From contig NZ_VUMM01000013.1 in the NCBI RefSeq assembly GCF_009696175.1, positions 1 to 46,231 on the forward strand: a stretch of 46,231 nt of DNA. The letters are read 5' to 3'. The stretch is from Floccifex porci (lineage in GTDB: Bacteria; Bacillota_I; Bacilli_A; Erysipelotrichales; Erysipelotrichaceae). The notes beneath the pieces were generated by a model. That model was not told where the DNA came from. It saw only the letters and a program-made list of their open reading frames with translations, and did no database searches. Below, in pieces: positions 1 through 46,231 of this stretch (the stretch's first letter is position 1; the number at the start of each line of letters is the position of its first letter). The translations under genes were made by a program, and so were the position numbers.

Positions 1-171
1 GCTCTCTAGATGTTCTGACACATCTTTCTTCCTTCTTTTAAATTGACGTTGCTGTTCTTTTCCTTGTACTTTCGTACTTCTTTCAGGTTTTCTTGTTCAG
101 TTTTCAAAGATCGTTTCGCTGCTCTCTTTCGAGCGCCCACTTATACTACCAAATCCTTCCCCTTCAGTCAA
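1..171 (-). promoter_or_regulatory. rRNA operon promoter and 5' leader (16S off the left edge)
   Basis: On the minus strand there is a strong sigma-A promoter, TTGACT (166-171) and TAGTAT (143-148) with a 17-bp spacer, followed by GGGCGC near the expected start site. The transcript then carries a boxA-like stretch reading CTTTGAAAACTGAACAAG (about 92-109) and a GTAC-GAAA-GTAC tetraloop hairpin (66-77). This boxA-like text is typical of rRNA leaders and spacers in Firmicutes and supports antitermination. No gene occupies 1-171 and no rRNA body is visible, so 16S is expected to begin left of position 1. That it is the 16S leader is an inference. Confidence 0.75.
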
Positions 172-182
172 CTCTTTTTTTG

Positions 183-220
183 AAAAAAAAGGAACTTTTC
201 TTTAAAAATAAGAAAGTTCC
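183..220 (-). terminator. Rho-independent terminator after the small membrane protein
   Basis: An imperfect hairpin with GGAAC arms (191-220) is followed on the minus strand by an eight-T run (183-190). It lies between the stop at 229 and the rRNA promoter that starts at 171, so it insulates the rRNA operon from the genes before it. Confidence 0.75.
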
Positions 221-228
221 CTTAAAAA

Positions 229-600
229 TCAATCGTAAACTTCAAATTCCCAATCAAATTCATGTGGATAAGCATTATTATAAAATTCATAATAATTATG
301 ATATGTTATTGTTTTATCAATTTTTATTTTTATCCCATTAGCTAAAGACACACCGCCTGTCACAACTAAACAAATCGATAAAATAAGTGCAACCAGGGTT
401 TTTTTCTCTTCCTGGCAATTCTGATAGGCAACCACAAAACTTATAATTGCTAATACACATGCGATTACATTTACAAAAACAATAAACTGTCCAATTAAAA
501 TCCCAATAAAAGATAAAATGCTTAAAATGATTGAAATTAATATTCTATTGTCTTTATTCTTTTTTCTGTTTGGATTTTCCGGTGGGCTATTATAATTCAT
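229..600 (-). CDS. small membrane protein, DUF4190-like
   Basis: A 123-aa protein of unknown function. After a short polar, Lys/Asn-rich N-terminus it has two to three hydrophobic segments (roughly residues 20-60 and 68-90), then a polar, aromatic-rich tail likely to face outward. The layout resembles DUF4190-type small membrane proteins, a weak assignment. The start is uncertain: an AGGAGG box sits 14 nt before the ATG at 600 but only 2 nt before an in-frame ATG at 612. Either start overlaps the end of the upstream reductase gene, so it is probably translationally coupled and co-transcribed with it. Confidence 0.6.
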   Translation of the reverse strand: MNYNSPPENPNRKKNKDNRILISIILSILSFIGILIGQFIVFVNVIACVLAIISFVVAYQNCQEEKKTLVALILSICLVVTGGVSLANGIKIKIDKTITYHNYYEFYNNAYPHEFDWEFEVYD

Positions 601-1618
601 TTTTATCTTCATTACCTCCTGATGCATTTAAATATTCTTTCAGATTCTGTTTTAACATTTCTGGTACATCTAAATCATACGGACATCGAATTCTACAAAG
701 ATTACAATGTACACATTCTTTTATTTTCATCATCTCATTTTTTATATCTGGTTCAATTTCATTCGCTCTTTTATAACTTAGCATAGATCTTAAACACGTA
801 TCAATTTTTATATTTTTTGGGCATGGCAAACACTCTTTACATCCATGACAAAAATGATTGGTAAATTTTATGACCTCTTTATGAATTCTATCTTTTTTAT
901 CATCATCTAATACCGGGATTTTTTTCGTAAGATCAAGTAACGTATTCAGTTCACTCTCTCTTTGAATATCCCATACACACAATACATTGTCAAATTGAGA
1001 CATATATGCGATTGATAGATCCATTTGAGGAAGCAGACCATCATTCCGAATCTTTGTTGCGATAAAACCTACATTATAATTTTTGCATAATGATATAAGT
1101 TCTAATTCTTCTTTTCCTGATAGATAGCTTAGCGGATACTGTATGGTTTCATACAAACCAGAAATTATTGCATTCTTTGCGATTTTTAAATTATGTGTGC
1201 TAAGTCCAATATGATGGATAAAACCATCATCTTTTGCTTTCATCATACATTCATACATGCCCGTTCCATCATTAGGCTTGTATATTTTATTTGTACACTG
1301 AAACTGGTATAGATCCACATAATCTGTCTTAAGATAATTTAAGGATGTATTTAAATCTTTCCAGAAAGCAGCTGGAGTTTCTGCTTTCGTTTTAGTTGCG
1401 ATATAAAAACTTTTTCTTTTAATGTTTTTCAAAGCAATTCCTATTTTTTCTTCACTGTCTGTATAAAATCTAGCTGTGTTAAAAAAGCAGAATCCATTAT
1501 TATACGCCTGCTGAATCAAATCAATTGCGTCCTGCATTAAAAGTCTTTGAATTTCAAGGGCGCCAAATGCATTCTGATCACATTTTATATTGGAAGTTCC
1601 TAATACGATTGTTTTCAA
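590..1618 (-). CDS. aldo/keto reductase with C-terminal ferredoxin domain
   Basis: A 342-aa NAD(P)-dependent oxidoreductase with an AKR barrel over about residues 1-245 and a bacterial two-[4Fe-4S] ferredoxin-like tail. The cysteine clusters are CHGCKECLPCP and CVHCNLCRIRCP. Such fusions occur in anaerobes; the substrate is unknown. The AKR active-site motif usually reads xDTAxxY, but here it is FNTARFY, so the catalytic Asp position is Asn; the Lys (IATKTK) and His (LSTHN) regions are present. It starts with TTG at 1618 behind AGGGGGTG. An extended -10 (TGATATAAT, box at 1635-1640) lies close upstream, against the tRNA terminator. Confidence 0.85.
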   Translation of the reverse strand: MKTIVLGTSNIKCDQNAFGALEIQRLLMQDAIDLIQQAYNNGFCFFNTARFYTDSEEKIGIALKNIKRKSFYIATKTKAETPAAFWKDLNTSLNYLKTDYVDLYQFQCTNKIYKPNDGTGMYECMMKAKDDGFIHHIGLSTHNLKIAKNAIISGLYETIQYPLSYLSGKEELELISLCKNYNVGFIATKIRNDGLLPQMDLSIAYMSQFDNVLCVWDIQRESELNTLLDLTKKIPVLDDDKKDRIHKEVIKFTNHFCHGCKECLPCPKNIKIDTCLRSMLSYKRANEIEPDIKNEMMKIKECVHCNLCRIRCPYDLDVPEMLKQNLKEYLNASGGNEDKNEL

Positions 1619-1645
1619 ATTAACACCCCCTTTTATTATATCATA

Positions 1646-1670
1646 AAGAAAAAAGAGGCAATTGCCTCTT
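1646..1670 (-). terminator. terminator of the first tRNA-Glu unit
   Basis: The hairpin AAGAGGCAATTGCCTCTT (1653-1670) is followed on the minus strand by TTTTCTTT. It ends the tRNA-Glu transcript, and its 3' arm contains TTGCCT, a possible weak -35 for the next gene. Confidence 0.75.
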
Positions 1671-1680
1671 TACTTTAAAA

Positions 1681-1756
1681 TGGTGACGCGTACGGGATTC
1701 GAACCCGTGAATGTATGCGTGAAAGGCATATGAGTTAACCGTTTCTCCAACGCGCC
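1681..1756 (-). tRNA. tRNA-Glu (UUC), copy 1
   Basis: A 76-nt tRNA with encoded CCA. The acceptor arm is GGCGCGT/ACGCGTC, the anticodon stem TATGC/GCATA encloses CTTTCAC (anticodon TTC, Glu), and the T arm has GTTCGAATC. It is identical in mature sequence to the copy at 1866-1941 and has its own promoter and terminator. Confidence 0.96.
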
Positions 1757-1766
1757 ATATATTTTA

Positions 1767-1819
1767 ACTTGCTCTTGCAAGTGCTTAAGTATATTATCAT
1801 ATGAATAATATGAATGCAA
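1767..1819 (-). promoter_or_regulatory. promoter and leader hairpin of tRNA-Glu copy 1
   Basis: On the minus strand TTGCAT (1814-1819) and TAATAT (1791-1796) are 17 bp apart, with a TGA extended -10. Between the start site and the tRNA lies the hairpin ACTTGC-AAGA-GCAAGT (1767-1782). Confidence 0.8.
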
Positions 1820-1830
1820 GTATAAATTAT

Positions 1831-1855
1831 AAAAAAAAGAGATTTTTATCTCTTT
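1831..1855 (-). terminator. terminator of the second tRNA-Glu unit
   Basis: The minus strand reads AAAGAGAT, an AAAA loop and ATCTCTTT, then a run of T. It separates the two tRNA transcripts. Confidence 0.75.
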
Positions 1856-1865
1856 CTACTCAATA

Positions 1866-1941
1866 TGGTGACGCGTACGGGATTCGAACCCGTGAATGTA
1901 TGCGTGAAAGGCATATGAGTTAACCGTTTCTCCAACGCGCC
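1866..1941 (-). tRNA. tRNA-Glu (UUC), copy 2
   Basis: The same 76-nt tRNA as copy 1, with anticodon TTC and encoded CCA. The flanks differ, so this is a duplicated gene with separate signals and not an assembly repeat of the whole unit. Confidence 0.96.
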
Positions 1942-1952
1942 ATGTATGTGAA

Positions 1953-2006
1953 ACTTGTCTTTGACAAGTGCTCACATATATTATCATACTCAAGATTCGC
2001 TTGCAA
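1953..2006 (-). promoter_or_regulatory. promoter and leader hairpin of tRNA-Glu copy 2
   Basis: On the minus strand TTGCAA (2001-2006) and TAATAT (1978-1983) are 17 bp apart, again with a TGA extended -10. The leader hairpin ACTTGTC-AAA-GACAAGT (1953-1969) matches copy 1 in position but differs in sequence while keeping its pairs. Confidence 0.8.
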
Positions 2007-2023
2007 GCATTTCTTTAAAAAGT

Positions 2024-2758
2024 TTAATTTGTTGTAGAAATTGTATATTTATATAAATCTCCACGATAATAACAATACGATAATTCTATAATATCTCCTT
2101 TTTCATTATAAGAAACTCTTTCTCTTAATAATACAGGCATATGCATTGAAATTTTTAATGCATTGCTTACTTCTTTATCTGGAAGAATGGCAGAAATTTT
2201 CTCTTCTATTTTTTTAGGAATTCCTGTTCCAGAATAATCTAACATAGTATAAATTGACTGACTGTACTGGTTCGAATCCAAAGGCAAATTTGTTGAAAGT
2301 GGAAAATAGGAAACAAAAAATACCATTTTTACTTCATCTGCCGTGCGCACACGCTTGACACAATATACCTCTTCATTTTCTTTCAGACCAAAAATATTTG
2401 ATACCACTTTATCGGGAATCAACTTTTTCACACGCAAAGAAGCAGTTCCTGGCACACGATTCATGGACTTCATTTCTTCTGTAAAACTCTTTATATGTGT
2501 CAGTTCTTCTTCAATTCCTGGCTGCCAGATCACAAAAGTCCCTTTTCCTCTCCCTCTTTTGACCATACCTTCCTGTTCAAGTTCCAGAATGGCTTGTCTT
2601 GCAGTGATTCGAGATACACCAAATTCTTTCTGTATTTCCATTTCGCTGGGAATTTTCTGACCTCTCTTGATTTCCCCATTAACAATCCGGTTTTTATATA
2701 TTTCCTTTATTTGAAGATACATTGATTTTGAGCCTTTTCCTGTTTGTAACTGTTTCAT
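2024..2758 (-). CDS. GntR/HutC-family transcriptional regulator
   Basis: A 244-aa cytosolic regulator. It has an N-terminal GntR winged helix (about residues 10-78, with KIPSEMEIQKEFGVSRITARQ in the usual position) and a C-terminal UTRA ligand domain (about 95-238). UTRA domains bind small effectors, often sugar phosphates; the ligand is not evident here. An AGAGGTGG box supports the start at 2758. It is the last gene of a lipoprotein-phosphoesterase-gntR operon, 10 nt after the phosphoesterase, so it may regulate that operon or a distant target. Confidence 0.9.
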   Translation of the reverse strand: MKQLQTGKGSKSMYLQIKEIYKNRIVNGEIKRGQKIPSEMEIQKEFGVSRITARQAILELEQEGMVKRGRGKGTFVIWQPGIEEELTHIKSFTEEMKSMNRVPGTASLRVKKLIPDKVVSNIFGLKENEEVYCVKRVRTADEVKMVFFVSYFPLSTNLPLDSNQYSQSIYTMLDYSGTGIPKKIEEKISAILPDKEVSNALKISMHMPVLLRERVSYNEKGDIIELSYCYYRGDLYKYTISTTN

Positions 2759-2768
2759 CTTCCACCTC

Positions 2769-3386
2769 TTATAATTTCATTCTCCTTTTTTGATCAATTT
2801 TAATCCATTCATCCAATGTCATTGGAATATAATCTGAATACATACAAAAACAATTCAAGAACTGGCACGGGACATTTTCTTCGTTTCCAGATATAGAAAT
2901 ATGTTTCTGATTCTGTACATAATTCTGATAATCATCAAGATAAATCTGATCTTGAGTTTTATGAATATGACCATGCAGCATAAATGTTTTTGGAATTCCT
3001 TCTTCATTTCTTCGATATTGCCCATTGTAGCAGGCAATCGGATAATGACAAAGAATTACTTTTCTATGATTATCGTTTAATTCTTCATAATCCCTGATCC
3101 ATTTAAAATAAGACGCATCGAATTCTTTATCTTCAATAAACCGATCATGATTCCCTTTAATTAAATATTTTTTCCCTTTTAACTGATCCAGTACAGACTT
3201 GGTATCTTTCCAGGATCCCCATGAGAAATCACCCAGAAGAATGACTTCATCATTTTTTTTTACTTTCAGATTCCATTGTTGAATCATATAATCATTCATC
3301 TCTTCAACGCTTTTAAAGCCTCTTTTATCCATTTTGGTATTTAAAGCTCGATGAAAAAAATGATTATCGGCAATATAATATCTCAT
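2769..3386 (-). CDS. calcineurin-like metallophosphoesterase
   Basis: A 205-aa cytosolic phosphoesterase with the metal-binding series DNHFFH near the N-terminus, GDFSWG, GNHDRF, CHYP and HGHIH in order. This is the compact bacterial phosphoesterase type that often acts on small phosphodiesters or nucleotides, but the substrate cannot be read from sequence. The start at 3386 is chosen because AGGAG lies 7 nt before it; an in-frame upstream start has no such site. The gene sits 10 nt after the lipoprotein gene. Confidence 0.88.
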   Translation of the reverse strand: MRYYIADNHFFHRALNTKMDKRGFKSVEEMNDYMIQQWNLKVKKNDEVILLGDFSWGSWKDTKSVLDQLKGKKYLIKGNHDRFIEDKEFDASYFKWIRDYEELNDNHRKVILCHYPIACYNGQYRRNEEGIPKTFMLHGHIHKTQDQIYLDDYQNYVQNQKHISISGNEENVPCQFLNCFCMYSDYIPMTLDEWIKIDQKRRMKL

Positions 3387-3396
3387 ATCTGATCTC

Positions 3397-3894
3397 CTAT
3401 TGATTTTCACAGGCATAGCCATTGTTCTGATAAGCCTCTTTTGTTTTCTTTAATGAAATATATTGCGATTCCACTTCACCGGAATTTAATAATCCATTTT
3501 CAACAAGCTGATCAAAATCTGCCTCATCAAAATCAATCATGATTGTATATTGTATTTTATCTTCTAAAATTTCTCCTATAGCTGAAACACCTTTTATATC
3601 TTTATATTTCTCAGATAAAGAGGAATTTATATATTTTGATATTTCCTCATTTGAAAGAGTTCCACTTATATTTAACGATTGAATGAATTCTTCAAGTTCC
3701 TGAAAGAAAACAAATTGCATGGCATACAATTCATCTCCTTTTGAAAAAAAAGTAATTGTTTTATTATCTTCACCATCACATTTCACAATGGATTCTTTTT
3801 CTTCTTTCTTTGTTTCTACAGTTTCATTTCCAATAGAAAGTCGAGTACATCCAGACAAAACCAGAATAAGCAATAATGTCATAACTTTTTTCAT
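3397..3894 (-). CDS. DUF1307-like lipoprotein (YehR type)
   Basis: A 165-aa exported lipoprotein. The N-terminus MKKVMTLLLILVLSGC is a classic signal peptide with a lipobox ending in Cys about residue 16. The mature part has a short Lys/Glu linker and a DUF1307-like domain with alternating charged strands; its function is unknown. No ribosome binding site precedes the ATG at 3894, whereas a promoter -10 ends 6 nt before it, which suggests a leaderless mRNA. A GTG at 3909 is an alternative start, also without a good site. It heads the operon with the phosphoesterase and GntR. Confidence 0.78.
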   Translation of the reverse strand: MKKVMTLLLILVLSGCTRLSIGNETVETKKEEKESIVKCDGEDNKTITFFSKGDELYAMQFVFFQELEEFIQSLNISGTLSNEEISKYINSSLSEKYKDIKGVSAIGEILEDKIQYTIMIDFDEADFDQLVENGLLNSGEVESQYISLKKTKEAYQNNGYACENQ

Positions 3895-3900
3895 AGAAAA

Positions 3901-3929
3901 ATTGTACACAATTCCGTTTCTAATTTCAA
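3901..3929 (-). promoter_or_regulatory. promoter of the lipoprotein operon, possibly leaderless
   Basis: On the minus strand TTGAAA (3924-3929) and TACAAT (3901-3906) are 17 bp apart. Six bases (TTTTCT) separate the -10 from ATG 3894, so the start site is expected at or next to the A of the start codon. Confidence 0.65.
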
Positions 3930-3947
3930 TAAAAAACTAGTTTGTGT

Positions 3948-3978
3948 AAAAAAAAGAGAAGAAATGAATCTTCTCTTT
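3948..3978 (-). terminator. terminator after the DUF711 gene
   Basis: A 10-bp stem with arms at 3953-3962 and 3969-3978 is followed on the minus strand by a T-run. It closes the ACT-DUF711 transcript. Confidence 0.85.
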
Positions 3979-3985
3979 GTAAACA

Positions 3986-5341
3986 TTAGTTTTTCAATGC
4001 CTGTAATGGAGAAGGAATTCTACCTCCTCTATTGATCATGACATCGTTTGGTGTCTGGTTGATTTCCATAACAGGTCCATATCCCAGTAAACCACCAAAG
4101 TCTAATATATCTCCAACCTGTTTCCCTATTGCTGGAATGACACGGACCGCCGTTGTTTTTGAATTTACCATTCCAATGGCAGCTTCATCCGCAATGATTC
4201 CAGAAATCACACTTTCACTTGTTTCACCTGGAATAATGATCATATCCAGACCAACCGAACATACAGCCGTCATAGCTTCCAGTTTTTCCAGTGTCAGCAC
4301 TCCAGTTTCTGTCGCATGAATCATCCCCGCATCTTCGCTGACAGGAATAAACGCTCCAGACAGACCTCCTACATGACTGGTTGCCATTACACCACCTTTT
4401 TTAACAGCATCGTTTAACATTGCCAGACAAGCTGTGGTTCCATAAGCGCCACAAGTTTCCAGTCCCATTTCTTCTAGTATATAAGCCACACTGTCTCCAA
4501 TAGCTGGAGTTGGTGCCAAAGACAAATCTACAATTCCAAATGGAACATTTAATCGTTTTGATGCTTCATTTCCTACCAGCTGTCCCATTCTGGTGATTTT
4601 GAAAGCTGTTCGTTTGATCAGATCCGCAATTTCATCCATTCGTAAATTCTTATCCGCTTTTGCTAAAGTAGCACGAACCACTCCTGGCCCTGAGACACCT
4701 ACATTAATTATACAATCGGCTTCCCCAACTCCATGAAAAGCTCCCGCCATAAATGGATTATCTTCAGGTGCATTACAGAAAACAACCAGTTTAGCAGCTC
4801 CCAGACAGTTGTTGTCAATCGTTAATTCGGAACATTTCTTTACGATGCTTCCCATTTTCTTAACTGCATCCATATTGATTCCAGCTTTAGTGGATCCCAC
4901 ATTTACACTTGCACAGACATGAGAAGTTTTTGCTAAAGCTTCTGGTATAGATTCTATTAATTCTAAATCCCCATGAGCATATCCTTTTTGAACCAGTGCC
5001 GAATACCCACCAATAAAATCCACACCTAATTTCTGAGCGCATCTTTCTAAAGTCAGCGCATATTCAACCGGATTTCCCTTCGAACAGGCTACCAGCATAG
5101 AAATAGGAGTCACACTGATTCTTTTATTCACGACTGGGATTCCATACGTTTTAGAAATATCATTTCCAACTTTAACTAAATCTTTTGCCAACGTACAGAT
5201 TTTCTTTTCAATTTTTTCACATGATTTATGAATATCTGGATCCATACAATCCATCAATGAAATTCCCATTGTAATGGTACGTATATCCAGACACTCTTCA
5301 TCAATCATCTTTATGGTTTCTAATATTTCTTTTGTCTGCAT
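3986..5341 (-). CDS. PFL/DUF711 family protein (UPF0210)
   Basis: A 451-aa cytosolic protein of the UPF0210/DUF711 family. It is full length, with the Gly-rich, Asn/Cys-containing segments typical of the family (for example [28 protein letters not shown]). The family has a fold related to glycyl-radical proteins, but no catalytic function is established and the glycyl-radical finger is absent. AGGAGG lies 5 nt before the start. The gene follows the ACT-domain gene by 9 nt; this ACT-DUF711 pairing is common in Firmicutes and implies a shared role, perhaps amino-acid sensing. Confidence 0.9.
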
Positions 5342-5350
5342 GAAAACCTC

Positions 5351-5620
5351 CTAAATTTTATGCATAGAATCAAATATATCCTGGTGCATAACACGAATAA
5401 CCAATTCTTTTTCTTTACCAAATTCCTCCATATGTGTCGCAAATTGTGAAATTGTTTCGCTCGCATTCGTAAAATCTGTACTCATCGTCATTGTAAAGAA
5501 ACCATCTACAATGGTTTGAGAAACATCCAGGATATTAATATTTCCTTTCATACATTCATTCGCTATTATAGCTAATATACCTACTTTATCTTTTCCAATT
5601 ACGGTAATAATTGCTTTCAT
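5351..5620 (-). CDS. ACT domain protein (UPF0237)
   Basis: An 89-aa stand-alone ACT domain. It opens with the beta strand MKAIITVIGKDKVGILA and the following ligand-binding loop, then ends in a helix with FGKEKELVIRV. ACT domains bind small ligands, usually amino acids, and pass the signal to a partner. The partner here is probably the DUF711 protein encoded 9 nt downstream. A clean AGGAGG site precedes the ATG. Confidence 0.9.
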   Translation of the reverse strand: MKAIITVIGKDKVGILAIIANECMKGNINILDVSQTIVDGFFTMTMSTDFTNASETISQFATHMEEFGKEKELVIRVMHQDIFDSMHKI

Positions 5621-5629
5621 GTTATCCTC

Positions 5630-6112
5630 CTAAAATTTAATCGTAAGTTTTGAATACCTGTTCAATTCATATGGGTCATATGAACTTTGAATTCCCATGA
5701 CATTCACTTCATATTCATCTGGCATAAACTGCACTTCATTCTGTAATTTCAAACAATTTAAAATTATGGAACTATCTTTACTGTTCAATGTTTTTCTTCG
5801 TTTAAAACAAACTTCATTTTTCGTATTAATCAAATAAAGTTCAATGTCAATCAATGATGAATTCAGTAACTGTTCTTTCCAGTCACAATCCTGAATATTA
5901 AAATAAAAATCGCTTGAATCGATATCCCCTCCTTCTACAACAAAAATAGCTGTATTTTGTGTATAACAGAAATTCAATTCAAGTGGACTATTTAATAATC
6001 TCAACTCCTCATCTGTCCAATATTCATCTTTGATTACCAGCATAAAACGACCATCCACATAATCCATGATGGTTCCCATTTCTACTTCATAAGGAAAAAT
6101 TTCTTTTTTCAT
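5630..6112 (-). CDS. hypothetical protein, unrecognised
   Basis: A 160-aa acidic protein that I do not recognise. It has no signal peptide or membrane segment, and shows alternating hydrophobic and charged stretches that suggest a beta-rich soluble domain. The start at 6112 is preferred because an earlier in-frame ATG (6142) falls inside the pta terminator. No ribosome binding site precedes 6112, but a TATATT box ends 6 nt before it. The gene is 9 nt upstream of the ACT gene and likely co-transcribed with ACT and DUF711. Confidence 0.7.
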   Translation of the reverse strand: MKKEIFPYEVEMGTIMDYVDGRFMLVIKDEYWTDEELRLLNSPLELNFCYTQNTAIFVVEGGDIDSSDFYFNIQDCDWKEQLLNSSLIDIELYLINTKNEVCFKRRKTLNSKDSSIILNCLKLQNEVQFMPDEYEVNVMGIQSSYDPYELNRYSKLTIKF

Positions 6113-6118
6113 GCAATC

Positions 6119-6147
6119 AATATAACATAAAAAGTCATTCAATCCAA
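6119..6147 (-). promoter_or_regulatory. promoter nested in the pta terminator, possibly leaderless
   Basis: On the minus strand TTGGAT (6142-6147) and TATATT (6119-6124) are 17 bp apart. The -35 is in the loop of the terminator hairpin. Six bases (GATTGC) separate the -10 from ATG 6112. Confidence 0.6.
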
Positions 6148-6164
6148 AGACTGAATGACTTTTT
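6129..6164 (-). terminator. terminator after pta
   Basis: A perfect 13-bp stem, AAAAAGTCATTCA with TGAATGACTTTTT, around a 10-nt loop, placed 2 nt after the pta stop codon. The A/T ends make it potentially bidirectional. Confidence 0.85.
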
Positions 6165-6166
6165 GC

Positions 6167-7135
6167 TTACATAAATTTTTGTGCAGCGGTTAAAATGGCC
6201 ATTTTATAGATTTCCTGCCATGTACATCCACGCGACAAATCATTAATCGGAGCATTTAAACCTTGTAATAATGGTCCAACAGCTTCATATCCACCTAAAC
6301 GGGCTGCAATCTTATATCCAATATTTCCACTGGAAAGGTTTGGGAAAATAAACGTATTCGCATGTCCTGCTACTTTTGAGTCTGGTGCTTTTAATGCAGC
6401 AACATCTTCATTTACTGCACAGTCAAACTGCATTTCTCCATCTACATCAAAATCTAAAGGCATACGTTTCAAACGAATCGTAGCTTCTGTCATTTTTGCA
6501 ACGCAATCTCCTTTAGCACTTCCAAAAGAAGAATAAGACAACAAAGCAATTTTTGGTTCAATTCCAAATTGACGGGCTGATTTTGCGGTTTGCAATGTAA
6601 TTTCAACTAAGTCATCTGGATTTGGATTGATATTAACAGCACAGTCAGCCATTATATACTGGCTATCTTCTTTCAACAACAAGAAACAAGAAGAAACAAG
6701 AGCATTTCCTGGAGCTGTTTTCACCAGTTGAAGAGCTGGACGAATTGTATCGGCTGTTGAATAGGTTGCACCACCCAGCAATCCATCGGCATATCCCATT
6801 TCAACTAACATAGTTCCAAAATAGTTTGTACTATGAATCAGTTTACGACATTTTTCTTCATCCAATTTACCACGACGCAATTCGATCATCCGAGTAATCA
6901 TTTCTTCTTTTTTATCGAATTGACTAGGAGCCAGCTGTTCAATTCCATTTAAATCATTATTTTCATTCTTTGCACATTCTTCAATCTGTTCTTTTTCTCC
7001 TAATAAAACAGGTTCAACTATATCATTCTTTTTTAATTCTATGGCCGCTTTTTGAACACGAGGATCCCATCCTTCTGTCAAGACGATTCGTATCCCTTTT
7101 CCTTTAATTTTTTCTTCCAATTGTTCAATAATCAT
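6167..7135 (-). CDS. pta: phosphate acetyltransferase
   Basis: A 322-aa cytosolic enzyme converting acetyl-CoA and phosphate to acetyl phosphate, normally with acetate kinase in fermentative ATP formation. The length fits the short class without the N-terminal P-loop domain. Typical stretches are visible: EGWDPRVQKAA near the start, ADGLLGGATYSTADT about residue 125, LLSYSSFGSAKGD about 200, and FPNLSSGNIGYK near the C-terminus. GAGGT lies 8 nt before the ATG. No acetate kinase gene is in the window. It is separated from the arg operon by a terminator. Confidence 0.95.
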   Translation of the reverse strand: MIIEQLEEKIKGKGIRIVLTEGWDPRVQKAAIELKKNDIVEPVLLGEKEQIEECAKNENNDLNGIEQLAPSQFDKKEEMITRMIELRRGKLDEEKCRKLIHSTNYFGTMLVEMGYADGLLGGATYSTADTIRPALQLVKTAPGNALVSSCFLLLKEDSQYIMADCAVNINPNPDDLVEITLQTAKSARQFGIEPKIALLSYSSFGSAKGDCVAKMTEATIRLKRMPLDFDVDGEMQFDCAVNEDVAALKAPDSKVAGHANTFIFPNLSSGNIGYKIAARLGGYEAVGPLLQGLNAPINDLSRGCTWQEIYKMAILTAAQKFM

Positions 7136-7210
7136 TATAAATTACCTCTTTTCCAATTTAGTATAGAACAGAAGAATTTTATTGTCCATATTAAAAAAAA
7201 ATTCACAAAT

Positions 7211-7233
7211 AAAAAAAGATGCTATGCATCTTT
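7211..7233 (-). terminator. terminator at the end of the arg operon
   Basis: The stem AAAGATGC/GCATCTTT with a 3-nt loop is followed on the minus strand by T's. It overlaps the argF stop codon. Confidence 0.85.
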
Positions 7234-8133
7234 CAGGAGCAATACCAGGATCGCCTTTTGAATATGGAGACGATTTTCCGCATCATCAAAGATTTCCTGA
7301 GCATGTGCTTCAAAAACTTCTTCACTGATTTCCTGCCCTCTGAATGCAGGTAAAGGATGAAGAACCATCACATCTTTTGAAGCTTTTGAAAGCAATGTTT
7401 TATCGATCGTAAATCCTTTAAAATCTTGCATACGCATCGCAATTTCATCTTCTGAACCCATTGAAGCCCATGTATCTGTCACAACTATATCCGCATTTGT
7501 GATTGCCTGTACAGGATCATTATAAATATGAAAATGGGAAGGATATTGGCTGGCAAATTCCAGAACTTCTTTATCTGGCTCATATCCTTCTGGAGTGGCA
7601 ACGGATACATTCATATTCATTGTTAATCCACCCACAATTAAAGAATTGGCTACATTGGACCCATCTCCAATAAAACACAGATTCAGGTTTTCCAAAGAGC
7701 CATATTTTTCTTTCATTGTTAATAGATCCGATAAAATCTGACACGGATGCGAAAATTGAGTCAATCCATTGATAACTGGAATTGAACCATATTTCACATA
7801 ATCTTCTACATCCTGCTGCTTTGCTGTTCGCACAATCAGACAATCTAAGTATCTTGATAACACACGTGCTGTATCCTGGATTGGTTCTCCTCTTTTCAGC
7901 TGCAGTTCTTTACCGGAAAGGAACAGAGGCTGCCCACCCAACTGATAAACACCTGTTTCAAAAGAAACTCTGGTTCGTGTGGAAGTTTTATCAAAAATCA
8001 TACCAATGGATTTCCCCTGTAAAATTCTATGTTCTATATGATGCTGTTTTTCATATTTCAGCTGATCTGCCAGATCTAATATCTGAAAAATTTCTTTTCT
8101 GTTCAGATCCATCATTTTCAATATATTCTTCAT
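7222..8133 (-). CDS. argF: ornithine carbamoyltransferase
   Basis: A 303-aa enzyme that makes citrulline from ornithine and carbamoyl phosphate. The carbamoyl-phosphate loop STRTRVSFE (about residue 52), the HPCQ motif (about 130) and DTWASMGSE (about 225) are present. At the ornithine-binding motif, usually HCLP, this protein reads HPLPAFRG, so the conserved Cys is Pro. The rest of the protein fits ArgF and the operon supports that role, but the change could affect substrate binding. The start overlaps the argD stop as ATGA, with AAAGGAG 7 nt upstream. It is the last gene of the operon. Confidence 0.9.
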   Translation of the reverse strand: MKNILKMMDLNRKEIFQILDLADQLKYEKQHHIEHRILQGKSIGMIFDKTSTRTRVSFETGVYQLGGQPLFLSGKELQLKRGEPIQDTARVLSRYLDCLIVRTAKQQDVEDYVKYGSIPVINGLTQFSHPCQILSDLLTMKEKYGSLENLNLCFIGDGSNVANSLIVGGLTMNMNVSVATPEGYEPDKEVLEFASQYPSHFHIYNDPVQAITNADIVVTDTWASMGSEDEIAMRMQDFKGFTIDKTLLSKASKDVMVLHPLPAFRGQEISEEVFEAHAQEIFDDAENRLHIQKAILVLLLKDA

Positions 8134-9311
8134 AGGAAAACTCCTTTCATCTTTTCAACGGCTTCATTGATCTGTTCATATGTGATAATCAAAGGAGGCA
8201 ATAGACGAATCACGTCTTTTCCTGCACTTAATACCAGAAGTCCATCTTTTAATAACTGATTGATCAATGACATTCTCTGATTCTCATCCACCACAATTCC
8301 AATCATTAATCCTTTTCCTCTTACTTCTTTAATGATTTTAGAATCTATTTTTTGAATCTGTTCCATAAAATATTCACCCTTCTTTTTCACATCCTGTAAA
8401 AAAGAAGGATCTGAAACAATGGATAAAACGGTTTTAGCCACTGCACAGGATAATGGATTTCCTCCAAAAGTTGTTCCATGGTCTCCTTTTGATAATACAT
8501 CTTTACACTTCTCAGATGCCATAAAAGCTCCAACAGGAATTCCAGATCCCAAGCCTTTTGCCAATGAGACCAGATCCGGCTGTATATCATATTGTTCATA
8601 CACAAATAAAGTCCCGCAACGACCTATTCCTGTCTGAACTTCATCGACCATCAGTAAAATGTCCTTTTCTTTACATAAACAAGCCACTTTCGATACATAG
8701 TCATAATCAAGTGGAATAACTCCACTTTCCCCCTGTACCAGTTCCATCATAATTCCACAGACACTATCATCCAAATGATCATAAAGATCACCAATATCAT
8801 TTGCCTTTATATAATCAAAACCATCCATAAATGGATAAAAATAGTTATGAAATTTATCTTGTCCTGTAGCCGTTAATGTTGCCATAGTACGTCCATGAAA
8901 GGATTGTTTTAAAGTCAGAATTTTATTACGATTCTTTCCATATTTATCAAATGAATATTTACGAGCAACCTTGATCATTCCTTCATTGGCTTCAGCCCCT
9001 GAATTAGCAAAAAATACTTTTTTCATATTTCCTTTTTCTACTAGAAATTTTGCCACTTCGATCATAGGCTGTGTATAGTATAAATTGCTGACATGTAAAC
9101 ATTTCTTTGCCTGGCTTTCAATTGTCTTTACAATTTCAGGATGATTATGTCCTAAACTATTGACTCCGATTCCAGAAGTCAGATCTAAATATTTTTTATT
9201 TTGAATATCTGTTAAAGTACATCCTTGTCCACTTTCTAAAACAACTGGAAAACGTCCATAGGTTGACATCAGATATTGATTCTCTTCTGCTACAATTTCA
9301 TCAAAATTCAT
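8130..9311 (-). CDS. argD: acetylornithine aminotransferase
   Basis: A 393-aa PLP-dependent class III aminotransferase that forms N-acetylornithine using glutamate as amino donor. Visible signatures are NSGAEANE (phosphate-binding region), SFHGRT, the MVDEVQTGIGR strand with the cofactor Asp, and SLAKGLGSG with the Schiff-base Lys about residue 253. Length is normal. AGGAG precedes the ATG, and the gene follows argB by 8 nt. Confidence 0.95.
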   Translation of the reverse strand: MNFDEIVAEENQYLMSTYGRFPVVLESGQGCTLTDIQNKKYLDLTSGIGVNSLGHNHPEIVKTIESQAKKCLHVSNLYYTQPMIEVAKFLVEKGNMKKVFFANSGAEANEGMIKVARKYSFDKYGKNRNKILTLKQSFHGRTMATLTATGQDKFHNYFYPFMDGFDYIKANDIGDLYDHLDDSVCGIMMELVQGESGVIPLDYDYVSKVACLCKEKDILLMVDEVQTGIGRCGTLFVYEQYDIQPDLVSLAKGLGSGIPVGAFMASEKCKDVLSKGDHGTTFGGNPLSCAVAKTVLSIVSDPSFLQDVKKKGEYFMEQIQKIDSKIIKEVRGKGLMIGIVVDENQRMSLINQLLKDGLLVLSAGKDVIRLLPPLIITYEQINEAVEKMKGVFL

Positions 9312-9319
9312 AGATTCTC

Positions 9320-10177
9320 CTAATAAAACATAGTTCCAATTCCTTCATCGCTCAATAATTCAATTAAAATCGAATGAGGAATTCGACCATCCTGAATATT
9401 TACCGTTTCTACTCCTCTTCGAACAGCTTCTACGGCACATTGAACTTTAGGAATCATCCCACCTTTAATAATACCTTCTCTTTCATAAACAGAAGCCTGG
9501 GACACTTTTAATTTTGAAATCAATGTGGACTCATCCTGTGGATCTTTCATCAGTCCCATTACATCCGTTAATAAAATCAGCTTTTTCGCTTTTAAAGCCA
9601 CTGCTAATTTTTCGGCAGCTGTATCCGCATTGATGTTATAGTTTGTCAATTGATCCAATCCAGCTGCTACCGAAGATACTACAGGAATGTATCCTTTTTC
9701 CAGTACATCCAGAACAATAGAAGGATCCACTTCTACAATTGTACCCACATTCTGATGGATATCATCATATCGAACAGACTGGAATAAATTGCCATCCATT
9801 CCAGCCAGGCCCACGCCTTTTCCTCCTTGTTTGATCAGCAGTGAAACCAGATTCTTATTGACTTTTCCGCATAAAACCTGCTGAACGACATCCATTGTTT
9901 CATCATCTGTAACACGAAGTCCATTCACAAAAGTAGATTCTTTATGAATTTTTTCAAGCATTTCTTTAATTTCAGGTCCACCTCCATGGACAAGAACCAC
10001 TTTAATTCCAATCAGATTCAATAACACAACATCCTGTATGACTGCTGCTTTTAATTCTTCATTTATCATGGCATTCCCGCCATATTTGATAACTACAATT
10101 TTACCAGTAAATTCCTGTATATAAGGAAGCGCTTCAACAAGAATTTTTGCTTTTATATTGGGAGAAATATTTGTCAT
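9320..10177 (-). CDS. argB: acetylglutamate kinase
   Basis: A 285-aa amino-acid kinase that phosphorylates N-acetylglutamate. It has the nucleotide and substrate loops VIKYGGNAM (about 28) and LVHGGGPEI (about 62), and the NINADTAAEKLA segment (about 180). An N-terminal extension of about 25 residues before the first strand is the kind found in arginine-sensitive, hexameric enzymes, so feedback inhibition is possible but not proven. Its start overlaps the argJ stop by 4 nt, with GGAGAT upstream. Confidence 0.95.
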   Translation of the reverse strand: MTNISPNIKAKILVEALPYIQEFTGKIVVIKYGGNAMINEELKAAVIQDVVLLNLIGIKVVLVHGGGPEIKEMLEKIHKESTFVNGLRVTDDETMDVVQQVLCGKVNKNLVSLLIKQGGKGVGLAGMDGNLFQSVRYDDIHQNVGTIVEVDPSIVLDVLEKGYIPVVSSVAAGLDQLTNYNINADTAAEKLAVALKAKKLILLTDVMGLMKDPQDESTLISKLKVSQASVYEREGIIKGGMIPKVQCAVEAVRRGVETVNIQDGRIPHSILIELLSDEGIGTMFY

Positions 10178-11382
10178 GTTCGATAATCTCCATTGATTTT
10201 TACATAATCGTAGGTCAGATCACAACCCCAGCAGGAAACTTGCTGATCTCCCTGTTTTAAATCTGATATGATTTCAATTTCATTCTGAGATAAAATATCT
10301 TTTGCCTTTTCTTCATCAAAATCTAATGCTTTTCCATCTTTACAGCACTGAATTACCTGGTCTTTATATTTAAAATATATATCAACCATTTCTGGATCAA
10401 AATCAACACCAGCATATCCTAACGCACACATGACACGTCCCCAATTGGCATCAGACCCAAACATAGCGGCTTTTAATAAAGAAGATGAACAGACAGACAT
10501 TGCCAATGTCTGGGCATCCTGTTCCGTCTTTGCTCCCTTAACGGTACAAGTCAGAAATTTTCCAGCTCCTTCACCATCCGCTGCAATTTTTTTCGCAAGT
10601 TCTTCCATCACAAAACGAAGAGCCTGTTTAAATACTGTAAACGAATCCGTTTTTTTGGTAACCGGTGCATTTAAGGCCATTCCATTGGCCATAACAACAC
10701 ACATATCATTTGTAGATGTATCTCCATCTACACTGATACGATTAAATGTCTTCTTCACATTTTCTTTTAAACATTCTTCTAACAGATTAGAACTGATGTT
10801 ACAGTCTGTTGTGATAAAAGCTAACATTGTTCCCATATTGGGATGAATCATACCCGATCCTTTACAGATTCCTCCCATATGACAAACAACCCCATTGATT
10901 TCAAATTCGACGGCAATGCTTTTTTCAATGGTATCCGTTGTAAGAATCGCCTGAGATGCCTTAAAAGACTGGTCATTTCCCAATTTGATCTGTTGAATAT
11001 TTTCTTCTATACATGAAATGGGTAAAGGCTGACCAATTACACCAGTAGATGCAACAATTACATTTTCCTTTTCACATTTCAGAAAATCAGCAGCACACTG
11101 TGCTTCACGATTGGCACTTTCCATTTCTGTTTCATTACATGCGTTCGCATTCCCAGAATTTACAATAATCGCCTGAGCCATGCCATTTTCCAAATGTTTT
11201 TTTGTCACTTTCAATGGAGCTGCCTTTACTTTATTACTTGTATATACAGCTGCGCATTGACAAAGAGACTGCGAATAAATCAAAGCCAGATCATCTTTGC
11301 TCTGATTTTTTCGTATACCACAATGACAAGCTCCAGCTAAAAATCCTTTGGCTGCACACACTCCTTGATCGATTACTTTCAT
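10174..11382 (-). CDS. argJ: bifunctional glutamate N-acetyltransferase / amino-acid acetyltransferase
   Basis: A 402-aa ArgJ that moves the acetyl group from acetylornithine to glutamate and may also use acetyl-CoA. It is made as one chain that cleaves itself; the expected site is in KGSGMIHPNMGTMLAF, between Gly184 and the nucleophile Thr185. Other family stretches include NSGNANACN (about 75-83) and DGDTSTND. The presence of ArgJ means the operon uses acetyl recycling and does not need argE. The start has AGGAAGG upstream, and the gene is 12 nt after argC. Confidence 0.96.
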   Translation of the reverse strand: MKVIDQGVCAAKGFLAGACHCGIRKNQSKDDLALIYSQSLCQCAAVYTSNKVKAAPLKVTKKHLENGMAQAIIVNSGNANACNETEMESANREAQCAADFLKCEKENVIVASTGVIGQPLPISCIEENIQQIKLGNDQSFKASQAILTTDTIEKSIAVEFEINGVVCHMGGICKGSGMIHPNMGTMLAFITTDCNISSNLLEECLKENVKKTFNRISVDGDTSTNDMCVVMANGMALNAPVTKKTDSFTVFKQALRFVMEELAKKIAADGEGAGKFLTCTVKGAKTEQDAQTLAMSVCSSSLLKAAMFGSDANWGRVMCALGYAGVDFDPEMVDIYFKYKDQVIQCCKDGKALDFDEEKAKDILSQNEIEIISDLKQGDQQVSCWGCDLTYDYVKINGDYRT

Positions 11383-11394
11383 GTTGTTTCCTTC

Positions 11395-12306
11395 CTAAAG
11401 ATTCAATCCTTCCCATTCATTAAAACCCAGCATTAAATTCATATTCTGGATAGCTGCTCCACAGGCACCTTTTCCCAGATTATCAAATAATACTGTTACT
11501 CCCACTCTTGTATCATTTCCATATACAATAAGTTCTACACTATCTTTTTTTGCCATTTCATTACCGGAAATCATTCCTTCATTTCTTTGTGATACGTGTA
11601 TTAAGGAAGAATCCTTATACCAATTATTTAATATATCATAAATTTCCTGTTTTCTGTGATTTTCAATAGAAATTGTTGTTGCCATTCCTCGATAATAATC
11701 ACTGACAACAGGATAAAATACTGGGGTTCCCTCTAAACCACAAATTTTTTTCATTTCTGGCAAATGTTTATGCATCTGGTTTAAACCATATATTCGTGGA
11801 GCCATTAAATCCGATGTTTTGTTCTTTTCATACTGCTCAATCATCTTTTTTCCACCACCGGAATATCCAGTTAATGAAAAGCATACAATGCTTTGATTCG
11901 CTTTGATTGCTCCATTTTGAACCAGAGGATATACACCCAATATGAATCCTGTAGCATGACAGCCAGGATTAGCAATCCATCTTTGTGTTTTAATTTTCTG
12001 CCTTTGTTCTTCATTTAATTCTGGCATTCCATAAACCCAGCTATCCAGTGTACGATGAGCCGTAGATGCATCTATGACTTTAGTATGTTCATTTTCAATC
12101 AAAGAAACGGCTTTTATGGCTGCATCATCAGGTAAACAAAGAAAAACAAGATCGGCTTCATTCATTAGCTTTTTTCTTTCCTGTTCATCTTTTCTTTTTC
12201 CTGGATCAATTTCTAATATTTCAATATCTTCTCTTAAAGACAGTCTCTGATAAATTTCCAGACCAGTAGTTCCCGCCTGTCCATCTATATAAATTTTAGG
12301 TTTCAT
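11395..12306 (-). CDS. argC: N-acetyl-gamma-glutamyl-phosphate reductase, type 2
   Basis: A 303-aa NADPH-dependent reductase making N-acetylglutamate semialdehyde. The N-terminus KIYIDGQAGTTGLEI and the short length are those of the type 2 ArgC family, unlike the roughly 345-aa type 1 enzyme found in Bacillus. The catalytic Cys is in NPGCHATGF (about residue 115). The start at 12306 is chosen because it aligns with the family and overlaps argH by 11 nt; an upstream in-frame start would add 32 unrelated residues within argH. Confidence 0.92.
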   Translation of the reverse strand: MKPKIYIDGQAGTTGLEIYQRLSLREDIEILEIDPGKRKDEQERKKLMNEADLVFLCLPDDAAIKAVSLIENEHTKVIDASTAHRTLDSWVYGMPELNEEQRQKIKTQRWIANPGCHATGFILGVYPLVQNGAIKANQSIVCFSLTGYSGGGKKMIEQYEKNKTSDLMAPRIYGLNQMHKHLPEMKKICGLEGTPVFYPVVSDYYRGMATTISIENHRKQEIYDILNNWYKDSSLIHVSQRNEGMISGNEMAKKDSVELIVYGNDTRVGVTVLFDNLGKGACGAAIQNMNLMLGFNEWEGLNL

Positions 12307-13690
12307 CTGATTCACATCCTTTAATAAAATCCTGAATGACTTCAATCTGGCGCTGCACTTCTTCAGGTGATGGTCCTCCCAAAACATTTCTTTGAAGTAC
12401 ACAAGTCTTAAGATCTAAAGCCTGATATACATCTTCTTTGAAATAAGGATGGAAAGATTTCAGTTCTTCTAATGTACAATCATTGATTGCTTTGTTTTCT
12501 TTTGAACAATACCCTACCAGTTTTCCAATCACATGATACGCATCTCTAAATGGAAGTCCCTGTTTTACAAGATAATCTGCACAATCTGTCGCATTGATAT
12601 ATCCATGTAAAGCTGCATTTGCCATTCTTTCTTTACAGACTGTCAATGTATCAAACATTGGATCAATAATATCCAGACACTGTTTTACAGTATCAATAGC
12701 ATCAAATAAAGCTTCTTTATCTTCCTGCATATCTTTATTATAGGCAAGAGGAAGTCCTTTCAGCATACTTAATAAAGACAGTAAAGAACCAAATACACGT
12801 CCGCTTTTCCCCCGTATCAATTCACAGATATCCGGATTCTTTTTCTGTGGCATAATGGAAGATCCAGTTGAATATGCATCATCCAATTCAAAATAATGAA
12901 ATTCTAAAGAGCACCATGATATGATTTCTTCACTTAATCTTGAAAGATGCATCATTAATATACTTAAATCACTGCACAGTTCCACACAATAATCCCGATC
13001 GCTGACTCCATCCAGTGAATTGTCAACTGGGTTTTTAAAACCTAATAATTCAGCTGTCATGTTTCGATCGATTGGATAGGTGGTTGTAGCCAAAGCTCCA
13101 CATCCTAAAGGACATTCATCCATTAGATCATAGGTATTTTCCAGTCGTCTTATATCTCTTTTAAACATATTCGCATAAGCCATCATCCAATGCCCTAAAG
13201 TAATAGGCTGAGCTCTTTGGAGATGTGTATAACCTGGCATGAATGTATCCAGATTTTCTTTTGCATGAATGCATAATGTATTCATAAATTTTAAAAGCAA
13301 TTTTTCAATTTCTTTTATTTCTTTTTTTACATAAAGACGCATATCCACAGCAACCTGATCGTTTCTGGATCTTGCTGTATGAAGCCTTTTCCCCGCATCT
13401 CCTATTCGATTGGTCAATGTTTCTTCAATAAACATATGAATATCTTCATACGAAGATGAAAAGGTTAATTCATTCGATTCTATATCGGTTAATATTTCCT
13501 TCAAACCTTTATGAATCGCTTCTTTATCTTCTTTTGAAATAATTCCCTGTTTTTCAAGCATTTCACTATGAGCCAGGGATCCCTGAATGTCTTGTGCATA
13601 CATTCGACAATCAAATGGAAGGGAAGTATTAAAACTATCTAATTTCGCATCGGCTTCTTTTGAAAAACGCCCTGCCCACATTTTCGCCAT
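12296..13690 (-). CDS. argH: argininosuccinate lyase
   Basis: A 464-aa homotetrameric lyase splitting argininosuccinate into arginine and fumarate. The superfamily signature GSSIMPQKKNPD (about 280) holds the catalytic Ser, and HTARSRNDQV (about 105) and TPGYTHLQ-like GYTHLQRAQP (about 155) are intact. Length is normal. AGGAG precedes the start, and the gene lies 10 nt after argG. Confidence 0.97.
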   Translation of the reverse strand: MAKMWAGRFSKEADAKLDSFNTSLPFDCRMYAQDIQGSLAHSEMLEKQGIISKEDKEAIHKGLKEILTDIESNELTFSSSYEDIHMFIEETLTNRIGDAGKRLHTARSRNDQVAVDMRLYVKKEIKEIEKLLLKFMNTLCIHAKENLDTFMPGYTHLQRAQPITLGHWMMAYANMFKRDIRRLENTYDLMDECPLGCGALATTTYPIDRNMTAELLGFKNPVDNSLDGVSDRDYCVELCSDLSILMMHLSRLSEEIISWCSLEFHYFELDDAYSTGSSIMPQKKNPDICELIRGKSGRVFGSLLSLLSMLKGLPLAYNKDMQEDKEALFDAIDTVKQCLDIIDPMFDTLTVCKERMANAALHGYINATDCADYLVKQGLPFRDAYHVIGKLVGYCSKENKAINDCTLEELKSFHPYFKEDVYQALDLKTCVLQRNVLGGPSPEEVQRQIEVIQDFIKGCESDET

Positions 13691-13700
13691 ATCGTTCTCC

Positions 13701-14951
13701 TTATTCTACACTTGGAAAATGAATTCCTTCTTTTTCAAATAATTCTTTATCGTTTAATGCTCTTACTTTTAATGGTAAACCAAATAAATTGATGAAACCT
13801 TCACTATCGGATTGGTTGTAACAGTCATCTTCATCAAAAGTTGCCATTCCACTTGAATATAAACTGAATGGACTTGTTACCGAACATGGAATAATATTTC
13901 CTTTATACAATTTCAAAGTAACATCTCCTGTTACTGTTTCCTGTGTAGAATCCACAAAAGCAGATAAAGCTTTTCTTAGTGGTGTATACCATTGTCCATT
14001 GTATACAAGATCGGCAAATTTTAATGCGACCTGCTGTTTATAATGCGCTGTTTCTTTATCCAGTGTAATTTCTTCCAGTTTCTCATGAGCCGCATATAAA
14101 ATCGTACCCCCTGGTGTTTCATATACTCCACGTGATTTCATACCTACCAGACGATTTTCCACTACATCCAGTAAACCGATTCCATTGGCTCCTCCTAATT
14201 CATTTAATTTTAAAATGATATCCAATGGTTTCATTTCTTCTCCATTTAAGGAAACAGGAATTCCTTTTTCAAAATGTAAAGAAATTTTTGTAGGTGTATC
14301 TGGAGCATCATAAGGAGAAACACCTAGTTCTAAGAAACCTGGTTTTTGAATTGGTGCCTCATTGGCTGGATCTTCCAGATCCAATCCTTCATGAGACAAA
14401 TGCCATAAGTTTTTGTCTTTTGAATAATTTGTTTCTTTATTGATTTTTAGAGGTATATTATGTTTTTCAGCATATTCAATTTCTTTTTCTCTTGAGTTCA
14501 ATTCCCAGAAACGCCATGGAGCAATGATGTCCATTTCTGGTGCAAATGCTTTAATAGCCAGTTCAAAACGAACCTGATCGTTTCCTTTTCCGGTACAACC
14601 ATGACAAATCGCATCCGCTCCTTCTTTTTTCGCAATTTCAACAATACGTTTGGCAATAATTGGTCTGGCAAAAGAAGTACCCAATAAATATTTTTCATAA
14701 GCTGCTCCTGCTTTAACAGTTGGAATGACATAATCATTCACAAATTCTTCCTGCAGGTCTTCAATATACAATTTAGAAGCCCCTGTTTTTAAAGCTTTTT
14801 CTTCCAGTCCTTCCAGTTCACTTGCCTGTCCTACATTTCCAGATACAGCGATAATTTCGGCTCCATAATTTTCTTTCAGCCAAGGAATCAATACCGATGT
14901 ATCCAATCCTCCAGAATAAGCCAATACAATTTTTTTATACTGTTTTTTCAT
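13701..14951 (-). CDS. argG: argininosuccinate synthase
   Basis: A 416-aa cytosolic enzyme joining citrulline and aspartate with ATP. The N-terminal PP-loop [10 protein letters not shown] (about residues 11-20), GNVGQ and [14 protein letters not shown] (about 115) are the expected nucleotide and substrate motifs. GGGAGG lies before the ATG. It is the first gene of argGHCJBDF and is directly controlled by the T-box leader just upstream. Confidence 0.97.
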
Positions 14952-14989
14952 ATACTTTTTCCTCCCTTATATGAAATAAAATTTCGGTT

Positions 14990-15240
14990 AAAAAAAACGT
15001 CCTTTTTTAATAAAAGGACGTAATTATACGCGGTACCACCTAATTTCCATTCATCTATTATGAATGACACCTTTTTCTTAACGCGAAATAACGATCATTG
15101 CCTCACCTAGTTTCGACAATGCGGTTCCAAGACACGTTCCAGAATATTTCTTTAATAACTTTCACCAGCTGTTATCTCTCTAAAAAAGAAATCTTTCTGT
15201 ACTTCTTCTTTTCATAACCTTTATGCAAAGATTATAACCC
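14990..15240 (-). promoter_or_regulatory. T-box riboswitch leader of the arg operon
   Basis: The minus strand carries the hallmark T-box AGGTGGTACCGCG (15029-15041), followed by the terminator stem ACGTCCTTTT/AAAAGGACGT (14997-15021) with a T-run. Upstream is Stem I material: AGTA, an AGAGAG GA-motif region and GCTGGTGAAAG. In the expected specifier region GGAAC is followed by CGC and then A (codon at 15121-15123), an Arg codon; GGAACGTG slightly upstream is an alternative reading, also containing an Arg codon (CGT). The promoter is TTGAAA (15253-15258) with TATAAT (15231-15236), 16-bp spacer. Uncharged tRNA-Arg should favour antitermination and expression of argGHCJBDF. The specifier call is an inference. 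Confidence 0.93.
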
Positions 15241-15252
15241 TATGAAAATATT

Positions 15253-15298
15253 TTTCAAGTTTTTTTTGAAACTTTTTGAAACTTTTTAAAACTTTTTA
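15253..15298 (-). promoter_or_regulatory. phased A-tracts upstream of the arg promoter
   Basis: On the minus strand four A-runs (T-runs at 15260-15267, 15273-15277, 15283-15287 and 15293-15297 on the plus strand) recur every 10 bp as AAAAAGTTTC-like units, ending 2 bp before the -35 box. In-phase A-tracts bend DNA and can act as UP elements. The outermost tract overlaps the rseP stop codon. Confidence 0.7.
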
Positions 15299-16363
15299 CA
15301 TCAACAATCGAATCACATCATTATATGTCGCAAAAATCAAAAGTCCAAACAACAATACAAAACTTCCTAAAATAATACCTTCGATTATTTTTGGACTGAT
15401 CTTTCTGTGAATGAATTTTTCAATCAGAAGAATTAAAATTCTTCCCCCATCCAATGCCGGTATTGGTATCAGATTAAAAATACCAATATTTAAAGAAATC
15501 ATCGCAAATAATGTTAAATAAGACAGTAATCCATAGCTTGTACTTTGAGCCGTTACGCTATAAATACCCACTGGTCCTGATAAATTTTCCAGACCTTTAC
15601 CCTGTAATAACATACCCAAAGAACGATAAATAGAAGCTGTAAGATCTATACACTGATCTGTTCCATATTTAAATGCTTCAATCCAGTGAATTTTGCGCGT
15701 CTGCACACTGGATACGATTCCAATTGTATATCCTTTCATTTCTTCATTATAGCTTGCCTGAAGATCGATACGTACTTTTTTATTATCTCGAATCACTTCC
15801 AGCTGGAAATTCTCATGATAATACTGAATGAATTCCGACAGATCCGATTGAGAATCAATATCCATCTCTTTACCGGATGCATACGCTTTTACAATTCGAT
15901 CCCCTTCTTGCAGACCCGCTTTGGCCGCGTCGGAGCCTTCCTGTACTTCGTATATAACTGGCTGCTGTGAAACCACGACTTTTCCCTGCACCATAGTAAT
16001 GGAAACCATCATTATCCATGCCAGCAATAGATTCATGATAACTCCTGCTGCCATCACACAAATCTGCTGCCAGACAGGTTTATGATTTAATTTTTCTTCT
16101 TCTTTTACATTTTTCAGCCAGTCATCCTCTTCTTCATCCTGCGATCCATCCTGTTCACCAGCCATCATTACATAGCCTCCAAAAGGAATGGCTCGAATGG
16201 AAAAAATGGTTTGCTTCCCCTGTCTTTGATAAATACAAGGACCCATTCCAATTGAAAATTCATGACAATGTATCCCAAAATGACGAGCTACCAGAAAATG
16301 TCCCAGCTCATGAATGATAACAATAAAGCTAAGCATAAAAAGAAATGCCAGCAATCCTATCAT
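15296..16363 (-). CDS. rseP: site-2 intramembrane metalloprotease RseP
   Basis: A 355-aa membrane protease of the RseP/RasP type that cuts anti-sigma factors and other membrane peptides. It has the zinc motif HELGH in the first membrane helix (about residues 18-22), a periplasm-side PDZ domain (about 125-200), and the second zinc-ligand segment IPIPALDGGR (about 300). Three to four membrane helices are visible. It follows cdsA by 11 nt with GGGGTGA upstream. In Bacillus dxr lies between cdsA and this gene; here it is absent. Confidence 0.95.
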   Translation of the reverse strand: MIGLLAFLFMLSFIVIIHELGHFLVARHFGIHCHEFSIGMGPCIYQRQGKQTIFSIRAIPFGGYVMMAGEQDGSQDEEEDDWLKNVKEEEKLNHKPVWQQICVMAAGVIMNLLLAWIMMVSITMVQGKVVVSQQPVIYEVQEGSDAAKAGLQEGDRIVKAYASGKEMDIDSQSDLSEFIQYYHENFQLEVIRDNKKVRIDLQASYNEEMKGYTIGIVSSVQTRKIHWIEAFKYGTDQCIDLTASIYRSLGMLLQGKGLENLSGPVGIYSVTAQSTSYGLLSYLTLFAMISLNIGIFNLIPIPALDGGRILILLIEKFIHRKISPKIIEGIILGSFVLLFGLLIFATYNDVIRLLM

Positions 16364-16374
16364 TTTTTCACCCC

Positions 16375-17142
16375 TTATCCAATTAATGTAACTAAAATAC
16401 CAAACAACAATACATTCATCAATAAAGAATCCACACGATCCAAGATTCCACCATGTCCAGGCAAAAGATTAGAGTAATCTTTCTTTCCTGTACTTCTTTT
16501 AATCACTGAAAAAGCCAGATCTCCTATTTCGGCAACAATCGGACACATAATACATAAACTGATGGTCAATAAAAGATCCAACTGTTTTATATAAAGTAAA
16601 GAAATCAGTAAGCTTAAAAGGAATCCTCCAATGACTCCACCAAAAAAACCTTCCCAGCTTTTTTTAGGAGACACTCTGGGAGCCATTTTATGTTTCCCTA
16701 TTTTTCTTCCTACAAAATAAGCAAACGTATCTGAACCATAAGTCGCAAAACAGATTGTCCATAAATAACGATGCTGAATTTCAATATATCCAATTGCCTG
16801 ATAGATCAGGGAAAAAATCATAAAATAAGCAATTGTCATAAAAGAATCCTGAGAGGATATGGATTTAAAAAAAATAGGCAATGACCACAATAAAGCCACT
16901 ACAAATCCATAATACGCATACATGAATGCAGACGGAATAAACCGTGATATAAGTACCGTCAATGCACATAAAGGAATATACCATACCGGCCATTCTTTTA
17001 CATTCTTATGTACACTCATCCATTCATAAGCTCCTGCGCCTACAATAAAAAGAGCCAGAATCTCTAAAGGAATTCCTCCAAAATAAACAGGTATAAAGAC
17101 AATTGCTATTATGACAACTGCTGTAATGATTCTTTGTTTCAC
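16375..17142 (-). CDS. cdsA: phosphatidate cytidylyltransferase
   Basis: A 255-aa multispanning enzyme that makes CDP-diacylglycerol from phosphatidate and CTP, the entry to phospholipid synthesis. Seven to eight hydrophobic segments are present, with the family signature GHGGILDRVDS near the C-terminus and RVSPKKSWEG about residue 155. The start overlaps uppS by 4 nt, so the two are translationally coupled. Confidence 0.95.
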   Translation of the reverse strand: MKQRIITAVVIIAIVFIPVYFGGIPLEILALFIVGAGAYEWMSVHKNVKEWPVWYIPLCALTVLISRFIPSAFMYAYYGFVVALLWSLPIFFKSISSQDSFMTIAYFMIFSLIYQAIGYIEIQHRYLWTICFATYGSDTFAYFVGRKIGKHKMAPRVSPKKSWEGFFGGVIGGFLLSLLISLLYIKQLDLLLTISLCIMCPIVAEIGDLAFSVIKRSTGKKDYSNLLPGHGGILDRVDSLLMNVLLFGILVTLIG

Positions 17143-17834
17143 GAATTCAATCCTCCATATCTACGATCTCTTTCATTAAATTCTTTGATACAGTCAATCA
17201 GACACTGCCGATCAAATTCAGGCCATGGAACAGGTGTAAAAATAAATTCCGAATAAGCCACCTGCCACAATAAGAAATTTGACAGACGTACTTCTCCACT
17301 TGTTCGTATCATCAGATCCACTTCTTCTTTCACAAAAAGATAATCCGAAAATTCTTCAATCGTCAGATCGTTTTCTCTTTTCTGTTCTTTAACCTGTTGG
17401 GCATATTTCTGTATTCCCAGTACCATTTCTCTTCGAGCACCATAATTAATAGCCAAACACAAATTCAATCCCGTATTGTTCTGGCTTAATTGAACCGCTT
17501 TCTGAATTACTTTCTGGGTATCTGAAGGAAATCTTTCCAGTTCTCCAATAAAAGTCACACGTATATTATTAGCCATTAATTCTTTCATATAACGATCAAA
17601 GAACATACCAGGTAATTTACATAAATATCCCACTTCATCTTCTGGACGCTTCCAGTTTTCTGTTGAAAAAGCATAAAGTATACATTTTTTTATTCCCAGT
17701 TCATTGGCAGCCAATCCAATTTCACGAATCATATCCGCTCCCTTTTTATGACCGGCACTTCTAGGCAATCCTCTTTTTTTGGCCCATCGACCATTTCCAT
17801 CCATAATAATCGCAACTGTTTCAGGTATTTTCAT
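17139..17834 (-). CDS. uppS: undecaprenyl diphosphate synthase
   Basis: A 231-aa cis-prenyltransferase making the C55 carrier for cell-wall synthesis. The catalytic IMDGNGRWAKKRGLPRSAGHKKG stretch is split by the usual residues (Asp at about 12, Asn14, Arg16), and the C-terminal RTSGEVRLSNFLLWQ and E-rich substrate region are intact. GAAAGGTC precedes the ATG. A TATAAT with TGA extension (17862-17867) upstream, after the frr terminator, suggests a new transcript for uppS-cdsA-rseP. Confidence 0.95.
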   Translation of the reverse strand: MKIPETVAIIMDGNGRWAKKRGLPRSAGHKKGADMIREIGLAANELGIKKCILYAFSTENWKRPEDEVGYLCKLPGMFFDRYMKELMANNIRVTFIGELERFPSDTQKVIQKAVQLSQNNTGLNLCLAINYGARREMVLGIQKYAQQVKEQKRENDLTIEEFSDYLFVKEEVDLMIRTSGEVRLSNFLLWQVAYSEFIFTPVPWPEFDRQCLIDCIKEFNERDRRYGGLNS

Positions 17835-17861
17835 AATATAGACCTTTCTAAAATATAAGAA

Positions 17862-17870
17862 ATTATATCA
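17862..17870 (-). promoter_or_regulatory. extended -10 promoter of uppS
   Basis: The minus strand reads TGATATAAT just after the frr terminator tail. The -35 position is poor (TGGGCT at 17 bp), so the call rests on the extended -10. Confidence 0.5.
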
Positions 17871-17876
17871 CATATA

Positions 17877-17900
17877 AAAATAAAAGCCCACTTAGGGCTT
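17877..17900 (-). terminator. terminator overlapping the frr stop
   Basis: The stem AAGCCC/GGGCTT with a short loop is followed by TTATTTTT on the minus strand. It separates pyrH-frr from uppS-cdsA-rseP. Confidence 0.75.
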
Positions 17901-18444
17901 ATACATTTAAGATTTCTTTCTTTTTCTTATTTACGGTATCTTCAACCGTTTTAATATAAGAATCTGTTAATTCCTGTGAATCTTCCAGTAAACCATCACG
18001 ATCGTCTTCTGTAATTGTTTTATCTTTTTTGATGGATTCATTACAGTTACGACGAATATTACGGATTGCCACTTTGGCTTCTTCTCCATATTTTTGTGCT
18101 TCTTTGGCCAATTGTTCACGACGTTCCTGTGTTAATTGTGGAACGTTAATACGAACCAAATCTGCTTCTGTTAAAGGATTCAATCCTAAATTAGCAGCAG
18201 CAATCGCATGTCCAATGGCCTTTGTAATGGAACGATCGTATGGTTTAACAACCAGTTGTGTTCCTTCTAAAACCTGAATTCTTGCCAGCTGATTGATTGG
18301 CATCATAGATCCATAATATTCTACCTGAACTCTTTCTAACAAAGAAGCACTTGCACGTCCTGTTCGAAGTACACGCAAGTTGCTTTCTAAATTATCCACT
18401 GTATCCATCATTTTTTCTTCTGCGATTTCTAAATATTCTGCCAT
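17899..18444 (-). CDS. frr: ribosome recycling factor
   Basis: A 181-aa cytosolic protein that splits post-termination ribosomes with EF-G. The full-length helical-bundle sequence shows LRTGRASASLLE (about 26-37), the central beta domain, LTEADLVRINVPQLTQERRE (about 100-120) and VAIRNIRRN. AAAGGA lies before the start, 5 nt after the pyrH stop. Confidence 0.97.
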   Translation of the reverse strand: MAEYLEIAEEKMMDTVDNLESNLRVLRTGRASASLLERVQVEYYGSMMPINQLARIQVLEGTQLVVKPYDRSITKAIGHAIAAANLGLNPLTEADLVRINVPQLTQERREQLAKEAQKYGEEAKVAIRNIRRNCNESIKKDKTITEDDRDGLLEDSQELTDSYIKTVEDTVNKKKKEILNV

Positions 18445-18449
18445 AATTA

Positions 18450-19160
18450 TTATCCTTTCTTAGTAATTAATGTACCATTTACCTGCTGATTAACCGCTTT
18501 GACAATATTTCCTGGTTCATTCATATTAAATACGACCAGATCAATATCATTATCCATACACATTGAAATTGCGGTAGAATCCATAACCTGTAATCCTTCA
18601 TTCAATACATCCATGTAATTTAATTTATCGTATTTTTTCGCATCTGGATTCTTTTTCGGATCACTGTCATATACTCCATCTACCCCATTTTTTGCCATTA
18701 AAATTACATCCGCATCAATTTCAGAAGCACGAAGAGCGGCTGTTGTATCAGTTGAAAAATAAGGAGATCCTGTACCAGCTCCAAAAATAACAATTCTGCC
18801 TTTTTCCAAATGACGTACAGCTCTTCTTAAAATAAAAGGCTCCGCCACTTTCTGCATTTCTACAGCTGTTTGAACTCTTGTCTGAACACCAATCTGTTCC
18901 AATGCATTTTGAACAGCCAATGCGTTAATAACTGTCCCCAGCATTCCCATATAGTCTCCCTGTGTTCTTTTTACACCCAGTTCTGCCATTTCTTTTCCAC
19001 GGATGATATTTCCTCCACCAACAACAATTGCCAGCTGAACTCCCTGTTCCTGAATCTGTTTTAATTCTTTGGCTAACCGGGCCAATACATCCTGATTTAA
19101 TAATTTTCCTTCACCAGATAGAGCTTCTCCACTTAACTTCAATAATACACGCTTATACAT
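18450..19160 (-). CDS. pyrH: UMP kinase
   Basis: A 236-aa amino-acid-kinase-fold enzyme making UDP from [13 protein letters not shown] at the N-terminus, [10 protein letters not shown], the [14 protein letters not shown] loop and [13 protein letters not shown] are intact. The start at 19160 matches the family; AAGGAG lies 12 nt upstream, a long spacing. A TTG start 11 codons earlier would cover this site and is rejected. A TATAAT (19193-19198) after the tsf terminator may drive pyrH-frr. Confidence 0.95.
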
Positions 19161-19215
19161 AAATCTTTTGCTCTCCTTTTTATTCCATGACAATTATACA
19201 CTATAATCGCAGATA

Positions 19216-19247
19216 GAAAAAGAATGAAATCCATTGGATTTCATTCT
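19216..19247 (-). terminator. terminator after tsf
   Basis: A long near-perfect stem (AGAATGAAATCC with GGATTTCATTCT) is followed by TTTTTC on the minus strand. It ends the rpsB-tsf transcript. Confidence 0.88.
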
Positions 19248-19253
19248 CTTTAA

Positions 19254-20144
19254 TTACCCTTTAATTTGTGCCATTACTTCTTCAGCAAAGTTTTCTTCGC
19301 GTTTTTCGATTCCTTCACCGGCTGCATAACGTACAAATGAAACAACGTCTGCCTGGCTTTCTTTCAGGAATTGAGATACTTTTTGTTTTTCTCCAAAAAT
19401 GTATTCCTGTTCAACTAAGCACTGATCTTTAAAGTGTTTGTCAACTTTTCCTTTTAAGATTCCTTCTAATACTTTTTCAGGTTTATTTGCCATTTTAGGA
19501 TCTTGCTGCATCATAGATAATTGAAGCTGACGTTCATGTTCAACAATTTCAGCTGGAATATCTTTTTGAGACACATAAGATGGAGACATAGAAGCCACCT
19601 GCATAGCTAAGTTTTTCGCAACTGTAGCATCTTCTTTTCCACTTAATACAACCAATGCAGAAATTTTTCCACCCATATGCATATAGCTTCCAAAGAACTG
19701 ATTGTCTTCTTTAGTTACAACCTGTACACGACGTAAAGAAATTTTTTCTCCGATTGTAGCTGTAGCATTTGTGATCAGATCAGAAATTGTTCCTTCTTCT
19801 GTTGATAATTCTAAAGCTGCTTTTTCATCAGCTGGTTTGTTTGCCAGAACCGCTGCCTGAATTTTATCTAATAAAGATAAGAATTGTTCATTTTTGCTGA
19901 CAAAGTCTGTTTCTGAGTTTACTTCAAATAATACAGCTGTATTTCCAGAAACAGCAACACGAGTCAAACCTTCTGCAGCAATACGACCTTCTTTTTTAGC
20001 TGCTTTTGCAATTCCTTTTTCACGTAACCAGTCAATGGCTTTAGCGATATCTCCATCATTGGCAGTTAACGCTTTTTTGCAATCCATCATTCCGGCACCT
20101 GTTTTTTCACGTAATTCTTTTACTTGTTTTGCAGTGATTGCCAT
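19254..20144 (-). CDS. tsf: elongation factor Ts
   Basis: A 296-aa nucleotide exchange factor for EF-Tu. It starts with the UBA-like domain, including LREKTGAGMMDCKKAL (about 10-26), and has the core signature EVNSETDFVSKNE (about 78-91) that contacts EF-Tu. Length is standard for Firmicutes. AGGAGG precedes the ATG, and it lies 16 nt after rpsB. Confidence 0.97.
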   Translation of the reverse strand: MAITAKQVKELREKTGAGMMDCKKALTANDGDIAKAIDWLREKGIAKAAKKEGRIAAEGLTRVAVSGNTAVLFEVNSETDFVSKNEQFLSLLDKIQAAVLANKPADEKAALELSTEEGTISDLITNATATIGEKISLRRVQVVTKEDNQFFGSYMHMGGKISALVVLSGKEDATVAKNLAMQVASMSPSYVSQKDIPAEIVEHERQLQLSMMQQDPKMANKPEKVLEGILKGKVDKHFKDQCLVEQEYIFGEKQKVSQFLKESQADVVSFVRYAAGEGIEKREENFAEEVMAQIKG

Positions 20145-20160
20145 ACTTGTTTCCTCCTGT

Positions 20161-21072
20161 TTATTCTGCTTTTTCTTCTACTTTTTCAGCTGGTTTTTCT
20201 TCTTCCGCTTTAGGAGCTCTGTTGAAACGACGATTTGTGTTATTTTTACGTTCAAAGTTACGTTTTCTACGTTCTTCATTACGCTGACGACGACGTCTTT
20301 CATTTTCAGCAATTTGAGCCTCTACATTTTTGATAACATCTTCCATTGTTACATCGTCTTCTGTTTCATCTAAATAAGCAATTTCTAACAATCCACCTTT
20401 AGCATCTACGATTGCATCTGCTAAAATTGTTAATACTAAACGAACAGAACGATTTGCATCGTCATTAGAAGCGATTGGATAATCTGCATCATCAGGATCA
20501 CAGTTTGTATCTAACATCGCAAATACAGGGATTCCTAATTTTTTAGCTTCTGCAACAGCATTGTGTTCTTCTTTTGGATCGATAATAACGATCGCATCTG
20601 GAAGTTTCTTCATTTCTTTGATTCCACCTAATGAAGTTTCCAGTTTTTCTTTTTCTTTACGTAAGCTTGCCTGTTCTTTCTTTGTATAAACTTCAATTTT
20701 TCCACTGGCTTCCATTTCTTCAATTTCAATTAAACGTTTAATACGTTTCTGAATTGTACGGAAGTTTGTTAATAAACCACCTAACCAGCGTTTGTTTACA
20801 TAGAATGAACCTGAACGTAAAGCCTGTTCTTCTACAACATCAGCAGCCTGTTTCTTTGTTCCTACAAATAATACTTTTCCACCACGTTCTGAGATTGCTT
20901 TTAATTCTAAATATGCATCTTCAATCTGCTGTTGTGTTTGTGCTAAGTCTACAATATAGACTCCATTACGGCTGGTATAGATGTATGGTTTCATCTTAGG
21001 GTTCCAGCGACGAGTCTGATGTCCAAAATGTACACCATTCTCTAAAAGTTTTTTCATTGATACAATTGACAT
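20161..21072 (-). CDS. rpsB: 30S ribosomal protein S2
   Basis: A 303-aa S2. The core (about 1-235) has [22 protein letters not shown] near the N-terminus, and [21 protein letters not shown] in the middle. It ends in an unusual tail of about 60 residues, first Arg-rich ([14 protein letters not shown]) and then acidic ([16 protein letters not shown]), longer than typical Bacillus S2. The start at 21072 is chosen from the family; an earlier in-frame start at 21168 would translate the mRNA leader. Confidence 0.96.
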
Positions 21073-21209
21073 AATAGTCCTACCTTTCCGTTTCTCCTCC
21101 ATCATTTCAAACGAAAGCAACACTTTGTGCACGGGCAATCGAATCCATGATGTGTGTAATAAGCGCACTCGCGCCTATGTATTATACCAAGTCAAATATC
21201 ATCATTCAA
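21073..21209 (-). promoter_or_regulatory. rpsB promoter and structured 5' leader
   Basis: On the minus strand TTGAAT (21204-21209) and TATAAT (21181-21186) are 17 bp apart; the -35 overlaps the end of hflX. The leader of about 100 nt is GC-richer than its surroundings and has a GCGC-GAGT-GCGC hairpin (21163-21174). S2 autoregulation through the rpsB leader is known in other bacteria, so this is a candidate site. The regulatory role is an inference. Confidence 0.6.
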
Positions 21210-22404
21210 GATATTTTATATATTTTGAAATCATTTTTTCGTTCATTTCCACTTCCATACAGATTCCATCTTCTTTATATTCCTGCTTTAATACTTTACA
21301 TTTCTGATTGATTTCATTTACTAGATTTCCATAAGGTATCTTTATTTTTAAAATCTGATTGGAAAATAATAATTCATCGATTGTTTTTAATAATAAAGAA
21401 ATGTCTTCTTTGGCACTGATATAAACCTGATTCGAATTTAAAAGTGGATATGGATGATCAGTTTTATCGCATTTATTATATACATTTAATACTGGAATCG
21501 AATCAGCATGTATCTGTTGTAAGGTTTCCAAAGTTACCTTCTTCTGATTCTCTAAAGAATTGGAGCTCATGTCCATCACATGTACCAGCAAATCGGCTTC
21601 TTTTACTTCTTCCAGAGTGGAATGAAACGCTTCAATTAAAGTATGTGGTAAACTGGATACAAATCCTACCGTATCCGAACATAAAAATTCATGACGATTG
21701 TATTCAATTTTTCGAGTACTTGTATTTAAGGTCGCAAACAGCATATCTTTTTCAAACACCTGTTTTTGTGACATCGCATTTAAAATGGATGACTTTCCCG
21801 TATTTGTATATCCAACCAGACATACTTTCTTTATTTCATTTTTATTTCTCTTCCTTCTTTGAAGACTTCTTTGTCCCTCCAGATTTTTCAGTTCTTTTTT
21901 TGCTCTTTGAATCTGTTTTGAAATCGTTCTGGAATCAATTTCAATTTTTTTCTCTCCTAGTCCCTTATTGCGATTTCCACCTTTCTGACGATCCATATGC
22001 GTATAGCTTCCTTTCAAACGAGGTAAGAAATACTGTAAAGTTGCCACTTCAACCTGTAAGAAGGCTTCTTTTGTCTTTGCTCGTTTTTGAAAAATCTGTA
22101 AAATCAGATAGGTACGATCCAGAACTTCACAATTCCATATCGATTCCAGTGTCTGCTGCATTGAGGGAGATAAATCACAGTTAAACACAACCGTCGAAAG
22201 ATCTTTAATGATCAGTCTTTGACGGATTTCTTCAATTTTTCCACTGTTTATACACGTTTTTTTATTGATGGAACGCAAGTTTTGGATCCATACTTCTTCC
22301 ACTTCCATTTCACATGCATAAATCAGTTGTTTCATTTCTTCTAATTCTTCTTCAAAATCCATTTGTTCAGGCAAATGAACTCCAGCCAGTAATACTTTTT
22401 CCAT
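21202..22404 (-). CDS. hflX: ribosome-associated GTPase HflX
   Basis: A 400-aa GTPase that splits stalled or heat-damaged ribosomes. It has the N-terminal HflX domain (about 1-180, with SGKIEEI and the R-rich LQYFLPRLKG-like coiled region), then the G domain: G1 GYTNTGKSS (about 197), G3 DTVGFVSSLPHTLIEAF (about 243), G4 NKCD (about 312). AAGGA lies 7 nt before the start. It follows xerC, where Bacillus has clpQY-codY. Confidence 0.95.
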   Translation of the reverse strand: MEKVLLAGVHLPEQMDFEEELEEMKQLIYACEMEVEEVWIQNLRSINKKTCINSGKIEEIRQRLIIKDLSTVVFNCDLSPSMQQTLESIWNCEVLDRTYLILQIFQKRAKTKEAFLQVEVATLQYFLPRLKGSYTHMDRQKGGNRNKGLGEKKIEIDSRTISKQIQRAKKELKNLEGQRSLQRRKRNKNEIKKVCLVGYTNTGKSSILNAMSQKQVFEKDMLFATLNTSTRKIEYNRHEFLCSDTVGFVSSLPHTLIEAFHSTLEEVKEADLLVHVMDMSSNSLENQKKVTLETLQQIHADSIPVLNVYNKCDKTDHPYPLLNSNQVYISAKEDISLLLKTIDELLFSNQILKIKIPYGNLVNEINQKCKVLKQEYKEDGICMEVEMNEKMISKYIKYLE

Positions 22405-22417
22405 AATTTTTTCCTTT

Positions 22418-22445
22418 TAAAAAACGAAAATCAATCTGATTTTCG
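22418..22445 (-). terminator. terminator overlapping the xerC stop
   Basis: The stem CGAAAATCA/TGATTTTCG is followed by six T's on the minus strand. It separates the dprA-topA-trmFO-xerC transcript from hflX. Confidence 0.85.
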
Positions 22446-23339
22446 TATCTGTTCAAGCGGATGAGCCTGTGAATAAGCTTCTTTTAATCGATTCATTGAA
22501 ACATGAGTATAGATTTGTGTGGTCGACAAAGACGAATGCCCTAATAATTCCTGCACAACTCGAATATCTGCTCCATTATCCAGTAAATGTGTCGCAAAGC
22601 TATGACGAAACATATGAGGATGAATTTTCATATTCATACCGATATCATCCGCATGTTTCTGCATTAAATATTGGACACCACGACTGGTAAGCGTATTTCC
22701 ATGATTTGAAATAAAAACCGAATCACATTTTGATTTTTTTTGCCAGTAACTTTCTTTATACTGTTTTAACTGTTTTTCAAACCCTTTAAAAAAAGGAACG
22801 ATTCTTTCTTTATTTCCTTTTCCGATGACTCTTATATATCTTTGATTCAAAGAAATATTCTTCCATGTCAGCTGAGTAAGTTCACTTACACGAAGTCCGC
22901 AGGCATATAATAGAGTAAACATCGTTTTATCTCTTAACTGGGTTAAATCCTGTACATCATATGTATTTAAAAATTCTTTAATTTCTGAGACAAACAGAAA
23001 TTCCGGAATATTTTTCTTTTTATTCATAGAAGGAAGGGTCTGTAAAGGAGATACATTCATTCCAACATATTCGTTAAGATAACGAAAAAAAGAACGAATG
23101 GAAGACAATTTACGAGCAATGGTGGAATCCTTTGCCTGTGTACCATCTTTTAATATGCGAATGGAAACCACATAGTTCAGCATAAGAAGCCTGTCCACCT
23201 GTTCAAAAGAATCGATGGACTGACTTTGAAGATAATCTTTGAACTGATATAAATCTCTTCTATAAGCTTCTATTGTTTTTTCGGATTGTGAATTCTTGCG
23301 ATAAATATAATTTAAAAATCGCTCAATATATTCATCCAT
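22431..23339 (-). CDS. xerC: tyrosine recombinase XerC
   Basis: A 302-aa site-specific recombinase that resolves chromosome dimers at dif with a XerD partner. It has the SAM-like N-terminal core-binding domain (about 1-90) and a catalytic domain with Arg in [36 protein letters not shown] and the Tyr nucleophile near residue 282. The start at 23339 has GAGG 6 nt upstream and overlaps trmFO by 8 nt; a GTG 6 codons earlier is rejected. XerC and XerD are hard to tell apart; the trmFO neighbour favours XerC. Confidence 0.9.
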
Positions 23340-24627
23340 ACATTTCCTCAATTTCACGAATACGATTTAAAGCCTGCACAGCCATTTTTTCTTTACGTTC
23401 TTTCTTTTTGCACTTTTCTTTTAAATGCATAATTCCAAAATTCGCATTCATTGGCTGAAAATGTTTTGGATCACAATGTGTAATGTAATAAGCCTGTGAA
23501 CCCATCACACAGGTATTTCCAAAACAGACAGGTTCTTTTCCCTGCAGATACAAAGCCATATTGATTCCAGCAATCAGCCCGCTGGCACAGGATTCTACAT
23601 ATCCTTCCACACCTGTTAACTGACCGGCAAAAAACAGATCTTCTCTTTTTCTTGACTGATAGGTTTCTTTTAATACCACAGGAGAAGAAATGTAAGAATT
23701 TCGATGCATGACACCATAACGTACGATCTTACAATTTTCCAGTCCTGGAATCATTGAAAAAACACGTTTCTGTTCTGGCCATGTCAGATGCGTCTGAAAT
23801 CCTACTATATTATATAGAGAAGCTGCAACATTATCCTGTCTTAACTGTACGACCGCATAAGGATGCTGACCTTCTAATTCCAGTCCTACTGGTTTTAAAG
23901 GTCCAAACAACATCGTTTTCGGTCCTCGTTTTGCCATTTCTTCAATAGGCATACAGCCTTCAAATACATTTATATCTTCTACTCCTTCATGCATAATAGC
24001 ACATTGTGCATGAATCAGTTCCTGATAGAAAGCTTCAAATTCTTCCTTGCTCATTGGACAATTGATATAGCTGGCCTCTCCTTTATCATAGCGCGATTTA
24101 TAATACGCTCTGGAAAAATCTATGGAATCTTTTTCAATGATTGGTGCTGCAGCATCATAAAAATGAAACGTTTCCTGTTCTAAAAAAGAAACAATATTTT
24201 TCGCAAAGTCATCACTTGTCAAAGGTCCTGTGGCAATAATACAAGGTCCTTCTGGTATTTCTTTTACTTCTTTGTATTCAATTTCAATATTTGGATGATT
24301 CTTTATCGTATCCGTAATCATCTTTGAAAATCCCATCCTGTCCACAGCCAGTGCACTTCCGGCAGGAACAGCATTTAAATCTGCTGCTTTTATAATCAGA
24401 GAATCCATTATTCGTAATTCTTCTTTTAATATCCCCACCGCATTGTTCAAACTGTTAGATCGTAAAGAATTCGAGCACACCAGTTCTCCAAATAAATCTG
24501 TATGAAAAGCAGGTGGATATTTTTTAGGACGCATTTCAATCAGATGTACCTTAATTCCTCTTTTTGCGCATTGCCATGCTGCCTCACAACCAGCAAGTCC
24601 TGCCCCTATGATTGTTACCTGTTTCAT
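23332..24627 (-). CDS. trmFO: folate-dependent tRNA m5U54 methyltransferase TrmFO
   Basis: A 431-aa FAD protein that methylates U54 of tRNA using methylene-tetrahydrofolate. The N-terminal Rossmann motif [14 protein letters not shown] (about 5-18) binds FAD, and [16 protein letters not shown] (about 50) and the C-terminal [16 protein letters not shown] are family-specific. Its start overlaps the topA stop by 4 nt, and it overlaps xerC at the other end. Confidence 0.96.
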
Positions 24628-26759
24628 TTCTGTTTTTCCTTTTTTGGTTCTTTTTTTATATATTTACATTTTGGGTAATTCGAACATCCAATAAAAGTTG
24701 TACCAAAACGTGATTTTCTTTTCACAAGTTCTTTGCCACACTCTGGACAGAATTCTCCAGTTGGTTCTGGTTTTGCCTTTTCTTTTAAAGATACAATGGT
24801 CTTACATTCCGGATATTTCGAACATGCCCAGAAAGGTCCATATCGTCCTTTTTTGATTACCATATAAGACCCGCACACTGGACAGACTTTCTCCTGCCCA
24901 TTGGCATCCACTTTGATTTCTTCCTGTTCTTTAGATTCTGTGTATTTACATTTAGGAAAATTTTCACACGATACAAATTTCCCAAAACGCCCATTTCGAT
25001 ATACAAGTTCTCCCTGGCACTGCGGACATTTTCTTCCTACTTTTTCCAGTTCTACTTCCTGCATACTGCCATAGGCTTTCTGCACCAGAGGCACAAAACC
25101 ATCATAGAAATTATGTAAATACTGAATATTATCAATTTCCCCATCCGCAATCAGGTCCAGAGACTTTTCCATATCTGCTGTATATTTCACATTAATAATA
25201 GAAGAGAAATATTCCTGCAGTTTTTCATCGGTCAAAAATCCCTGATCACTTGGCACAAAGACTTTATTTTTCGAAGACTGTGAACTCTTTTCCATCGTGA
25301 CATATCCACGTTTCTGTAATGTATCAATAATCAAAGCATACGTGCTTGGTCGTCCAATGCTTCTTTCTTCCAGCTCTTTGATCAGTCTGGCTTCCGTATA
25401 GCGAGCCGGTGGTTCCGTAAAATGCTGACTGGCTTTCACTGGCACATTGGAATATACTTTTCCAGCTTCCAGTTCTGGCAACAATTCTTCGGATGTCTTT
25501 TCATATTTTCCAAATACTTTATGATATCCATCAAAAGTCATTACCTGACCACTGGCTTTAAATTCCATATGATCACAATCAAATGTTAAAGTCGTTACAT
25601 CAAAATGACTGGGCGCCATCAAAGAAGCCAAGGTACGATAATAAATCATTTCATATAATCGATTTTCATCATTTGTCAAATATGGTTTTACCGATTCTGG
25701 CGTATGAAGGATATTGGTTGGACGAATGGCTTCATGTGCATCCTGTGCATTTTTATTGTTTTTTTCATGTACTTTTCCAATATATTTTTTTCCATACGTC
25801 TGTTCAATATAATCTTTCGCATCTTTCACAAACAAATCTGACAATCTGGTAGAATCCGAACGCATATAGGTAATTAAACCTTCCATATGATCTTCCAGTT
25901 TAACTCCTTCGTACAATTTTTGCGCAATGCTCATTGTCTTTTTTGCCCCAAATCCTAACTTTGTACTGGCATCCTGCTGTAAAGTAGATGTGATATAAGG
26001 TAACTTAGGCTGTTTTTTCTTAGCCTTCTTGGTAACATCCACTAATACAAAATCATTTTTGCATCGTTCTACGATTTCATTTGCTTCTTCCTGATTCTTT
26101 AATTGTGGTTTTTTACCATCAATTTTAGTCAATGCCACATCAAAAGACTTTCTACCTTCTTTTATTGTCGCATTTATATCCCAGTATTCTTCCGAAACAA
26201 ACTTCTGAATCTCTTTTTCACGCAATACAATCAGATGTAAAGCAACCGACTGCACTCTTCCTGCAGATTTGGAATGAATCTTGTTCTGTAATAATTTACT
26301 AAGTTTAAATCCGATAATACGATCTAAAAAGCGTCGTGTTTCCTGTGACTTAACCAGTCTCATATCAATTTTACGAGGATGTTCTAAAGCATCTAAAACG
26401 GCTGGTTTTGTGACTTCGTGAAACACAATACGCTGTGTATTTTCCATATCCAGATCCAGTACACGAGCCAAATGCCAGGCAATGGCCTCCCCTTCACGAT
26501 CCGGGTCACTTGCCAGATACACCGATCCAGACTTTTTAACCAAAGCCTGTAATTCTTCTACCGTTTCTTTTTTATCTTTGCTTATTTTATAAGTTGGCTT
26601 AAAATCATTTTCTACATCTATACCAAGTCTTTCCTTCCCGGTTGTCGCAAGATCACACACATGTCCTTTACTTGAAACAACTTTATAATCCGATCCCAAA
26701 TATTTCTCAATTGTTTTCGATTTAGAAGGAGACTCCACAATAATCAAATTCTTTTTCAT
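24624..26759 (-). CDS. topA: DNA topoisomerase I
   Basis: A 711-aa type IA topoisomerase that relaxes negative supercoils. It starts with a TOPRIM domain ([14 protein letters not shown], then [13 protein letters not shown] about residue 113), has the active-site Tyr in [12 protein letters not shown] (about 305), and ends with three four-Cys zinc ribbons (about 575 to 705). The start at 26759 follows GGGGGAA; an earlier ATG at 26816 falls inside dprA and is rejected. It lies 46 nt after dprA. Confidence 0.96.
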
Positions 26760-26805
26760 GTTATTCCCCCATGTTTCTTTATAAAACAATAAAAATTTCC
26801 ATTTG

Positions 26806-27543
26806 TCAAATGTCATCTAACATTTTTTCATCAAATAGAATATAAGCTCCATTATAAATTAAAGAATTACATCCTAAATATTCACGATTTTCAAATGCCG
26901 TAGGCAAACAATATACCGGTATAGAAAGTTCCAGACATTCATTTACAGTAAGCATCGTTCCACTTTTTTCTTTTGCCTCAATGACAACTAAAGCTTTTGA
27001 ACAGGCAGCAATCAATCGATTGCGCCATGGAAAGTTTTTAGCATAAGGAGGAACTCCCATTGGATATTCACTTACGATCAGCTGTTTTTCTTTCATCTGA
27101 GCAAATAAACTTTCATTACATTTTGGATAAATACGATCAATACCACATCCAATAATTCCAATCGTATAACAATCTAATGCACACTGATGTGCCATCGCAT
27201 CTACACCTTTTGCCAGACCGGAAACAACACAGTAATTTGATTTAATATGATTCACAACTCTTTTTGTATTGATCAAAGCCTGATTTGAACATTGTCTGGA
27301 GCCTACAATGCCTATGCTTTCCTGATTGAGTAAAGACAGATTTCCCTGATAAAATAAAATCCAGGGTGGATATCTTAATTTTTTGAATGCTTCAGGATAT
27401 TCTTTATCTATAATGGTGATATAGGGAAATGGATACTCAATTGTTTTAAAAGTTTCTTTATTATGAATGGCTTTTGCGATTTTAGACCAGTCTCCCATAG
27501 ATTGAATGGAATAATATAAAATAGCTTCTCTTAAATGGTTCAT
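26806..27543 (-). CDS. dprA: DNA-processing protein DprA
   Basis: A 245-aa single-strand DNA-binding protein that loads RecA in natural transformation. The Rossmann-like core has GIVGSRQCS (about 77-85), VSGLAKGVDAMAHQ (about 108-121), GCGIDRIYP and KSGTMLTVNECLE. It lacks the C-terminal winged helix found in longer members. No ribosome binding site precedes the ATG; a promoter-like TTGTCT-N17-AATATA ends 6 nt before it, so it may be leaderless. Confidence 0.92.
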   Translation of the reverse strand: MNHLREAILYYSIQSMGDWSKIAKAIHNKETFKTIEYPFPYITIIDKEYPEAFKKLRYPPWILFYQGNLSLLNQESIGIVGSRQCSNQALINTKRVVNHIKSNYCVVSGLAKGVDAMAHQCALDCYTIGIIGCGIDRIYPKCNESLFAQMKEKQLIVSEYPMGVPPYAKNFPWRNRLIAACSKALVVIEAKEKSGTMLTVNECLELSIPVYCLPTAFENREYLGCNSLIYNGAYILFDEKMLDDI

Positions 27544-27549
27544 ATTATA

Positions 27550-27578
27550 TATATTCGTATAAAATAAAAAAAAGACAA
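27550..27578 (-). promoter_or_regulatory. putative dprA promoter inside the rnhB terminator
   Basis: On the minus strand TTGTCT (27573-27578) and AATATA (27550-27555) are 17 bp apart, then six bases to ATG 27543. The -10 is weak and the surroundings are AT-rich, so other registers are possible. Confidence 0.4.
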
Positions 27579-27590
27579 AAAATGTCTTTT
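27563..27590 (-). terminator. terminator overlapping the rnhB stop
   Basis: AAAGACA pairs with TGTCTTT around a T-rich loop, followed by more T's on the minus strand. Confidence 0.75.
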
Positions 27591-28197
27591 AAAATAAATG
27601 AATCTGCAACTGTTTTAGCACTGGACCATAGCTTTTACGATGACAATCCAGAACTCCATATCTTTCCAATGCTTCCAGATGTTTTCTGGTAGGATATCCC
27701 TTATGAGATTTAAATCCATATTCAGGATATAATTCATCCAGTTTATACATATAACGATCTCTGGATACTTTTGCCAGAATGGAAGCCGCTGCAATACAGA
27801 TGGATTTCTGATCCCCTTTTACAATCGCATGGATTTCTTTATTCAGATTTGGCAATGGCATCGCATCACTTAACGCATATTGACAAGGTGCTTCACTGGC
27901 AATTTGAAACATTGCATCCTGACAGGCTCTGTAAATGTTTTTCTGATCAATTGTTTTTTCATCCACAAATACAATTTTGTACCATAAAGCTTTTTCTATG
28001 ATTTCAGTATATAGTTTTTCTCTTTTCTTTTCCGTTAGTTTTTTTGAATCATAGATTTCCATATGATCAAAGCCTTTTTCGAAAATCACACCTGCAATCA
28101 CAACCGGTCCAGCAATCGGTCCTCTTCCTGCTTCATCTAAGCCTACACACAAACCATCATAATCCCATTCCAAAGGATGTTCTATATGATTTCCCAT
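27589..28197 (-). CDS. rnhB: ribonuclease HII
   Basis: A 202-aa nuclease that removes ribonucleotides and RNA primers from DNA. The catalytic opening GLDEAGRGPIAGPVV (about 18-32) supplies the Asp-Glu pair, and YDSKKLTEKKRE and the later Asp in ALSDAMPLP complete the active site. It overlaps rbgA by 16 nt with a weak GGGGG site, so coupling is likely. The rbgA-rnhB order is as in Bacillus. Confidence 0.95.
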   Translation of the reverse strand: MGNHIEHPLEWDYDGLCVGLDEAGRGPIAGPVVIAGVIFEKGFDHMEIYDSKKLTEKKREKLYTEIIEKALWYKIVFVDEKTIDQKNIYRACQDAMFQIASEAPCQYALSDAMPLPNLNKEIHAIVKGDQKSICIAAASILAKVSRDRYMYKLDELYPEYGFKSHKGYPTRKHLEALERYGVLDCHRKSYGPVLKQLQIHLF

Positions 28198-29030
28198 GTA
28201 ATAGCCCCCAGTTTATTGTCACGGATCTCTCGAACAAAGCTGTGCATCAATCGATTTTCATCAATTGTTCCTTTTGATATATATCCTCTTTTATTCGCAA
28301 TCTCACATAAAGTCTCATAAGGTGTCGATAAAATTGAAATTCCATATGTATTTTCAATGGCTTCTTTTTTATGTTCCATCAGCCATTGACAGGCATATAA
28401 AGCCAATTCATCCATCGTCACAATTTCATCTTTAATAGACCCCAGCAAAGCCAGCTTATATCCTGTATCTGTATCTTCAAATTTTGGCCATAATACCCCT
28501 GGAGTATCCAGCAATTCCAGATCCGAAGCCAATTTGATCCATTGAAGACTTTTTGTCACCCCTGGTCGATCCGCAGTCTGTGCTGCTTTTCGTTTGGCAA
28601 GAGAATTGATGAACGTACTTTTCCCGACATTAGGAATTCCACAGACCATAGCTCGTAAAGCTCTAGGCTTGATTCCTCTGCGCTTCTGTTTTTCAATAAA
28701 TGAAGAACAGATTTCTTTGCTGGCCTGGATTAGCTGATTTTTATAATTGTCTTTAATTAAATCTAAAGCCAGCACTTTATTTCCCTGTGATTCTAAATAA
28801 GAAATCCATTTCTTTGTATAAACTGGATCTGCCTTATCTTTTTTAGACAATAGGATCAGACGTGGTTTTTGTCCAATCAATTCGGACAACATAGGATTTT
28901 TACTGGCTTGTGGAATGCGAGCATCTCTAATTTCTATGACAAAATCCACTTTTTTTAAATTTTCTTCCATTTGGCGTCTGGCTTTTGCCATATGACCTGG
29001 ATACCATTGAATAATTTTTTTCTGTTCCAT
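28182..29030 (-). CDS. rbgA: ribosome biogenesis GTPase RbgA (YlqF)
   Basis: A 282-aa circularly permuted GTPase for late 50S assembly. The G motifs occur in permuted order: G4 SKKDKAD (about 61) comes before G1 GIPNVGKST (about 129) and G3 DTPG (about 173). The N-terminal IIQWYPGHMAKARRQM is characteristic. It begins 1 nt after the lepB stop. Confidence 0.96.
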   Translation of the reverse strand: MEQKKIIQWYPGHMAKARRQMEENLKKVDFVIEIRDARIPQASKNPMLSELIGQKPRLILLSKKDKADPVYTKKWISYLESQGNKVLALDLIKDNYKNQLIQASKEICSSFIEKQKRRGIKPRALRAMVCGIPNVGKSTFINSLAKRKAAQTADRPGVTKSLQWIKLASDLELLDTPGVLWPKFEDTDTGYKLALLGSIKDEIVTMDELALYACQWLMEHKKEAIENTYGISILSTPYETLCEIANKRGYISKGTIDENRLMHSFVREIRDNKLGAITWEII

Positions 29031-29031
29031 A

Positions 29032-29682
29032 TTAATTTATTCCAATCTCATTAAACGGAAACAATACCAGAACTCCTTTTCCAAAAATCTGACTTTTATG
29101 AATCGGACCTACTGACAGATCTCGACTGTCTTTTGAATATGGACGATTGTCTCCCATAAGAAAATATTCATCTTCCTCTAAAGTAACACTTTCAAAATCC
29201 ATAGATTCTACAACTGTAATTCCATCTTCATTCACATGATCCCTCATAACCTGATTGAAATAGCCAAATTCATTGATCATTTCCTGTTTATATTCTTCAT
29301 CAATATAGGTGGATTCATCCAGTTTTTCCCCATTGATATAGACTTCATCATTCGAACAGGAAACTGTTTCACCAGGCAAACCAATCACACGTTTTACCCA
29401 GTGTGTTTCTTTTTCAGAACCTTCTTCCTGCATTTTAATGACAACTATATCACCTCTTTGAATCGAACCAGCATATGTTGAAATAATATTCGTAAACCCA
29501 AATTCTCCATCTTTCAAAGTCGGATGCATACTTCTTCCTTTAACGCTGACTGGATGAGCAATAAAATTCACAAACAACAAGAAAACCAAAGCGGTAATCG
29601 CAAAAACCTTAATAAAATCAAGAATGTCTTCAAATATACTTCTTTCATCTTCTTCATTGTATTTTAATTCATCTTTTTTCAT
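29032..29682 (-). CDS. lepB: signal peptidase I
   Basis: A 216-aa membrane-anchored protease that removes signal peptides from secreted proteins. One membrane helix (about 22-45) precedes the catalytic domain with Ser in GRSMHP (about 53), Lys in HWVKRVIGLPGE (about 102) and the MGDNR box near residue 180. The start at 29682 is chosen because GGAAGG lies 7 nt before it. It follows the rplS terminator. Confidence 0.94.
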   Translation of the reverse strand: MKKDELKYNEEDERSIFEDILDFIKVFAITALVFLLFVNFIAHPVSVKGRSMHPTLKDGEFGFTNIISTYAGSIQRGDIVVIKMQEEGSEKETHWVKRVIGLPGETVSCSNDEVYINGEKLDESTYIDEEYKQEMINEFGYFNQVMRDHVNEDGITVVESMDFESVTLEEDEYFLMGDNRPYSKDSRDLSVGPIHKSQIFGKGVLVLFPFNEIGIN

Positions 29683-29699
29683 AATCTTACCTTCCATAA

Positions 29700-29726
29700 A
29701 AACAAAAAGGCGAAAACTTCGCCTTT
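29700..29726 (-). terminator. terminator after rplS
   Basis: The stem AAAGGCGAA/TTCGCCTTT is followed by TTGTTTTT on the minus strand, 7 nt after the rplS stop. Confidence 0.85.
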
Positions 29727-29732
29727 ATTGAA

Positions 29733-30080
29733 TTAACGTACTTCTTTTAAACGAGCTGCTTTACCAGAACGTCCACGTAAATAGTGAAGTTTATTACGAC
29801 GTACTTTACCGTTACGAACGACTTCAATTTTATCAATGATTGGTGAATGCAATGGGAATTTACGTTCAACTCCTACACCACTTGACATTTTACGTACAGT
29901 GAATGTTTCAGAAATTCCTCCACCTACACGTTCAATGACAACACCTTCAAATACCTGAATACGGCTTTTGTCACCTTCTTTGATTCTAACATGTACTCGT
30001 ACTGTACTTCCTGAACGGAATTCAGGAATGTCTGTTTTTAATTGTGATTTTGTTACTTCATTTACTAAATTTAAATTCAT
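29733..30080 (-). CDS. rplS: 50S ribosomal protein L19
   Basis: A 115-aa L19, standard length, ending in [15 protein letters not shown]. The conserved [16 protein letters not shown] and [12 protein letters not shown] stretches are intact. The start at 30080 follows GGAGGAAACAGA. It is separated from trmD by 91 nt with its own promoter and a conserved-looking leader. Confidence 0.97.
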
Positions 30081-30190
30081 TCTGTTTCCTCCTCTATCTA
30101 TTCTATACAAATTGTTCATTCACAATATGCCAGCGGAACAATCGTGCATAAATGCTTACATATTCTATCATTTAATCTTTTAAATCGCAA
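30081..30190 (-). promoter_or_regulatory. rplS promoter and L19-type leader
   Basis: On the minus strand TTGCGA (30185-30190) and TAGAAT (30162-30167) are 17 bp apart with a TGA extension; the -35 is inside the 3' end of trmD. The leader holds ATTGTTC paired with GAACAAT (30111-30142) around a loop with CCGCTGGC. This resembles the Firmicute L19 leader, through which L19 is thought to control its own synthesis. The match to that family is from memory and is an inference. Confidence 0.6.
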
Positions 30191-30903
30191 TTCTTTTTTA
30201 AACGATCTAAATAAATTTTATCTTCCTTTGATAAATCCAGAGTTTCCAATAGATCTGGACGATGATAAAACGTATTTTCCAATGATTTCTGATGACGCCA
30301 TTTTTTAATATTGGCATGATGCCCGCTCAATAAAACATCCGGCACTTTTTTTCCATCATAGATTTCAGGTCTTGTGTATTGAGGATATTCCAGTAACCCA
30401 TTGGAAAAGGAATCATCCTGACTGGAATCCTGTTTGATCACACCCGGAAGAAGTCGCAAAATACAGTCACACATCACCATACAGGCACTTTCTCCACCCG
30501 TTAGTACAAAATCACCCAAAGACATCTGTATATCTACATACTCTCGAATTCTTTCATCAAATCCTTCATAATGTCCACAAATGAATATTAAGTGCTCTTT
30601 TAAAGACAGATCCATTGCGATTTTCTGATTGAATGTCTTTCCTTGAGGGGTAAGCAGGATGACTGTACTGTTTTCTGTTTTAATAGAGGCTAAGGCATCC
30701 AGAAGTGGCTGACACATCAAAACCATTCCCGCGCCTCCTCCATAAGGGGTATCATCCACATGTCCATGTTTTTCTTTTGTGAACATACGAAAATCAATCA
30801 CCTCAAATTCAAACAGATTTTTTTCTTTTGCTCTTTTTATAATACTTGTATTTAGTAATGGATCGAAATATTCAGGAAATAAAGATAAAACACTTATTTT
30901 CAT
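30172..30903 (-). CDS. trmD: tRNA (guanine37-N1)-methyltransferase TrmD
   Basis: A 243-aa SPOUT-fold enzyme that methylates G37 of tRNA to prevent frameshifting. The trefoil-knot AdoMet site is seen in ILLTPQGKTF, FICGHYEGFDERI and DFVLTGGE (about 80-145). It overlaps rimM by 4 nt. The 3' end carries the -35 box of rplS. Confidence 0.97.
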   Translation of the reverse strand: MKISVLSLFPEYFDPLLNTSIIKRAKEKNLFEFEVIDFRMFTKEKHGHVDDTPYGGGAGMVLMCQPLLDALASIKTENSTVILLTPQGKTFNQKIAMDLSLKEHLIFICGHYEGFDERIREYVDIQMSLGDFVLTGGESACMVMCDCILRLLPGVIKQDSSQDDSFSNGLLEYPQYTRPEIYDGKKVPDVLLSGHHANIKKWRHQKSLENTFYHRPDLLETLDLSKEDKIYLDRLKKNCDLKD

Positions 30904-31388
30904 CTTAATCCTTCCATTTCTATAATCTGAATTTTTTTATTTTCTATATCAACATTTTCTATAAAAGCCGATACAAAAGGAACTAAAAAAGAATGATTCT
31001 CTTTTTTCACACGTAAAACAAGATTGGCACCTGTTTCTAATATATCCACCACTGTACCCAATTCTTCATTCTTCTGATTAAAAACCATACAATTCATTAA
31101 TTCATGATAATAAAATGTATCTTCATCCAATTCAGGTAAGTCTTTTTTATGAATCCACAAATCTTCATTTTTCAGTTTTTCTGCTTTTTCAATCGAATCA
31201 ATGCCTTCAAAAAAACAATATCCAAATCCTTTCTGAATTCTAAATTGTTTTACCGTTAAACTGGATCCATCTTTTAAATACAATTTCTTTCCTTTTTCAA
31301 ATCTTTCAAAGGCTTCATCTGTAACCAGATAAATTTTACATTCTCCTTTTAAAGCATGTGTATTTATAATCTTTCCAACTTTTATCAT
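30900..31388 (-). CDS. rimM: 16S rRNA processing protein RimM
   Basis: A 162-aa 30S maturation factor. The N-terminal beta domain opens with KVGKIINTHALKGECKIY, and the C-terminal PRC-barrel has DLWIHKKDLPELDEDTFYYHEL and the final LVPFVSAFIENVDIENK. TTGGAG lies 6 nt before the ATG, immediately after the khpA terminator, so it depends on read-through or a weak promoter there. Confidence 0.94.
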   Translation of the reverse strand: MIKVGKIINTHALKGECKIYLVTDEAFERFEKGKKLYLKDGSSLTVKQFRIQKGFGYCFFEGIDSIEKAEKLKNEDLWIHKKDLPELDEDTFYYHELMNCMVFNQKNEELGTVVDILETGANLVLRVKKENHSFLVPFVSAFIENVDIENKKIQIIEMEGLR

Positions 31389-31398
31389 CTTTTACTCC

Positions 31399-31423
31399 AA
31401 AAAAAGGATGTATTTCACATCCT
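31399..31423 (-). terminator. terminator or attenuator between khpA and rimM
   Basis: The stem AGGATGT/ACATCCT is followed by a seven-T run on the minus strand, and the hairpin overlaps the khpA stop. It sits inside a normally continuous rpsP operon. Confidence 0.8.
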
Positions 31424-31670
31424 AATACGCTTCAAATTTAACTGAAATTTTTTTATGTGCTTCCTTTGAAGCAATCGTCATCATCTGACGTATACTGCTG
31501 GCCATTGTTCCTTTACGACCAATTAAACGAGCTACATCATCACTATTCGCATAAACATAAAGCAGAACTTCATTTTCATTTGTTGAAGTCATCGTTTTAA
31601 CGGATAAAGATGCTTTATCTTCAACTAATGGCTCGCATAAATCAAATAATGTTTTTTCTAATCCTGTCAT
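31422..31670 (-). CDS. khpA: KH-domain RNA-binding protein KhpA (YlqC)
   Basis: An 82-aa single KH domain with the RNA-binding loop IGRKGTMASS (about 50-59). KhpA works with KhpB in RNA chaperoning and cell-elongation control in Firmicutes. It starts 2 nt after the rpsP stop, without a strong ribosome site, so translational coupling is likely. Confidence 0.93.
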   Translation of the reverse strand: MTGLEKTLFDLCEPLVEDKASLSVKTMTSTNENEVLLYVYANSDDVARLIGRKGTMASSIRQMMTIASKEAHKKISVKFEAY

Positions 31671-31672
31671 GA

Positions 31673-31933
31673 TTACTTAGATTCATGAAATTCTTTCATG
31701 ATTCCTTCTTTAGATAAAATGTTACGAACTGTATCTGTTGGCTTTGCACCATTCTTTAACCATTTTAAAGCCAATTCTTTATTAACAGTTACATTTCCTT
31801 CTTCTTTAATTGGATTGTATGTTCCAATTTCTTCAATAATACGTCCATCACGAGGACTACGAGAATCTGCAGCTACAATACGATAGTAAGGAGCGTGTTT
31901 TTTTCCCATTCTTTTTAAACGTAATTTAACCAT
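31673..31933 (-). CDS. rpsP: 30S ribosomal protein S16
   Basis: An 86-aa S16 with the conserved N-terminus [20 protein letters not shown] and the middle [13 protein letters not shown]. The start at 31933 matches the family and has GGAAGG upstream; an earlier in-frame start is ignored. It leads the rpsP-khpA-rimM-trmD group. Confidence 0.97.
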
Positions 31934-31965
31934 ATAAATAACCTTCCATTTCTTTTCGCTTTGAT

Positions 31966-31994
31966 AGAATACCATGGCAAAAATAAAGTGTCAA
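31966..31994 (-). promoter_or_regulatory. rpsP promoter inside the eamA terminator
   Basis: On the minus strand consensus TTGACA (31989-31994) and TATTCT (31966-31971) are 17 bp apart. The -35 is the 3' arm of the preceding terminator stem. Confidence 0.8.
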
Positions 31995-32010
31995 GCTTTT
32001 TTACTTGACA
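31979..32010 (-). terminator. terminator overlapping the permease stop
   Basis: TGTCAAG pairs with CTTGACA around a short A-rich loop, followed by CTTTATTTTT on the minus strand. Confidence 0.65.
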
Positions 32011-32813
32011 TTTAATAAAACCAGAGAAAGTAAAAATCCGATCCATATCCATATGTGTTTTTTTGAAATCTTCTCTTTAAAAAGAAAGATTCCAAAGAAA
32101 GAAACAACCAGAATGGTAAAAACACTATAGGATGGATATACGATCAATGCAGGTAATGAATATAAAGATTTCAAAAGGAAACGAGCAGAGAAATAATTGG
32201 GAATTCCAATCAGAATTCCAAAAACAATCTCTTTTTTTGTGATTTTTGTCTTCTGGATGATCATTGAACCTGAACAAAGAATAAAGGCAATCACAAATGT
32301 AATACATAAATATACATCTTCATTCTGTCCCACTCTTTCAAAGATCTTAGCCATGGCATCTGCACTTCCATTAAAAATCAATAGAAAACATAGTAATAAA
32401 AGAGATTGTATTTCCTGTTTCTCATTGGATTTCTGCAATAAGCCAATACAGAAGATAGAAAGCATCACTCCAGTCAATTGTATATAAGAAGTATATTCTT
32501 TCAATATAAATATTGTGAATAAAGTGGGTATAAGAATTCCTAACTTCTGAAAAGTTGAACTCAATATCAATCCATTTTTCTGAATATTCTTCTGAAACAA
32601 TACAAAACTGATCCAGTAGAAAAAACCATTGGCGATTCCTAAATAATCGGATGTATAAATCGTAAAGTCCTGAATATAAAATAAGGAACACAGAATACAA
32701 ATAAAATAATTTACAGCCAGTAATGCCATTTCATTTTCTGTATAAGTCTTTGACAATCTCATAAAGATAGAAATCAAGGCACTGGATACGATCGCCAGAA
32801 ATAAATAAATCAT
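32001..32813 (-). CDS. EamA/DMT-family permease
   Basis: A 270-aa membrane protein with nine to ten hydrophobic helices along its whole length, arranged as two repeats of the drug/metabolite transporter fold. The substrate is unknown; the family exports or imports small metabolites. The start at 32813 overlaps the upstream CpXC gene as ATGA, so it is translationally coupled. It is the last gene of the punA operon. Confidence 0.85.
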   Translation of the reverse strand: MIYLFLAIVSSALISIFMRLSKTYTENEMALLAVNYFICILCSLFYIQDFTIYTSDYLGIANGFFYWISFVLFQKNIQKNGLILSSTFQKLGILIPTLFTIFILKEYTSYIQLTGVMLSIFCIGLLQKSNEKQEIQSLLLLCFLLIFNGSADAMAKIFERVGQNEDVYLCITFVIAFILCSGSMIIQKTKITKKEIVFGILIGIPNYFSARFLLKSLYSLPALIVYPSYSVFTILVVSFFGIFLFKEKISKKHIWIWIGFLLSLVLLNVK

Positions 32814-33388
32814 AATATAGCTTCCACGGCCCAATCAAAATCTATGCGTACATCCTGTTTCAGATTTGGATACTGTTTAGAAACCTGTTCATATAAAGAA
32901 TCCTCAAAAGGAATGCTTCCCTGTTTAAAACCCTGATAATAAAATTGAATTTCATTGTCTTTATATCGTATCGCATCTACCTGAAATTCATTCTGAATCT
33001 GTTTATAAAAGAATACTTTAATAATTTCAATAATTCGATCATCTCTTCCTGAATTAAAAATATTTATCTTTTCAATCAGATCTTCCTGTGAACATACAAC
33101 ACGGCAAATATACCCTTTTGTTTCACAGATTACAGTTTCATCTTCTAACAGATCCATAACTTCATTTAATTCTTCTGGATTGGTTACATAATAAATCACA
33201 ATCTTTTTATCATCATCCTGGTACTGTAAAGAATAATCCAGTAATGCCTCATATCCACATTGTCTGCATTTAAATTTGAACAATGACTGATTCAATATCT
33301 TTTCTAAATGATCCACTGTCACCTGTTTAAATATTTTATTTGTATTTTTATGCTGACACTTTGGACATACAATTTTTGTCAACTCCAT
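32810..33388 (-). CDS. CpXC domain zinc-ribbon protein
   Basis: A 192-aa cytosolic protein with an N-terminal CpXC-type zinc ribbon: CPKC near residue 8 and CRQCG near residue 41. The remainder is an acidic alpha/beta domain of unknown role. Such proteins are common in gut Firmicutes and uncharacterised. AAAGGA precedes the start, 4 nt after the amylase-family gene. Confidence 0.75.
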   Translation of the reverse strand: MELTKIVCPKCQHKNTNKIFKQVTVDHLEKILNQSLFKFKCRQCGYEALLDYSLQYQDDDKKIVIYYVTNPEELNEVMDLLEDETVICETKGYICRVVCSQEDLIEKINIFNSGRDDRIIEIIKVFFYKQIQNEFQVDAIRYKDNEIQFYYQGFKQGSIPFEDSLYEQVSKQYPNLKQDVRIDFDWAVEAIL

Positions 33389-33392
33389 TCTT

Positions 33393-34670
33393 TTATTCCT
33401 TTCTTTTAGAAAGAATCATTGGCCAACCATCACAATGAAGAGTATTTGAAACCACAAATACTGGCTGCTGATCAATTTCATTGATATAAACACCATTTTC
33501 CAGATCTACAAAAACATCTTTGGCATTTCCTTTTAAACTAAAAATTCCTACTTTCTTAGCCTGCTTATTTTCTCGTGTACATACCATAATATCAGAATCA
33601 TATACTTTTGCTTCAAAGAAATCATCATAAGATAAAACATTATGTTTTATTTCACTCAATCTAGCCAGTAATCCACTGATATCTTTATTCGTATTTCTTT
33701 CTATAACATCTTTTTCAAATAAACTTGGTGTATGATCCGCTACAAATTCCTGACCCGCATTCAATAATGTACTTCCTTTTAAAAAATACAGTAACGCCGT
33801 ATGATTGATCAATGGTCCTTCTTCTTTTACATATTCAATGATTCGTTTTGTGTCATGATTTTCTAAAAATCTCATTTTATTATAAGGATAAGGATAAAAA
33901 TTTTCCTGGAAATTTAAAGCATTTGCATAATTTGTACAATCCCATTTTCCTTCTAAAACCATTTCAAATGTTTCACGAATATCATATTCGTATTCTATAT
34001 CAAATGCTTCAAATAAATTCACATCGTATTCAGAATAGATACCCTTTTTTCTAGCTTCCTGTCCAAATCCTGCATGAACGCTTTCAGCTAACCATATACA
34101 ATCTGGATTGATTGTTTTTACCTGTTTAACCGCTTCTTTCCAGAAAGCCAAAGGAACAAAAGAGGCTACATCACAACGGAATCCATCCACAATACCAGCC
34201 CATTGTTTCAGTGTCTCAATCTGATAATCCCATAAAGAACGATTGTTATAATCTAAATCATAGACATCGCTCCAGTCATCTATTTTATTCCCAAACTCAT
34301 TCTTTTCATTTTTATAAAAATAATCTGGATGTTCTTTCAATAGTTTTGAATCTCTAGATGTATGATTATAGACAACATCAATAATGCATTTCATGTTACG
34401 CTTATGAATTTCATTCACCAGATGTTTAAAATCTTCCAATGTTCCATAATCCGGATTCACTTTACGATAATCCTGAATGGAATAAGGACATCCTAAACTT
34501 CCCTTTTTTCCTTTGTTTCCAATCAGATGAATTGGTAAAAACCATAAAATATCAACACCTAAAGAACGAATTCGATCCAAATCTTTCTCAATGGACTGAA
34601 ACGTTCCTTCTTTCGTATGATTTCTGACATAAATAGAATAAATAATCTGATTTTCAAGTTTTGGATTCAT
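33393..34670 (-). CDS. GH13 alpha-amylase family glycosidase
   Basis: A 425-aa glycoside hydrolase without signal peptide, so intracellular. The GH13 regions are intact: DVVYNH, GFRCDVASF (nucleophile Asp, about 175), WLAESV (acid Glu, about 204) and FLENHDTKR (transition-state Asp, about 282). It is shorter than most amylases, and the substrate may be a malto-oligosaccharide or sucrose-type sugar. The start at 34670 follows GGAGGG and overlaps the SdpI-like gene by 17 nt. Confidence 0.9.
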   Translation of the reverse strand: MNPKLENQIIYSIYVRNHTKEGTFQSIEKDLDRIRSLGVDILWFLPIHLIGNKGKKGSLGCPYSIQDYRKVNPDYGTLEDFKHLVNEIHKRNMKCIIDVVYNHTSRDSKLLKEHPDYFYKNEKNEFGNKIDDWSDVYDLDYNNRSLWDYQIETLKQWAGIVDGFRCDVASFVPLAFWKEAVKQVKTINPDCIWLAESVHAGFGQEARKKGIYSEYDVNLFEAFDIEYEYDIRETFEMVLEGKWDCTNYANALNFQENFYPYPYNKMRFLENHDTKRIIEYVKEEGPLINHTALLYFLKGSTLLNAGQEFVADHTPSLFEKDVIERNTNKDISGLLARLSEIKHNVLSYDDFFEAKVYDSDIMVCTRENKQAKKVGIFSLKGNAKDVFVDLENGVYINEIDQQPVFVVSNTLHCDGWPMILSKRKE

Positions 34671-35037
34671 AATACCCTCCTTTTCGTTTTCCATTTTCAT
34701 CAAATGTTTCTTTCAATTTCTTTTCGACCTGAAATATACAGATAAACAATGGAATCAGCTGCAGTAAAACAATGATTGTACTTACAGTTTCCATTTGTTT
34801 ATAAAAGATTAAATCCAGAGCCAATGTTAAAAAAAGTAATAACCATCCCCAGCGTATACATAAAAAAGCCATACATCGATTCGCAAATGACCAGGTATCC
34901 ATATTCATCATGGATCTTCTGGTCCTGTAACCAATTAGACCATTTATATCCTTTGGATAATGTTTTTTAAACAAATACCCGATTCCTAAAATCAAAGCAG
35001 GTGTCAATTCCGTCATCAGTATAAGAAATATTTTCAT
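34654..35037 (-). CDS. SdpI-family membrane protein
   Basis: A 127-aa membrane protein with three hydrophobic segments and the SdpI-like motif IGYRTRRSMMNMDTWSFANR (about 35-54). SdpI gives immunity to the SDP toxin in Bacillus, but no toxin or sdpR gene is near, so this is probably a general member of the family. The start at 35037 is 1 nt after the punA stop, with AGGA upstream. Confidence 0.8.
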   Translation of the reverse strand: MKIFLILMTELTPALILGIGYLFKKHYPKDINGLIGYRTRRSMMNMDTWSFANRCMAFLCIRWGWLLLFLTLALDLIFYKQMETVSTIIVLLQLIPLFICIFQVEKKLKETFDENGKRKGGYYESKT

Positions 35038-35038
35038 T

Positions 35039-35857
35039 TTATTCTTCCTGTGACAACATATGCTGTAACCATCTGCATAAATCATCACTGGCGCGATTGG
35101 CCACTTTTAATACCTCTTCATGAGAATGTTTTGTCTGTGAAATTCCAGTAGCCATATTTGTGATACAGGAAATTCCCAGTACTCTCATTTTCAGATAGTT
35201 AGCCACAATGGTTTCTGGAACCGTTGACATACCTACTGCATCGGCTCCTAACACTTTAAAAGCTCTGATTTCTGCAGCCGTTTCAAAACATGGTCCATTA
35301 AATAAAGCATACACTCCTGTTTTATATGGAATCTGACATTGGCTGGCACAATCTTTTGCGAATTGGATCCACTTTAAATTATAAGGTTCGCTCATATCGG
35401 GAAATCGAGGTCCCAAGCGTTCATCGTTTTCTCCAATTAATGGATTAACTCCTAAAAAATTAATATAGTCTTCAATAATCATTAAATCACCGGGATGAAA
35501 TGATTCATTAATTCCTCCACAGGCATTGGTTACAATTAAATTTTTTACTCCTAACTGATGCAGTACATAAATAGGAAAGGTAACCTGAGACATAGTAAAT
35601 CCTTCATAATAATGAAAACGTCCCTGCATACAAACGATTTCTTTGTCTTTAATCTTTCCAAATACCAGTTGATCTTTATGTCCTTTTACATTTGAAGAGG
35701 GAAAATAAGGGATAGATGAATAAGAAATTACTTCTTTATCCAATAAATTGTCTACAAAAGCATCTAAACCTGATCCTAAAACAATGGCATAAGATGGTTT
35801 TCGATTTATTTTTGATTGTATATACGTTACTGCTTCTAAAATCTGGTCATAAAACAT
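35039..35857 (-). CDS. punA: purine-nucleoside phosphorylase, class I
   Basis: A 272-aa trimeric phosphorylase that splits inosine and guanosine with phosphate. Visible are VLGSGLDAFVD (about 28), QGRFHYYEGF (about 80), TNACGGINE (about 113), GPCFETAAEIR and AVGMSTVPE (about 190-220). The start at 35857 follows GGAGG. An extended -10 TGCTATAAT lies 14 nt further up and overlaps the azlD stop. Confidence 0.95.
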   Translation of the reverse strand: MFYDQILEAVTYIQSKINRKPSYAIVLGSGLDAFVDNLLDKEVISYSSIPYFPSSNVKGHKDQLVFGKIKDKEIVCMQGRFHYYEGFTMSQVTFPIYVLHQLGVKNLIVTNACGGINESFHPGDLMIIEDYINFLGVNPLIGENDERLGPRFPDMSEPYNLKWIQFAKDCASQCQIPYKTGVYALFNGPCFETAAEIRAFKVLGADAVGMSTVPETIVANYLKMRVLGISCITNMATGISQTKHSHEEVLKVANRASDDLCRWLQHMLSQEE

Positions 35858-35876
35858 AAAAAAATCCTCCATCTCT

Positions 35877-35885
35877 ATTATAGCA
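35877..35885 (-). promoter_or_regulatory. extended -10 promoter of the punA operon
   Basis: The minus strand reads TGCTATAAT, with TATAAT at 35877-35882. No good -35 is seen at 17 bp. It overlaps the azlD stop codon. Confidence 0.55.
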
Positions 35886-36183
35886 AATGAAGGAATATCA
35901 TATTACAAATTGTTCCAGAAAGAATACTAAAAAATGTATTGTGTTTCCATTTATATGTAATGATCACAACAATACTCGCCAGTACTTGTGCTTTTCCAGA
36001 AGAAGAGAAATTCACAATGTCTTTTAAACAGTACACTACCAGTATTGCCATAATAGCGGATGGAAGCTGTTGTCCCAATTGATGAAGCCAGGCTGGCATC
36101 TCTCTTTTTCGAAAACAAAGAAAGGGAAAGGCACGCAAAGAAAAAGTAATCCCTGCACAAACCAGTATCGTAATATACATCAT
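35878..36183 (-). CDS. azlD: AzlD-family branched-chain amino acid exporter subunit
   Basis: A 101-aa membrane protein with three to four helices and the AzlD-typical RAFPFLCF near the N-terminus and LPSAIMAILVVYCL in the middle. It pairs with AzlC for export of branched-chain amino acids or analogues. It overlaps azlC by 4 nt. Confidence 0.9.
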   Translation of the reverse strand: MMYITILVCAGITFSLRAFPFLCFRKREMPAWLHQLGQQLPSAIMAILVVYCLKDIVNFSSSGKAQVLASIVVIITYKWKHNTFFSILSGTICNMIFLHLL

Positions 36184-36848
36184 ATTTCCCTCCAGCTTCT
36201 ATATAACAGAAAAAAGGAAGTCAGAATTAAACTTGGTAACATAAATTGACGGGTTCCAAAAAGAAGGAGACAGAGAATACCAACAATAAATCCAATACAT
36301 GCGATTTTTTGATTTTCAATCTTTTTACACTGATCCATAAGGATAATAATAAATAAAGCGGTCATACAAAAATCAATACCTTCTAAATTCCATGGAACCA
36401 GATTTCCAATAAAACTTCCAAGTAGTCCACCTATCATCCAGTAACATCTGGAAAAAAAGGCAATCCAGGGCATAATATCCTTCTTATTTTGAGAAGGTAA
36501 AGTGCAATTTACCGCATAGGTTTCATCCGTCAATGTATGGATCATATACCATTTCTTTTTTCCCATACGATTAAAATCATCGATAAATGTTAAACTGTAA
36601 AACAATTGTCGACTGTTGATCAACAAGGCACTTAAACAGATTGTAAGTAAAGGTGTCCCTGTCTGAAGAAAAGAAATCAGTAAAAATTGAAAAGCTCCTG
36701 TATAGATCACAAGACTGATCAATAAGGTATGCCACCAGTAAAAACCAGCTTCATTCATCATCAAACCATAAGCCATCCCAACAAAAATATAGCTGCATAA
36801 AATAGGAATGGATTTAATAAAAGCAGTTTTTAGAATTTCTTTTTTCAT
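36180..36848 (-). CDS. azlC: AzlC-family branched-chain amino acid exporter subunit
   Basis: A 222-aa membrane protein with five to six helices and the AzlC signature regions GMAYGLMMNEAGF, YTGAFQFL and LTDETYAV (about 120). It forms an exporter with AzlD. There is no ribosome binding site at a usable distance; a near-consensus promoter ends 7 nt before the ATG, suggesting a leaderless mRNA. Confidence 0.92.
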   Translation of the reverse strand: MKKEILKTAFIKSIPILCSYIFVGMAYGLMMNEAGFYWWHTLLISLVIYTGAFQFLLISFLQTGTPLLTICLSALLINSRQLFYSLTFIDDFNRMGKKKWYMIHTLTDETYAVNCTLPSQNKKDIMPWIAFFSRCYWMIGGLLGSFIGNLVPWNLEGIDFCMTALFIIILMDQCKKIENQKIACIGFIVGILCLLLFGTRQFMLPSLILTSFFLLYRSWREI

Positions 36849-36855
36849 GACATTT

Positions 36856-36884
36856 ATTATATTACCTACCTTTTAAATAGGCAA
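36856..36884 (-). promoter_or_regulatory. azlC promoter, possibly leaderless
   Basis: On the minus strand TTGCCT (36879-36884) and TATAAT (36856-36861) are 17 bp apart. Seven bases (AAATGTC) separate the -10 from ATG 36848. Confidence 0.7.
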
Positions 36885-36902
36885 CACATATTCTGTTTTT
36901 TC

Positions 36903-37625
36903 TTAATCAAAATCCTTTGATTCATATTCTTTCATACGATATCCGACACCGATTTCTGTTTCTATATACTCCGGTTTAGCCGGATTCTTTTCAATTTTTC
37001 GACGTGTGGAAGCCATTGTAGAACGAAGTACCTGTGTATCCTGTCCATATCCATCTCCCCATATTTTCTTCAATATCGTATGATAAGTTAACAGTTTTCC
37101 AGGATTTTTCATAAACAGCAACAATAATTTATATTCAAGTGGAGTAAGATGTATTTTCTGTCCATCTTTATAAGCTAAATGAGCTCCATTATCCAATTTA
37201 AGACTTCCATTTACATAGACAGTCGTATCTTCTTTGCCTGTTTCTGATGGTTTCATACGATAATAATGGCGTAAGGCAACACGGATTCTCGCCATTAATT
37301 CGGTAGCGGAAAATGGTTTTGTTAAATAATCATCCGCTCCATCATCCAATGCATTGGCTTTTTCTTTATCTAAATCTCTTGCGGATACAACAATGATTGG
37401 CACATCCGACCATTCACGTATTTTATGAAGAACCTGCATTCCATCCATATCAGGAAGACCTAAATCCAACAAAATTAAATCTGCATTTTCTTTGATCATA
37501 CAGGAAATTCCATCTTTTCCATTTAAAGTTCCTTTTACTTCAAAACCTTCATTTTCTAAAGTATAGACCATAAAATTCTGAATTTGAACATCATCTTCTA
37601 TCACAAGTATTTTTTCCTTAAACAT
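36903..37625 (-). CDS. kdpE: KdpE-like response regulator (first of two)
   Basis: A 240-aa OmpR/PhoB-type regulator. The receiver (about 5-120) has the acidic pair EDD, the phospho-Asp in ILLDLGLPDMDG and the Lys in YLTKPFS; a winged-helix DNA-binding domain follows (about 140-235). It overlaps the kdpD stop by 8 nt with GAAGGAG upstream, so it is the cognate partner of that kinase. No kdpFABC genes are in the window. Confidence 0.9.
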   Translation of the reverse strand: MFKEKILVIEDDVQIQNFMVYTLENEGFEVKGTLNGKDGISCMIKENADLILLDLGLPDMDGMQVLHKIREWSDVPIIVVSARDLDKEKANALDDGADDYLTKPFSATELMARIRVALRHYYRMKPSETGKEDTTVYVNGSLKLDNGAHLAYKDGQKIHLTPLEYKLLLLFMKNPGKLLTYHTILKKIWGDGYGQDTQVLRSTMASTRRKIEKNPAKPEYIETEIGVGYRMKEYESKDFD

Positions 37626-39120
37626 GATTCGCTCCTTCTTTAAGTGGCAATGTAAAAGTGAATTCAGCTCCTTTTGAATCTGTACGATTCTTTCCCGTAA
37701 TGGTACCACCATGTGCTTTTATGACCGTTTCACAAATTGTAAGTCCCAATCCAATTCCCTTTTTCGCATCCGAAAGATGGGTATTTGATGTATAAAAGAT
37801 TTTAAACAAGTTCGATAAATCTTCTTCTGCAATTCCTTCTCCCTCATCAAATACACGTACCACCACTTCTTTTTCTGTATAATATGTACTTATAGTAATG
37901 TTTTCTTCTGGCTTTGTATGTTTGATCGCATTATCCAAAAGATTAATGATAACTTGTTCAATTAAACGAGCATCCATCGGCACCAGACAAAATTCATCAG
38001 GAATCTCAACTTGAATTTCTCTATATGGATGCACTCTTTCAATATGAGAAACCGCACTTCCAATGACTTCTTCGATTGCTTCCATTTCTTTTCGGATCAC
38101 AACCTTTCCATCCTGGATCCTGGTCAGACTCAAAATATTTTCAACTAAAGATTTTAACCAGTCCGCATCCTGATAAATACCCTGAAGCAAGCTTTGAGAT
38201 GGATCCTTTTTATCCATCATATCCATCAGCATTTCAGAAGTTCCCATGATTCCAGATAAAGGTGTACGCAAATCATGAGAGATCGAACGCAATAGATTGG
38301 CACGCTGACTTTCTCTTTCCATTTTTTCTTTGTCCTTTACTCTTTCAATGGTAATTTCAATACGATCCATCGCCATGGATACATTTTCAATTATCGAATG
38401 AAGCAATTTTTTCTTTTGTTTCAGACAGTCTATTTCTACTTTTAAATCAATTTTTATAATTGCCAGTAAATGTTCTTTCCCATATACCGGAAAACCAAAA
38501 CTATCCAAATCTTCTAAATACTCTTCTCTAAGATTTGTATATGTTTTCACAATTTCATCCACATTCGTCACCGTTCTATGAATTTGTCTGTCTTCAATTT
38601 GTTGAACATATACAGGATTTTTCTGTTCTCCAACATAGATACAACCTACACTGGTCTGTAAAAGCTGACTTATGCTTTCAACAGTAACTTTCAAAACCGC
38701 TTCTAAATCCGCTGCATCGGATAATTTACTGGATAGATTGTATAGAATCTGTGTTTCTTCTCCTTTATCATTTGCTTCTTTTGTCATTAACTTTTCTTTT
38801 GTGGTTAACGCGCTTGTTAAGATAGAAGTGATCAGCATAATAAAAAAAGTAATCAAATAAGACGGATCGTTCACAAATAATGTATGATAAGGCGCTGTAA
38901 AAAAATAGTTGAAACAAACGATAGATAAAATGGCAGACAATATTCCATATGTATATCCATTTGTAAAACGAGCAACCAATAAAACAGCCAATAGATAGAT
39001 CACAACAATATTGGTTTCTGGAAATTCATATTGTTTAAAAATTTGTCCTAATACCGTAATTAAGAATACAATTCCTATTAATTTTAGTACATCAAGTAAC
39101 CATTCATTCTTTTTATTCAT
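37618..39120 (-). CDS. kdpD: KdpD-like sensor kinase lacking the N-terminal KdpD/Usp domains
   Basis: A 500-aa histidine kinase. It has four membrane helices (DUF4118, about 10-110), a GAF-like domain (about 130-240), a HisKA domain with His in RSISHDLRTPLSG (about 280) and an ATPase domain with LLDNAIKHT and GIGLGLTICETV. Standard KdpD has about 390 more N-terminal residues (KdpD and Usp domains), absent here. The start at 39120 has GTGGAG upstream. A TTGTAT-N18-TATAAT promoter lies next to the kdpE2 terminator. Confidence 0.92.
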   Translation of the reverse strand: MNKKNEWLLDVLKLIGIVFLITVLGQIFKQYEFPETNIVVIYLLAVLLVARFTNGYTYGILSAILSIVCFNYFFTAPYHTLFVNDPSYLITFFIMLITSILTSALTTKEKLMTKEANDKGEETQILYNLSSKLSDAADLEAVLKVTVESISQLLQTSVGCIYVGEQKNPVYVQQIEDRQIHRTVTNVDEIVKTYTNLREEYLEDLDSFGFPVYGKEHLLAIIKIDLKVEIDCLKQKKKLLHSIIENVSMAMDRIEITIERVKDKEKMERESQRANLLRSISHDLRTPLSGIMGTSEMLMDMMDKKDPSQSLLQGIYQDADWLKSLVENILSLTRIQDGKVVIRKEMEAIEEVIGSAVSHIERVHPYREIQVEIPDEFCLVPMDARLIEQVIINLLDNAIKHTKPEENITISTYYTEKEVVVRVFDEGEGIAEEDLSNLFKIFYTSNTHLSDAKKGIGLGLTICETVIKAHGGTITGKNRTDSKGAEFTFTLPLKEGANHV

Positions 39121-39175
39121 TTTATCTCCACTCAAATCTTCTTTTTAAGATTATAATCTATTCTTTATCCAAATA

Positions 39176-39206
39176 CAAAAAATACCCATACCTATGAGTA
39201 TGGGTA
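39176..39206 (-). terminator. terminator after the second kdpE-like gene
   Basis: The stem TACCCATA/TATGGGTA is followed by a T-run on the minus strand. It separates kdpE2 from kdpD. Confidence 0.85.
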
Positions 39207-39220
39207 AACTAATTTATATT

Positions 39221-39919
39221 TCATTGTTTTATCATACAATATCCAATTCCTACATGAGTTTGAATGAACATATTTGAATTATCTTTTTTTTCAATCTTTT
39301 TTCTAAGTGTTGCGACATGTACACGAAGACTTGCGACATTCCCTTCTAAAGAACTTCCCCATATTTCTTTTGTGATAAATGTATGCGTTAAAACACGACC
39401 TAAATTTTTTGCCAATAGACATATAATTTTATATTCTAGGGGTGTTACATGAATTTCCTGATTTTTAACCAGTACCGTTTGCATCTGATAATCTATGGTC
39501 AAACTTCCATTGTGAAAATACGGAGTTCCATCATTCTGATTGTTTTGGATATACTGTATCCTTCTAAAATTCCCTCGAATTCGCGCCAGAAGTTCAGCGG
39601 TTGAAAAAGGTTTGGTGATATAATCATCAGCACCTGCATCCAAAGCATCAATTTTATCTTTATCTTCGCTTCGAGCACTGATGACAGTAATAGGAACCAT
39701 TGACCAGGAACGTATTTTTCTGATTACTTCGATTCCGTCCATATCTGGAAGCCCTAAATCCAATAAAATGAGTTTAGGCGTCTGGGTTGTTGCTTCAATA
39801 ATCGTCTGATTCCCATTTTTTGCGATACGATACTTATAATTTTCCGTTTCAAGAGCGGTTGTGATCAGATTACGGATTGCTGTATCATCTTCTACTACTA
39901 ATATATTCGAATTAATCAT
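39221..39919 (-). CDS. KdpE-like response regulator (second copy)
   Basis: A 232-aa OmpR-type regulator clearly related to the first kdpE product: LLDLGLPDMDGIEVIRKIRSWS and DDYITKPFSTAELLARIR match closely. Receiver about 1-118, winged helix about 135-230. It has its own promoter (TAGTAT at 39949-39954 with a TGA extension) overlapped by a dyad, and its own terminator. It lies between trkH and kdpD. It may share KdpD as its kinase or be driven by another. Confidence 0.9.
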   Translation of the reverse strand: MINSNILVVEDDTAIRNLITTALETENYKYRIAKNGNQTIIEATTQTPKLILLDLGLPDMDGIEVIRKIRSWSMVPITVISARSEDKDKIDALDAGADDYITKPFSTAELLARIRGNFRRIQYIQNNQNDGTPYFHNGSLTIDYQMQTVLVKNQEIHVTPLEYKIICLLAKNLGRVLTHTFITKEIWGSSLEGNVASLRVHVATLRKKIEKKDNSNMFIQTHVGIGYCMIKQ

Positions 39920-39948
39920 GATTTTTCCTCCTTATAGAATCTAAAGTG

Positions 39949-39984
39949 ATACTATCATTCTCTTTCTTAAATATGTATAAAGAG
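39949..39984 (-). promoter_or_regulatory. promoter and dyad upstream of the second kdpE-like gene
   Basis: On the minus strand TAGTAT (39949-39954) has a TGA extended -10 and a weak -35 (TACATA, 39972-39977). An inverted repeat CTCTTT/AAAGAG spans 39960-39984, covering the spacer and -35. It could be an operator, perhaps for self-regulation. This is an inference. Confidence 0.4.
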
Positions 39985-40016
39985 GATTCATTAAGGTATT
40001 AAGAAGATAAAAAGAT

Positions 40017-41417
40017 TTATTTTTTAAATAAAGCCTGAATCAGCACAAAAATTTCCAGTCTTCCTAAAATCATTCCAATAATTTCAATTAAAAGACAAAT
40101 AGAAGTAGTACTTGCACTAGTTACTCCAATGGAAAGTCCGACTGTTCCCAGTGAAGATGCAAATTCAAACGCTCCTTCTAATACGGTACATCCTGAAAAA
40201 AAAGTTAAAGCAATCGTTCCAGCCATAAAGATTAAAAGATACGTCTGTGCATATGTTAAAGCTTCTTCTACCTGTGAAAACTCCAGCAATTCTTTTTCAC
40301 TTCCTTTACAGTAATAAGTTAGAGTCACTCTACGATCCGGTATCATTTTCTTTTTAATATTCCATACCATATTCTTTATCAGTATGCAGACTCTGCCTAA
40401 TTTAATTCCCCCAGCTGTAGATCCTATACCTCCACCTACAATCATAAGAAGGATCATAATTGTTAATGCCGTTTCAGGCCATTGGCTATAGCTGCATGTC
40501 GAATATCCTGTCGTGGATAAAGCGGAAAACGCATTAAAGAAAGCCAATTCACTGCTATTTGACAAGGATTCTCCATTTCCTGCAAGAAATATAGTCATCA
40601 ATGGAATGGAAATTAAAATCACTCCAATTAAAAAGCGAATTTCACTGGATCTAAAAAAATCTTTAAATCGTTTACGAAATAAAAGCAGTAATAAAGAAAA
40701 GTTGGTCGTTCCAATCAACATAAGAAAAACAGTAATCCATTCAATAGGTAGTGAATGATAATATCCAATGCTTTCCAATCGATTTGAAAAACCTCCAGTA
40801 GATAAGGCACACATACTGTGAACCAGACTATCAAATACAGGCATTCCAAAGACGGTATATAATATTGTTCCCACAAGAAGGAAAAAACCATACATCATCA
40901 CAATGACTTTTACCGTTTTTCCAATCGTAGGCATTAATTTATCCGGATGACCTTCTGCCTGGTACAAAGTAACCGATTCTTTTTCCTGTATAAACAGAAG
41001 CATCATCATTACAAACCCTAAGCCTCCTACATACTGAAGAAATCCTCGATAGAACAAATAGATATGAGGAAGGCTTTCTACATCCAGTACAGATAAACCG
41101 GTTGTGGTAAATCCGCTGACGGATTCAAAAAGGGACTGTATAAAACTCATATTTCCCAGACAATAGAATGGAATCGATGCCAGTAAAAAACCATACCCCC
41201 AGGCAAAGACAACCAGTCGATAACTGTTCAATTCTCCTTTCTTTTTCTGAAAAACCAATAATCCAAGTAAAATAGAACTTAAAGATGGAATCAGAAATTT
41301 AAAACTATAGACAATTTCTTTTGGATAAAACGGGATAACCAGCAATGGAATCAACAAGATACAACCTTCCAATACCATCATCTTTCCCATAATCGAGATT
41401 CCTTTAAGATACTTCAT
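40017..41417 (-). CDS. trkH: TrkH/KtrB-family potassium transporter
   Basis: A 466-aa potassium channel-like transporter with four membrane-pore-membrane repeats. The filter segments are SVSGFTTTGLS (about 97), STGGFSNR (about 205), STTGYSTC (about 310) and SLGTVGLSIG (about 430). It needs cytosolic RCK (TrkA/KtrA) subunits, encoded directly upstream; the start overlaps the second of these by 14 nt. GGAGATG lies before the ATG. Confidence 0.94.
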   Translation of the reverse strand: MKYLKGISIMGKMMVLEGCILLIPLLVIPFYPKEIVYSFKFLIPSLSSILLGLLVFQKKKGELNSYRLVVFAWGYGFLLASIPFYCLGNMSFIQSLFESVSGFTTTGLSVLDVESLPHIYLFYRGFLQYVGGLGFVMMMLLFIQEKESVTLYQAEGHPDKLMPTIGKTVKVIVMMYGFFLLVGTILYTVFGMPVFDSLVHSMCALSTGGFSNRLESIGYYHSLPIEWITVFLMLIGTTNFSLLLLLFRKRFKDFFRSSEIRFLIGVILISIPLMTIFLAGNGESLSNSSELAFFNAFSALSTTGYSTCSYSQWPETALTIMILLMIVGGGIGSTAGGIKLGRVCILIKNMVWNIKKKMIPDRRVTLTYYCKGSEKELLEFSQVEEALTYAQTYLLIFMAGTIALTFFSGCTVLEGAFEFASSLGTVGLSIGVTSASTTSICLLIEIIGMILGRLEIFVLIQALFKK

Positions 41418-42096
41418 ATTCTGTCATCTCCTTAACCTGATTCATTTTAGTCTTATCTGAAGTTATAATTAAAAGAATATCTCCCTCCATAAGACGAGTA
41501 TCTCCTCTAGGAATCAGACTTTGTTCCCCTCTAAGAATGCAGCCAATAATAATTTCTTTTGGAAAATTTAATTCCCATAATTTTTTTCCAGCTGCTTTTG
41601 AATGTTTAGAAATAGGCAGTTCAAATATTTGTATTCTTCCTTGATCAAATGGATTCATTTTTGTCATTTCATCCATTAGAGCCTGTTCTTCCATAATATT
41701 GGTAATCATATTCAATGCACATACGACACGATCAATTCCCATCTGATAAAAAAAATCAGTTTTTGATGGATCTTTTAATAAAGCTACCGTTTTCTTTACA
41801 TGAAAAAACTGTTTACACATTTCACAAATCACAAGATTGTCTTCATCCACATCGGTTAAAGCTATGGCAACCTGACACTGATTGGCTGAAGCATCTTCTA
41901 AAATATATTTTTTGCTTCCATCTCCATAAATCACATTCAATCGATTCACTTCAGCTAATTTTTCACAAGCTTCATAATCTTTATTAATAACCGTTACATG
42001 ATACCCTTTATCTAATAATGAATTCGCAAGAGATCTTGCTTTATGAAACCCTCCTACGATCAATATATTTTTATGTTCTCTTCTTTTATTCCACAT
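41404..42096 (-). CDS. TrkA-like RCK protein, N and C domains
   Basis: A 230-aa regulatory subunit with an RCK_N domain (about 15-135) and an RCK_C domain (about 150-225). The nucleotide-binding glycine loop is degenerate (IVGGFHKARSLA in place of GxGxxG), so it may not bind NAD or ATP in the usual way. The RCK_C domain keeps LPRGDTRL-like IPRGDTRLMEGD. The start at 42096 has GGAAGTG upstream and overlaps the other RCK gene by 11 nt. Confidence 0.87.
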   Translation of the reverse strand: MWNKRREHKNILIVGGFHKARSLANSLLDKGYHVTVINKDYEACEKLAEVNRLNVIYGDGSKKYILEDASANQCQVAIALTDVDEDNLVICEMCKQFFHVKKTVALLKDPSKTDFFYQMGIDRVVCALNMITNIMEEQALMDEMTKMNPFDQGRIQIFELPISKHSKAAGKKLWELNFPKEIIIGCILRGEQSLIPRGDTRLMEGDILLIITSDKTKMNQVKEMTEYEVS

Positions 42097-42517
42097 GGGC
42101 TTCACTTCCAATTTCTATATAATTGTTGATTTCTTTTTCCGATAGTTCACTTGGGCAAATCGCATCAATATTCATTTTTTCTACAAGATCCAATTTCTGT
42201 TCATCATAAATTCTTGCGACCACTTTTGGAATATGAAACAGCTTCTTTGCGATTTGCGCAGCACAAATATTCACACAATCGTGATTGGTTACCGCAATAA
42301 ATACCGTTGCCTTGTCTAGTTCCATCGTTTTAAATTTTTCAATATCCGTTGCACTTGCTGTTAATGTCAGACCCCCATATGAATAAGGAAGTTTACGAAA
42401 AGCACTTTTATCGCAATCCAGAATCACAACGTCTTTTTTCTTTTCCGATAGCTTCCCTGCTATACTGGCTCCCAATCGTCCACAACCCACAATCACAACA
42501 CAACCATTTTCTTCCAT
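42086..42517 (-). CDS. TrkA-like RCK_N-only protein
   Basis: A 143-aa potassium-transport regulator with a single RCK_N domain and an intact GCGRLGASIA nucleotide loop (about 10-19), plus the acidic strand end VILDCDKS. No RCK_C domain follows. AGGAGG lies 7 nt before ATG 42517, so this start is preferred over one 2 codons earlier. It probably forms a ring with the 230-aa protein under TrkH. Confidence 0.87.
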   Translation of the reverse strand: MEENGCVVIVGCGRLGASIAGKLSEKKKDVVILDCDKSAFRKLPYSYGGLTLTASATDIEKFKTMELDKATVFIAVTNHDCVNICAAQIAKKLFHIPKVVARIYDEQKLDLVEKMNIDAICPSELSEKEINNYIEIGSEAHVE

Positions 42518-42528
42518 AGTCATTCCTC

Positions 42529-42882
42529 CTATTTTCTTATAAGATGTCTTACATTATGCGCATCATACACTTCTTTAAACTGTGAATCTTTTTGAATCTG
42601 ACAATCCTTTTCCGAATAGGCACATTCAACTACAAAATTCATAGATCCATATTGTTCCATGTTGTAGCGAGCTGGAATATAAGTGGGATCTAAGGCATAA
42701 GAGGCACGAAAATGTTTCATTGCCTGCACATGATTCTTTTCTTTTTCCATTAAAATTCCCATCAAATTATGAGGAATTGCAGAATGAGGATCTTGAAACA
42801 TGGCTTCTTTAATTTTATTTTCACATTTTCTATATTCATGACATGCAATCAGTTTTTTGCATTCCTCTTCCAGATTTTTCAT
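42529..42882 (-). CDS. TPR-like protein heading the Trk operon
   Basis: A 117-aa cytosolic protein with about two tetratricopeptide-like helix pairs (for example IPHNLMGILMEKEKNHVQAM and YALDPTYIPARYNMEQYG, residues about 35-80). No catalytic motif. AAGGAAA precedes the ATG. It is the first gene of the TPR-RCK-RCK-trkH operon and may be an adaptor. Function unknown. Confidence 0.75.
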   Translation of the reverse strand: MKNLEEECKKLIACHEYRKCENKIKEAMFQDPHSAIPHNLMGILMEKEKNHVQAMKHFRASYALDPTYIPARYNMEQYGSMNFVVECAYSEKDCQIQKDSQFKEVYDAHNVRHLIRK

Positions 42883-42912
42883 TCCATTTCCTTCTTTCTT
42901 TTGTATTTGAAG

Positions 42913-42942
42913 TATATATTTTTTCTTGTAGTAACACTGTAA
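42913..42942 (-). promoter_or_regulatory. putative promoter of the Trk operon
   Basis: On the minus strand TTACAG (42937-42942) and TATATA (42913-42918) are 18 bp apart, with a leader of about 25 nt to the ribosome site. The AT-rich context allows other registers. Three direct repeats lie just upstream. Confidence 0.45.
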
Positions 42943-42948
42943 GATATC

Positions 42949-43024
42949 TATAAGAATTCTGTGGATTATTTAAATGAATATAAAAAACCTGTGATATTTT
43001 CCAGAACGTGTAAAAAAGCTGTGA
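42949..43024 (-). repeat. three 16-bp direct repeats with exact 30-bp period
   Basis: On the plus strand the units are TGTAAAAAAGCTGTGA (43009-43024), TATAAAAAACCTGTGA (42979-42994) and TATAAGAATTCTGTGG (42949-42964). On the transcribed sense they read TCACAG followed by T-rich TTTACA or TTTATA. They occupy about -45 to -115 relative to the inferred Trk start site, a usual place for activator binding. KdpE of E. coli binds T-rich TTTATA/TTTACA-type half sites; the match is an inference. Confidence 0.7.
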
Positions 43025-43058
43025 AAAAAGGATGTAAATCATAATTGATTTACATCCT
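43024..43058 (-). terminator. terminator of the redox operon
   Basis: A perfect 13-bp stem (AGGATGTAAATCA with its complement) is followed by six T's on the minus strand, about 40 nt after the CMD-cupin stop. Confidence 0.88.
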
Positions 43059-43099
43059 GTGCTATAAACTAAACGTTGTCTTCTTTATTTAAATTGATC

Positions 43100-43852
43100 C
43101 TATTGTTCATCCTTTACTGGTTCCAGCCATTCATTTGAACTATTTTCACCTGGTACCTCTATAGCAAGATGACTGAACCAGCAATCCGGTGCAGCCCCAT
43201 GCCAGTGTTTAACTCCCACAGGAATATTGATACAATCTCCCGGTTTCATCTCTATTGCCTTTTTACCCCATTCCTGATAATAGCCTTTTCCTGCAACGCA
43301 AATTAAAATCTGTCCACCACCTTTTGATGCATGATGAATATGCCAGTTGTTTCTACAACCTGGTTCAAAGGTTACATTAAATATTCCAACCTGAGACTTT
43401 GATATAGGTGCAAGATAACTTTTTCCACTAAAGTACTGTGCAAATCCATCATTTGGTTCACCAATCGGAAATATCATTTCCTTAGCATGTGCTCTCATTG
43501 CTTCATCTTCATATAAAAGATCTTCTTCCTTTACATTCCAGACTTCTTTTGCCAGATTAAATACCGCCCATCCCTTTGGCCAGCCGGCATAAAAGGCAAC
43601 ATGTGTAATAATGGCAGCTATTTCTCTTCGTGTAACACCATGATCCTTTGCGTTTTGAAGATGATACTTAATAGAGGAATCCAGGATGCCTGAAGACATG
43701 AGTGCAACTACTGTAATAATGCTTCTTGTCTTGGTATCAATATCCTGATTATTCCAGTTTTCACCAAAGAGAATATCGTCATTATAATGAGCAAACTCTG
43801 GTGCAAATTCACCCAACTGATTCTTACCTGCTGTCTGCACTATTTTATCCAT
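43100..43852 (-). CDS. carboxymuconolactone decarboxylase-like / cupin fusion
   Basis: A 250-aa two-domain protein. The N-terminal half (about 15-110) is CMD/AhpD-like with HVAFYAGWPKGW, but has no CxxC, so it is unlikely to be a peroxidase. The C-terminal half (about 140-240) is a cupin with metal ligands in NNWHIHHASKGGGQ and IPVGVKHWHG; the usual motif-1 Glu is Gln. Such fusions accompany redox enzymes in gut bacteria. GAGGT precedes the ATG. Last gene of the MerR-controlled operon. Confidence 0.88.
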   Translation of the reverse strand: MDKIVQTAGKNQLGEFAPEFAHYNDDILFGENWNNQDIDTKTRSIITVVALMSSGILDSSIKYHLQNAKDHGVTRREIAAIITHVAFYAGWPKGWAVFNLAKEVWNVKEEDLLYEDEAMRAHAKEMIFPIGEPNDGFAQYFSGKSYLAPISKSQVGIFNVTFEPGCRNNWHIHHASKGGGQILICVAGKGYYQEWGKKAIEMKPGDCINIPVGVKHWHGAAPDCWFSHLAIEVPGENSSNEWLEPVKDEQ

Positions 43853-43916
43853 AATATAGACCTCTTTTCTTATTCATATTTAATGTTTCTATATATTAAT
43901 CCATTTTATGTACCTG

Positions 43917-44459
43917 TTATAAAGACAATCCAAGCTTATAGGCTTTTCTCATAATATCTTCATGATTGCCTGCATCATCCGCATCAGCGATTCCACCACC
44001 GAAAACAATGCCTTTCAATCTTGCCTTTTCAAAACAGTCTACCCATCCTTTTAAACCACTGTACGCTTTTTCAAATGCACTTTCCTCATTCTCTGCTGCA
44101 GTTGCAATCATATAAATATCACGAAATGAATAATTAGAAGTAAAAAGCGGGTTCAATCGGTCAAGTAAAGTCTTCATCTGTCCAGACATCTCATAATAGT
44201 AAATTGGAGTGGCATAAACAATCACTTGGGCATCCTTTACTTTTGCCATAATTTCTGCCATATCATCTTTAAGAACACAACTTCCTTTCATCTGGCAAGT
44301 TAAACATCCAATACAGTATTCAATCTTTTTTCCCTTTAAGGAAATGTATTCTACTTCATGTCCAGCTTCCTTAGCCCCTTTTGCACATTCCCTTGCCATA
44401 ATATCTGAATTGCTTCCAGCACGTAAACTGGTTGAAACAATCAACACTTTTTTTGACAT
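43917..44459 (-). CDS. iron-sulfur flavoprotein / NAD(P)H-dependent FMN reductase
   Basis: A 180-aa flavodoxin-fold protein. The phosphate loop STSLRAGSNSD (about 8-18) and the flavin loop TPIYYYEMSGQMKTLLDR (about 85) bind FMN. Between them is CIGCLTCQMKGSC, a compact CX2CX2CX5C cluster as in Isf proteins, expected to bind [4Fe-4S]. It would transfer electrons to quinones or other acceptors. The start is 2 nt after the hydrolase stop. Confidence 0.9.
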   Translation of the reverse strand: MSKKVLIVSTSLRAGSNSDIMARECAKGAKEAGHEVEYISLKGKKIEYCIGCLTCQMKGSCVLKDDMAEIMAKVKDAQVIVYATPIYYYEMSGQMKTLLDRLNPLFTSNYSFRDIYMIATAAENEESAFEKAYSGLKGWVDCFEKARLKGIVFGGGIADADDAGNHEDIMRKAYKLGLSL

Positions 44460-44461
44460 TA

Positions 44462-45457
44462 TCAACACACTCCGTTTTGTTCAAAAAAATTCTGTATCTT
44501 ATCAAAAGGAATGACATCCAGATTATCATAAAGATCGGTATGAACGGCATTCGATATCGTATAAAGCTCCTTATTTGCAGCATACTTACTATTCTTGATC
44601 ATAGCTTCATATGCATCTTTTCCAAAATAATAGCTATGTGCTTTTTCTCCATGAACGATAAGAACCGCACTTCTGATTTCATTGCTGTATTTTAGAATAG
44701 GCTGATTCATAAACGACTGACATCCTATACTATTCCATCCTTCATTAGAATTCAGACTTCTTTCATGATAACATCTTCCCTTGTAATACTCGCTGTAATC
44801 CTTTACAAAGAATGGTGCATCATCAGGAACCGGTAGCGATACACATCCACCTGCCCTTGAATACTCCCCTTTTCTATATTCTTCTGTTCTAAGAGCATTC
44901 ATAGCTTTCTTTTTTACAAAACGTGCTTCTTCACTGTCTTCTGAATCAAAATAACCATTCGCATTTACTCTTGTCATATCATACATAGTGGAGGCAACCG
45001 TTGCTTTAATTCTTGTATCAAGAGCTGCCGCATTGATTGCCATGCCTCCCCAGCCACAGATACCTATAATACCAATCTTATCGGCATCTACATTATCCTG
45101 TACAGAAAGGAAGTCAACTGCAGCCATAAAATCCTCTGTATTTATATCCGGTGATGCCATATATCTAGGAAAGCCTCCACTTTCTCCTGTGTAAGAAGGA
45201 TCAAATGCAATCGTCAGGAATCCTCTTTCTGCCATAGTCTGTGCATATAATCCAGAACACTGCTCCTTTACGGCACCGAATGGGCCACTTACCGCAATGG
45301 CTGGAAGTTTACCTTCTGCATTTTTAGGAATATACATATCCGCTGCAAGGGTGATTCCATATCGATTTCTAAATGTAATCTTTTTGTGATCTACCATTTC
45401 ACTCTTAGGAAAAGTTTTATCCCACACGGTAACCAACTTAAGTTCTTCTGTTTTCAT
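44462..45457 (-). CDS. alpha/beta hydrolase, dienelactone-hydrolase-like
   Basis: A 331-aa cytosolic hydrolase of the YcjY/DLH-like group. The nucleophile elbow is GIIGICGWGG (about residue 135), with Cys in place of the usual Ser, as in dienelactone hydrolase. The late His is in VHTDLYD (about 313). The start at 45457 follows GGAGG by 11 nt; an ATG 6 codons upstream would overlap that site. First gene of the MerR-controlled operon. The substrate is unknown, possibly a reactive ester or lactone. Confidence 0.87.
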   Translation of the reverse strand: MKTEELKLVTVWDKTFPKSEMVDHKKITFRNRYGITLAADMYIPKNAEGKLPAIAVSGPFGAVKEQCSGLYAQTMAERGFLTIAFDPSYTGESGGFPRYMASPDINTEDFMAAVDFLSVQDNVDADKIGIIGICGWGGMAINAAALDTRIKATVASTMYDMTRVNANGYFDSEDSEEARFVKKKAMNALRTEEYRKGEYSRAGGCVSLPVPDDAPFFVKDYSEYYKGRCYHERSLNSNEGWNSIGCQSFMNQPILKYSNEIRSAVLIVHGEKAHSYYFGKDAYEAMIKNSKYAANKELYTISNAVHTDLYDNLDVIPFDKIQNFFEQNGVC

Positions 45458-45488
45458 TCTATCAAATACCTCCATATAAATTAGTTTA

Positions 45489-45517
45489 TTGAAATAAAAG
45501 CCTTTTTGCTTTATGAT
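45489..45517 (+). promoter_or_regulatory. merR promoter
   Basis: On the plus strand TTGAAA (45489-45494) and TATGAT (45512-45517) are 17 bp apart. The start site would fall near 45524, next to the operator dyad, allowing self-repression. Confidence 0.7.
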
Positions 45518-45520
45518 AGA

Positions 45521-45551
45521 ATCATAGAACCTAAACCTGACTTTAGGTCAA
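45521..45551 (-). promoter_or_regulatory. MerR-type promoter and operator of the hydrolase operon
   Basis: On the minus strand TTGACC (45546-45551) and TATGAT (45521-45526) have a 19-bp spacer, the overlong spacing that MerR activators correct by twisting DNA. The perfect dyad ACCTAAA-N6-TTTAGGT (45529-45548) lies in that spacer. Both features are diagnostic of MerR control. Confidence 0.9.
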
Positions 45552-45581
45552 GTGTTTTTTTATTTTGAAAGAAGGTATTTT

Positions 45582-46019
45582 ATGTACACTATTGGTGAAG
45601 TATCTGAAATGTTTCATCTTCCTGTTTCTACTTTGAGATATTATGATAAAGAAGGCCTTTTCCCTGATCTTGAACGTAAAGGAAATATTCGATATTTTAG
45701 TGATAATGAACTTGAAGCCATTCGTATCATCGAGTGTTTAAAACAATCCGGTCTTGAAATTAAGGATATAAAACAATTTTTTAAATGGGTTACAGAAGGA
45801 TCCTCCAGCTATATAAAACGAAAAGAATTATTTGAGCATCGAAAAGCTGCTGTCAAAGAAGAAATCAAACAGCTTGAAAAAACTCTTGCCATGCTGGAAT
45901 TTAAATGCTGGTATTATGAAACCGCAATAGCGGATGGTAATGAAGATAAAATTAATGCTATGCTCCCTGATCATCTTCCAAAAGAGATTCAAAAACTTTA
46001 CGATAAAGGTCATGGATAA
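45582..46019 (+). CDS. MerR-family regulator (AdhR/NmlR-like)
   Basis: A 145-aa activator/repressor. The MerR winged helix (about 1-70) opens with YTIGEVSEMFHLPVSTLRYYD, followed by a dimerising coiled coil (about 80-115). A Cys in IIECLKQSGLEIKDIKQF (about 53) matches the sensor position of the AdhR/NmlR group, which responds to aldehydes and other electrophiles. The start at 45582 follows GAAGG; an earlier ATG at 45552 is rejected. It is divergent from the hydrolase operon. Confidence 0.9.
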   Translation: MYTIGEVSEMFHLPVSTLRYYDKEGLFPDLERKGNIRYFSDNELEAIRIIECLKQSGLEIKDIKQFFKWVTEGSSSYIKRKELFEHRKAAVKEEIKQLEKTLAMLEFKCWYYETAIADGNEDKINAMLPDHLPKEIQKLYDKGHG

Positions 46020-46109
46020 AACTCTTGCATTACATTGAATTAGAGAACTCTTACATTTTGTAAGCTTTAATGGTGTCTTTCACAAAAAAAGAGAATTGCC
46101 ACAATGAAG

Positions 46110-46130
46110 TGAACCCAAAAGTTTGGACTC
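46110..46130. repeat. possible IS3-family terminal inverted repeat
   Basis: The text TGAACCCAAAAGTTTGGACTC resembles terminal repeats of IS3/IS150-type elements. No transposase is visible before the window ends, and the partner repeat would lie to the right. Weak. Confidence 0.3.
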
Positions 46131-46150
46131 ATTAATATTTATTCTAATTT

Positions 46151-46186
46151 ACTCATTTATACTTAATTGTATAGATGAGTTTTTTA
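46151..46186 (+). terminator. terminator pointing right, downstream of merR
   Basis: The hairpin ACTCAT/ATGAGT with inner TATAC/GTATA pairs and one mismatch is followed on the plus strand by TTTTTTA. It is 132 nt after the merR stop and may end that transcript or belong to the possible IS element. Confidence 0.65.
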
Positions 46187-46231
46187 TTATTCATTACGTC
46201 GGTCGCTATATAAATCGTTGCACATCATGTA

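Follow-up and report, generated by a model that had tools for sequence, protein, structure and literature searches.

Phased A-tracts upstream of the argGH T-box promoter of Floccifex porci as a likely extended UP element

The window (the whole stretch of DNA that we analysed, 46,231 nucleotides) belongs to a Floccifex porci assembly of 2.02 Mb in 44 contigs, which we refer to as G000. It contains an argGH operon behind a T-box leader, and the promoter of the leader lies against the end of an rseP-like gene. The features are:

12296 to 13690, minus strand: argH, argininosuccinate lyase (lyase and ASL_C2 domains)
13701 to 14951, minus strand: argG, argininosuccinate synthase
14997 to 15021, minus strand: terminator-like stem of the leader, followed by a T-run (sequence scan)
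15011 to 15224, minus strand: T-box leader (RF00230; 134.3 bits, against a gathering score of 93)
15231 to 15236, minus strand: -10 element TATAAT, with a 16-bp spacer (consensus scan)
15253 to 15258, minus strand: -35 element TTGAAA (consensus scan)
15260 to 15267, minus strand: A-tract 4 (A8), centre near -41.5, at the proximal UP subsite; position kept in the counterpart from the relative G058
15273 to 15277, minus strand: A-tract 3 (A5), centre near -53, in the region of the distal UP subsite; position kept in the G058 counterpart
15283 to 15287, minus strand: A-tract 2 (A5), centre near -63
15293 to 15297, minus strand: A-tract 1 (A5), centre near -73, overlapping the rseP stop codon
15296 to 16363, minus strand: rseP-like peptidase M50 gene, upstream of the promoter

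The core promoter matches 11 of 12 consensus bases and lies directly 5' of the leader, which would put the start of transcription near 15224. Because the consensus scan finds 5 promoter-like sites in 1.1 kb, versus 4.6 in shuffled sequence, the promoter call rests on its place before the leader and on relatives. The specifier of the T-box, as read by eye from GAACGTG / GAAGCGTG in the compared leaders, appears to be CGT (Arg), so the leader is probably arginine-specific. A simple scan of the stretch between rseP and the T-box promoter showed no terminator, so read-through from rseP would reach the terminator of the T-box. For RseP itself, we found six named relatives (54-58% identity) from Absicoccus, Faecalicoccus, Catenisphaera, and Holdemanella, which we take to be members of the Erysipelotrichaceae.

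Upstream of the core promoter, the minus strand reads TAAAAAGTTTTAAAAAGTTTCAAAAAGTTTCAAAAAAAAC-TTGAAA. It carries runs of A5, A5, A5, and A8 at an exact 10-bp step (15297 to 15260), and can be divided into the units AAAAAGTTTT-AAAAAGTTTC-AAAAAGTTTC-AAAAAAAA, then C, then TTGAAA-16-TATAAT. A preliminary description of this DNA had reported four A-tracts with a 10-bp period that overlap the rseP stop and end 2 bp before TTGAAA. Indeed, the 5' ends of the tracts are exactly 10 bp apart, and tract 1 (15297-15293) overlaps the TAA at 15298-15296. The gap needs correcting, as a single base (C, 15259) separates the last tract, which is A8 rather than A5 like the others, from TTGAAA (15258-15253). The same description had the array filling the whole gap between operons, which is true for the stretch from the rseP stop to the -35 element.

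The pattern A5N5A5N5A5N5A5 occurs once in an 846,231-base sample of G000 (window included); 12 order-5 Markov simulations, each the size of the sample (846 kb), did not produce it. Across the five genomes of the genus that we searched, it occurs only as this array, with no occurrence in the four others. These chance figures overstate independence, since the array consists of 10-bp units in tandem (Tandem Repeats Finder reports a period of 10, 3.5 copies, and 96% matches), and a single duplication history could give the phasing. We saw no general preference of A-tract arrays for a 10-bp step in the 846-kb sample: arrays of three A4 tracts number 28 at step 10, 35 at step 8, and 35 at step 12. 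We therefore rejected genome-wide phasing of A-tracts at 10 bp. At least three A4 tracts at 10-11 bp lie upstream of 4 of 165 promoter-like sites, versus 0.55 in shuffles.

We compared the array with the E. coli UP element, which spans roughly -59 to -38. In the part of the published account available to us (PMC5664571), the proximal A-run is at -44 to -41, the distal A-run is at -57 to -54, and a T-run follows at -53 to -47. The array shares the proximal A-run, a run of A then T near the distal subsite, a spacing of about one turn, and a place directly upstream of the -35 element. Its A8, at -45 to -38, covers -44 to -41 directly 5' of the -35 element. The distal subsite fits partly: A5 is at -55 to -51 and TTT is at -49 to -47, with a G between them. 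Thus, relative to the element described in that part of the account (PMC5664571), the distal A/T run of the array is shifted and interrupted by a G, and two extra A-tracts stand upstream at the exact 10-bp step. Against the full E. coli consensus, the array matches 10 of 14 specified positions, a score that is equalled or passed by 3 of 18 other argG promoters and by 9 of 60 other T-box promoters.

In the nearest relative (G058), the junction between rseP and the leader is recognisable (483 of 626 alignment columns are identical), but the DNA of the array itself has drifted. The centres of the A-runs are nevertheless at -53 and -42 in G058, versus -53 and -41.5 in the window; the tracts at -63 and -73 are absent. 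The leader and argG of G058 are on separate contigs (about 134 bases follow the leader before its contig ends, and argG has 87 bases upstream on another contig), so the assignment of this leader to argG rests on synteny and similarity. Past the T-box terminator, the leader's contig (L059 1-135, G058:C161) continues into sequence other than argG, which has a start codon close to its end and may come from a mobile element or an assembly join. At five loci from two other genera (L025, L027, L030, L031, and L032), the argG leader appears, by eye, 3' of tsf instead of rseP, so the tracts are not explained by which gene lies upstream.

We then asked how A-runs are placed in the family's T-box promoters. 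An argG gene turned up in 32 of the 195 family genomes, and we obtained the loci of 30 matches. From these 30 loci and the G058 leader, we dropped 11 that lacked a match to the T-box pattern (in L023, the contig ends) and one with too little upstream sequence (L043). This left 19 argG-type T-box promoters from eight genera, window included, which we aligned on the -35 element. As controls, we took 87 other T-box loci (40 that we fetched, and 27 and 20 from two listings), of which 27 were dropped for want of an acceptable promoter call or of enough sequence, leaving 60. The 40 fetched loci were picked by hand, mostly from the upper part of the T-box list, and only the control promoters were held to a score floor of 8.5 (the argG promoters scored 9.0 or higher). 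Three genomes, all from one genus, have tandem pairs of T-boxes, 23-24 bases apart (G040:C17:76661-77112, G081:C62:2155-2606, and G106:C226:14017-14469).

The 19 argG promoters contain 43 runs of A4 or longer, versus 19.5 in shuffles, and the runs are phased at 10-10.5 bp, with a maximum z of 14.7 that none of 500 shuffles reached; this and the other z values overstate independence because related T-boxes share ancestry. Without the window and G058, z was 10.8, and when each genus was represented by a single promoter, 95% of 300 draws were above the shuffled 95th percentile. The phasing recurs in the 60 control T-box promoters, which come from these same genomes (z = 14.4). For all 79 promoters together, z reached 28.2 at a period of 10.5, versus 0.9 (1.7 at period 10) for 55 decoys, which are promoter calls farther upstream with 65% AT, versus 70% in the real set. 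No resampling of the few AT-rich decoys reached the z of the 79-promoter set (0 of 2000), and anchoring the 79 promoters on the -10 element instead gave z = 25.2. The mean match to the UP consensus was 7.08 in the real set and 5.65 in the decoys. T-runs are also phased, at a different phase from the A-runs, which is compatible with the UP consensus in the part of the account cited above (PMC5664571). In contrast, 53 loosely predicted promoter-like sites from G000 showed weak or no phasing (P = 0.03 for A4, 0.156 for T4, and 0.774 for A3), which raises the question of whether the phasing is specific to T-boxes: it may be a habit of T-box promoters or of all true promoters. What began as a single repeat becomes a checkable pattern: across the family's 79 T-box promoters that we examined, A- and T-runs at the positions of an UP element follow the helical phase. 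Four phased A4 tracts are found in the window alone among the 19 argG promoters; 15 of the 19 count one and 3 count two.

Taken together, we think it likely that the array serves the argGH T-box promoter as an extended UP element, unusually long and regular, that would bind the alpha subunits of RNA polymerase and strengthen the promoter. It is best read as a promoter booster of an ordinary kind in an unusually regular form. The preliminary description had proposed that the tracts give strong curvature and can contact the alpha subunits, and the second half has fared better: the fit to the UP subsites, the conservation of the proximal positions in G058, and the phasing in the family's T-box promoters all point to a contact, as predicted from the sequence. 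The positions of the runs are conserved in related promoters, in phase with the -35 element. The alpha C-terminal domain appears to be intact in G000, where the segment VRSYNCLK...NLGKKSL is kept in both rpoA products. The residues VRSYNCLK and NLGKKSL are presumably those that contact DNA. The product of the rpoA on contig C8 aligns to a solved RNA polymerase alpha chain (residues 12-314 of 318).

A different reading is that slippage multiplied the 10-bp unit AAAAAGTTTC and gave extra tracts with no effect on transcription. The tandem structure of the array, the lack of the two distal tracts in G058, and the confinement of the pattern to one of the genus genomes searched would all be expected from such a history. 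However, the positions of the proximal tracts recur in G058, and the phasing is present in T-box promoters of the family whose upstream sequence is different. We consider a neutral repeat quite improbable for the array as a whole, although it may hold for the two distal tracts.

The preliminary description had also claimed strong intrinsic curvature and had suggested a curvature prediction as a check. We ran it with two wedge models, whose values we checked on repeats of the A4T4 type (curved) and the T4A4 type (straight). In the 846-kb sample, these models place the array in the top 0.1-1% of positions for curvature. Depending on the model and the window length, 171 to 1406 loci in the 846 kb are at least as curved (the array's own locus included). 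For 51-bp stretches, the array is at the 99.4 and 99.9 percentiles, with 649 and 171 loci reaching its value, its own included. Among 165 promoter-like sites, 8 in one model and 30 in the other reach the curvature of the array (own site included). So a bend is predicted, but it is moderate rather than strong. Because so many loci and promoter-like sites are equally curved, we set aside strong curvature as the main property of the array. Phased A-tracts need not imply exceptionally bent DNA. In the unit AAAAAGTTTC, a T-run lies half a turn from each A-run; the predicted bends for AAAAAGTTTC and AAAAAGCGCC are 57.9 versus 113.0 in one model and 72.6 versus 79.7 in the other.

These predictions also bear on the idea that the array works through static curvature alone, by wrapping DNA around RNA polymerase without contacts to alpha. 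In one wedge model, the bend of the window's promoter (63.8) is the highest of the 19 argG promoters (mean 41.4; none of the 18 others reach it), and only 3 of 60 other T-box promoters reach it. Against this, many positions in the genome are equally curved, 30 of the 165 promoter-like sites reach the array's value in the second model, and the T-runs half a turn off oppose the bend, to an extent on which the models differ. We regard static curvature alone as very improbable.

If the array is an extended UP element, then A8 (-45 to -38) would be the proximal subsite and A5 (-55 to -51), with the TTT that follows, the distal one. The C-terminal domains of alpha would bind along a single face of the helix and stimulate initiation from the TTGAAA-16-TATAAT core. 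The two far tracts (-63 and -73) would have been added in this lineage, probably when the 10-bp unit was duplicated, and could offer additional in-phase contacts and a moderate bend. The promoter would then produce leader transcripts at a high rate, with the T-box gating argGH according to whether tRNA-Arg is charged or uncharged. With a strong promoter ahead of an attenuator that senses tRNA, the dynamic range would be wide.

The argG promoters have another feature, which the UP element does not account for: they are enriched in the words TGAAA and TTTCA. Outside the -35 element, we counted 3.05 words per promoter in the 19 argG promoters, versus 1.21 in 53 other promoter-like sites of G000. 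In a slightly shorter stretch, the counts were 2.84 for argG and 1.27 for the 60 other T-box promoters. Offsets of the words show phasing at about 11 bp in the argG promoters (z = 12.0, or 9.5 without the window and G058), versus z = 1.4 for the 53 other sites. A dyad TGA[AT]A-N5-TTTCA overlaps the -35 element and spacer in 5 of the 23 promoters listed, and a version with N3 occurs in one more. The sample has six dense noncoding clusters (at least four words in about 50 bp): at argG, at an oppB-like gene, at aroB-/pheA-like genes, and three at other genes (names by eye). The clusters at the oppB-like and aroB-/pheA-like genes would fit an amino-acid regulator. Half-sites about one turn apart might bind a putative amino-acid regulator of argGH, in a lineage where no ArgR is recognisable. 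We consider this unlikely, as the control T-box promoters also have phased words (z up to 7.1), and the spacing and orientation of the words differ between genera. The controls also weaken the case that the enrichment is a feature of argG only.

As for which regulator it might be, no match to ArgR (PF01316) was over the cut-off in the 195 family genomes, with weaker matches in 4 (the one in G000 is an ArsR-like protein, as named by eye), and PF02863 has no match in G000. With no ArgR above the cut-off in these genomes, we rejected an ArgR operator. CodY-like 15-mers with up to 3 mismatches are present in 10 of the 19 argG promoters, versus about 0.7 in shuffles, and the best one in the window has 3 mismatches. 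However, such matches are also found in 12 of the 60 control T-box promoters (about 2.2 in shuffles) and in 9 of the 53 other G000 promoters (about 2.5 in shuffles), and CodY-like boxes are not enriched in the noncoding sample (8, versus 6.7 in shuffles). CodY itself (PF08222 and PF06018) has no match over the cut-off in 19 genomes, with weaker matches in 2 and 1, respectively; the weak match in G000 is a GntR-like protein (named by eye). We rejected a CodY operator because no CodY scored above the cut-off in the 19 genomes and its boxes are not enriched in the noncoding sample.

Both readings could overlap: in a family apparently without ArgR or CodY, the argG promoters might share a conserved, helically phased TGAAA/TTTCA array for a putative regulator, of which the array in the window would be the most regular instance, overlapping the UP element. 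This seems rather unlikely to us. If it were true, promoter strength and repression would share one sequence above the T-box. The dyad TGAAAAATATTTTCA is formed by the -35 element and spacer of the promoter in the window (15243-15257), and a dyad with the same spacing is found in G058 and at three loci of the genus g29. At least four TGAAA/TTTCA words lie upstream of the oppB-like permease gene (L088 3501-3560, G000:C1). Between the divergent aroB-/pheA-like genes (L094 7031-7100, G000:C12) is a perfect palindrome of the CodY type, AATTTTCTGAAAATT, overlapped by a second copy with 2 mismatches.

Returning to the extended UP element, a similar arrangement is that of the plc promoter of Clostridium perfringens, another low-GC Firmicute with phased A-tracts just upstream. 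The plc tracts reportedly act more at low temperature, and plc is not a T-box gene. In the accessible part of a study of Helicobacter pylori (PMC4081817), the A-boxes of sabA are proposed as sites for the C-terminal domain of alpha; the shared features are the 10-11 bp spacing upstream of the promoter and a slippage-prone tract beside the -35 element. According to the same part of that study (PMC4081817), tract length at sabA varies between strains and tunes an adhesin, whereas the array precedes a biosynthetic operon with the T-box as a second layer of control. In the titles and openings of abstracts that we screened, we found no literature on UP elements of T-box promoters or of Erysipelotrichaceae argG promoters.

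G000 has two divergent rpoA genes (L199 134-1084 on C19 and L200 1465-2421 on C8), which are 38% identical over 313 columns. A genome with two RNA polymerase alphas would resemble Francisella and a small number of other cases, as mentioned in the part of a report that was available (PMC3294249); the assembly may also be mixed. Each copy is followed by rplQ, with the same protein encoded by DNA that is 90.5% identical over 613 columns, and the upstream ends of the two contigs share the same 127 bases.

Follow-up and report, generated by a model that had tools for sequence, protein, structure and literature searches.

A conserved array of direct-repeat pairs as a probable KdpE-type operator of a Trk potassium-uptake operon in Floccifex porci

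Introduction

Response regulators of the OmpR family are known to use operators built from direct repeats, and sites for KdpE have been described as well. The half-sites recognised by KdpE in Escherichia coli read TTTATA-N5-TTTACA (PMC3264566), and at the target promoters of PhoB it is an activator dimer that takes the place of the -35 element (PMC3348028). In the textbook division of labour Trk is constitutive, and KdpFABC is induced by KdpDE (PMC3610689).

The locus presented here lies in a 46,231-nucleotide stretch of Floccifex porci DNA (the whole of which is hereafter called the window) and consists of a Trk operon preceded by an array of direct repeats, which a preliminary description, made from the sequence alone, had tentatively read as activator sites of a KdpE switch. 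The array shares features of both operator types introduced above, and probably serves a KdpE-like regulator in the control of Trk.

Gene content of the operon

The operon (36903-42882) comprises the following genes, listed in the order of transcription:

42529..42882, minus strand: small TPR-like protein of 117 aa, encoded first in the operon (the family also precedes trk or kdpABC elsewhere)
42086..42523, minus strand: TrkA1, TrkA_N domain only, 145 aa
41404..42111, minus strand: TrkA2, TrkA_N and TrkA_C domains, 235 aa
40017..41417, minus strand: TrkH, potassium-translocating subunit, 466 aa
39221..39919, minus strand: KdpE1, OmpR-family response regulator
37618..39135, minus strand: short KdpD-like kinase with DUF4118, HisKA and HATPase domains
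36903..37712, minus strand: KdpE2, OmpR-family response regulator (accompanies these arrays in Lachnospiraceae)

Assignment to the Trk system is given by the Pfam matches to TrkH, TrkA_N and TrkA_C, with TrkA divided over two genes. The split, into the TrkA_N-only TrkA1 and a complete single-unit TrkA2 encoded by overlapping genes (42086-42111), is seen throughout these operons. The kinase is devoid of the N-terminal KdpD/Usp part, covering positions 399-884 of the 895 of the KdpD model (269 vs 1123 bits). The two KdpE-like regulators that the preliminary description had placed downstream are indeed encoded there: of all NCBIfam families KdpE matches the two best, and it is also among their top PDB matches. 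The wording "KdpE-like" is kept because neither reaches the 325 bits that NCBIfam sets for a KdpE equivalog, their scores being 202 and 194.

The TPR-like protein has no Pfam match, is modelled by AlphaFold2 as five helices followed by a C-terminal strand hairpin (pLDDT 88) and is encoded at the head of Trk operons as well as KdpABC operons in two Firmicutes classes; a described role for it was not found in the searched literature. No KdpA was detected in the genome of F. porci itself, and the only TrkA_N matches found there with TrkA1 were the two genes of the operon. The same genome holds a second TrkH-family gene (G000:C40:39741-40976, L190), a 444-codon frame that probably encodes a KtrB-type transporter.

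Elsewhere in the window, a T-box leader (15011-15224, minus strand) precedes an argG-like gene (14951-13701) together with a cluster for arginine biosynthesis, and two tRNA genes of equal Rfam scores (1684-1756 and 1869-1941, minus strand) are found 185 bp apart.

Architecture of the repeat array

The elements preceding the operon, read in its direction, are as follows (ranks are those of a matrix built from other loci, see below):

43029..43058, minus strand: intrinsic terminator of the upstream CMD/cupin gene, with a 13-bp perfect stem, a 4-nt loop and a T-run
43009..43025, minus strand: site pair P1, TTCACA-gcttt-TTTACA; matrix rank 1 of 92,426; aligns with pair 1 of the Lachnospiraceae arrays
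42979..42995, minus strand: site pair P2, ATCACA-ggttt-TTTATA, 30 bp from P1; matrix rank 9 of 92,426, and alignment
42949..42965, minus strand: site pair P3, TCCACA-gaatt-CTTATA, 30 bp from P2; matrix rank 17 of 92,426, and alignment
42927..42943, minus strand: promoter-proximal site pair P4, CTTACA-gtgtt-ACTACA, 22 bp from P3; matrix rank 35 of 92,426, and alignment
42911..42916, minus strand: -10 element TATACT, exactly 10 bp past P4
42889..42894, minus strand: ribosome-binding site GAAGGA before the ATG at 42882, read from the sequence

The order on the minus strand is thus terminator (AGGATGTAAATCA-atta-TGATTTACATCCT), T-run leading directly into P1, P1 -13- P2 -13- P3 -5- P4 -10- TATACT, GAAGGA and the ATG at 42882; no RNA element was found in Rfam at the array. 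The three units originally described (43009-43024, 42979-42994 and 42949-42964) are present at an exact 30-bp period, with identities of 14/16 between units 1 and 2, 12/16 between 2 and 3, and 11/16 between 1 and 3; a repeat finder joins only units 1 and 2, and not unit 3. The motifs said to be shared by these units are likewise there, but each supposed single unit is composed of two half-sites: CTGTG, which reads CACAG on the minus strand, belongs to the first half, and TTTACA/TTTATA form the second. The fourth copy, described as partial and offset by 22 bp, is real (42943-42927), although it is actually a full, promoter-proximal pair. All four pairs consist of two direct half-sites in a hexamer-N5-hexamer arrangement with an 11-bp step. 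Kdp sites of the E. coli type open with an invariant TT in each half; here TTCACA, TTTACA and TTTATA start in this way and the others (ATCACA, TCCACA, CTTATA, CTTACA and ACTACA) do not, and relatives differ in this respect by lineage.

Recurrence and conservation of the array

Within the window alone, at least 6 identical 5-mers recur at a distance of 30, where 0.38 are expected, a value reached in 3 of 2000 dinucleotide shuffles, uncorrected for the about 65 distances examined. So moderate an excess leaves some room for a reading of the array as chance A/T-rich repeats, or as remnants of local duplication without a function, and it is the other genomes that speak against it.

The small TPR-like protein served as the handle for finding homologous operons, its gene being present in 42 of the 316 genomes of the own order and matched in 18 of the 397 genomes of the family of Clostridium porci (two of these matches being weak). 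In about 35 homologous operons of Erysipelotrichales and Lachnospiraceae, pairs stand 30-32 bp apart, the last of them is N10 from the -10, and a -35 is missing; the half-sites are CTCACA-like in some genera and TTTATA/TTAACA-like in others. When the upstream regions of such operons were analysed in a motif-free manner for 22 genus-level representatives, leaving out the window, repeated 5-mers peaked at distances 11 (z 22.6), 31 (11.2), 20 (7.6) and 42 (6.1), which are those expected for half-N5-half, N14, half-N5-half, and the peaks were reached in none of 300 dinucleotide shuffles. The layout [half-N5-half]-N14/15-[half-N5-half]-N10-TANNAT was scored as well, and 31 of the 39 Erysipelotrichales loci beat all of their own shuffles; that score was hand-built after a first inspection of the loci, which makes the 5-mer distance test the cleaner one.

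A matrix built solely from 22 other loci was then run over the 92,426 positions of the window, both strands included, and three pairs chained at 30-bp steps scored 38 as compared to 1 for the next-best place in the window, while the best match (rank 1) of a pair-N10-(-10) model fell exactly on P4-TATACT. These top ranks come from models blind to the window, and the layout is kept at the roughly 35 loci in two classes while the flanking sequence diverges. Such conservation of the layout refutes the chance or remnant reading, to which we leave almost no probability: the repeats are real and widely conserved.

Conservation of the motif in related genomes, which the preliminary description had put forward as a check, is borne out by arrays kept before homologous TPR-TrkA-TrkA-TrkH operons with KdpDE adjoining. 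The order in Lachnospiraceae is KdpD-KdpE2-terminator-array-TPR-TrkA1-TrkA2-TrkH, the arrays there counting 3-4 pairs with steps of 30/30/31-32 bp and ending N10 before a TATACT-like -10. Two culturable relatives, Anaerostipes sp. 992a (L105) and Clostridium porci (L103), are among the carriers of this array. Genes for KdpD/KdpE adjoin nearly all array operons, usually just upstream of the array, and in the window downstream of TrkH. P1-P4 align one-to-one with the four Lachnospiraceae pairs, the window having a 10-bp gap between P3 and P4; as one turn of DNA takes about 10.5 bp, the pairs remain roughly in phase.

The TPR gene is followed by KdpA-KdpB-KdpC, and not by Trk, at a number of loci (L089, L090, L097, L129, L130, L132, L133 and L136), canonical arrays standing before TPR-KdpABC in L097 and L136, and several genomes carry Trk and Kdp operons side by side. 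In genus g45 (L068, L069), a canonical array and TPR gene come after kdpABC-kdpDE and are followed by an arginine cluster (from an argG-like gene onward), with no Trk.

A genome-wide scan of 30 genomes with a sequence-only model from 13 array promoters returned matches in 24 of them, as a rule one array per genome, situated at the potassium operon. One genome (G164) has an extra strong array (L172, G164:C25:26099-26169, E 1e-10) in front of an ORF that has no recognised role in potassium. In the 2.02 Mb genome of F. porci, exact matches to the repeat unit number two, both in the array; with up to 3 mismatches, TCACAGNTTTTTTANA has 951 matches vs 752 for the reversed control, a search informative for exact matches only. 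The pattern of a single pair, N10 and a -10 is not enriched across this genome (75 vs 104 in the control), and it is the array as a whole that is unusual, not single pair-N10-(-10) matches. A two-pair sequence model has no match in this genome and misses the window because its spacing of 30/30/22 differs, so that no regulon beyond the Trk operon is definable there.

Promoter and direction of control

At the window promoter no -35 hexamer is recognisable, the best candidate being CAGTGT with 1/6 matches, and a scan for the sigma-70 consensus gave a chance-level match only. The -35 that the preliminary description had proposed within the fourth copy falls inside the P4 site and has to be given up. 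Across these promoters, the -35 position shows 1.58/6 consensus matches vs 2.56 in shuffles (none of 2000 shuffles being as low), and the spacing between the activator pair and the -10 is N10 in most loci. A depleted -35 together with a fixed N10 points to an activator-dependent promoter with the lowest dimer replacing the -35, so that the array promoter, judged by its sequence, appears to be of the PhoB-like type, its pair abutting the -10 at a fixed distance.

Transcription would start about 7 nt past the -10, near 42904, and the pair centres would then lie at about -31, -53, -83 and -113. With the start so placed, the upper three agree with the proposed placement at about -50, -80 and -110, and the start itself is predicted downstream of the array, not upstream of it, the position that had been named as incompatible with the proposal.

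The same arrangement might also be taken as that of a KdpE operator at which the regulator represses by covering the promoter, or at which the upper pairs repress and the lowest activates, since the lowest pair is 10 bp from the -10, the array is about 100 bp long and autoregulated OmpR-family operators can repress. The -35, however, is missing beyond chance, as is expected of activator-dependent promoters, and an N10 that is fixed across classes suits contact with the polymerase, which is why we consider repression quite improbable and continue with activation.

Candidate regulators and a proposed mechanism

The likeness of the TTTACA/TTTATA cores to KdpE half-sites, pointed out from the start, extends to the geometry, which is that of the TTTATA-N5-TTTACA of E. 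coli KdpE (PMC3264566); counting against KdpE is that the half-sites here are mostly of the TCACA type, not TTTATA. Another OmpR-family regulator (e.g., PhoP/PhoB, WalR or an orphan) might bind the array and tie Trk to phosphate or envelope stress, given that the family in general uses head-to-tail repeats at an 11-bp step (PMC4415409), that the PhoP boxes of S. coelicolor contain GTTCACC, close to TTCACA, and that both the N10 placement and the lack of a -35 resemble PhoB promoters. Yet KdpD/KdpE adjoin nearly all of the operons in two classes, the same type of array precedes kdpABC, and the arrays are almost limited to potassium operons at about one per genome, whereas a phosphate regulator would have many targets. 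We therefore regard a regulator from outside the KdpE type as unlikely. The proposed KdpE-type switch on Trk instead of KdpFABC, for its part, gains support from the conserved arrays, the adjoining KdpDE, the arrays before TPR-KdpABC elsewhere and the lack of a detected KdpA.

The interpretation that we favour, and hold with good confidence, is that a KdpE-like regulator, most likely KdpE2, activates the Trk operon via the four-pair operator and a PhoB-like promoter with no -35. Binding by the regulator, the identity of the acting KdpE and activation over repression are all inferred here, as is low potassium or osmotic stress as the signal, suggested by the KdpDE family and the transporters. 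The presence of two KdpE genes makes the assignment ambiguous: KdpE2 is the first candidate because it accompanies the array in Lachnospiraceae, and KdpE1 follows as a plausible alternative. Lineages with CTCACA sites and those with TTTATA sites have different recognition helices in KdpE2, and an unusual helix (DTQVLRSTMASTRRK) is common to the window and the relatives with 30-bp arrays; such a link between helix and site type is suggestive, being confounded by phylogeny and broken by KdpE1-type proteins.

Under the favoured interpretation, phosphorylated KdpE2 dimers would bind head-to-tail on each 17-bp pair, possibly with a contribution from KdpE1, and could stack on one face of the DNA because the pair steps of 30, 30 and 22 bp are close to whole helical turns. 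The dimer on P4 would replace the missing -35, with the upper dimers stacked upstream of it, and as P4 stands in for the -35, RNA polymerase would be recruited by the regulator in the manner of PhoB. As a result, TPR-TrkA1-TrkA2-TrkH-KdpE1-KdpD-KdpE2 would be induced, and the regulators would be subject to positive feedback.

Origin of the operon and wider meaning

With Lachnospiraceae proteins (from Clostridium porci, Anaerostipes sp. 992a and MAGs) the TrkH of the window shares 70-79% identity, as against at most about 64% with those of its own order, and the TPR gene is absent from four genomes of the same genus. The operon thus looks acquired from Lachnospiraceae, horizontal transfer being the simplest reading. 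Contamination of a MAG as the source of the contig was rejected, as the rpsB gene of this contig shares 87-98% identity with its counterparts in the four same-genus genomes.

The terminator after the CMD/cupin gene resembles that of two other loci (L107/L108), located at the same place, after KdpE2. This resemblance suggests that terminator and array may have moved together, with KdpDE relocated behind TrkH. KdpE1 is 75% identical to the KdpE found after KdpABC-KdpD in another Lachnospiraceae genome (L129, 16373-16999), and may on account of this identity be a relic of a lost kdpABCDE operon.

A broader proposal, for and against which we see about equal weight, is that of a transferable potassium cassette of gut Firmicutes, in which the KdpE array and the TPR gene are fixed and the transporter is swapped between KdpABC and Trk; in the window, the pump would be gone, the sensor part of the kinase lost, the array shared by two KdpE proteins, and Trk now inducible under KdpDE control, with pair number and phase setting the response. 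A KdpE-type regulator appears to be wired to Trk across many gut Firmicutes, in contrast to the constitutive Trk of the reviews (PMC3610689). The array provides a consensus for locating potassium-controlled operons in Erysipelotrichales and Lachnospiraceae, and its operons draw attention to a TPR protein, so far unstudied, that is linked to potassium uptake. Site number, spacing and half-site type form a natural series with matching KdpE variants, and this series lends itself to the study of DNA recognition by the OmpR family.

Comparison with known systems

The searched literature, in which few subscription journals were represented, held no KdpE-type control of Trk, helix-phased multi-pair array, transporter swap or TPR protein of this kind, nor any case in which KdpE works from a PhoB-like site that overlaps the -35.

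With the KdpE operator of E. coli kdpFABC (PMC3264566), the array shares direct 6-bp half-sites, a 5-bp spacer, A/T-richness and a second half of the TTTAYA type, and with the kdp system as a whole, a KdpE-like regulator and a KdpD-like kinase. There is, however, one pair there and four here, TCACA predominates among the first halves here, the lowest pair lies N10 from the -10 and no -35 is present, and the target is Trk, not KdpFABC. The pho boxes of PhoB/PhoP (PMC4415409, PMC3348028) are similar in their head-to-tail 11-bp step, in a site overlapping the -35 position and in their multiplicity, but the array is linked to KdpDE and potassium genes and has about one target per genome, and its pairs are separated by whole turns (30-32 bp), whereas pho boxes are contiguous. 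As for the division between Trk and Kdp (PMC3610689), the protein families are the same, and the difference is that a KdpDE-type system here appears to be wired to Trk, in a genome with no detected KdpA.
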